Assembly: GCA_022712915.1 (NCBI GenBank)
Contig: JAFLJQ010000198.1
Coordinates: 1-35,705, forward strand
Reading direction: 5' to 3'
Length of the DNA stretch: 35,705 nt
Source: Gammaproteobacteria bacterium
GTDB taxonomy: Bacteria; Pseudomonadota; Gammaproteobacteria; UBA6429; Thiohalophilaceae
Part shown: piece by piece, positions 1 to 35,705 of the stretch
Layout of the letters: each line of letters opens with the position of its first letter
How positions within the stretch are numbered: the stretch's first letter is position 1
Notes under the pieces: generated by a model
Databases searched by the model: none
Seen by the model: only the letters and a program-made list of their open reading frames with translations
Told to the model about the DNA's origin: nothing
Made by a program: the position numbers and the translations under genes

Positions 1-331
1 GCTTGGAATACGGGGTGGTTATTTTGGTGTAGTCAGGCGATTTGTTTTGAGGTGGTTGAATAAATTGGTTGTCGTGGGCAAATATAGTCACTCCGGGCTG
101 GCCAGGCAATATTAGGGGGCTGGCTTTATGAGGAAGCTCTACTTAACAGGATAGTAGTGAGCGAATACATTACACCAAGTCGCCAAGAAAAATATAAATT
201 GTTGTCATATTTTCGGCGTGAACCTTAAGCATTCTATTTTGCAAATATTTGAATGTTTTTAATTTGGAGTCTTGGTTGTGATCATTATTTTAGGTTTTCT
301 GTGTGCTTTTGAGGCTTCGTGGTAAAAAAAC
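1..331. other. Left edge, no supportable gene
   Basis: No convincing gene is visible. A plus-strand frame is open from base 2 to a TAG at 113-115 (37 codons, ending in a basic stretch). It could be the tail of a gene that starts outside the window, but no family is recognisable and it is too short to call. The remainder, up to the comF stop at 332, is AT-rich and shows no clear hairpin with a T-tract. Confidence 0.4.
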
Positions 332-1078
332 TCAATCAGGCACGGCCCTGGCCACACTCCATACTTCTATCTCGTCCACACCGTTTTTATGTAATAGGCT
401 GGCCAGTTCGGTGATGGTATGGCCGGTGGTGATGACGTCATCGACAATGGCAATATGTTTGTATTCGCATGTACCCGTCAGGCCAAAGGCATCTTTGACA
501 TTTTGCTTGCGTGTTTTGGCGGTGAGTCCGGTTTGTGGCAGGGTGTAACGTGTGCGTTGGCAAAGTTTATAATCAACCGGGATATTGAGTGTTTTGCCCA
601 GTAGTCGGGCGATCTCCAGTGACTGGTTATAACCCCGTTCGCGCAGGCGGCGAGGGTGAAGTGGCACTGGTATAATGGCCTCGGGTTTATGTTGATCGTT
701 TATGATGTGTTTTGCGAGTAGATAGGCAAAAACCCGCGCCATTACTAGCCGGTGATTGAACTTGAATTGGGTAATGAGTTGAATCAGGGGCGGTTGGTAG
801 TAATAGGGACTGATGGTGCGCTGGTAAGGGCGAGGTGTTTGCAGGCATTGTCCACAACGTGCCTGCTCATTCTCTGTCAGGGGCAAGCCACAACATTGGC
901 AGGCTGGTGAGATGCGAGGTAGATCGGTCTCGCAGTGCGGGCAGAGATCGACGCCGTTGTGTCCGGGGGCACCGCATAGAACACAACTGGCTGGAAAGAG
1001 CCAGAATTGTATGTTATTTATACAGCTGTTAACTAATTTCATTTTTCTGGTTGACAGTTGCGCCTGTCTCATTATCAT
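332..1078 (-). CDS. comF: ComF family amidophosphoribosyltransferase-like protein
   Basis: This is a ComF/GntX-type protein of 248 residues, normal for the family. In competent bacteria ComF helps handle incoming single-stranded DNA; in many others its role is unsettled. The N-terminal third has CxxC pairs that look like a zinc-binding unit (CVLCG, CPHC, CQCCG, CGQC). The C-terminal half is a type I phosphoribosyltransferase fold with the PRPP loop IAIVDDVITTGHT near residues 208-220, preceded by the family block PVPLHPRRLRERGYNQS. Start candidates are ATG 1078, ATG 1072 and ATG 1042; the zinc unit lies downstream of all three, so the exact start is uncertain. It is divergent from the gene at 1110 with only 31 bp between them, so the two probably share a promoter region. 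comF next to the bio operon is a common gammaproteobacterial arrangement. Confidence 0.93.
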   Translation of the reverse strand: MIMRQAQLSTRKMKLVNSCINNIQFWLFPASCVLCGAPGHNGVDLCPHCETDLPRISPACQCCGLPLTENEQARCGQCLQTPRPYQRTISPYYYQPPLIQLITQFKFNHRLVMARVFAYLLAKHIINDQHKPEAIIPVPLHPRRLRERGYNQSLEIARLLGKTLNIPVDYKLCQRTRYTLPQTGLTAKTRKQNVKDAFGLTGTCEYKHIAIVDDVITTGHTITELASLLHKNGVDEIEVWSVARAVPD

Positions 1079-1109
1079 TCCGTGATCTTAAGGAGCTTAC
1101 CTGAAAAAT

Positions 1110-1565
1110 ATGACCGAATCTTCGAAGAAAACCCTCACGGCTAAAAGTAGCCGAAATATGGCTGCCCTGTTTAATTACGGCAATGTTATCGCTATGTTGC
1201 CCGGCCTGATTGTGGTGCCCTCCCTGCTGCTGGGTACTGTGGAGCACATGAGCATGATTTTCATGATGATAGCGACCATTGTGCCGATGATCCTCTGGTT
1301 TGCTGTGTCCATTATGGTTTATATCATTGCACGTCATCACCCCAATGAGCGCGTGGGTCATTACACTCAGCAGGCTGCCTACCGTTACTACGGTGTGATA
1401 GGCATGGTTGTGGTAGCGGGAACCTTTTATGGCACCAATGTCGATTATTGGTTGGTGACCTGGGTGGTGTTTGCCCTGATCCTGGTGCCCTGGTCGCTGC
1501 TGGATGTGATGCGAATTTTTAAAGAACAGTGGCAAGACACCCTTGTGGAGGAAGCAGCACTATGA
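1110..1565 (+). CDS. Unrecognised four-helix membrane protein leading the bio operon
   Basis: A 151-residue protein whose family I do not recognise. It has a short polar N-terminus, then four likely membrane helices at roughly residues 25-45, 48-74, 92-108 and 112-131, and a short charged tail. A conserved-looking loop around residues 75-90 carries [10 protein letters not shown]. The start ATG 1110 lies 14 bases after an AGGAG at 1091-1095, which is rather far; an in-frame CTG at 1101 is better spaced but a rare start. Its stop overlaps the bioB start by 4 bases (ATGA at 1562-1565), so it is almost certainly co-translated with the biotin genes. A role in biotin or precursor handling is possible from context only; nothing in the sequence shows one. 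Confidence 0.75.
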
Positions 1566-2536
1566 ATGCTCGCCTGGAAACTATTGCAGCCGATGAATTG
1601 CGTTACGACTGGACAGCCGAGGCGATCAGCGCGCTGTTTGACTTGCCATTTATGGAACTGATGTATCAGGCTCAGCAGGTACATCGGCAACACTTTGATC
1701 CTAATAAGGTGCAGGTCAGTTCTTTGCTGAGTATCAAGACCGGCAAGTGCCCGGAAGACTGTGCCTATTGCCCGCAGAGTGTACGCCATGATGCGGAGCT
1801 GACGGTTGATCCGCTCATGCCTCTGGATGACGTTTTGCTTGCAGCGAAAAAGGCCAAGTCACAAGGTTCGAGCCGTTTTTGTATGGGCGCGGCCTGGCGT
1901 AGTCCTAAGGATAAAGATCTCGATGCCGTAACGGATATGATTAAAGGTGTTAATGCTCTGGGTATGGAAACCTGCATGACACTGGGTATGTTGAGTCAGA
2001 AGCAAACCCAGCGTCTGAAAGAAGCCGGACTGGATTATTACAACCACAACCTCGATACCTCACCGGATTTTTATGGTGAGATCATTACTACCCGTACCTA
2101 TCAGGATCGTCTGGATACCCTGGCCCATGTGCGTGACGCTGGTATCAATGTTTGTTGCGGTGGCATCATTGGCATGGGTGAGAGCCGTAGTGATCGGGTG
2201 GGTCTGTTGCAGCAATTGGCCAATCAACCACAACACCCGGAAAGTGTGCCGATCAATATGTTGGTGCGGGTCGAAGGCACACCGCTTGCGAGTGCGGCTG
2301 AGCTGGATCAACTTGAGTTTGTTCGTACCCTTGCCGTGGCACGCATCATGATGCCTCGCTCCTATGTTCGTTTGTCGGCGGGCCGTGAGTCTATGAGTGA
2401 TGAAACACAGGCATTGTGTTTTTTGGCGGGTGCCAACTCTGTTTTTTATGGTGAAAAATTGCTGACCACGCCCAACCCCTCTATGGATCATGACATGCTG
2501 CTGTTTGAAAAACTGGGTATGCAGGTGATGCAATAA
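1562..2536 (+). CDS. bioB: Biotin synthase
   Basis: BioB is the radical-SAM enzyme that inserts sulfur into dethiobiotin, the last step of biotin synthesis. The radical-SAM cluster motif CxxxCxxC is present as C63, C67 and C70 ([10 protein letters not shown]), followed by the family blocks [20 protein letters not shown] and [10 protein letters not shown]; the length of 324 residues is typical. I chose ATG 1562 over the upstream in-frame ATG at 1529. It has GGAGGA at 1547-1552, the protein then starts at the usual point, and it overlaps the upstream stop as ATGA. The extra 11 residues of the longer frame do not look like BioB. bioF follows after 6 bases, so the two are co-transcribed. Confidence 0.98.
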
Positions 2537-2542
2537 AACAGG

Positions 2543-3706
2543 ATGGTGGACTATGCCAGCCTGTCAGAAGATCTAAGTCAGCAAAAGGAGGCCTATCTCT
2601 ACCGTCGTCGGCAGTTAATGCAGTCACCGCAGGGTGCGGTGGTGAAAGTGGATGGCCGGGAATGTTACAATTTTTGCAGTAATGATTATCTCGGCCTCGC
2701 CAATCACCCACGCCTGATCGATGCCTTTAAAACGGCAGCAAATGAATACGGCGTTGGCAGTGGGGCCGCGCATTTGATCACCGGTCACAGTGAACACCAT
2801 CATCGTCTTGAAGAAGAACTGGCCGAGTTTACCCAGCGTCCGCGTGCCTTGTTGTTCTCTACCGGTTACATGGCCAATCTGGGTGTCGTGAGTGCCCTGG
2901 CCGGGCAGGGTGATGCGGTGTTTGAAGATCGACTCAACCATGCCTCCCTGTTAGATGCGGGTTTATTGTCCCGTGCGCGCCTGCAACGCTATGCCCATCT
3001 AGATAGCGCTGATCTACATGACAAACTATCTCAAAGCAAAGCAAAACTAAAGCTCGCCGTGAGCGATGGTATTTTTAGTATGGACGGTGATATGGCCGAT
3101 GCCGGGGCGCTTGCCAATGTGGCGAATGCACACAATGCCTGGTTGATGATTGATGATGCTCATGGTCTGGGTGTGTTGGGTCAACATGGCGGCGGCACGT
3201 TGGAGGAATATCATCTGGGGGTGAATGATGTGCCGATCCTTATGGGAACCTTTGGTAAGGCCTTTGGTACCTTCGGTGCCTTTGTGGCCGGTGAAGACAT
3301 TCTGATTGAAAGCCTGATCCAGAAGGCACGTAGTTATATCTATACCACGGCGCTGCCACCGGCCGTGGTCGCGGCCACGCGTGCGTCGTTGCAATTGATC
3401 CAGACAGAAGGCTGGCGGCGTGAACATTTGCAAGATTTGATCAAGCAGTTTCGCCAGGGTGCGGAACAATTAGGCCTGTCATTGATGGCCTCGAACTCGG
3501 CCATTCAGCCATTGATGATCGGCAGTAGTGATCAGGCCGTGGCCCTGAGTGAGAAAATGAAGGCCGCCGGTTTTTTGATTAGTGCGATCCGTCCGCCGAC
3601 GGTGCCACAGGATACCGCACGATTACGGATTACCCTCTCGGCAAGCCATCAGCCAGAACATATTGAGCAGCTTTTGTCGGCCCTCGATAAGGCCGTGAAT
3701 GCATGA
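2543..3706 (+). CDS. bioF: 8-amino-7-oxononanoate synthase
   Basis: BioF is the PLP enzyme that condenses pimeloyl-ACP (or -CoA) with L-alanine to give KAPA, the first ring-building step of biotin synthesis. Its 387 residues fit the alpha-oxoamine synthase family. Visible hallmarks are the N-terminal block NFCSNDYLGLANHP, GSGAAHLITGHSEHH, the PLP-ring contact DDAHGLGVLG, and the Schiff-base lysine K239 in LMGTFGKAFGTFG. It starts 6 bases after bioB and its TGA overlaps the bioH ATG (ATGA at 3703-3706), which indicates translational coupling. Confidence 0.98.
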   Translation: MVDYASLSEDLSQQKEAYLYRRRQLMQSPQGAVVKVDGRECYNFCSNDYLGLANHPRLIDAFKTAANEYGVGSGAAHLITGHSEHHHRLEEELAEFTQRPRALLFSTGYMANLGVVSALAGQGDAVFEDRLNHASLLDAGLLSRARLQRYAHLDSADLHDKLSQSKAKLKLAVSDGIFSMDGDMADAGALANVANAHNAWLMIDDAHGLGVLGQHGGGTLEEYHLGVNDVPILMGTFGKAFGTFGAFVAGEDILIESLIQKARSYIYTTALPPAVVAATRASLQLIQTEGWRREHLQDLIKQFRQGAEQLGLSLMASNSAIQPLMIGSSDQAVALSEKMKAAGFLISAIRPPTVPQDTARLRITLSASHQPEHIEQLLSALDKAVNA

Positions 3707-4512
3707 GCCGGGTTAACATCGCCACAACTGAACAATTACTCCACGTTGAGTCCTGTGGTGAAGGCATTGATGTGGTGTTGTTGCATGGCTGGGGAATGCA
3801 CGGTGGTTATTGGCAAGGCATGGTCGATGAATTAAAACATCGCTATCGATTGCATTGCATTGATCTGCCGGGTCATGGCATGAGCAGTTATAAGGGAGAA
3901 AATACCTTAGAGGATTTTGTTCATCGGATCAGGCAGACGATAGCGCATATTACCGACCGACCTTTTTATTTGATTGGCTGGTCACTTGGCGGCCTGCTTA
4001 GTCAGGCCCTGGCCCTGTCTGCAAGTGATCAAATCAAAAGATTGATCTTGATCGCCAGCTCGCCCTGTTTTGTGCAAAGGGATGGGTGGCAGACTGGCAT
4101 GGCTGAAGCCGTGTTGAACGGGTTTGCCGATGATTTATTGCAGGATTACAAGCTGACTCTGAAGCGTTTTCTGGCCTTGCAGGTACGTGGCAGTGAAAAA
4201 GTGCAGTTGGGTCTGCGTGAACTTAAGGCACAACTATTCAGTCGAGGTGAACCTGATTCACAGGCATTGAGTACAGGCTTGTCACTTTTACAGCAGGTTG
4301 ATCTACGTGATGCTATATTTGCAATCGATATGCCGGTGATGTTGATCGGGGGAGAATACGATACCCTCGTGCCGCAGACAGCCTTACCTGAAATGGCCGC
4401 CCTGTTACCTCAAGCGACGGTACATATTATCAAGGGTGGCAGCCACGCCCCTTTTTTGTCACACCCCCATGAGTTAACACCTTTAATACAGGTATTTTTT
4501 GAAGATGAGTGA
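3703..4512 (+). CDS. bioH: Pimeloyl-ACP methyl ester carboxylesterase
   Basis: BioH removes the methyl group from pimeloyl-ACP methyl ester, ending the BioC/BioH route to the pimeloyl chain. The 269-residue alpha/beta hydrolase shows the oxyanion region LLHGWGMHGGYW, the nucleophile elbow GWSLGG (Ser94), the acid D220 in GGEYD and the catalytic His248 in KGGSHAPF, matching the Ser-Asp-His triad of the family. It overlaps bioF by 4 bases at its start and bioC by 8 bases at its end, in the usual gammaproteobacterial order bioFHC. Confidence 0.95.
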   Translation: MSRVNIATTEQLLHVESCGEGIDVVLLHGWGMHGGYWQGMVDELKHRYRLHCIDLPGHGMSSYKGENTLEDFVHRIRQTIAHITDRPFYLIGWSLGGLLSQALALSASDQIKRLILIASSPCFVQRDGWQTGMAEAVLNGFADDLLQDYKLTLKRFLALQVRGSEKVQLGLRELKAQLFSRGEPDSQALSTGLSLLQQVDLRDAIFAIDMPVMLIGGEYDTLVPQTALPEMAALLPQATVHIIKGGSHAPFLSHPHELTPLIQVFFEDE

Positions 4513-5371
4513 ACAGGCTTTTTTGATAGACAAACAAAAGGCACGTCTCGCCTTTGAAAATTCAGCCATGAGTTATGATGAGGCCGCTGTTTTACAACGT
4601 GAGATCGGTAGCCGTATGCTGGATCGATTTGATTACATCAATCATCAGCCAAAGACGATCCTTGATGTTGGGGCCGGCACTGGTTTTTGTAGCCACCATC
4701 TGGCCGAGCGTTATGATAAGGCGGAGATCTATGTGCTGGATTTTGCCTTTAACATGTTACTTCAGGCCCGCTCAGGTGCAAGTTGGTGGCAGCGCGTTCG
4801 ACATCGTTTTAATTTTATCAGTGGTGATGCGGAGCAATTGCCCCTGGCCGATGGCAGTGTCGATATGCTGGTCTCCAGTCTGGCCATTCAGTGGTGTAAT
4901 GATCTTGATCGGGTCTTTGCGGAATTCCGCCGTGTCCTGGCACCAGGTGGGATGTTGATGTTTACCACCTTTGGTCCTGATACCCTGAAAGAGTTACGTG
5001 CCAGTTGGGCGGCGGTGGATGGGGTGAGTCATGTTAATCAATTTTTTGATATGCACGATATCGGTGATGCCCTTATCCGCCATGGCTTTGCTGAACCGGT
5101 GATGGACACCGAATATATAACCATGACCTATCGTGATGCCATGATGCTGATGAAAGAATTGAAACAGATCGGTGCGCATAATGTCACGCAGGGTCGTAGT
5201 CGACACCTGACCTCCAGGACGCAGCTCAAGCAAATGTTGGCGGCCTATGAGCAATTTCGTCAGGATGGCGTGTTACCGGCAAGTTATGAAGTTGTTTATG
5301 GTCATGCCTGGGCATCTGTCGTGAAACAGTCGGTGATACCGGTCACTCAATTTCAGCCTGCATCCATATAA
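4505..5371 (+). CDS. bioC: Malonyl-ACP O-methyltransferase
   Basis: BioC methylates malonyl-ACP with SAM so that the fatty-acid machinery can elongate it into the pimeloyl chain. The 288-residue protein has a class I methyltransferase fold: motif I ILDVGAGTG at about residues 52-60, a motif II-like acidic strand (VLDFAFNML), and the later block LAPGGMLMFTTFG. The BioC signature FGPDTLKELR follows. I use ATG 4505; an upstream TTG at 4499 is in frame but gives only two more residues. The start lies inside the end of bioH (8-base overlap). A gap of 69 bases separates it from bioD. Confidence 0.95.
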   Translation: MSEQAFLIDKQKARLAFENSAMSYDEAAVLQREIGSRMLDRFDYINHQPKTILDVGAGTGFCSHHLAERYDKAEIYVLDFAFNMLLQARSGASWWQRVRHRFNFISGDAEQLPLADGSVDMLVSSLAIQWCNDLDRVFAEFRRVLAPGGMLMFTTFGPDTLKELRASWAAVDGVSHVNQFFDMHDIGDALIRHGFAEPVMDTEYITMTYRDAMMLMKELKQIGAHNVTQGRSRHLTSRTQLKQMLAAYEQFRQDGVLPASYEVVYGHAWASVVKQSVIPVTQFQPASI

Positions 5372-5440
5372 GCAGGGTAAGCAGGGCTCGTGACATGATC
5401 ATAAATCGATACTGCATACGCGGGTGTTGAAAAACTAACA

Positions 5441-6118
5441 ATGAAGAATAATATGAAAGGTATTTTTGTTACAGGTACAGATACGGGGATCGGCAAAACA
5501 TGGTTTACGCTGGCGTGCATTGAGGCCATGCAACAAGCCGGTATAAAAACCGTTGCCATGAAACCGGTTGCCAGTGGCGCAGAACTTGTCGATGGACAGT
5601 TGCGCAATGATGATGCCCTGTTGATACAGCAAGCTTTAAATCACGATGTCGAGTATGCCTTGATTAATCCTTATGTCTTTGCTGAACCTGTCGCTCCACA
5701 GATTGCCGCAGCACAGGCTGGGGTCGAGATCGACTTGCAACAAATTCAGCAATGTTATGAAGAGTTAAGCAAAGCGGCCGAATTTATTGTTGTTGAAGCT
5801 GTGGGTGGCTGGTTGGCCCCTATATCTGAGCAATTGAGTGTTGCCGATATGGCCCGTGGTCTGAATTTGCCTGTGGTGATGGTTGTTGGAATTCGTCTGG
5901 GCTGTCTGAATCATGCCTTGTTAACCGCACAGGCCATTGAGCAGTCGGGCTTGAAGCTAGGGGCCTGGGTAGCGAATTGCATTGATCCGACATTGATCTC
6001 AGTCGATGAACAAATTGATTATCTGAGCAGCAAGCTTGGCAGGGCACCGTTGGTCAGGCTTGGCTGGCAGCAGAATAAGCCCCTTAGCCACGTTGAGTTG
6101 ATCAACATGGCTGGCTGA
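5441..6118 (+). CDS. bioD: Dethiobiotin synthetase
   Basis: BioD is the ATP-dependent carboxylase that closes the ureido ring, turning DAPA into dethiobiotin. The 225-residue protein opens with the P-loop GTDTGIGKT at about residues 12-20, followed by the substrate-binding MKPVASGAE and the EAVGGWLAPI block that corresponds to the family's EGAGG region. ATG 5441 and ATG 5453 (MKGIF) are both possible starts, and the first is used here. It is the last gene of the operon. bioA (DAPA aminotransferase), needed between BioF and BioD, is not in this window and must be elsewhere if the pathway is complete. Confidence 0.96.
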   Translation: MKNNMKGIFVTGTDTGIGKTWFTLACIEAMQQAGIKTVAMKPVASGAELVDGQLRNDDALLIQQALNHDVEYALINPYVFAEPVAPQIAAAQAGVEIDLQQIQQCYEELSKAAEFIVVEAVGGWLAPISEQLSVADMARGLNLPVVMVVGIRLGCLNHALLTAQAIEQSGLKLGAWVANCIDPTLISVDEQIDYLSSKLGRAPLVRLGWQQNKPLSHVELINMAG

Positions 6119-6139
6119 GCTTTATTTCAACACCTAATA

Positions 6140-6156
6140 TATGCCGCTTGGGCATA
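6140..6156 (+). terminator. Weak hairpin after bioD
   Basis: A 6-bp perfect stem (TATGCC / GGCATA) with a 5-base loop sits 22 bases after the bioD stop. There is no T-tract after it, so it is at best a weak terminator or an mRNA-end hairpin. Confidence 0.3.
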
Positions 6157-6277
6157 AATCCAGGGCTTGTTCATGGCCGTGAGCTATGTATAAAATGGTT
6201 AATCTTCGGGCACTTTCACGAGATCCCCAGTCTGGAGTCGTGTATCATGACAGTACAATAAATAGGGAATACTAAGG

Positions 6278-7525
6278 ATGCAAAGGGTTTTCATTACGTG
6301 TCTGCTACTCTTAACGGCGTGTTCATCCACCATGGATACGGAACAAAACGGGCTATCGTTTGCCTTACCGCTATCCCCTCATGCCCCGCAAGCTAACGAT
6401 GTGCTCTTTGCTAAACTGCAAAAGCGGGATGGAAGTTGGCATCTGATATCGATTGCCAGTACACGCATGCCGGTGGATTTGTTTAATAGTGAAGAGCGAG
6501 TTTATATTCAGGCTGACAAGCAACGGGTTATGCCGGATTATGAGCATCACCAATATTATGATGATGAAACAAGGCTTTTTGATTGTGGTAAGGAAGTCTT
6601 ATATAAAAAACACACCACTTATAATCCTTGTGCCAGTCTGTTCAGCCGTAATACAAAATTTTCTGAGAATTGGTTTAGCTGGAAAAAACAACTGGATACT
6701 GAGGAAATCAGCAAGGCTGTTAAACAGACAGATTTATTAATCCGTGCCAGACAGGAAATGGCCCTGGTTATTCAGGAACGCCAACGTTGCTTGGCATTAC
6801 GCCAACAGGTTGAGAAGATTATCGCTCAACAAAAGGTGAGTCTGCGGGTGATCGATCAAACAGAGTTGTACCAACGTGGTCATGAGTTGGTCTCTTATGA
6901 TTTGAGTGTTGATTCAGAAATTCCGACTGAAGGTTGTGAGCAGGATTTAGCCAATGTGAAACTCAGGTATAATCTAGGGCTTCATCAGAATTTTAATCTG
7001 GTGCTTGAGTTGCGAGGCAAAAGCGATAGGGACAAGCTTGAGAATAACATATTGAGTTTGAAACGTTTGGTTGCTGAGGCTGATAATAAAATTATTCCGA
7101 CCTTGTATATCACAGGGAAAAAAGTTCAGCATTACAATCTTTATAAGACCTGGTCCAATACGGATTTGACTATTGATTGGCGTACGCTTGATATTAGTGA
7201 TACTGATTTACGTCAGTTGTTTGATGTCCATAATCTGGGGCAGTCCACCATTGAGATACAGCGGATTACTTTTTATATAAACAATCATGCCATCACTCAA
7301 CGTGACATTTTTAAGTTGTTACCGCTGTCGGGTAAAAAAGGACTTGAACATGCGAGTCGTTATTTTATGTTGGAGGAAGACGTCCGGAAAAGTATCGATG
7401 ATATTAAGACCGTTGATAAAAAGTCAGAGCAGGCAGAGTTTGGCATAAAAGTTACTTACACTATTAATGGTGAGAATAAAACATTATTCAAGAAAGACAT
7501 GGTTTTATTAAGCAGTATTTTATAA
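6278..7525 (+). CDS. Unrecognised lipoprotein, 415 residues
   Basis: The N-terminus is a short lipoprotein signal: a basic residue, a leucine run and the lipobox LTAC with the lipid-bearing Cys at residue 15, so the protein is expected on the periplasmic face of a membrane. The rest is soluble and has no motif I recognise. A central alpha-rich part (about residues 140-190) contains several Gln/Arg-rich helices and paired cysteines. ATG 6278 is preceded by AGGGAA about 10 bases upstream. It stands alone, 159 bases after bioD and 350 bases before coxB, so the neighbours say little about its job. Confidence 0.75.
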   Translation: MQRVFITCLLLLTACSSTMDTEQNGLSFALPLSPHAPQANDVLFAKLQKRDGSWHLISIASTRMPVDLFNSEERVYIQADKQRVMPDYEHHQYYDDETRLFDCGKEVLYKKHTTYNPCASLFSRNTKFSENWFSWKKQLDTEEISKAVKQTDLLIRARQEMALVIQERQRCLALRQQVEKIIAQQKVSLRVIDQTELYQRGHELVSYDLSVDSEIPTEGCEQDLANVKLRYNLGLHQNFNLVLELRGKSDRDKLENNILSLKRLVAEADNKIIPTLYITGKKVQHYNLYKTWSNTDLTIDWRTLDISDTDLRQLFDVHNLGQSTIEIQRITFYINNHAITQRDIFKLLPLSGKKGLEHASRYFMLEEDVRKSIDDIKTVDKKSEQAEFGIKVTYTINGENKTLFKKDMVLLSSIL

Positions 7526-7875
7526 TTATTGTCACGGCAACCATTAGTCAGTTACATTGTGATAACAATGTCACAAATAGATCGCAAGTTTAATTGCAAA
7601 TAACCATCCTCGTTTTATTCTCATTTTCATGAAGCATTACAAAAACAAGTATTAAGTGTGGGGTAACACTGAATATTAAAGCCTATTTTTAGGCTTGTTT
7701 GTTATGTGTTCGGCCAAAATATTTTATCGCCCTTGTATTTGTGCTTGGGCTCAATAGTCTTGTTTATCTACTACTATTATCTTTTACAATTTAAATCCTT
7801 TGTAAGTAGCATTACGATGACTGCTAGATTTATTGACCTTTTCAAAATACAAATCCTAACTGGAGAGGTAGAGGT
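7526..7875 (+). promoter_or_regulatory. Upstream region of the aa3 oxidase genes
   Basis: This 350-base gap holds a perfect 7-bp inverted repeat with a 4-base spacer (ACATTGT at 7554-7560, ACAATGT at 7565-7571). An offset overlapping one is TTGTGA at 7557-7562 with TCACAA at 7571-7576; its 8-base spacer does not fit a CRP site. Further on, a 7-bp stem (7679-7685 with 7690-7696, loop TTTT) followed by a T-rich stretch looks like the terminator of the preceding gene. Several AT-rich -10-like hexamers (for example TATTAT 7775-7780 and TACAAT 7785-7790) precede coxB, but no single promoter stands out. Confidence 0.4.
7679..7703 (+). terminator. Putative terminator before coxB
   Basis: AAGCCTA and TAGGCTT form a perfect 7-bp stem around a TTTT loop, followed by GTTTGTT. 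It lies about 150 bases after the lipoprotein stop and 180 bases before coxB. Confidence 0.45.
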
Positions 7876-9039
7876 ATGCCCGTAAGTAAAATAACGAAAA
7901 AGCTTGCTAACTTTATCTGTATTTCCATGGCAGTGGTGCCGAGTCTGGTATTTGCGGATTATAAGTTGAATATGACGCAAAGTGTTACGGCAGTTGGAAA
8001 TGATATTTATAACCTGCATATGCTGGTGTTGTGGATTGTGACCGTTGTGGGCGTTATTGTTTTTGGGGTGATTATTTATTCCTTGATCAATCACCGTAAA
8101 TCTAAAGGTGTGATGCCAGCAAGTTTTGATGAAAGCTCCACTGTTGAATTTATCTGGACCATTATTCCTTTTATTATTCTGGTTGGCCTTGCCGTTCCGG
8201 CAACCAAGACATTGTTAAAGATTGAAGATACGTCTAATCCGGATTTGACTATCAAGGCGACAGGCTGGCAGTGGAAATGGGAATATGAATACCTCGACAA
8301 TGGGGTGCGTTTTTTCAGTAATATCGATAAAACGAGTAATGATGCGCGCCAGCGAAATTCAGGTACTGACCCGTATAGTGTGAAAAATTATTTGCTAAAT
8401 GTGGACAATCCCGTTGTTGTTCCTGTTAACAAAAAAATTCGTATTCTGACGACATCCAATGATGTTATTCATTCCTGGTGGGTGCCGGATTTGGCAATTA
8501 AGCGTGATGCTATACCGGGTTACATCAATGAAAGTTGGTTCAAGGCTGAGAAGATCGGTGTTTACCGAGGCCAATGTGCTGAGTTGTGTGGTCAGGATCA
8601 TGGTTTCATGCCTATCGTGGTGCACGTTGTTGCCGAAAATGATTATAACGAGTGGGTCGTCAAGCAGAAGAAGCTTGCTGCCACATCGGCGGCCAGTGCC
8701 AACAAGATCTGGAGTCAGGCTGAGCTGATGAAGCGTGGTCAGGAAGTCTATAGTGCTTCGTGTGCTGCTTGTCACCAGGCCAATGGTCAAGGTATTTCTG
8801 GCGTCTTCCCTGCGATTGCGGGTAGCAAGATTGTCACAGGTACACTTGATGGGCATATCAAGATTGTTGCTAAAGGCAAGCCGGGTACTGCAATGCAGGC
8901 CTTTGGTACGCAGTTGAGTGTCGGTGATATTGCAGCGGTTGTGACCTTTGAACGCAATGCCTTTGGTAATGACACTGGCGATGTTGTTCAACCGTCACAG
9001 ATTTCACGCCAGGCCAGTGGAGGATTAAACCATGAGTGA
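7876..9039 (+). CDS. coxB: Cytochrome c oxidase subunit II with fused cytochrome c domain
   Basis: Subunit II of an aa3-type oxidase takes electrons from cytochrome c at its CuA centre on the periplasmic side. Features in order: a signal peptide (about residues 1-27), two membrane helices (about 48-70 and 92-112), the aromatic block [10 protein letters not shown] at 130-139, and the cupredoxin domain with CuA ligands H199, C234, C238, H242 and M245 ([14 protein letters not shown]). A C-terminal cytochrome c domain follows with heme motif C296-x-x-C299-H300 (SCAACH). The 387-residue length fits the caa3-like fused form (CtaC). A purine-rich ribosome site (GGAGAGGTAGAGG) precedes ATG 7876. The stop overlaps the coxA start by 8 bases. 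Confidence 0.96.
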
Positions 9040-10588
9040 ACATCACGCTAAACCGACCGGCATCACACGTTGGTTATTTACCACGAACCACAAAGATATC
9101 GGTACCCTGTATTTGTGGTTTGCCTTCATTATGTTCTTTATCGGTGGGGGTATGGCCATGGTGATTCGTGCCGAGTTGCTGCAACCCGGCATGCAGGTAG
9201 TTGACCCACTGTTTTTTAACACCATGACCACGATGCACGGCCTTATCATGGTATTCGGTGCTGTGATGCCTGCCATGGTGGGCTTTGCTAACTGGATGAT
9301 ACCGATGATGATTGGTGCACCAGATATGGCCCTGCCACGTATGAACAACTGGAGTTTCTGGATTCTGCCTTTTGCAGGCACGATGCTGATTTCTACCCTG
9401 TTTATGGAAGGCGGCGGGCCGGCCTTTGGCTGGACGTTCTATGCACCCCTGTCTACCACCTTTGCACCGCAAAGCACGGACTTTTTTATCTTTGCTGTGC
9501 ATCTGTTGGGTTTCTCCTCGATTATGGGTGCGATTAACATTATTGCGACGATTCTGAATATGCGTGCCCCTGGCATGACGTTGATGAAAATGCCGCTGTT
9601 TGTTTGGACCTGGCTCATTACGGCCTTTCTGCTGATTGCGGTGATGCCAGTGCTGGCTGGAGCCGTCACCATGATGTTGACCGATCGTAACTTTGGAACC
9701 AGCTTCTTTGATGCGGCTGGTGGTGGAGACCCTGTTTTGTTTCAGCATGTGTTCTGGTTCTTTGGACACCCTGAGGTATACATCATGATCCTGCCTGCTT
9801 TTGGGATTGTCTCGCATATTATTCCGACCTTTGCACGCAAGAAATTGTTTGGCTATGCCTCGATGGTTTATGCGGTTGCGGCGATCGCATTTCTGTCATT
9901 CATTGTCTGGGCGCACCATATGTTTACCGTGGGTATGCCGGTGGCAGGCGAACTTTATTTTACGTACGCCACGATCATGATTGCTGTTCCCACGGCGGTG
10001 AAGGTCTTTAACTGGACCGCCACCATGTGGCGGGGATCGATGACCTTCGAAACGCCTATGTTGTGGGCAGTGGCTTTTGTGTTCCTGTTTACTATTGGTG
10101 GTTTTACCGGGCTGATGTTGGGCATGGCCCCGGCGGATTTCCAGTACCACGATACTTATTTCGTGGTGGCTCACTTTCACTATGTACTGGTGACAGGTGC
10201 GGTATTTGGTATCATCGCTGGTGCTTACTTTTGGCTGCCAAAGTGGACTGGTCATATGTACGATGAAAAATTGGGCAAGATGCACTTTTGGTTGTCGGTT
10301 ATCTCGGTCAATATTCTGTTCTTCCCGCAGCATTTCCTTGGGCTAGCGGGTATGCCGCGGCGTATCCCTGATTATGCTGTTCAGTTTGCCGAATTTAATT
10401 TTATGTCCTCCATAGGTGGTTTTGCGTTTGGTCTTTCTCAATTGTTGTTCTTGTACGTTGTGATCAAATGTATTCGTGGTGGTGAGAAGGCGACGGATGA
10501 GGTTTGGGACAACCCAGATGGCTTGGAATGGACGACACCTTCACCAGCGCCGTATCACACCTTTGAAACGGCCCCTGAAATCAAATAA
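9032..10588 (+). CDS. coxA: Cytochrome c oxidase subunit I
   Basis: The catalytic heme-copper subunit reduces O2 to water at heme a3/CuB and pumps protons across the inner membrane. Its 518 residues and about 12 helices are typical. Visible residues are the heme a ligand H69 (TMHG), the D-channel block with D98 and PRMNN (101-106), and FGHPEVY with CuB ligand H246, gating E248 and Y250 of the His-Tyr crosslink. Also present are CuB ligands H295-H296, K-channel K324 (PTAVKVFNW), and HFHY with H381 (heme a3) and H383 (heme a). The Glu in GHPEVY places it in the A1 class of oxidases. It is co-translated with coxB through an 8-base overlap. Confidence 0.97.
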
Positions 10589-10663
10589 TCAAGGTTAATG
10601 GCCTCGCCAGGTGGCGGGGTCAAACCTGTTAAATGAATATATATTTTGGAGTAGTAAAGGGAT

Positions 10664-10762
10664 ATGACGGTAAAGCGACGCGCAAACCCTTGGCTTTTGG
10701 CCATTTTATTTGGCATTGCTACGGCTTTTTTTGTAGCCAGTTTTTTTGTCTTGAGTCGGTAG
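10664..10762 (+). CDS. Small single-helix oxidase-associated protein
   Basis: A 32-codon ORF starting at ATG 10664 encodes a basic N-terminus (MTVKRRANPW) and one hydrophobic helix that fills the rest. AAAGGG at 10656-10661 lies just upstream. It sits between coxA and cox11, exactly where other proteobacteria carry a short single-helix protein annotated as a cytochrome oxidase small assembly protein; the match is by position, size and topology. It was probably missed by length cut-offs. The role is inferred. Confidence 0.65.
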   Translation: MTVKRRANPWLLAILFGIATAFFVASFFVLSR

Positions 10763-10780
10763 GTCAGTGGATTGGAGTCG

Positions 10781-11422
10781 ATGCAGAGTCAACAACAAAA
10801 TATAGCAAATAGAAGACTGTTGCCCCGGCTCCTGTTAGTGGTGGTGGCGATGTTTGGTTTTGGTTTTGCCTTGGCTCCGCTGTATGAGGCCTTTTGTTCG
10901 GCGTTTGGTATCAATGGTCGTTTTATTGCTATCCAGGAAGGTAATTATGATGTGGCGGCCAGGCTTGTACAGATTAGCCAGGTTGATGAGAGTCGTTCTG
11001 TTACCGTGCAATTTACTGCCAGCCGTAACCAGAATATAGATTGGGAGTTTAGACCCATGGAAAACTCTGTCAGCGTGCATCCGGGTGAGATTCGTGTCGT
11101 GACGTATTATGCTAAAAACATGACCGATAGAACAGTGGTGGCTCAAGCAGTACCTAGTATCGTACCGGGTCAGGCGGTGAAGTACTTCAACAAGATTGAA
11201 TGTTTTTGTTTTACGCAGCAGACATTCAAGCCAGGTGAGTCGCGTGAAATGCCATTGCGTTTTGTGATTGACCCCCATCTACCCGGCAAGATTTCCACAC
11301 TAACCCTTGCCTATACCCTTTTTGATACTCAAAACCGTCAGGCAGTGAATGAAAAGAGAGATGTCAGCTTAGTAAGTCTGGCGGTGCGTTCAGTTGTACC
11401 GAATGTGCCGCAACCCTACTAA
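10781..11422 (+). CDS. cox11 (ctaG): Cytochrome c oxidase assembly protein, CuB insertion
   Basis: Cox11/CtaG delivers copper to the CuB site of subunit I. The protein has one N-terminal membrane anchor (about residues 14-33), a cysteine soon after it (C39 in EAFC) and a periplasmic immunoglobulin-like domain with the copper motif CFCF (C141 and C143). The MPLRFVIDP block near the end is also typical. ATG 10781 gives 213 residues, the usual length. An in-frame TTG at 10772 would add three residues and cannot be excluded, as neither has an ideal ribosome site. The gene lies 18 bases after the small ORF and 36 bases before coxC. Confidence 0.95.
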   Translation: MQSQQQNIANRRLLPRLLLVVVAMFGFGFALAPLYEAFCSAFGINGRFIAIQEGNYDVAARLVQISQVDESRSVTVQFTASRNQNIDWEFRPMENSVSVHPGEIRVVTYYAKNMTDRTVVAQAVPSIVPGQAVKYFNKIECFCFTQQTFKPGESREMPLRFVIDPHLPGKISTLTLAYTLFDTQNRQAVNEKRDVSLVSLAVRSVVPNVPQPY

Positions 11423-11458
11423 TTTTTATTGATCCGCTATCCGCAGCGAGGGGATATC

Positions 11459-12340
11459 ATGTCAACAGAAACAGATAGTTATTATTTGCCAGCACCCAGT
11501 TATTGGCCGATTATTGGCTCCATCGGTCTGTTTATAACGTTGTTTGGATTTGCCTCAGCCTTGCCGGGCACCTCCGATGGAGCCATGGGTGATATGACCA
11601 TGGTGTATGTTGGTCTGGCCATCGTCGCTGTTATGTTATTCGGCTGGTTTGGTCAGGTTATCGGTGAAAGCGAAAGCGGTAAATATAATGCCCAGGTTGA
11701 TACTTCATTCCGTATGGGCATGGTCTGGTTTATTTTCTCGGAAGTTATGTTCTTTGCCGCTTTCTTCGGGGTACTGCTATACACCCGTCAGCTTGCTGTG
11801 CCCTGGCTGTCCGGTGAAGGCAACAATGCCATGACCAATGCCTTGCTCTGGAAGGGCTATGCTGGTGGCTGGCCAACTAATGGGCCTGGCAGTGTTGGTG
11901 GTCATTTTGAACCGATGTCGCCTTTCGGCATCCCTCTGTGGAACACTATTATCCTGTTGAGTTCTGGTCTGACGGTCACATGGGCACACTGGGGCTTGAA
12001 GAACGGGCGTCGTGGCCAGTTGATTGCGGGTTTGTTTCTGACTGTTGCTCTGGGAAGCTTGTTTGTTAGCTTGCAGGCTGTTGAATATATGCATGCCTAT
12101 AGCGAAATGGGTCTGAAATTGAACTCGGGAATCTATGGTTCAACCTTTTTTATGTTGACGGGTTTTCATGGTCTGCATGTGTCTATCGGCGTTATTATGC
12201 TACTGGTGATGCTGGTGCGTGCCATAAAAGGCCACTTTACCGCGAAGAACCACTTTGCCTTTGAGGCGGCTGCCTGGTATTGGCACTTTGTGGATGTGGT
12301 CTGGTTAGGTTTGTTTATCTTCGTTTATTGGTTAGCCTAG
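11459..12340 (+). CDS. coxC: Cytochrome c oxidase subunit III
   Basis: Subunit III is a seven-helix membrane protein that stabilises the oxidase and its proton uptake. The 293-residue protein shows the family blocks FSEVMFFAAFFGVLLYTR, TVTWAHWGLK, FHGLHVSIGV and the end WYWHFVDVVWLGLF. I start at ATG 11459, which has GAGGGG at 11448-11453; an upstream in-frame TTG at 11429 has no comparable site. It closes the structural part of the aa3 cluster and is followed by a strong hairpin terminator at 12365-12391. Confidence 0.96.
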   Translation: MSTETDSYYLPAPSYWPIIGSIGLFITLFGFASALPGTSDGAMGDMTMVYVGLAIVAVMLFGWFGQVIGESESGKYNAQVDTSFRMGMVWFIFSEVMFFAAFFGVLLYTRQLAVPWLSGEGNNAMTNALLWKGYAGGWPTNGPGSVGGHFEPMSPFGIPLWNTIILLSSGLTVTWAHWGLKNGRRGQLIAGLFLTVALGSLFVSLQAVEYMHAYSEMGLKLNSGIYGSTFFMLTGFHGLHVSIGVIMLLVMLVRAIKGHFTAKNHFAFEAAAWYWHFVDVVWLGLFIFVYWLA

Positions 12341-12357
12341 TTTGACGTATCGGGTAC

Positions 12358-12391
12358 AAAAAAGACGTTGCCTGTGGGCAGCGTTTTTTTT
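12358..12391. terminator. Bidirectional terminator after coxC
   Basis: An 8-bp stem (12365-12372 with 12377-12384, one G-U pair) and a 4-base loop are followed by eight T residues on the plus strand. A run of A residues lies on the left side and would be the T-tract for the minus strand. It sits between the convergent coxC and DUF2909-type genes and suits both. Confidence 0.85.
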
Positions 12392-12416
12392 ATTTGTTAT
12401 GTCTGATTTCACTGAG

Positions 12417-12620
12417 TCAGGCCGGATGAGGATTAATCCAGCCTAGCTGGTAACCAATCATCATGACTATCAATAGAACGATGGATAGACCAATACGCAT
12501 GGAGAGTATTTTTACGGTACGATTACTTTGGCCACGATCTTTGATCATAGAATAGAGAGCGGTAAATAAACTGGATACCACTAGAAATAACACGAAGATA
12601 ATAATCGTTTTGAATAACAC
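12417..12620 (-). CDS. DUF2909-type twin transmembrane protein
   Basis: A 67-residue protein with two membrane helices (about residues 2-22 and 40-60) separated by a short polar loop (MIKDRGQSNRTVK) and ending in NPHPA. Small proteins of this kind (DUF2909) are regularly found in oxidase clusters between subunit III and surf1; the function is unknown. It starts with GTG at 12620, preceded by AGGGA about 10 bases upstream. Unlike the usual arrangement, here it is on the opposite strand to the rest of the cluster, which splits the locus into two transcription units. Confidence 0.8.
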   Translation of the reverse strand: MLFKTIIIFVLFLVVSSLFTALYSMIKDRGQSNRTVKILSMRIGLSIVLLIVMMIGYQLGWINPHPA

Positions 12621-12712
12621 TGGATTTTTTCCCTTATTTGGAATATTTAAGTATAACTTACGGGGATTGCATGAGCGAATGCTCTAACCTGAAACATGCT
12701 AGGATTAAGGTC

Positions 12713-13435
12713 ATGAGTAGTCGTAGATTTAGACCGGGATTGATTCCCTCCCTGGCAACCCTTGTGTTATTACCTATTTTTGTCCATCTCGGTTTTTGGC
12801 AGCTAGAGAGAGCAGATGAAAAGCGGGATTTACAGACGTTATATGAACAGCGCATTGCCCTGCCAACCTTCAGACTTGAGTCCAAGATCAAGGCTCGTGG
12901 TGAATTGGAGAATCGCCGGGTATATGTCAGAGGCCAGTTTGATGATAAACACCAAATATTGATCGACAACAAGATCTACAAAGGCCAGGTCGGATATTAT
13001 GTCATTACACCACTGAAAATGACGGGAAGTGATCAGTTTGTGATGGTTAACAGAGGTTGGGTGCCTGCGGGTAAAACCCGTAGTGACTTACCGGAAATTG
13101 AGGTGACGAACCGGCATGTGACTATTCATGGTGTGTTGATTAAGGCTCGCCGGGATATATTTATGATTAGTGATAAGAATCGTGATATTGACGGTTGGCC
13201 TACCCGGTTTCAGTGGCTCGACATACAGGAGTTCATCAAGGATACAACATTTAATGTGTATCCCTTCGCGATCCTGATGGATGCCGATGATCCACATGGT
13301 TATACACGGGAGTGGGGCCAGGTGAATGTGGAACCTGACAAGAATACCAGTTATGCCATGCAGTGGTTCAGTTTTGCAATTTTACTGGTGATTATCTATT
13401 TTGTGGTGAATTTTAAGAAAGTTGCAGTAGAATAA
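12713..13435 (+). CDS. surf1: SURF1 family oxidase assembly protein
   Basis: SURF1/Shy1 proteins help place heme a in subunit I. The protein has two helices, one at each end (about residues 12-30 and 212-232), with a periplasmic domain between. The family opening RFRPGLIPSLATL and LGFWQLERADEKR, plus NRGWVPAG and the closing YAMQWFSFA, are visible. ATG 12713 gives 240 residues, the usual family start, and has AGGA at 12701-12704. An upstream in-frame ATG at 12671 with GGGG before it would add 14 residues. It heads a second unit surf1-SCO-like-ctaA. Confidence 0.93.
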   Translation: MSSRRFRPGLIPSLATLVLLPIFVHLGFWQLERADEKRDLQTLYEQRIALPTFRLESKIKARGELENRRVYVRGQFDDKHQILIDNKIYKGQVGYYVITPLKMTGSDQFVMVNRGWVPAGKTRSDLPEIEVTNRHVTIHGVLIKARRDIFMISDKNRDIDGWPTRFQWLDIQEFIKDTTFNVYPFAILMDADDPHGYTREWGQVNVEPDKNTSYAMQWFSFAILLVIIYFVVNFKKVAVE

Positions 13436-13467
13436 ACCCACTAGACAATGTTTAGACGTAATGAATA

Positions 13468-14082
13468 ATGAGTCATAACGGCGCTATTAAAAAACAAAAT
13501 CAGCGGACTATCATCATGTTGGTATTGGCCTTTATTCTGCCAGTCGTTTCCGCATATCTTGTTTATATCAATATGGATAGCAGTGGGAAAACAAGTAATA
13601 ACGGTGAGCTGATTATTCCGCCCCGCCCTCTTGAACTATTCAAATTACAAACAACGCAAGATAAGGTCTTTGGCCTTGAACAATTAAAAGGTCACTGGCA
13701 TCTGGTTTACATTGCTAGTGATATTTGTGAGCAGCCCTGTCGGGATATTTTGTCGAAGATGCATCAAACACGTATTGCACAGGGTAAGGCAATGAGTCGT
13801 GTCCGTCTTTTATATCTGGCTCTGGATAAAAAGTCTCTTACCGATGCAAATGAACTGAAAAAGAAATATGCCCGCCTGACGATTGTGACGGGTGAGCAGG
13901 CTGCAATTAAGGATACAGTCAATCTGTTTAAAACAGATGTCAAATATAATATTCGTGATGGCGGGCTGATTTATATGATTGATCCATTGGGTAATTTGAT
14001 GATGCGTTATAAAACGGAAACCCAATTGATTGGCCTTATCAAGGATCTGGAACACTTGTTGAAAATTTCTCAAATAGGGTGA
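13468..14082 (+). CDS. SCO-like thioredoxin-fold oxidase assembly protein
   Basis: The 204-residue protein has one membrane anchor (about residues 14-33) and a periplasmic thioredoxin-like domain. It carries a CxxxC motif (C87 and C91, SDICEQPC), the position of the copper-binding cysteines in SCO1/SenC proteins that load CuA of subunit II. The third copper ligand of true SCO proteins, a His in a late block, is not seen: the matching region reads MIDPLGNLMMRY. It may therefore act as a thiol reductase for the CuA cysteines rather than as a copper chaperone. It lies between surf1 and ctaA, a common place for this variant. Confidence 0.8.
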   Translation: MSHNGAIKKQNQRTIIMLVLAFILPVVSAYLVYINMDSSGKTSNNGELIIPPRPLELFKLQTTQDKVFGLEQLKGHWHLVYIASDICEQPCRDILSKMHQTRIAQGKAMSRVRLLYLALDKKSLTDANELKKKYARLTIVTGEQAAIKDTVNLFKTDVKYNIRDGGLIYMIDPLGNLMMRYKTETQLIGLIKDLEHLLKISQIG

Positions 14083-14086
14083 TGTG

Positions 14087-15106
14087 ATGAATAGCAAAAC
14101 TTTTAAAAGAATGGCCATAGCGTCCGTTTTTCTGGCCTTCGTGGTGGTCATTCTGGGAGCCTACACCCGTCTGGGTGATGCCGGGCTGGGTTGTCCTGAC
14201 TGGCCGGGGTGTTACGGTCATCTTGATGTACCGAAAGAGCACCATGAAATAGCTAAAGCCAATCAGGCCTACCCTGATCGGCCGGTTGAGCCTGTCAAGG
14301 CGTGGAAGGAAATGACTCACCGTTATTTTGCCGGTGCCCTTGGTCTGTTGATATTGGCTATAGCAATCATTTCTATCAAAAACCGTCATGAACGCGGTCA
14401 GCAAGTGGCTGTTCCGGTATTTCTTGTATTCTGGGTTATTTTTCAGGCACTGCTCGGGATGTGGACTGTGACCATTAAACTGAACCCAACGATTGTTATG
14501 GCGCATTTGATGGGGGGGCTGGCAACGTTGTCATTACTGCTATGGGTTAGTTTGCGGCATGCCAATGCTATGACAGAAAAGAGACTTGATTTGACGCGTT
14601 TGAATCGTTTGCACCTTCTTGCCTTTATTGCCCTTATAGTGGTGATTATGCAGGTCATGTTGGGCGGTTGGACTAGCGCTAATTATGCTGCACTGGCATG
14701 TAGTAACCACTTCCCCACCTGTCAGGGTCTATGGTGGCCTAGCATGGATTTCCAGGAAGGTTTTGTCATGTGGCGTGGTACAGAGATGAATTTTGAATTT
14801 GGCGTATTGAATAATGATGCGCGCATTGCTATTCAGATGACGCATCGAATTGGTGCCGTGATTACCTCATTGTTACTGATTTACCTGGCAATGAAGCTGC
14901 TGGCGTTTCGTGAGAGTAAATATCTGGCGAAATTGGCCACGTTGCTTTTGTTGGTTCTGGCAATTCAATTTAGCCTGGGCATTGCTAATGTCATTTTGTC
15001 ATTACCCATGGCTATCGCGGTTATGCACAATGCGGTCGGAGTACTGTTGCTGCTGGTTATGGTGGTCATTAATCATGCTATTCACCCCAAGGCCGATGTT
15101 TTATAA
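14087..15106 (+). CDS. ctaA (cox15): Heme A synthase
   Basis: CtaA/Cox15 oxidises heme O to heme A in the membrane for the aa3 oxidase. The 339-residue protein has about eight helices and the family blocks LGAYTRLGDAGLGCPDWPGC near the N-terminus, EMTHRYFAG with a heme-ligand His, LGGWTSANYAALACSNHFPTC, IQMTHRIGA and the late AVMHNAVG. ATG 14087 is used; the preceding GTG at 14084 is in frame but only one codon longer. It starts 4 bases after the SCO-like gene. The partner ctaB (heme O synthase), which usually follows, is absent here. Confidence 0.95.
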   Translation: MNSKTFKRMAIASVFLAFVVVILGAYTRLGDAGLGCPDWPGCYGHLDVPKEHHEIAKANQAYPDRPVEPVKAWKEMTHRYFAGALGLLILAIAIISIKNRHERGQQVAVPVFLVFWVIFQALLGMWTVTIKLNPTIVMAHLMGGLATLSLLLWVSLRHANAMTEKRLDLTRLNRLHLLAFIALIVVIMQVMLGGWTSANYAALACSNHFPTCQGLWWPSMDFQEGFVMWRGTEMNFEFGVLNNDARIAIQMTHRIGAVITSLLLIYLAMKLLAFRESKYLAKLATLLLLVLAIQFSLGIANVILSLPMAIAVMHNAVGVLLLLVMVVINHAIHPKADVL

Positions 15107-15114
15107 ACATGGCT

Positions 15115-15646
15115 GAACCAAAGCAGATGTGAATTGTGCTCGTAAGCGAGTTAGCAGGCCCTGATATTTGCTAATGCTATCGGGTTGGACAGTAGTAACT
15201 GCGGTACGATTGCTCCCGATAGTTTGTTATGGATAGTCTCAACCTTGGTCACGGTGAGGGATGTTGGCAGATTATAAGTGCTTGCACAGCCGCTATGTGA
15301 CACCGTTGCCTAATAAGTGAGGGTGTCAAGTTCCCGCCGGAATGGTTGCAGTACCGGCAAGTCAGTTGGCAAGGGCGGTATTATCGGCAACATCTACCAT
15401 GCATTCTGCCAGGGTGGTGCCTGAGCGGGTATAGAGATCACCATGCAAGGTGGAATCGCTAGAGCTGCCCAGGGATATTTCCATGATGGTTTTTTTGACC
15501 AGGGCCGGTGTAAAACTGTTCTCATTCTCAGCAGCAAGGACTTGGCTTTGAATCAGTACCGCCTTCCGAATACGGTGGTTAGGCGAGATAAATATTTGTT
15601 TTGCAATTTCATGGTTATTCTCCTGGCGCCATTAAACATTTTTCAT
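15115..15646 (-). pseudogene. Decayed minus-strand gene
   Basis: The minus strand keeps coding-like pieces in changing frames. An ATG at 15612 with AGGAG upstream opens 19 codons and then stops. A second frame continues for about 60 codons (including DLYTRSGTTLAECMVDVAD) to a TGA. A third, after another stop, reads about 50 codons (including SGCASTYNLPTSLTVTK and KLSGAIVPQ). At 15646 a further ATG with AAGGAG opens only MKNV before a stop. The codon choice of the pieces resembles the intact genes. I do not recognise the protein; the pieces would suit an exported or surface protein. Several frameshifts and stops separate them, so it cannot be functional as read. Confidence 0.4.
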
Positions 15647-15659
15647 GGCATTCTCCTTT

Positions 15660-16041
15660 TTATATCGCAATAACCGTTTGCAAAGGTTAGTGCGGTGCTT
15701 TTCTGGCTAATCATTTTTAATTTTGATGGTATAGGCTCTGATTTTATGTGTCTTTAGCCAACATATACGTAAATAATGTATGGATATAATTTGTTTAAAA
15801 CTTATTACAGAATGATGGCTTTGCAGCGTTTATTTAGCCATAAAGGATTCTTTCTTTGTTTTCAACCTTGATTTTTAAAGATCTTGCATTGCGCCAGATC
15901 ACATAAATAGTTTATTATTGCTCGTCAGAATTTTATAGGTTGGGTATAACTTATGTTTAAAAGTTGTCCAAGCTATTATTTTTCTTATGATTTTTCGCGA
16001 TAGCGTAAAATTTGGGGTGTTCGACTAGTGGGGATTCTAAG
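15660..16041. other. AT-rich gap without a gene
   Basis: This AT-rich stretch between the decayed gene and the ccoN promoter shows no supportable ORF and no strong hairpin. TTGAT half-sites occur, but no complete FNR/ANR box (TTGAT-N4-ATCAA) was found by eye. Confidence 0.4.
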
Positions 16042-16070
16042 TTGATCCAAGAAATCTACAAATTTATAAT
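16042..16070 (+). promoter_or_regulatory. Putative sigma70-type promoter of ccoNOQP
   Basis: TTGATC at 16042-16047 and a perfect TATAAT at 16065-16070 are 17 bases apart, the ideal spacing. Transcription would start near 16077, giving a leader of about 85 bases before ccoN. The -35 hexamer contains a TTGAT FNR half-site, but the second half is missing. Confidence 0.55.
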
Positions 16071-16094
16071 ATTAGAAAATACCAATATGCCTGA

Positions 16095-16126
16095 TTGATT
16101 TCCTTGAGAATCAACGGGTTTTTTTT
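16095..16126 (+). promoter_or_regulatory. Leader hairpin with T-tract before ccoN
   Basis: TTGATT (16095-16100) and AATCAA (16109-16114) can pair with an 8-base loop. CGGG and eight T residues (16119-16126) follow. It sits between the putative promoter and the ccoN start, so it could be a weak terminator or attenuator. The 6-bp AT-rich stem is not strong. Confidence 0.35.
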
Positions 16127-16160
16127 GGCTTTAAGAAACTGAAATATAAAGAGGCAATAT

Positions 16161-17612
16161 ATGGCCAACGAAGCAGTAACAACAGAGCAATACAACTACG
16201 ACATTGTGCGTAGCTTTACGATCATGACCATTGTTTGGGGCGTGTTAGGTATGTTGGTCGGTGTGTATATCGCATCGGAACTGGCATGGCCATTCATGAA
16301 TTTTGATATTGCGGCAATCACCTTTGGACGCTTGCGCCCGGTGCATACTACCCTGGTTGTTTTTGGGTTTGGCGGTAGCGCCTTGTTCGCAACGTCCTAT
16401 TATGTGGTGCAGCGAACCTGTCAGGTACGCCTGTGGGGCACGGGTCTTGCTAAGTTCACTTTCTGGGGCTGGCAGTTATCTGTAGGCCTTGCAGCTATTT
16501 CTTACATGATGGGTTATACCCAGGCACGTGAATATGCTGAAATGGTCTGGCCTATCGACTTGTTGATAGCAGTCACTTGGGTATCTTATCTGGTGGTTTT
16601 TGTGATGACTTTGGTGAACCGTAGCCAGCCACATATCTATGTGGCCAACTGGTTCTTTATATCCTTTATTCTGGCCACGGCCCTGTTGCATATTTTCAAC
16701 AACATGGCGGTACCCGTTAGCATGTTCAGCCTGGAATCATACAGCCTGCATGCCGGTGTACAGGATGCAATGACCCAGTGGTGGTATGGACATAATGCCG
16801 TAGGTTTCTTTTTGACAGCAGCCTTCCTTGGAATGATGTATTACTTTATTCCGAAACATGTGGGTCGTCCGATTTATTCTTACCGGCTGTCTATCATTCA
16901 CTTTTGGGCCTTGATTTTCCTCTATATGTGGGTGGGTGCGCATCATTTGCATTGGACAGCACTGCCTGATTGGACTTCGACTCTAGCAGCCACCTTCTCG
17001 ATCATGTTGTTGTTACCCTCCTGGGGCGGCATGATCAATGGCATCATGACTTTGTCCGGTGCCTGGGATCGTCTGCGTTCTGATCCGGTTGTGCGTTTCA
17101 TGATCGTGTCACTTTCCTTCTATGGTATGTCTACCTTTGAAGGGCCGCTGATGTCACTGAAGAGTGTGAATGCCCTGTCGCATTATACAGACTGGACTGT
17201 TGGCCATGTTCACTCAGGTGCCCTCGGTTGGGTGGCCATGATCACGTTTGGCTCGTTGTATCACCTGATTCCTCGTTTGTGGGGAACCAAAATGTATAGT
17301 GAGAAGATGATTTTCGCTCACTTCTGGTTGGCAACGATTGGTATCGTGTTGTACATCAGCGCCTTGTGGGTGGCCGGTATTGGTCAAGGTTTGATGTTGC
17401 GTGCCTTTGATGAGTACGGCAATCTGGCTTATACCTTTATTGAGTCGGTCAGCTTCCTGCATACCCCGTATGTGGTACGTACCATTGGTGGTCTCTTCTT
17501 TCTTACCGGCATGATTATCATGGCTTATAACGTCTTTATGACTATTCGTAAAGGGCGTGTTGAGGGGGCTGCTCTTGACGCTAAATTGGCTGCCAAGTTG
17601 GCTAACGCATAA
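16161..17612 (+). CDS. ccoN: cbb3-type cytochrome c oxidase subunit I
   Basis: CcoN is the catalytic heme b/heme b3-CuB subunit of the high-affinity cbb3 oxidase in the inner membrane. The 483-residue, about 12-helix protein shows the low-spin heme ligand H62 (GRLRPVHTT), the CuB region [24 protein letters not shown], and the late heme-ligand block [11 protein letters not shown]. Unlike subunit I of aa3 oxidases it lacks HPEVY, as expected for the C class. A GAGG at 16151-16154 precedes ATG 16161. It is the first gene of ccoNOQP. Confidence 0.97.
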
Positions 17613-17632
17613 GTTTTTGGAGTATTTAAAAA

Positions 17633-18382
17633 ATGAAGCATGAAACAATCGAAACTAATGCCGGTTGGCTGATCTTCCTGACCCTGATCGTAATCAGTAT
17701 TGGTGGTCTGGTGGAAATCGTTCCGCTGTATTTTATAGACGACACTGTGGAAACCGTTAAGGTGGATGGCAAGGATGCCGTGCGTCCTTATACGCCTCTT
17801 GAATTGCGTGGTCGTGATATCTATCAGCGTGAAGGTTGCTATACCTGTCATTCACAAATGATTCGTCCTTTCCGTGATGAGGCTCTGCGTTATGGGCATT
17901 ATTCACTGGCGGCAGAATCGCAGTTTGATCATCCTTTCCAGTGGGGCTCCAAGCGTACTGGTCCTGATCTGGCTCGTGTTGGCAAGAAGTACTCTAACCA
18001 ATGGCATGTACAGCATATGAAGGCACCGCGTTCCGTTGTGCCTGAATCTATCATGCCTAACTATCCCTGGTTGCTTACCAACAAGCTGAACTATAAGGAT
18101 ATTGAAAATCGTCTACGAGCCCTGAAGATGGTGGGTGTGCCTTACAGCATTACTGAAGCTGAATATGAGGCCAACGTAGATCGTTATGGCAAAGCCACGG
18201 CTGAACTGCTGGATATCAACAAGGCAACTAGAAATCTGGAGGCTCAGGCACAGAGCGGTAACTATGACGGTAATAGAGATGATATTACCGAAATGGACGC
18301 CATGATCGCCTATTTGCAGGTGTTGGGTACCATGGTTGATTTCAAGAAATTTGAAGATGGTTATTTCACTAAGTTCCGTTAA
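17633..18382 (+). CDS. ccoO: cbb3-type oxidase subunit II, mono-heme cytochrome c
   Basis: CcoO is a membrane-anchored cytochrome c that passes electrons to CcoN. The 249-residue protein has one N-terminal helix (about residues 11-33) and then the periplasmic domain with heme motif C69-x-x-C72-H73 (EGCYTCHSQMIRPF). SIMPNYPWL supplies the likely axial Met. Length and order are as expected. It lies 20 bases after ccoN, with GGAG upstream of ATG 17633. Confidence 0.97.
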   Translation: MKHETIETNAGWLIFLTLIVISIGGLVEIVPLYFIDDTVETVKVDGKDAVRPYTPLELRGRDIYQREGCYTCHSQMIRPFRDEALRYGHYSLAAESQFDHPFQWGSKRTGPDLARVGKKYSNQWHVQHMKAPRSVVPESIMPNYPWLLTNKLNYKDIENRLRALKMVGVPYSITEAEYEANVDRYGKATAELLDINKATRNLEAQAQSGNYDGNRDDITEMDAMIAYLQVLGTMVDFKKFEDGYFTKFR

Positions 18383-18408
18383 GAGTCTAGATAGAGGATA
18401 AAACACCA

Positions 18409-18612
18409 ATGATCGAATGGCTTACATGGTTTACAAGTATGGAGAACACCAAGCCATTCGTATTGGTGTTGTTCTTTATTACCTTCGTCGGCATCATTAT
18501 GTATGTTTATACCGGCAGGAAACGAAGTGAACGTCTGGAATCATATAAAAATATTCCATTAACTGAAGATGAGGGCGAGCAGTCCACTCATCCTGAGGAA
18601 GCAAACAAATGA
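18409..18612 (+). CDS. ccoQ: cbb3-type oxidase subunit IV
   Basis: CcoQ/FixQ is a small single-helix subunit that stabilises the cbb3 complex. The 67-residue product has one helix (about residues 14-35), the family pattern YTGRKRSERLESY after it, and an acidic C-terminal tail. It lies between ccoO and ccoP and overlaps ccoP by 4 bases (ATGA). Confidence 0.93.
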   Translation: MIEWLTWFTSMENTKPFVLVLFFITFVGIIMYVYTGRKRSERLESYKNIPLTEDEGEQSTHPEEANK

Positions 18613-19523
18613 GTAGCGAAAAAACAAATCAGACTGTACAGACAACGGGCCATACATGGGATGGTGACCTGCAGGAGTTTAACAATCCTTTACCCAACTG
18701 GTGGTTATGGACCTTTTATGCCACGGTTATTTTTGCTGTAATTTACTGGATTTTTTTCCCAGCCTTCCCAATAGGTAATAGCTACACCAAAGGTGTGATG
18801 AATGATATTACCTATAAAAATGCAGACGGTGTTGAGAATACCACGCACTGGAATACCCGCTCTTTGTTTATGAAGGAAATGCAGGACGCACGCGAAATGC
18901 AAAAGCCTTATATCGACAAGATCAGCAAGGCTAGCTATGCGCAGATTGCCAAGGATAAAGATCAGAGTGCCTTTGCCTATTCAACGGCCAAGGTTCTGTT
19001 TGCCGATAACTGTGCACCCTGTCACCAGACAGGTGGTGCAGGTGTGATGGGTCTGTATCCTAACCTGGTTGATGACGCTTGGTTATGGGGTGGTTCCTAT
19101 CAAAATATTGAAACTACCATTCGTGCTGGTCATGTAGGCTTCATGCCGGGTTTCAAGGGTAACTTGAGTGCCGTGCAGATTGATAATGTTGCCGAGTATG
19201 TCCTCAGTCTGTCGGGTGAGAAGGTCAATGTTGCTAATGCCGCCAAAGGTCAGGCTATATTTGAAGGAGCCGGTGGTTGTTTTGCTTGCCATACCAAGGC
19301 AGGAACCGGTCAAATCGCTATGGGTGCGCCCAATTTGACAGATAAGATCTGGACCATAGTTGATGTACAAGCTGCACCGGGTTTGGCCGAGAAGAAGGCT
19401 GTAGTGAAATCCGTGATCGACAAGGGTGTTAGCCGTGATATGCCTGGCTGGCAGGGACGCTTGAGCGATGCAGACATTAAAATGCTGACCTATTATGTGC
19501 ATCAGTTAGGTGGTGGTACATAA
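18609..19523 (+). CDS. ccoP: cbb3-type oxidase subunit III, di-heme cytochrome c
   Basis: CcoP is the electron entry subunit, with two cytochrome c domains. The 304-residue protein has the N-terminal block TWDGDLQEFNNPLPNWW, a membrane helix (about residues 32-50), and two heme sites: C135-x-x-C138-H139 (CAPCH) and C224-x-x-C227-H228 (CFACH). It has a single clear anchoring helix. The start overlaps the ccoQ stop as ATGA. Confidence 0.97.
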   Translation: MSSEKTNQTVQTTGHTWDGDLQEFNNPLPNWWLWTFYATVIFAVIYWIFFPAFPIGNSYTKGVMNDITYKNADGVENTTHWNTRSLFMKEMQDAREMQKPYIDKISKASYAQIAKDKDQSAFAYSTAKVLFADNCAPCHQTGGAGVMGLYPNLVDDAWLWGGSYQNIETTIRAGHVGFMPGFKGNLSAVQIDNVAEYVLSLSGEKVNVANAAKGQAIFEGAGGCFACHTKAGTGQIAMGAPNLTDKIWTIVDVQAAPGLAEKKAVVKSVIDKGVSRDMPGWQGRLSDADIKMLTYYVHQLGGGT

Positions 19524-19622
19524 TTTTATATTGTGTTGCGGTTGGGTTTTAGTCCGTCACCCTCCTGACATCAAAGTCCGGCCTGAAAGTCGACCTATTT
19601 GATTAAACGCATTGTTACTGGC

Positions 19623-19655
19623 AGGGGTATACCTTAAAAAACAAGGTATACCCCT
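19623..19655. promoter_or_regulatory. Perfect 13-bp inverted repeat between ccoP and ccoG
   Basis: Bases 19623-19635 (AGGGGTATACCTT) pair perfectly with 19643-19655 around a 7-base A-rich loop. No T-tract follows on the plus strand, so it is not a standard terminator. It may be an operator, or an mRNA-end hairpin that lowers expression of ccoGHIS relative to ccoNOQP. Confidence 0.6.
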
Positions 19656-19689
19656 AGTTGTTGTATAACACCTGAGTATTTAACCAGAT

Positions 19690-21087
19690 ATGACTGACAT
19701 TCTGATTCAGAAACGTATTCCCGTTATCCCGCGGATGGTTAAGGGACGTTTTCGGCGAATCAAATATGTGATTTTGTTTGTTGCCTATGCAATATACTTC
19801 ATGTTGCCGTGGTTACGCTGGGAGCGAGACAATGGCCCTGCTCAGGCCGTGTTGTTTGATATTGCTAGCCGCAAGTTTTATTTGTTTGATCTCACGGTTT
19901 ATGCGCAGGATATTTTTTGGCTGGCAGGTCTGTTGGTTATCGCCGCCTTTCTATTGTTTTTTGTCACCGGCATCGCCGGGCGTGTGTTCTGTGGTTATTT
20001 TTGCTTCCAGACTCTCTGGACAGATGTCTTTGTGTTGATTGAACGCCTGGTGCAGGGTGAACGTAATGCCCGCATCAAGTTGATCAACGGCCCGAATACA
20101 GCAGAAAAAATCCTCAAGTTGACAACGACTAAATTTCTTTGGTTGCTGATGTCTTTTTTCACGGGGCTAGCTTTCACTGCTTACTGGGCCGATTCATTTG
20201 AGCTGACAAAGTTATTTTTTACTGGCCAGGCCCCTTTCCCTGCCTATGCCACGACTCTGTTTCTCATGGTGACTACTTTTGTAATGGCGGGCTTGGCACG
20301 TGAGCAGGTTTGCACATACATGTGTCCCTATTCTCGTTTTCAGGCCGTGATGTTTGATGATGATACGTTGATCGTTGTTTATGATGAGCAACGTGGTGAA
20401 GGTGAGAATGGTCGTATCAAGCCGAGCAGGGATTTGTCGGTAAAGGAAGAGCGTGAGCATCAGGGCTATGGTGATTGTATCGACTGTGGTTATTGCGTGC
20501 AGGTGTGTCCGACTGGGATCGATATTCGCAATGGCATGCAATACGAATGTATTTCTTGTGCGTTGTGTATTGATGCTTGTGACACCATTATGGATTCCAT
20601 CAAGTATCCGCGTGGCTTGGTCCGTTATTCATCGGAACATGAGTTACATGGGTCTCCCCGTAGGTGGTATAAACTCAAAAATCTGGGATACAGTGTTTCT
20701 ATTTTGTTGGTAACGGGGTTGCTGGTATGGAGCATTATGACACGCAGCTTAACTGAACTGACGGTCAATCAGGTTCGCCAGCCTCTGTCTGTGACGCTGT
20801 CTGATGGTCGTGTTCAGAATCGTTTTGAACTGAAGGTCGTTAATAAGAGCGATCATACCCAGTCTTATCAGATTAGTCTGGAAGGCATAGAACAGGCTGA
20901 ACTGGATATGGGACACTTTGCGGAATTCACCCTCAGGAGCGGCGACAGTGTTAAATTGCAAGTTGCAATCAAACATACTCGACTTAACCATGAGGGCCAG
21001 CGGATTGACTTTATGTTTGTTGTACAGAGTTTAAACACAAAAGATATTCCAATCATCAGGCACAAGGCTGTTTTTAACCAGCCATGA
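19690..21087 (+). CDS. ccoG: Cytochrome c oxidase accessory protein CcoG/FixG
   Basis: CcoG is a membrane-bound polyferredoxin that helps provide reduced copper for cbb3 assembly. The 465-residue protein has about five helices (near residues 25-41, 74-94, 148-165, 183-202 and 330-348). A CGYFC pair (101-105) and VCTYMCP (208-213) lie in the membrane part. Two ferredoxin-type clusters follow, with C263, C266, C269, C273 and C287, C290, C293, C297. The C-terminal part is a periplasmic Ig-like domain. It starts the maturation block ccoG-H-I-S, 166 bases after ccoP. Confidence 0.95.
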   Translation: MTDILIQKRIPVIPRMVKGRFRRIKYVILFVAYAIYFMLPWLRWERDNGPAQAVLFDIASRKFYLFDLTVYAQDIFWLAGLLVIAAFLLFFVTGIAGRVFCGYFCFQTLWTDVFVLIERLVQGERNARIKLINGPNTAEKILKLTTTKFLWLLMSFFTGLAFTAYWADSFELTKLFFTGQAPFPAYATTLFLMVTTFVMAGLAREQVCTYMCPYSRFQAVMFDDDTLIVVYDEQRGEGENGRIKPSRDLSVKEEREHQGYGDCIDCGYCVQVCPTGIDIRNGMQYECISCALCIDACDTIMDSIKYPRGLVRYSSEHELHGSPRRWYKLKNLGYSVSILLVTGLLVWSIMTRSLTELTVNQVRQPLSVTLSDGRVQNRFELKVVNKSDHTQSYQISLEGIEQAELDMGHFAEFTLRSGDSVKLQVAIKHTRLNHEGQRIDFMFVVQSLNTKDIPIIRHKAVFNQP

Positions 21088-21107
21088 TCAGATAACAGGT
21101 AATCATT

Positions 21108-21917
21108 ATGACTTCACTGGTTTACACCCTGTTGGGTGGTATTTTTCTTATCGTTGCGTTCTTTTTGTTGGCGCTGAAGATCCTGCGAATTGAACCCAAG
21201 GCCCTGGCCGGTTTGATGGCGTTATTGGTACTGGGTATACTTGTTCCTGTATCGATCATCTTCTGGCCTGGTGCCGATGTGTTTGCTATACATTTGGCTC
21301 TTTATATGGTCACAGTGTATGCCCTGGGCGTTATCTTTGGTCAACGGGCAATTCACATGCACAGTGGCGAAGGCCGATGGTTCCACTGGGGGCCAGCGGC
21401 GATCATTAGTTTTTTCTTGTTTATTATCGTAGTGGATTCGATTCTGGTTGTTGTGGCGCTCAAAGGTTTAAATGGGGGTGTTGCGCTGAAGTTTTTGCCT
21501 GAACCACGCAGTGGTGGCAAGGTTAGCTCCTTCTTTCCGGGTACTGTAAGTCATGACTTTCGTCAGAAAGAATCGATGTTCAATCGTTATATCGAGCAAC
21601 GCCAGGTACAACTAGAACGTGATTGGCAGGTCAAGTTGGGTTGGTATGAAGATCCTCATGCCGGGCAAAAGGCAATTTTTCAGATCTATGTGACGGATAA
21701 CAAGGGTAAAACCATTGCTGATGCAAATGTTAGTGGTAGCTTTATGCGCCCGTCCGATAGTAAACAGGATCAGTCCTTCACTATGCAACAGCATAAAGCC
21801 GGCTTTTATCAGGTAGAGGTGACGTTGCCGGTACCGGGCAAGTGGGAGTTGCTCCTGAACATCAAACAAGGTGATGCCTTGCATGAGATCCGGGCCGGTA
21901 CTGAGATCCAGGAATAA
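21108..21917 (+). CDS. ccoH: FixH family protein with extra membrane domain
   Basis: CcoH/FixH is a membrane protein needed for cbb3 assembly. The C-terminal half (about residues 150-269) looks like FixH: Q-rich segment, QVKLGWYEDP, FQIYVTDNKGKTIADANV, then KAGFYQVEVTLPVPGKWELLL. The N-terminal half carries about four membrane helices (near residues 4-25, 33-53, 58-79 and 97-117) in place of the single helix of classical FixH, so at 269 residues it is longer than the roughly 160-residue classical form. It lies between ccoG (20-base gap) and ccoI, which supports the assignment. Confidence 0.82.
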   Translation: MTSLVYTLLGGIFLIVAFFLLALKILRIEPKALAGLMALLVLGILVPVSIIFWPGADVFAIHLALYMVTVYALGVIFGQRAIHMHSGEGRWFHWGPAAIISFFLFIIVVDSILVVVALKGLNGGVALKFLPEPRSGGKVSSFFPGTVSHDFRQKESMFNRYIEQRQVQLERDWQVKLGWYEDPHAGQKAIFQIYVTDNKGKTIADANVSGSFMRPSDSKQDQSFTMQQHKAGFYQVEVTLPVPGKWELLLNIKQGDALHEIRAGTEIQE

Positions 21918-21932
21918 AAATCAAAATGATCA

Positions 21933-22014
21933 ACGCAGAAATGCGAAGTATGCAGAGAACACGGAGGTAAATATTACCCTGTGCTGTCTGTGTTCTTCGC
22001 ATCTATGTGTTTGG
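21933..22014. repeat. Long imperfect hairpin of the CGCAGA type
   Basis: The gap between ccoH and ccoI is almost filled by an imperfect palindrome. The left arm has AACGCAGAAATGCGAAG and AGAGAACACGG. The right arm has CTGTGTTCTTCGCAT and ATGTGTTTGGTT. The centre is GGTAA-ATA-TTACC (21966-21978). It resembles, from memory, the dispersed ACGCAGAG...CTCTGCGT intergenic hairpins of many bacterial genomes. No gene fits in it. Confidence 0.5.
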
Positions 22015-22031
22015 TTTTAAAATAAGCAACT

Positions 22032-24449
22032 ATGTCAGATAAACAGCATACCTGTTTTCATTGCGGGCTGCCTGTGCCAAAAGGTAGTCGTTATCATGTG
22101 CATATTCTGGATGAAGAGCGTGATATGTGTTGCCCTGGTTGTGAGGCTGTGGCTAAGGCCATTGTTGGGGGCGGCCTGAGTGATTTTTATAAACATCGCA
22201 CCACCAATTCGGCTACGCCACAAACAGCGGACACCGATATTCTAGATGAACTCAGTTTATATGATCGGCCTGAACTGCAACGCAGTTTTGTTCATAGCGA
22301 TGAGACAGATATAAAACAGGCTTCCTTGATTCTTGAAGGTATCGTTTGTGCTGCCTGTGTCTGGTTAAATGAACGTCATGTTGGCAGTTTGCCTGGGGTG
22401 ATCAATTTTTCTGTTAATTATGCCACCCACCGTGCCCAGCTAAAGTGGGATGATAGTCAGGTGCACCTGAGTGACGTTTTGCGCGAGATTAGCGCTATTG
22501 GTTATATTGCTCATCCCTTTGATCCTGGCCGACAGGAACAACTATATAAGAAAGAACGCGCCCAGGCCTTGAAACGTTTGGCGGTGGCTGGTTTAGGCAC
22601 CATGCAGGTGATGATGCTGGCTGTGGCCTTGTATGCCGGTGAGGCTGAGGGCATGGCCGATAACATGAAACAATTTTTCCGCTGGATGAGTTTGTTTATT
22701 ACCTTGCCGGTGATCCTTTACTCCGCGCGACCTTTTTTTACCTCAGCCCTGGGTGACCTGAGACGCAGGCGTTTGGGCATGGACGTGCCCGTGTCCCTCG
22801 CCATTGGTGGGGCCTTTGTGGCCAGTGTCTATGCCACCATGACGCATGGTGGTGAGGTCTATTTTGATTCGGTCACCATGTTTACCTTCTTTCTATTGAG
22901 TGGTCGTTTTCTGGAAATGGGTGCTCGGCAACGGGCCGGCCAGGCTGCTGAAGAACTGGTAAAATTGTTGCCCACCATGGCAACCCGTATGACGGATGAC
23001 GGTGAAGAGGTGATCCCTGTGTCGGATCTCCAGCACGGGGATCGCATTCGCGTCAGACCGGGGGATAGTATCCCTGTCGATGGCAGGGTTATGGCCGGCC
23101 AGAGTAGTGTCGATGAGTCCTTGCTCACCGGGGAGAGCCTGCCTCTTGCCAAGGGGCAGGGCGACGAGGTCACTGCCGGTACAGTGAATGTTGAAAGCCC
23201 ACTGGAAATTGCCGTCGAGAAGATCGGTGAAGAGACTGTGCTGGCGGCTATTCGCCGTTTGCTGGATCGGGCTCAGTCTGAAAAACCGGGCATTGCCCTG
23301 TTAGCCGATAAGGTGGCGGGTTATTTTGTGGGTGGTTTATTGCTGGTGGCCATCAGCGTGGGTTCGTTCTGGTATGTTGTTGATTCTGAACGGGCCTTTT
23401 GGATTGTTTTATCGGTATTGGTCGTCACTTGCCCCTGTGCATTATCATTGGCCACCCCGGCGGTTATGACCGCTGCTACCGGCAGCCTGACCCGGCTGGG
23501 GGTGCTGACCACCCGTGGTCATGCCCTTGAGACGCTTGCCCAGGCCACACACATTGTTTTTGATAAGACCGGCACCCTTACCAGTGGTCAACTCAGTTTG
23601 GCCAAAGTTCAAGTTTTAGCCGAAGTTGATGAACAGCAGTGCCTCAGTATTGCGGCTGCTCTGGAGCAAGCCTCTGAACATCCTGTCGCTAGGTTGCTTG
23701 TTGCGCAGGTTGATAAACCTTTACAAGTGAATGATTTGATCGCGGTACCGGGGCAGGGTATCGAGGGTCAGGTGGAAGGCAAGCATTATCGTATCGGCCG
23801 GACCAGCTACGCTCTTGGGGGGAGTGAGCACTCACTTGAAGTGAGTAGCCAGTATAGCCATGCCGTGCTGGCCACAGCTGAAGGTAAGCCGCTAGCTGAG
23901 TTTATATTTACGGATCAGTTACGTGTGGATGCCCGACAGAGTATTGAGTTGCTCAAGAATGCCGGACTGGATGTGACTATTCTGAGTGGTGATCAAGCGG
24001 GGGCTGTGGCACAGATCGCCACTGAATTAGGGATCGTGCATTATCAGTTCGGTTTATCCCCGGAAGGCAAGCTTGCGGCGATTAAGACCATGCAGGCTGA
24101 GGGTGCCGTCGTCGCGATGATCGGTGACGGTGTGAATGATGCTCCAGTGCTGGCTGGAGCGGAAGTCTCTGTGGCCATGGGCAGTGGAACTCAGCTGGCT
24201 CAGGCTAGCTCTGATATGGTGTTATTATCGGGCCAGCTCACCCATCTGGCCGATGCTCTCAAGGTCGCTCGCAAGGCACGCATGATTGTTCGTCAGAACC
24301 TTAGCTGGGCAATCGGGTATAATCTGGTGGCCTTACCCTTGGCCGCAAGTGGTTATATTGCTCCATGGATGGCGGCAATTGGCATGTCAGCCAGCTCGTT
24401 GTTGGTGGTACTGAATGCCCTGCGACTTAATCAGAGCGGGCGAAATTAA
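22032..24449 (+). CDS. ccoI: Copper-transporting P1B-type ATPase for cbb3 assembly
   Basis: CcoI exports copper across the inner membrane for insertion into the cbb3 oxidase. The 805-residue protein has an N-terminal Cys-rich unit (C8, C11 and CCPGC at 33-37), a heavy-metal-associated domain with C106 and C109 (VCAAC), the actuator TGES (366-369) and the metal-site CPC (467-469). The phosphorylation motif DKTGT (511-515) with D511, an SEHP motif in the nucleotide-binding domain and [10 protein letters not shown] follow. The Cys-rich N-terminus is typical for the cbb3-associated subgroup (CcoI/FixI/CopA2) and argues against a detoxifying CopA. ccoS follows 25 bases later. Confidence 0.96.
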
Positions 24450-24474
24450 CCTTTAAATTGAGGAGTTCGGATCC

Positions 24475-24666
24475 TTGGAAGTCTTGTTTATGTTAATCCC
24501 TCTGGGGATCCTGCTGCTAGCCGTGGCTATTTGGGCTTTTGTTTGGGCTGTTAAATCAGGTCAGTTTGATGATATGGAAGGCCCAGCCTACCGTATTCTG
24601 ATGGATGACGATGACCCACGTATACCAGGTAAAAAGGGTAATGTGGACTTGAAGGATGACGCGTAG
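24475..24666 (+). CDS. ccoS: cbb3-type oxidase assembly protein CcoS
   Basis: CcoS is a small membrane protein needed for cofactor insertion into cbb3 oxidase. The 63-residue product has one helix (about residues 5-24) followed by the family signature SGQFDDMEGPAYRILMDDD. The start is TTG at 24475, not the ATG at 24490: AGGAG at 24461-24465 is 9 bases before the TTG, and the resulting MEVLF-LIPLG opening matches the family. A non-ATG start may be why such genes are trimmed in annotation. Confidence 0.93.
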   Translation: MEVLFMLIPLGILLLAVAIWAFVWAVKSGQFDDMEGPAYRILMDDDDPRIPGKKGNVDLKDDA

Positions 24667-24720
24667 TAAATTAACATGTACCTATATACTTTAGGTTAAT
24701 TACTTACAAAGGGTGCAGAG

Positions 24721-24822
24721 ATGAAAGATATGTTTACATTCCAGAATTTTCCCATGACCATCGTTATTGCTCTAGTTGCCTTTTCATGGTTGATCTTCCT
24801 GTCAGTAATTTTTACTGGTTAA
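24721..24822 (+). CDS. Small membrane ORF at the end of ccoGHIS
   Basis: A 33-codon ORF from ATG 24721, with AAAGGG at 24708-24713 seven bases upstream, encodes a short polar start (MKDMFTFQNFP) and one hydrophobic helix ending in FTG. It lies 54 bases after ccoS and 46 bases before a strong terminator, so it should be on the ccoGHIS transcript. Known cbb3 oxidases can carry an extra small single-helix subunit (CcoM in Pseudomonas stutzeri), but I cannot show homology. Good start signals, uniform hydrophobic codons and the position support a real gene. Confidence 0.6.
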   Translation: MKDMFTFQNFPMTIVIALVAFSWLIFLSVIFTG

Positions 24823-24868
24823 TAGCAAATCACTGTAGCCGCACTGGCGGGTATCAGAAGCAATATAA

Positions 24869-24896
24869 AAAACGGCCATTATGGCCGTTTTTTTAT
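24869..24896 (+). terminator. Terminator of the ccoGHIS unit
   Basis: AAAACGGCC (24869-24877) pairs with GGCCGTTTT (24883-24891) around a 5-base loop, and the T-run continues to 24894. It is a strong Rho-independent terminator placed after the 33-codon ORF. Confidence 0.9.
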
Positions 24897-25018
24897 GCCC
24901 CTCTATATTTGTCATCTTGCTAAAAGTCTTTCTGAATCAGCCGTTAATACGTATATGAGCGATGAATGATTGTTTGCAGACCTGCAATCAATCCGGATAT
25001 AGATATAGGACTGGCGGG

Positions 25019-26860
25019 ATGTTACATATAGCAAAAACAATTCAATATACTCTCAAGCTGGTGCTGCTCATTTTTTTATTAGGTGGCGTGCCTCAAGTGG
25101 CATGGACTGTTGAGCGCACACCGGAAGTACGTGTCCTGATCGATGTCTCGGGCAGTATGAAAAAAACGGATCCTAAAAATCTGCGTCAACCAGCATTGCG
25201 TTTATTGGTAGGGATATTACCCAAGAACTCAAAGGCCGGGGTTTGGAATTTTGCACAGTCGGCCAGCATGCAAGTCAAGCCAGGTGTGGTTACGGAGAAG
25301 TGGCGAAAATGGGCTCGGCAAAGAGCTCAACAGATTCACTCCCGGGGTTTGTATACCAATATCGAGGAAGCCCTCATTGCCGCAACGGTCGATTGGCAAA
25401 AACCGGATCATCGTAGCAAACGAAACCTGATCCTGTTGACTGACGGTGTGGTTGATGTCTCAAAAGACAAACGCAAAAATGTCGCATCCCGTGAACGTAT
25501 TCTGAAAAAAATCTTGCCACAATTGAAACAGGCCAGAGTCAAGATTCATACCATTGCCTTGTCAAAAAGCACGGATGAGGAATTATTGCGAACCCTTTCT
25601 ATGTCCACTGATGGTGGATTTGTTCAGGTTGATAGCGCTGATGATCTGGAGCGCATGTTTATGCGCCTGTTTGAAAAGACATCCGACATGGATACGGTGC
25701 CTTTGCAGGAAAATAAGTTTAAAATCGATAAAAGTATCCGGGATTTTACTGTGCTGATTTTTAGACCAATCGGCAAGAAAGATTCAACAGCCGTCGTGTC
25801 ACCATCAAAGAAACGTTTTACCTTTAAAAAACGTCCGAGCAGTATCGAATGGCATCAGGAGAAAAATTATGATCTGGTGACAGTTTCAAATCCTGATCTG
25901 GGTGAGTGGTCATTAGATGCGGCTGTTGATCCTGATAATAGAGTCATGATTGTGACAAACCTTAACCTGAAAGTGGATAGCCTGCCAAACAACTTGCTCA
26001 TGGGTGATGAACTGGTGATCCGTAGCCGTCTGTTACAGGAACATAAAACCATTACCAATAAAAAACTTTTGTCGTTGATGCATTTTTCCGTCTATCCTAA
26101 GTTGAACAAAATCAACCTGCCGTTGGTGAATCTGTTTGATAATGGTCAGGGTAAGGATTCATTTGCTGGTGATGGGGTGTTTAGTGGCACCGTCGGCCAC
26201 TTTACTAAGCCGGGTATTTATGAAGTGAACCTTATGGTCGTTAGTGACACCTTTAACCGTGAAGTTCATCATCGACTTGAGGTGCGAGGCAGCCCGGCAC
26301 GTATCGAAGTGAAAAAGAAAGAGACAGGGTTTGAAACCACAATTCATGTTGACCCTTCTATGTTGCGTAGCGAGACAGTATCAATTCAATTGAAGCTGCC
26401 TGATGGACAATCACTTATTATTCCTCAAGCGGGTGAATTGGAGTGGACAACGATTATACCTGTCACATATGAAAAGCAAGAGATCACTGCCACCCTGGTG
26501 GGCACACGTTTCAATGGTAAGGAAATGCACATAGATCTGACCCACATCCTGGGTGAAGCGGGAAATCAGGTTCTAAAGGTCAAGTTACCAGAAGATATCG
26601 TGAAAAATTCAGCTACTGCCGTAATAGATAAGAAGGTGGATAAAAATCAACACCAGGTTATGGATGAACATGGTAAGAGCGATGAAAAAACAGACAATAA
26701 AAACAATGATGGACTTGATTGGGTAAATGTAGGGGGAGTGTTTGTCATTGTAAATGTATTGGTTCTTATATTAATTGTGATAATCGCCATTATTATCAAA
26801 AAAAGGCGCGCCAAAAAGGGAGTGAGTAACGAAGCAGATGAAGTGGATATTGAATTATGA
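25019..26860 (+). CDS. Exported VWA-domain membrane protein
   Basis: The 613-residue protein starts with a signal sequence (hydrophobic at about residues 11-28) and a von Willebrand factor A domain right after it. The metal-binding MIDAS motif is DVSGS (D42, S44, S46), and further MIDAS-like elements (SRGLYTNIEEAL, LLTDGVVD) lie downstream. A long beta-rich part follows, then an Asn/Lys/Asp-rich linker and one membrane helix (about 562-588) with a basic tail. It is thus anchored at its C-terminus with the VWA domain in the periplasm. I use ATG 25019, which has AGGA at 25007-25010 and gives a clean signal; an ATG at 24962 would add 19 polar residues. It overlaps the next gene by 4 bases. Function unknown; VWA domains usually bind proteins. 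Confidence 0.85.
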   Translation: MLHIAKTIQYTLKLVLLIFLLGGVPQVAWTVERTPEVRVLIDVSGSMKKTDPKNLRQPALRLLVGILPKNSKAGVWNFAQSASMQVKPGVVTEKWRKWARQRAQQIHSRGLYTNIEEALIAATVDWQKPDHRSKRNLILLTDGVVDVSKDKRKNVASRERILKKILPQLKQARVKIHTIALSKSTDEELLRTLSMSTDGGFVQVDSADDLERMFMRLFEKTSDMDTVPLQENKFKIDKSIRDFTVLIFRPIGKKDSTAVVSPSKKRFTFKKRPSSIEWHQEKNYDLVTVSNPDLGEWSLDAAVDPDNRVMIVTNLNLKVDSLPNNLLMGDELVIRSRLLQEHKTITNKKLLSLMHFSVYPKLNKINLPLVNLFDNGQGKDSFAGDGVFSGTVGHFTKPGIYEVNLMVVSDTFNREVHHRLEVRGSPARIEVKKKETGFETTIHVDPSMLRSETVSIQLKLPDGQSLIIPQAGELEWTTIIPVTYEKQEITATLVGTRFNGKEMHIDLTHILGEAGNQVLKVKLPEDIVKNSATAVIDKKVDKNQHQVMDEHGKSDEKTDNKNNDGLDWVNVGGVFVIVNVLVLILIVIIAIIIKKRRAKKGVSNEADEVDIEL

Positions 26861-27852
26861 ATACAATAATGGACAAGGTACTCGGTTATATTCAGCATAT
26901 TCAAGAAAGGGTAATACACCTCTTTGATGGCGTCATGCAGCAACTTGTTGTTCTGGTTGGACAGGTTGGTGTGAGCAAAGGAGACTTGTTGACGGGCTTG
27001 CTGATATTTTCACTGGAGCTTTCTCTCGTATTGATTATCATCATCGGTCTGATGCGTTTCTTGCATGCACGTAAGAAACGCAAGGATGTTTCGTTTGCCA
27101 AGGAATTAAAGGTAAAAATAGAAGAATATTTACCGGGCCGTGAACAAAAACTCAAGGCTATTATTGCTGATATGGTGCCTCAGGATGAAGCTTGGGCAGC
27201 TAAAAGTGCAGAGGAGGCAATCAGCTATGAAAAAGGGTTGTATAGTCGGATATTGAAGATCATCCTGCGTAAAGATATGGATGGTGCCATGGGCGTAAGT
27301 AATGACGTGGAGCGGCTGGGCGATAGTTATCATCGTATTGTCACTCACCTGAGCGAAGCGACCGTAGGTGATGTCGAGGGCAGTGGTGGAGGGTCGAATA
27401 GTGCCGATGCAGAAAAAATCTCTGAATTAAAATCCATTGTTGCTAAATTACGTAAAGAAAAACAACAGTTGCAGGATGAGCTTGAGGCTAGCATCAGCTC
27501 AATGGATAATATTGTCAAAGAATATTCGCGGATCTACTCTGAGGCACCAAACTCAGGCGGTTCGACAGAGATCATGGAAAAAGAGATTGCCATGTTGCGT
27601 GAAAAAGTAGGTATTCACCTTGGAGAGGATAAGGATAAGGATACAGATACAGATACAGATACAGATACAGATACAGATACAGATACAGATACAGATACAG
27701 ATACAGATACAGATACAGATACAGGGGATTCCCCTGAGCCAGTAGGTGATGGCAAAACCCAGGATATAGGTGCTGAGGTACCTGATGTTGATATAGAAAA
27801 AAATGAAGAGCTGAAGGAGTTACGTGAAAAAACAGGTATAGAAAAACAATAA
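26857..27852 (+). CDS. Membrane coiled-coil protein with Asp-Thr repeat tract
   Basis: Unrecognised 331-residue protein. It has an amphipathic N-terminal 40 residues, one membrane helix (about 45-68) followed by a basic stop (HARKKRKD), and a helical domain (about 80-165). A Gly/Ser-rich linker and a coiled coil (about 183-225) come next. After a second helix, residues 262-289 are 14 Asp-Thr pairs encoded by perfect GATACA hexamers, and the tail is acidic. The start overlaps the VWA gene as ATGA, so the two are made together and may form a complex in which this protein carries the cytoplasmic part; the topology is inferred. The repeat keeps frame when it changes length. Confidence 0.8.
   Translation: MNTIMDKVLGYIQHIQERVIHLFDGVMQQLVVLVGQVGVSKGDLLTGLLIFSLELSLVLIIIIGLMRFLHARKKRKDVSFAKELKVKIEEYLPGREQKLKAIIADMVPQDEAWAAKSAEEAISYEKGLYSRILKIILRKDMDGAMGVSNDVERLGDSYHRIVTHLSEATVGDVEGSGGGSNSADAEKISELKSIVAKLRKEKQQLQDELEASISSMDNIVKEYSRIYSEAPNSGGSTEIMEKEIAMLREKVGIHLGEDKDKDTDTDTDTDTDTDTDTDTDTDTDTDTDTGDSPEPVGDGKTQDIGAEVPDVDIEKNEELKELREKTGIEKQ
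27640..27723 (+). repeat. GATACA hexamer microsatellite, 14 copies
   Basis: Fourteen uninterrupted GATACA units (84 bases) are preceded by two GATAAG variants (27628-27639). They lie inside the preceding CDS and encode (Asp-Thr)14. Each unit is two codons, so slippage changes protein length without a frameshift. The opposite strand shows long artefactual open frames of Ser-Val and Tyr-Leu repeats here. Confidence 0.97.
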
Positions 27853-27921
27853 TTATGAGACCAATCTTTGTCATAATTTAATCTGAATTTATAAAATAAT
27901 ACCGAATTAATCTTAATTATA

Positions 27922-27939
27922 GCCAATCGCCTGATTGGC
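27922..27939 (+). terminator. Hairpin after the VWA/coiled-coil pair
   Basis: GCCAATC and GATTGGC form a perfect 7-bp stem with a 4-base loop, 70 bases after the gene end. No clean T-tract follows, so termination is uncertain. Confidence 0.4.
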
Positions 27940-27975
27940 GAGTAATATGCTATTTTGTAAAAAAAGGAGACATCG

Positions 27976-28338
27976 GTGTTTAAAAAAATATTACTTGTCA
28001 ATATTATATTTTTGACTGCTTGCTCAACTCAAATGGTAAAAGAGGAAAAATACATCTCAACCGGGTCGTTCAGGGATGATGCCTATAAAATATGTATGAA
28101 CAGCAAAAAATACAAACAAGAAATTCAAGAAAGCAGAAAATTGAACTGTCAAAAAGATGCGCAGACCTTTATCACTATAGCAAAAAGTAATTTTCGTGAA
28201 TACAAGGCAGATGAACATAATTATCGTCTGTGTCGTTCAAAATTCTCTAACATTCAGGTCTCAGACAAATGTTTCAAAGAACAGCAGGAAAAATATTACC
28301 GCAGGGAATTGAATGGTTATAAGGCGGCATTGAATTGA
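27976..28338 (+). CDS. Small unrecognised lipoprotein
   Basis: A 120-residue protein that starts with GTG at 27976, with AAGGAGA at 27964-27970. The first 16 residues are a lipoprotein signal with lipobox LTAC and Cys16. The mature part is Lys- and Tyr-rich and has four cysteines (in KICMN, LNCQK, RLCRS and DKCFK), which could form two disulfides in the periplasm. No family is recognised. It follows the VWA/coiled-coil pair after 123 bases and may belong with it, but a hairpin lies between. Confidence 0.7.
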   Translation: MFKKILLVNIIFLTACSTQMVKEEKYISTGSFRDDAYKICMNSKKYKQEIQESRKLNCQKDAQTFITIAKSNFREYKADEHNYRLCRSKFSNIQVSDKCFKEQQEKYYRRELNGYKAALN

Positions 28339-28663
28339 ACAGATAGTTCGTCCGCTAGTTCGATTTTCGTACAAGCCTGTCAGGATTTTTAGCTTATCCA
28401 TGTCAGCCCGCCAATTTTGGCGGCATCTAAAATGTTTGTTCAACTATTCAAAGAAGCAAAGGGTCGTATATAGATATGCTGTGATCAGGATGTTATTGGG
28501 CTATCAAATAAACTGGAATTCTTGATTGAGATAGACGAGTATCTACTAGTGTTTTCCCGTTCCTGACGGGTGGATGAGAATGAAAAACCTCTCAGTGAAG
28601 AGCTGAAGCAATATCTCTTTTTACCCGCACCGATGTTTCATCGGTCTCTATTAATTCAGCTTG
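28339..28663. other. Gene-free gap with small hairpins
   Basis: No supportable ORF. CCGCC (28408-28412) pairs with GGCGG (28419-28423) and, allowing AA/TT, forms a 7-bp perfect stem that may end the lipoprotein transcript; no strong T-tract follows. Near 28556-28570 a CCCGT...ACGGG stem is present. Confidence 0.4.
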
Positions 28664-29128
28664 TTATCCAATCGGCAACGCTGTCTTATCCACCACCTTG
28701 CGCATCACAAAACTGGATTGCACACCGCTGACGCCTTCGATGCGGGTGATTTTGTTTAACAGCAATATTTGGTAGGCATCCATATCTTCGACAATAATTT
28801 TGAGCTGGTAGTCGGCGGCTTGACCCGTGATGAGCAGGCATTCGAGGACTTCGGGTAGCTCGTTGATTTTTTGTTCAAAGTGGGCGAAGCGTTCGGGGGT
28901 GTGGTGATCCATGGAGATGTGGATCAGGGCCATGAGGGAGAGGCCAAGTTTTTTGGCATCGAGCAAGGTGCGGTAGCCAGTGATAAATCCGGCGTTTTCC
29001 AGAGCACGGACACGGCGCAGGCAAGGAGAGGTGGAGAGGCCTATTTTATCTGCGAGATCCTGATTGCTGATGCGGCCATCTTGCTGCAGAATTTCGAGGA
29101 TTTGGCGATCATAACGATCCAGGGTCAT
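28664..29128 (-). CDS. Lrp/AsnC family transcriptional regulator
   Basis: The 154-residue protein has the two Lrp parts. An N-terminal winged helix-turn-helix begins with LDRYDRQILEILQQDGRISN and contains LADKIGLSTSPCLRRVRALE. The C-terminal RAM domain binds amino acids and forms oligomers. The frame extends 20 codons upstream to 29188, but the family start is MTLDRYDRQ, so ATG 29128 is used. It is divergent from leuA with about 280 bases between them. Control of leuA or of itself in response to leucine or another amino acid is plausible from position and family; no operator could be defined by eye. Confidence 0.93.
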   Translation of the reverse strand: MTLDRYDRQILEILQQDGRISNQDLADKIGLSTSPCLRRVRALENAGFITGYRTLLDAKKLGLSLMALIHISMDHHTPERFAHFEQKINELPEVLECLLITGQAADYQLKIIVEDMDAYQILLLNKITRIEGVSGVQSSFVMRKVVDKTALPIG

Positions 29129-29290
29129 AGTTTGCGCTCGCAGGAGAGTGATGAGCATATAATGCCATAATTTAATGATATATGGCAATATTGTTGTGCA
29201 ACTTGCTGGTTTTTGGTGTTAATACGCAATTAAATATGGTTAATATTAGGTTAATATTTTATTACTTCTTACAAAGAAGAAATCGGCGGC

Positions 29291-29356
29291 ATGAGACCTT
29301 ATCCGGTCAATCGCCATATCGATAGATATTACGACTCCAATAAGCTTGCCCCATAA
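29291..29356 (+). CDS. Possible leader ORF before leuA
   Basis: A 21-codon frame, beginning MRPYPVNRHIDRYYD, starts at ATG 29291 behind GGCGG and ends 50 bases before leuA. Its last codons overlap a G-U-rich hairpin (GCTTGCCC with GGGCGGGT, 29344-29364). It contains only one Leu, so a classical leucine attenuation leader is unlikely. It is listed because an Arg/Tyr-rich short ORF in this place could be a leader peptide. Confidence 0.25.
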   Translation: MRPYPVNRHIDRYYDSNKLAP

Positions 29357-29405
29357 GGGCGGGTGAGCCTGACACTGATACCGGAGGTGAAGGTGACAAG
29401 GGTCG

Positions 29406-31106
29406 ATGACATTGAATATTTACAATCAGGAGCCAGACGTGAAAGCCTTTGATCACCATAAGTACCGCCCCACACCACAGGTTGCCTTATTGCATCGCCA
29501 GTGGCCAAATCGCACCATTGAACGGGCTCCTCGCTGGGCTAGCGTGGATTTACGTGATGGTAATCAGGCTTTGCTTACACCGATGACGGTGGGACAAAAA
29601 CGTCGCCTGTGGGTCTTGCTGGTTAAGTTGGGTCTGAAAGAGATTGAGGTGGGCTTTCCCTCCGCCAGCCAACATGATTATGATTTTGTACGTTGGTTGA
29701 TAGAAGAAGATCAGATACCTGTGGATGTCACGGTGCAGGTTTTAGTGCAAGCACGAGAGGAATTGATCGGCCGCACTTTTGAGTCCTTGATCGGTATCCG
29801 TCGTGCGATTGTACATGTTTATAATTCTGTCTCTACCGTGCAACGTGAACGGGTCTTTGGCCTCGATCGCGACAGCATTACAGCCATGGCCCGCCGGGGT
29901 GCGGAGTGGCTGCAACGTGAATCGCTGAAGTACCCGGATACGGAATGGACTTTTGAGTATTCGCCGGAGAGCTTCACCAACACTGAAATGGATTATGCCG
30001 TCGAGGTATGTGATGCGGTGCTGGATGTGTGGCAACCGACACCGCAGCAGCCCTGTATTATTAATCTGCCCTCCACTGTTGAGGTGGCAACGCCCAATGT
30101 ATTTGCTGATCAAGTGGAGTACTTTGCCACTCACATCAGCCGACGAGACAGCATTATTCTCTCGGTACACACGCATAATGATCGCGGTTGTGCGGTAGGC
30201 GCGGCGGAATTGGCTATCATGGCTGGCGCTGATCGCGTGGAAGGCACCTTGTTAGGCAATGGTGAGCGTACGGGGAACATGGACATCGTGACCATGGCGA
30301 TGAATCTCTATAGTCAGGGCATCGATCCGCAACTGGATCTCTCTAACCCGGATGAAATCATTCAGGTGGTGACCGAATGCACCGGCATAGCCGTGAATCC
30401 ACGTCACCCGTGGATCGGTGAGCTGGTTTATACCGCCTTTTCTGGTAGCCATCAGGATGCTATTCGCAAATGCTTACACCGGCAACAAACGGATGAACCC
30501 TGGCAAGTGGCCTACTTGCCCATCGACCCGAAAGATCTGGGGCGAGATTATCAGGCAGTGATACGTGTTAACAGTCAGTCGGGTAAGGGCGGGATGGCCT
30601 TTGTGCTGGAACGTGATTATGGCTTGAGTTTGCCACGCTGGCTGCAAACTGAATTGGCCGTTATTGTGCAGCAACATAGTGAGCAACAAGCGGGCGAGGT
30701 GGACAGTGCAACGATATATGGTTTGTTCCATGAATATTTTGTCAGCGACCAGACACCGATGGCCCTGCAAGGATATCGTATTGACAAAAATGGCCATGAC
30801 GTGATTGAGGCTCGCATCCGTGACGGTCAGGGTGAGCAGCTTTTGCAGGGTGAAGGAGAAGGGGTCATCTCCGCCTTTGTTGATGCCTGTACGCAACATT
30901 CAGGTCAGCAAATTCATGTTGTGGATTATAGTGAGCATGCTATTGGTGAAGGCACCGATGCGGAAGCCGTGGCCTATGTGCAACTTAATGTCGATGGCCA
31001 ACGTATTGCCGGTGCGGCCTTTGATCACGATACGATAAGTGCATCATTTAAGGCTGTGTTATCAGCATTGAATCGGCTACCGGTTAAAAGGATACAAGTT
31101 GCCTGA
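29406..31106 (+). CDS. leuA: 2-isopropylmalate synthase
   Basis: LeuA condenses acetyl-CoA with 2-oxoisovalerate, the committed step of leucine synthesis. The 566-residue protein is of the longer LeuA type (about 550-570). The TIM-barrel part has the metal/substrate motif DLRDGNQALL, HTHNDRGCAVGAAELAIMAG with the metal-binding HxH, and GNGERTGN. A C-terminal regulatory domain for leucine feedback (about residues 430-566) is complete. ATG 29406 is used; an in-frame GTG at 29439, better spaced from an AGGAG at 29428-29432, is a serious alternative and would remove 11 residues. It is a single gene without leuBCD nearby. Confidence 0.95.
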   Translation: MTLNIYNQEPDVKAFDHHKYRPTPQVALLHRQWPNRTIERAPRWASVDLRDGNQALLTPMTVGQKRRLWVLLVKLGLKEIEVGFPSASQHDYDFVRWLIEEDQIPVDVTVQVLVQAREELIGRTFESLIGIRRAIVHVYNSVSTVQRERVFGLDRDSITAMARRGAEWLQRESLKYPDTEWTFEYSPESFTNTEMDYAVEVCDAVLDVWQPTPQQPCIINLPSTVEVATPNVFADQVEYFATHISRRDSIILSVHTHNDRGCAVGAAELAIMAGADRVEGTLLGNGERTGNMDIVTMAMNLYSQGIDPQLDLSNPDEIIQVVTECTGIAVNPRHPWIGELVYTAFSGSHQDAIRKCLHRQQTDEPWQVAYLPIDPKDLGRDYQAVIRVNSQSGKGGMAFVLERDYGLSLPRWLQTELAVIVQQHSEQQAGEVDSATIYGLFHEYFVSDQTPMALQGYRIDKNGHDVIEARIRDGQGEQLLQGEGEGVISAFVDACTQHSGQQIHVVDYSEHAIGEGTDAEAVAYVQLNVDGQRIAGAAFDHDTISASFKAVLSALNRLPVKRIQVA

Positions 31107-31150
31107 TAATAAATAAATCTGGGCAAACCAGACATAACAGAGACATAACA

Positions 31151-31225
31151 GGACACCCACCCTAAGAAAATACTCTAACGAGTTGTTATCTATTGATGAT
31201 TAAGTATTTGTTGGAGTGGGTGTCC
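31151..31225. repeat. Small element with terminal inverted repeats
   Basis: GGACACCCAC (31151-31160) and GTGGGTGTCC (31216-31225) form perfect 10-bp terminal inverted repeats, and the match continues imperfectly for about 14 more bases. A T-rich run follows on the plus strand, so it could terminate leuA. An 11-base direct duplication (AGACATAACAG, 31130-31140 and 31141-31151) adjoins its left end. A partial look-alike ends with the same GGGTGTCCGG at 33593-33602. It may be a MITE-like remnant. Confidence 0.5.
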
Positions 31226-31260
31226 GGTTTTCTTTTTGGGGGTTGTGGTTAGGGGTTAAC

Positions 31261-31282
31261 CCCCCCCTTTGCCAAGGGGGGG
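31261..31282. repeat. C-run/G-run palindrome
   Basis: Seven C plus TT (31261-31269) pair with AA plus seven G (31274-31282) around TGCC. It lies between the convergent leuA and CBS genes and could end transcription from either side; short palindromes of this kind are widespread between genes. Confidence 0.5.
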
Positions 31283-31329
31283 AATAAAATCTCCAGGGGT
31301 GTGGGGCGTCCGATATGTTTAGCTTCAAC

Positions 31330-31911
31330 TCAACTCAGTGCACTTTGTACTGCGGCAAACGTGGTTGCCACTTCGGGCACTTCGAACCGCACGTTCATCA
31401 TGCGGCTGATATGGGCGGTGGAGTAAATGCCGCATACCTGTTGTGCTTCGCCATCGATCACGAGCGCATGCTGTCGGCTGACATTTGTCAGTGTTTCGAG
31501 AATATCTCCGACACGTGAGTGCTCAACATCTTTCAGGTTCAAAACTTCAAGATTAGAGATATCTGTCATGATATCTCTGACCTCGATTTCATCGTGGGTG
31601 CAACTCACTTTCTGCATGTACTGAATCGGTTTTTCGCCGAGGACATCGGTCGCTGTAATAATACCGACCATCTTCTCGTTGGCATCGGTCACAAATAACA
31701 TGCGCACGCCATAAGTAATCATTCGATCATTGGCCTGATCGATCGGGAGTGAGGGCGACGTCATCACTGGCCGAACCTGAGAAAGATCAGTCATGGCGCA
31801 GATCGCCGGACTCTCTAAGGTCAGAACTGCGCCATGGGCTTGTGGGGGACTCATTATGGAAACGGCCTTGTTCAACCGAGTGTGCGAAAGAACATTGTAA
31901 CTGGTACTCAT
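31330..31911 (-). CDS. Protein with two CBS domains
   Basis: A 193-residue protein made of a tandem pair of CBS domains, a module that binds adenine nucleotides and senses energy state. The first (about residues 50-100) contains PSLPIDQANDRMITYGVRML and VGIITATDVLGE. The second (about 112-175) contains VRDIMTD and HALVIDGEAQQVCGIYSTAHI. There is no attached catalytic or membrane domain, so any partner must be separate. The ATG at 31911 is used because AGGAG lies 8 bases upstream; two in-frame ATGs further up (31917, 31929) overlap that site. It is convergent with leuA. What it regulates cannot be told from here. Confidence 0.88.
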   Translation of the reverse strand: MSTSYNVLSHTRLNKAVSIMSPPQAHGAVLTLESPAICAMTDLSQVRPVMTSPSLPIDQANDRMITYGVRMLFVTDANEKMVGIITATDVLGEKPIQYMQKVSCTHDEIEVRDIMTDISNLEVLNLKDVEHSRVGDILETLTNVSRQHALVIDGEAQQVCGIYSTAHISRMMNVRFEVPEVATTFAAVQSALS

Positions 31912-32046
31912 TGCCATTCTCCTTTCCACAAGTGTGGATGTGATTGTTATAGTTAAAATCTAGATCATGGTGCCAGGTTATTCAAGGCGATTAATTTTCA
32001 TAAAAATTTCAGCGTGGTAACGCGGTAGCCTGTAGGTTGATGTAAT

Positions 32047-32247
32047 GGTCTCTCCCCTCCTTTTTAATTCGGCGTCAAATGCACCATGATGGCTATGAGA
32101 CAACCATCAAACAAGAAGAGGAGACCGTAATGGAGATTACAACGATTGGGCTGTATTTGGCAAAAAATATTTTTTATGTAGTGAGTTTAAACCAGGTAGG
32201 AAAAATACAAATGCAAAAGGAATTAAAACGGTCACAGATGTTGCTTG
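32047..32247 (+). mobile_element. Truncated IS110-family insertion sequence, left end
   Basis: From ATG 32130, behind GAGGAG at 32118-32123, about 39 codons read like the start of an IS110/IS1111 transposase (TTIGLYLAKNIF, then KELKRSQMLL). The usual pattern is TTIGIDLAKNVF; the catalytic Asp is replaced by Tyr here. The match stops near 32247 and the frame then leaves the family. Upstream, GGTCTC (32047-32052) and GAGACC (32121-32126) form inverted repeats as at IS1111-type ends. The remaining roughly 300 residues of transposase are absent, so the element is dead. Confidence 0.7.
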
Positions 32248-32438
32248 CGTGGACATCCACTTTAAGAAGCTGTACATTGTGATTAATAATCAATGGGTTG
32301 TATCTATCGATGAAAATTAAGGCTCAAACCTGAGTACTGTAACTAGGTTAGCTTAAGTTGGGTGTCGGCCATATTACCGGTGCGGTTCGTTCCTCGCCAC
32401 ATCCCACGGGTTATCCATAGGCATTGCATAATATTTAT
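32248..32438. repeat. ~190-bp direct repeat, copy 1
   Basis: This segment matches 35373-35564 in the same orientation at roughly 80 percent by eye, with one base of length difference. Similarity starts at CGTGGA, exactly where the IS110 match ends, and fades after CCATAGGC-TTGC. It contains TGATTAATAATCA and a hairpin (32362-32369 with 32376-32383, loop CATATT) that in this copy uses G-U pairs. No intact ORF is present. Confidence 0.85.
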
Positions 32439-32521
32439 GAGGTGATTGCTGTTAGTGTCTATTTAACGTGTCTTTTTTCCGCTAATTTCATCCCGACTGC
32501 CATTTATAGTACCATCCGTTG

Positions 32522-33397
32522 ATGAAGAATAACCTTGACCATCTACCTGCCTCACGGCAAAAGAATCTGGCCCATATCGTTGCTGTTTTGCGTGATGAGG
32601 TTGAACAAGTCACTGGCTTTGCCACGGGCAAGAAAAAACACAACCAAATACTTAAAATCATCCTCTTCGGTAGCCACGCTACGGGCAAGTGGGTCAACGA
32701 CCCCGCCCACGGATACGTCAGTGATTACGATATTCTGGTCATTCTCAATCGCCGCAAACTGGTCGAAGAATATCGAATCTGGAACACGGCTGAAGACCGC
32801 ATCAGCCTGCAAGTACGGCAGCCACTCAACATACTGGTGCATACCCTGCACGAGGTGAATGATGCACTGGCCAAAGGTCAGTATTTTTTTACCGACATCA
32901 AACGAGAAGGTATTGTGCTGTATGAAACAGACAACCGTGAACTGGCAGAAGCAACCAATTTAAGTAAAGAAGAATACAAAGTTATTGCAGAGAAACATTA
33001 TGCGCAGTGGTTTGAGAGCGCGGGAGAGTTTTTAGATACATTTTTTGATGATATGAAAAAACAAAGGTTTAATAAATCAGCATTTGAACTCCATCAAGCC
33101 ACAGAACGATTTTATGCCTGTTTACTTCTGGTCTTAACCAACTACAAACCCAATACACACAATCTGGTACAACTCAACGCCCTGGCCATTTCACAAAATG
33201 AAAGCATTGCCGAAGTTTTCCCGCAAGACAGCAAAACCCACCGCCGCCGCTTTCAACTATTAAAAAATGCCTACGTTGATGCTCGTTATTCCGAACACTA
33301 CAACATCACCCAGGAAGAACTTGAATGGTGTGCAGAACGGGTACAGCTTTTACAACAGATCACAAAAGAACTATGCCAGAAAAAAATCAATGCCTAA
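32522..33397 (+). CDS. Nucleotidyltransferase-HEPN fusion protein
   Basis: A 291-residue protein. Its N-terminal half (about 15-125) is a minimal nucleotidyltransferase with the signature FGSHATG (G50, S51) and DYD (D68, D70), the catalytic metal-binding pattern of the pol-beta superfamily. Its C-terminal half (about 135-285) is a helical HEPN domain (SKEEYKVIAEKHYAQWFESA, FELHQATERFYACLL). In related two-gene systems the HEPN protein is an RNase toxin and the nucleotidyltransferase neutralises it by AMPylation; here both are in one chain. The canonical HEPN R-x4-6-H was not found, only RYSEH (R-x3-H), so RNase activity is uncertain. ATG 32522 is the likely start; no strong ribosome site is seen. 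Confidence 0.85.
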   Translation: MKNNLDHLPASRQKNLAHIVAVLRDEVEQVTGFATGKKKHNQILKIILFGSHATGKWVNDPAHGYVSDYDILVILNRRKLVEEYRIWNTAEDRISLQVRQPLNILVHTLHEVNDALAKGQYFFTDIKREGIVLYETDNRELAEATNLSKEEYKVIAEKHYAQWFESAGEFLDTFFDDMKKQRFNKSAFELHQATERFYACLLLVLTNYKPNTHNLVQLNALAISQNESIAEVFPQDSKTHRRRFQLLKNAYVDARYSEHYNITQEELEWCAERVQLLQQITKELCQKKINA

Positions 33398-33792
33398 CTA
33401 AGTTATTGGCGGCTGACTCCGAATACGGCTAAAGATAAATGTTGGGCTTAGTAACGACAAGCACAATGATAGTAAGGTGTGTTTCTAAAGAAATTTGAGC
33501 ATGACGGGGTTTGGGCATAGTTAACACCCTTAGCCTATTGTTATTCCTGCTTCAGAAATACTCTTGATCTAGTTTGGTGTCAATATTAGGATGGGTGTCC
33601 GGGTTGGTGGTTATAAAGATAGGTGATGAGATGGGCATCTCTCGATTCTTTAAGGTATGGTGAAATGCGGTTTATCTTATTCATTTAATTTACTGTCAAA
33701 ACGAAGTAGTATTGTCAAGTAATTAACAGACATTGTTCCGATAAAGATTGTTTTAAGGTTTTATTAAGGAAGTTCAAATAAGGAGATATATT
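33398..33792. other. Gap upstream of the peptidoglycan cassette
   Basis: AT-rich, with no supportable ORF. It contains a segment at about 33551-33602 reminiscent of the element at 31151-31225 (AGAAATACTCT, later ATGGGTGTCCGG). A clear ribosome site, AGGAG at 33781-33785, is 7 bases before the next gene. No promoter with good spacing was found. Confidence 0.4.
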
Positions 33793-34032
33793 ATGAATAA
33801 ATTACTTGGCTCTGTGGGTAAGGGCGGAAAAAATATCAGAGACGATGTTGAGCTTATACAAGAACTTTTAAATAGAAATATCGCGAAATTACCTGACAAG
33901 AAAAAACTTAAAATTGATTGCAGGGTTGGTAAAAACACAATTACCTTAATTGAACAATACCAGAAAATTGTGGTGAAATTAGCTAGACCAGATGGCCGTG
34001 TCGATCCTGGCGGTAAAACATTTAAATTTTAA
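33793..34032 (+). CDS. Stand-alone peptidoglycan-binding module
   Basis: A 79-residue protein that resembles a peptidoglycan-binding domain as a separate polypeptide: SVGKGGKNIRDDVELIQELLN at the start, a VGKNTITLIEQYQKI segment in the middle, and RPDGRVDPGGKT at the end. From memory, this start and the DGRVDPGGKT end are common in peptidoglycan-binding modules fused to type VI secretion or phage cell-wall enzymes. There is no signal peptide. AGGAG at 33781-33785 sets ATG 33793. Its TAA shares one base with the ATG of the peptidase gene (TAATG), so the two are translationally coupled and the module probably targets the peptidase to the wall. Confidence 0.75.
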   Translation: MNKLLGSVGKGGKNIRDDVELIQELLNRNIAKLPDKKKLKIDCRVGKNTITLIEQYQKIVVKLARPDGRVDPGGKTFKF

Positions 34033-34502
34033 TGGCTGGTACAGAATTACAGACTATTAAAAGCCAATGGGGGGGCGAAAGCTCAAAATGGAGTCAGGAT
34101 AAAAAATTATTAAGCCTCAATCCACAGTTTCGTATAAAAGTGAAAACCTTGTTACAAAAATTAAAAAAACGTGGGTTTCAGCCTACTATATTTTATGGCT
34201 GGCGTTCTCAAGAGGTACAATTGCAATTGTATGCAAGAAAACGTTCTAAAATTAAATTTAGCTTTCATAATGCAACATATAAAAATGGAACTCCAAATGC
34301 ATTAGCTACTGATATTATTGATAGTCGTTACCTTTGCTCTTCTCGCAATGAAACAAAGGAGTTTTGGCAGGCTTTAGGAGAAGAAGCGAATAAACTTGAT
34401 TTAACTTGGGGGGGTAGCTGGGTTTCCTTCAAAGATTTTGCTCATGTACAGATGTTTTCCAATTTAAAGTTAGCCACCATTAAAAATGAGAGCAGCCAAT
34501 AA
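34032..34502 (+). CDS. M15-type peptidoglycan peptidase without signal peptide
   Basis: A 156-residue protein of the M15 metallopeptidase kind, a group that includes phage L-alanyl-D-glutamate endolysins and VanY-like carboxypeptidases that cut peptidoglycan stem peptides. The family pattern is visible: YGWRSQEVQLQLY (R58), a His and Asp in SFH...ALATD (H79, D94), then TWGGSW and DFAHVQMF (H138). H79, D94 and H138 are the expected zinc ligands. No signal peptide is present, as in endolysins and in effectors delivered by secretion machines. It is joined to both neighbours by TAATG junctions. Confidence 0.85.
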   Translation: MAGTELQTIKSQWGGESSKWSQDKKLLSLNPQFRIKVKTLLQKLKKRGFQPTIFYGWRSQEVQLQLYARKRSKIKFSFHNATYKNGTPNALATDIIDSRYLCSSRNETKEFWQALGEEANKLDLTWGGSWVSFKDFAHVQMFSNLKLATIKNESSQ

Positions 34503-35341
34503 TGGCAGATCATAAAATTATCTTGTTCTCAATCGGAATTTTTTATTTATCATTCTCTAGCCCAATTTATGCCGGGCAAAAAATAGCTCCAGAATTACTA
34601 AATGAAGTGAGGTTGATTATTATTTCGACTAAAACAACAGCCTCAAGTATTCTTTCTGAAAAAAAGAAATATTCTCATGTTATACCCGAGACACAAATTA
34701 TTTTTAGCGATGAATGTAGCAATTTGAAGTCAGGTCTGTTTTTTCTTGTTTCAGATATGATTACTCAACCAGAAAAAGAAAAGGGCAAGTTGAAAATAGC
34801 TAAATCTAAAATAAAGGATGCCTATGCACGAAAATGTCAAATCAAAAACAAAGGAATGCTTGACCTTGGTCTGCCAGTTATTCACCCATCAATAGAAAAA
34901 GTGCCTGACAGTGCCGTAAATTGGGATGATAGTGATCGAGTGTCTGAATTAAAACATGTAGCGGGCCTGGGTTATTTCTTAGTTGAAAGACATTACATGA
35001 GCAATGATCCTGGGATGACAGAAGGACGCTTGCAGTCCATTTACTACTTCAAGATAGATTCAAAACAAAAATTATTATTGCAGCGTCATTGTTGGGACTT
35101 TAACAACGTCAAGAATGAGAATAATTATTTTGTTTTTCATTGCGCCACAGAAATGGCAGCAGATCACTTCATGCACAGTAGTTTTGTCTACGATGCTAAG
35201 ATCTTAAAATTAATCCATGTGAGTGAATACTGCCGAAATCCTGAATTAATAAAACCAAATTCAATGCGTTGCAAAGCCGAAAGTGTTAATGCGAATGCTG
35301 AACTCATCCTGAAAGACAAAGTTGTTTCGTTGTTAAATTAA
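34502..35341 (+). CDS. Exported protein, candidate periplasmic immunity protein
   Basis: A 279-residue protein whose family I do not recognise. A clear signal peptide is present: hydrophobic at about residues 6-18, with a likely cut after IYA (about residue 24). The mature protein is soluble, with cysteines in DECSN, RKCQIK, RHCWDF, FHCATE, EYCRN and MRCKAE that could form disulfides in the periplasm. It starts inside the peptidase stop (TAATG). An exported partner made together with an unexported peptidoglycan peptidase is what a periplasmic immunity protein would look like; this is an inference from order and location. A wall-modifying accessory role is the alternative. Confidence 0.75.
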   Translation: MADHKIILFSIGIFYLSFSSPIYAGQKIAPELLNEVRLIIISTKTTASSILSEKKKYSHVIPETQIIFSDECSNLKSGLFFLVSDMITQPEKEKGKLKIAKSKIKDAYARKCQIKNKGMLDLGLPVIHPSIEKVPDSAVNWDDSDRVSELKHVAGLGYFLVERHYMSNDPGMTEGRLQSIYYFKIDSKQKLLLQRHCWDFNNVKNENNYFVFHCATEMAADHFMHSSFVYDAKILKLIHVSEYCRNPELIKPNSMRCKAESVNANAELILKDKVVSLLN

Positions 35342-35372
35342 ATGTCTTAGAGTGAATGCTTACTTATACTTA

Positions 35373-35564
35373 CGTGGATACCCACTTTAAGAAACTACAC
35401 ATTGTGATTAATAATCAATAGGTCATATCTGTTCAGAAGAATTAAGGTTCAAACCGGAGTACTATAAATAGGTTTGCTTTCGTTGGGTATCGGTCATATT
35501 ACCGATACGGTTCGTTCCTCACCACATCCAACTGCCTTATCCATAGGCGTTGCGTAGCATTTGT
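35373..35564. repeat. ~190-bp direct repeat, copy 2
   Basis: Second, diverged copy of 32248-32438 in direct orientation, 32 bases after the exported-protein gene. The hairpin here is a perfect 8-bp stem (GTATCGGT 35487-35494, ACCGATAC 35501-35508, loop CATATT). Several bases that differ from copy 1 lie on both arms and keep pairing. No IS110 sequence precedes this copy. Confidence 0.85.
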
Positions 35565-35578
35565 ACATACGTTAGTTC

Positions 35579-35705
35579 TTAAGCTGTACAAAAAACAGGC
35601 GTCAATCCAAGCTTAGCGCGACCTGACAACCTATCACGTTCAGGGTGAGCGCGTTTTGCATTCGTTGACAAGTATTCTAATGCACGCAGAACCGCTGCCT
35701 TAAGC
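35579..35705 (-). CDS. 3' end of a minus-strand gene running off the window
   Basis: The minus strand is open from the window edge (codons from 35704) to a TAA at 35579-35581, 41 residues including RALEYLSTNAKRAHPERDR and ending KLGLTPVFCTA. The start lies beyond the window. I do not recognise the family, and with this length a chance frame cannot be excluded, although the composition looks coding. Confidence 0.4.
   Translation of the reverse strand, partial: LKAAVLRALEYLSTNAKRAHPERDRLSGRAKLGLTPVFCTA

Follow-up and report, generated by a model that had tools for sequence, protein, structure and literature searches.

Coding hexanucleotide SSRs have been described in Haemophilus influenzae, where those of four genomes are reported to be either conserved or changed in sequence, with unchanged length and no phase variation (PMC2651432). 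A related case is (CCG)n in the conserved gene Rv0050/ponA1 of Mycobacterium tuberculosis, an in-frame microsatellite whose length alleles are attributed to slippage (PMC3176237). For prokaryotes, one paper describes reports on repeat units of 6-9 bases as rare (PMC4692102), and another credits E. coli K12 with just three hexanucleotide repeats (PMC7015867).

The window analysed here is a whole contig of 35,705 nucleotides (C46) from a draft genome (G000; 4,236,486 bases, 274 contigs), and it carries 14 GATACA units inside a conserved gene. Like the H. influenzae repeats, the array has a six-base unit within an ORF that alters the amino-acid sequence without phase variation; unlike these 14 copies in one genome, the H. 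influenzae hexamers are short, with a threshold of three units (PMC2651432). With (CCG)n of ponA1 it shares the in-frame position in a conserved gene, but the mycobacterial unit has three bases and its variation was measured across strains (PMC3176237), whereas ours is read from a single genome. A literature search on GATACA repeats in bacteria gave no title about such an array among the matches listed. Our preferred reading, to which we assign a probability of about 0.8, is that the array is a tolerated product of slippage, a coding microsatellite in a putatively disordered acidic linker with little or no effect. By itself it is ordinary and of little significance; it does illustrate clearly how even a conserved gene can hold a perfect in-frame repeat that is not necessarily an adaptation.

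The array and its reading frame

TRF, run on the whole window, reported positions 27640-27724 with period 6, 14.2 copies, 100% matches and 0% indels, and a separate scan agreed; this confirms the fourteen perfect GATACA hexamers that the initial annotation had placed at 27640-27723 (forward strand), with one further G. The remaining TRF rows are two period-11 arrays of about two copies each, leaving this as the sole strong array of the window. Its period-6 run measures 85 bases, whereas the longest such run in 20 copies of the window shuffled at the mononucleotide level was 12-15 bases.

The array lies in frame within the ORF at 26857-27852 and encodes (Asp-Thr)14, residues 262-289 of a 331-residue protein, so that the two-codon unit does preserve the frame as annotated. 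All 14 Asp codons are GAT and all 14 Thr codons ACA. In 21 genes of the window GAT makes up 0.81 of the Asp codons and ACA 0.20 of the Thr codons; if codons were drawn independently at these rates, such uniformity would be expected roughly once in 10^11. The uniform codons therefore indicate expansion at the DNA level, and together with the 100% matches they bear out the annotated view of a slippage-type event, slippage being the probable process. The expansion would be either recent or kept pure through repeated copy change. Immediately 5′ of the array, two GATAAG units (27628-27639, forward strand) encode (Asp-Lys)2, and the repeat scan also listed AGGATA x3 at 27626-27643; the GATAAG units are perhaps a diverged part of the GATACA repeat.

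With perfect six-base units inside an ORF and a unit divisible by three, the array is a coding in-frame hexanucleotide SSR. Assignment as a phase-variable (contingency) locus was rejected, since six-base steps leave the frame unchanged and the array is far inside the ORF. Treated as single-stranded DNA the array showed no sign of a hairpin (minimum free energy 0). Scans of 24400-28400 gave 13 promoter-like sites (9.9 expected, sd 3.1) and one terminator-like site (3.3 expected, sd 1.9), none of either kind tied to the array.

The 14-unit copy number is taken from one assembly, and short reads could have produced a false array or a wrong count. A draft in 274 contigs leaves room for this, as do the lengths of the long hexamer arrays found here, which span 73-85 bases, and a hexamer array in a relative (G022) that extends to its contig end, as if longer ones broke assemblies. 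However, the GATACA array has unique flanks, and the single intact ORF around it can be aligned with orthologues to either side of the array. We consider an artefact very improbable, the real doubt being limited to copy number.

Host protein and acidic linker

The host protein (26857-27852, forward strand) is composed, on the evidence of the ORF, the alignment and a structure model, of an N-terminal helix, one predicted membrane helix, a helical/coiled-coil region, an acidic linker and a short C-terminal motif, which supports its annotation as a membrane/coiled-coil protein. The membrane helix, read by eye from the translation, covers about residues 44-67 (26986-27057) and is followed by a basic stretch. 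An AlphaFold2 model of moderate quality (12 aligned sequences, mean pLDDT 63) has helices up to residue 251, pLDDT below 50 at residues 252-312 (27610-27792) and a short helix at 317-326. The entire Asp-Thr array falls in this low-confidence region, predicted to be disordered, and is thus placed in a linker between the coiled-coil part and the C-terminal motif. It is not the protein end implied by the annotated ‘tail’: 42 residues follow, including the short helix and the motif VPDVDIE (27778-27798), which is VPDL/IPDL-like in many orthologues and in which D310 is nearly invariant among 12 sequences. Near the C-terminus, within the predicted helix, is LREKTGI (27820-27840), and on the other side of the array is the similar LREKVGI (27595-27615).

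Searches of Pfam and NCBIfam gave no family above its cut-off for the host protein. Weak matches to SseC (0.012), a ZapG-like family (0.018) and TafF (0.0023) were far below cut-off and were set aside as coiled-coil or low-complexity noise. Fold comparison with the PDB gave no match at E <= 0.001; the best, at E 0.94, were long-helix filaments (CdvB2, CHMP1B), also treated as noise. A sequence profile against the PDB gave 13 weak matches up to E 1, the best (0.00087) being an uncharacterized protein; these too were set aside.

By the positive-inside rule, basic residues flank the cytoplasmic side of a membrane helix. The basic residues after the single predicted membrane helix therefore suggest that the Asp-Thr tail is probably cytoplasmic. 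This bears on the proposal, made in the initial annotation, that the tract binds calcium, or more broadly that it is a calcium-binding or adhesive Asp-rich repeat like the Ser-Asp surface proteins. The Ser-Asp repeats of ClfB and the Sdr proteins are secreted, wall-anchored stalks in which, as here, Asp alternates with a small hydroxyl residue, and residues 260-288 do match ClfB, SdrC and SdrD weakly in NCBIfam (E 0.002-0.01). These matches are far below cut-off and look like low complexity; at 13-16 bits against cut-offs of 999-2500, membership of the ClfB/Sdr adhesins was rejected. There is also no wall anchor in the translation, and unlike the stalks the array lies in a linker that is probably cytoplasmic, judging from the basic stretch, so that the likeness is limited to low complexity. 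Calcium binding or adhesion is in our view extremely improbable. The other annotated suggestion, a spacer, fits best, given the position of the array between the helical part and the conserved C-terminal motif.

The host gene was matched in 30 of the 58 genomes searched, its own included, and so in 29 of 57 others. Not one of these 29 orthologues contains as many as two consecutive Asp-Thr pairs; this count included loci L017, L024, L029 and L034, the 4 of 30 that are omitted from our alignment, three of them for doubtful ORF starts. A spurious minus-strand ORF for L026 was discarded. Tails were compared for 26 sequences, own included, aligned after Leu247. The own tail has 84 residues, or 56 without the array, of which 30.4% are Asp or Glu; the 25 others range from 21 to 167 residues with a median of 30.4% Asp/Glu, and all 25 are net negative. 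Since the tail minus the array matches the orthologue median, we read the array as an insertion into an older linker: as judged from these aligned sequences, the acidic linker is old and variable in length, and the Asp-Thr array is new in it. The nearest orthologue (L010; 73% identity), on a contig titled Chromatiales bacterium Ww186 that is identical to a contig of genome G002, has a different acidic linker written in mixed codons. The check proposed with the annotation, whether relatives keep an acidic tract with other codons, was thus positive, the stretch being kept with both residues and codons changed.

Gene neighbourhood and linker length

Directly upstream of the host gene, with a 4-base (ATGA) overlap, is a gene for a VWA domain protein (24962-26860, forward strand; from the ORF and a family search) similar to TIGR03503 (145 bits, E 2.8e-42, positions 2-373 of 374). 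The score misses the family cut-off of 305.6 bits, and we treat the protein as related to TIGR03503 and, by that cut-off, no member. Such a VWA/TIGR03503-like gene lies directly upstream on the same strand in 30/30 loci, its match being weak (E 2e-4) in L020, which is cut by a contig end. The overlap with the host gene is exactly 4 bases in 17 of the 30, with starts as chosen here. No paper was found in the literature under the term TIGR03503. At positions 24962-27852 of the window, a VWA membrane protein and a coiled-coil membrane protein are encoded by a conserved gene pair, often with a 4-base overlap.

The order FixH-like, copper-ATPase-like, VWA, host gene was the same in 8/8 loci (eight of the 11 named loci); the first two names are presumed from the sequences, as is the cbb3-oxidase assembly-like character of the genes adjoining the pair. 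A small gene at 27976-28338, presumably for a lipoprotein-like product, was found, among 29 loci with 1.5-kb flanks, only in two genomes of the same genus. Between the copper-ATPase-like and VWA genes is a terminator-like hairpin of 12 pairs (24867-24893).

The conservation of this pair (30/30 loci) is one of three observations that favour a role in length tuning, in which the number of copies would determine how far the linker between coiled coil and C-terminal motif reaches, or how charged it is, and would thereby modulate how active the VWA/coiled-coil pair is; the others are that the array sits between two conserved parts and that LREKVGI and LREKTGI flank it, a similarity equalled in 0 of 1000 shuffles in the own protein and 10 of 1000 in L010. 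The same similarity is not above chance singly in L011-L014 (964, 180, 330 and 811 of 1000 shuffles, respectively), and the likeness, which would make a spacer of the array between a pair of similar helices, is only suggestive. Tuning also has to accommodate two same-genus orthologue tails of 62 and 42 residues, 22 and 42 shorter than the own 84, and hexamer arrays of similar length outside long ORFs. With the array in 0/29 orthologues, and with similarly long hexamer arrays of the same genome lacking a long ORF, the ‘tuning mechanism’ of the initial annotation loses ground, and we rate it as unlikely.

Under the preferred reading of tolerated slippage, slipped-strand mispairing would have expanded a short seed, perhaps the adjoining GATAAG units, within the acidic, putatively disordered linker of this conserved membrane protein, the gene being coupled to its VWA-domain neighbour. 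Asp-Thr pairs would then be gained or lost in frame as the copy number changes, and the array would at most lengthen the tether to the C-terminal VPDVDIE/LREKTGI part. Tolerance of slippage would follow from a unit length divisible by three and from a site predicted to be disordered, and the array could persist with little or no effect because linker length already differs widely between species.

Similar arrays in this genome and its relatives

The reading of tolerated slippage rests on the orthologues, on arrays outside long ORFs in the own genome and on parallel arrays in unrelated proteins. A search of the whole own genome for GA at every sixth position gave 39 overlapping sites against 20 for the control, some of whose sites may stem from these very arrays, shifted in register; sites fell on contigs C30, C35, C46, C60, C73, C115 and C183. 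Besides the window's own array, three long pure ones were among them. An (AGGATG)13.3 array on C60 (L107:10956-11035) encodes (Asp-Glu)13, residues 305-330 of a 341-residue GDSL-like protein. Of the others, (GACATT)12.2 on C115 (L153:7631-7703) is intergenic, past the 3′ end of a gene we take to be FKBP/SlyD-like, and (GAGGTT)12.5 begins 110 bases into its contig, with no ORF over 53 residues covering it. A census of perfect arrays of at least 24 bases in 94 own-genome stretches (1,103,521 bases) found 14, five of them hexamers; the stretches were chosen by contig number, three long contigs were extended for length, and about 1.19 of 4.24 million bases were covered. The genome holds a modest set of hexamer arrays of similar length, inside and outside genes. 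The (Asp-Glu)13 run ends eleven residues before the C-terminus, and the intergenic (GACATT)12.2 array is pure and falls little short of the coding ones in length.

The exact GATACA unit is rare, while this kind of array is not. GATACA x4 was found in 2 of 369 genomes of the class, own included, against 1/369 for the control; in the second genome the array is on the opposite strand of a glycosyltransferase-like gene and is read as Val-Ser. A codon-degenerate (Asp-Thr)5 was found in 2/40 genomes of the family and its control likewise in 2/40; besides the own genome, the match is a ScpB-like protein whose acidic tail has five Asp-Thr pairs. The pattern (Asp-x)7 was found in 14/40 family genomes, against 6/40 when reversed. 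The (Asp-x)10 DNA pattern matched in 22 genomes of the class out of 151, against 27 of 151 when it was read backwards, which gives no sign of an excess of Asp-coding arrays. At least nine of these 22 genomes, the own one among them, show a pure six-base array, and the one match whose coding was checked is an (Asp-Thr)9 within a PcnB-like protein. The names GDSL, ScpB and PcnB are our presumption from the sequences. Since the reversed pattern is as frequent as (Asp-x)10, arrays of six-base period are common in the class whatever their unit, and the reversed-pattern controls point to a general mutational origin.

One point against tolerance is that both long coding arrays known in the genome encode an acidic alternation, for which selection for acidic tails could be responsible. 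A more elaborate proposal, that the lineage carries a set of hypermutable hexamer arrays of about 12-14 copies, some in acidic tails of unrelated proteins, which jointly dial the length of disordered linkers up or down in frame and are not on/off switches, we consider decidedly unlikely. Should the arrays vary within populations, they would be handy strain markers.

Short loops are the best substrates of MutS repair, and loops of six bases mostly evade it. A MutS was found above its cut-off (1171.6 bits) in the own genome; being intact, its loss is not the cause of the array.

In four relatives (20 stretches, 398,000 bases), seven perfect arrays of at least 20 bases were found, none of them a hexamer: six have heptamer units and one an octamer unit, and all seven lie in G020. 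Pattern search found longer hexamer arrays in three more relatives (G001, G022 and G028). In the own genome, contig C30 starts in a compound array (L090:1-141) of TCCTCA hexamers and TCAATCA-type heptamers; a longer repeat may have interrupted the assembly there. The same-family genome G020 has four heptamer arrays of the TCTGCCA/TGCCAAC type within 7 kb of its contig C3 (L209:11344-17901), with up to 9.3 copies.
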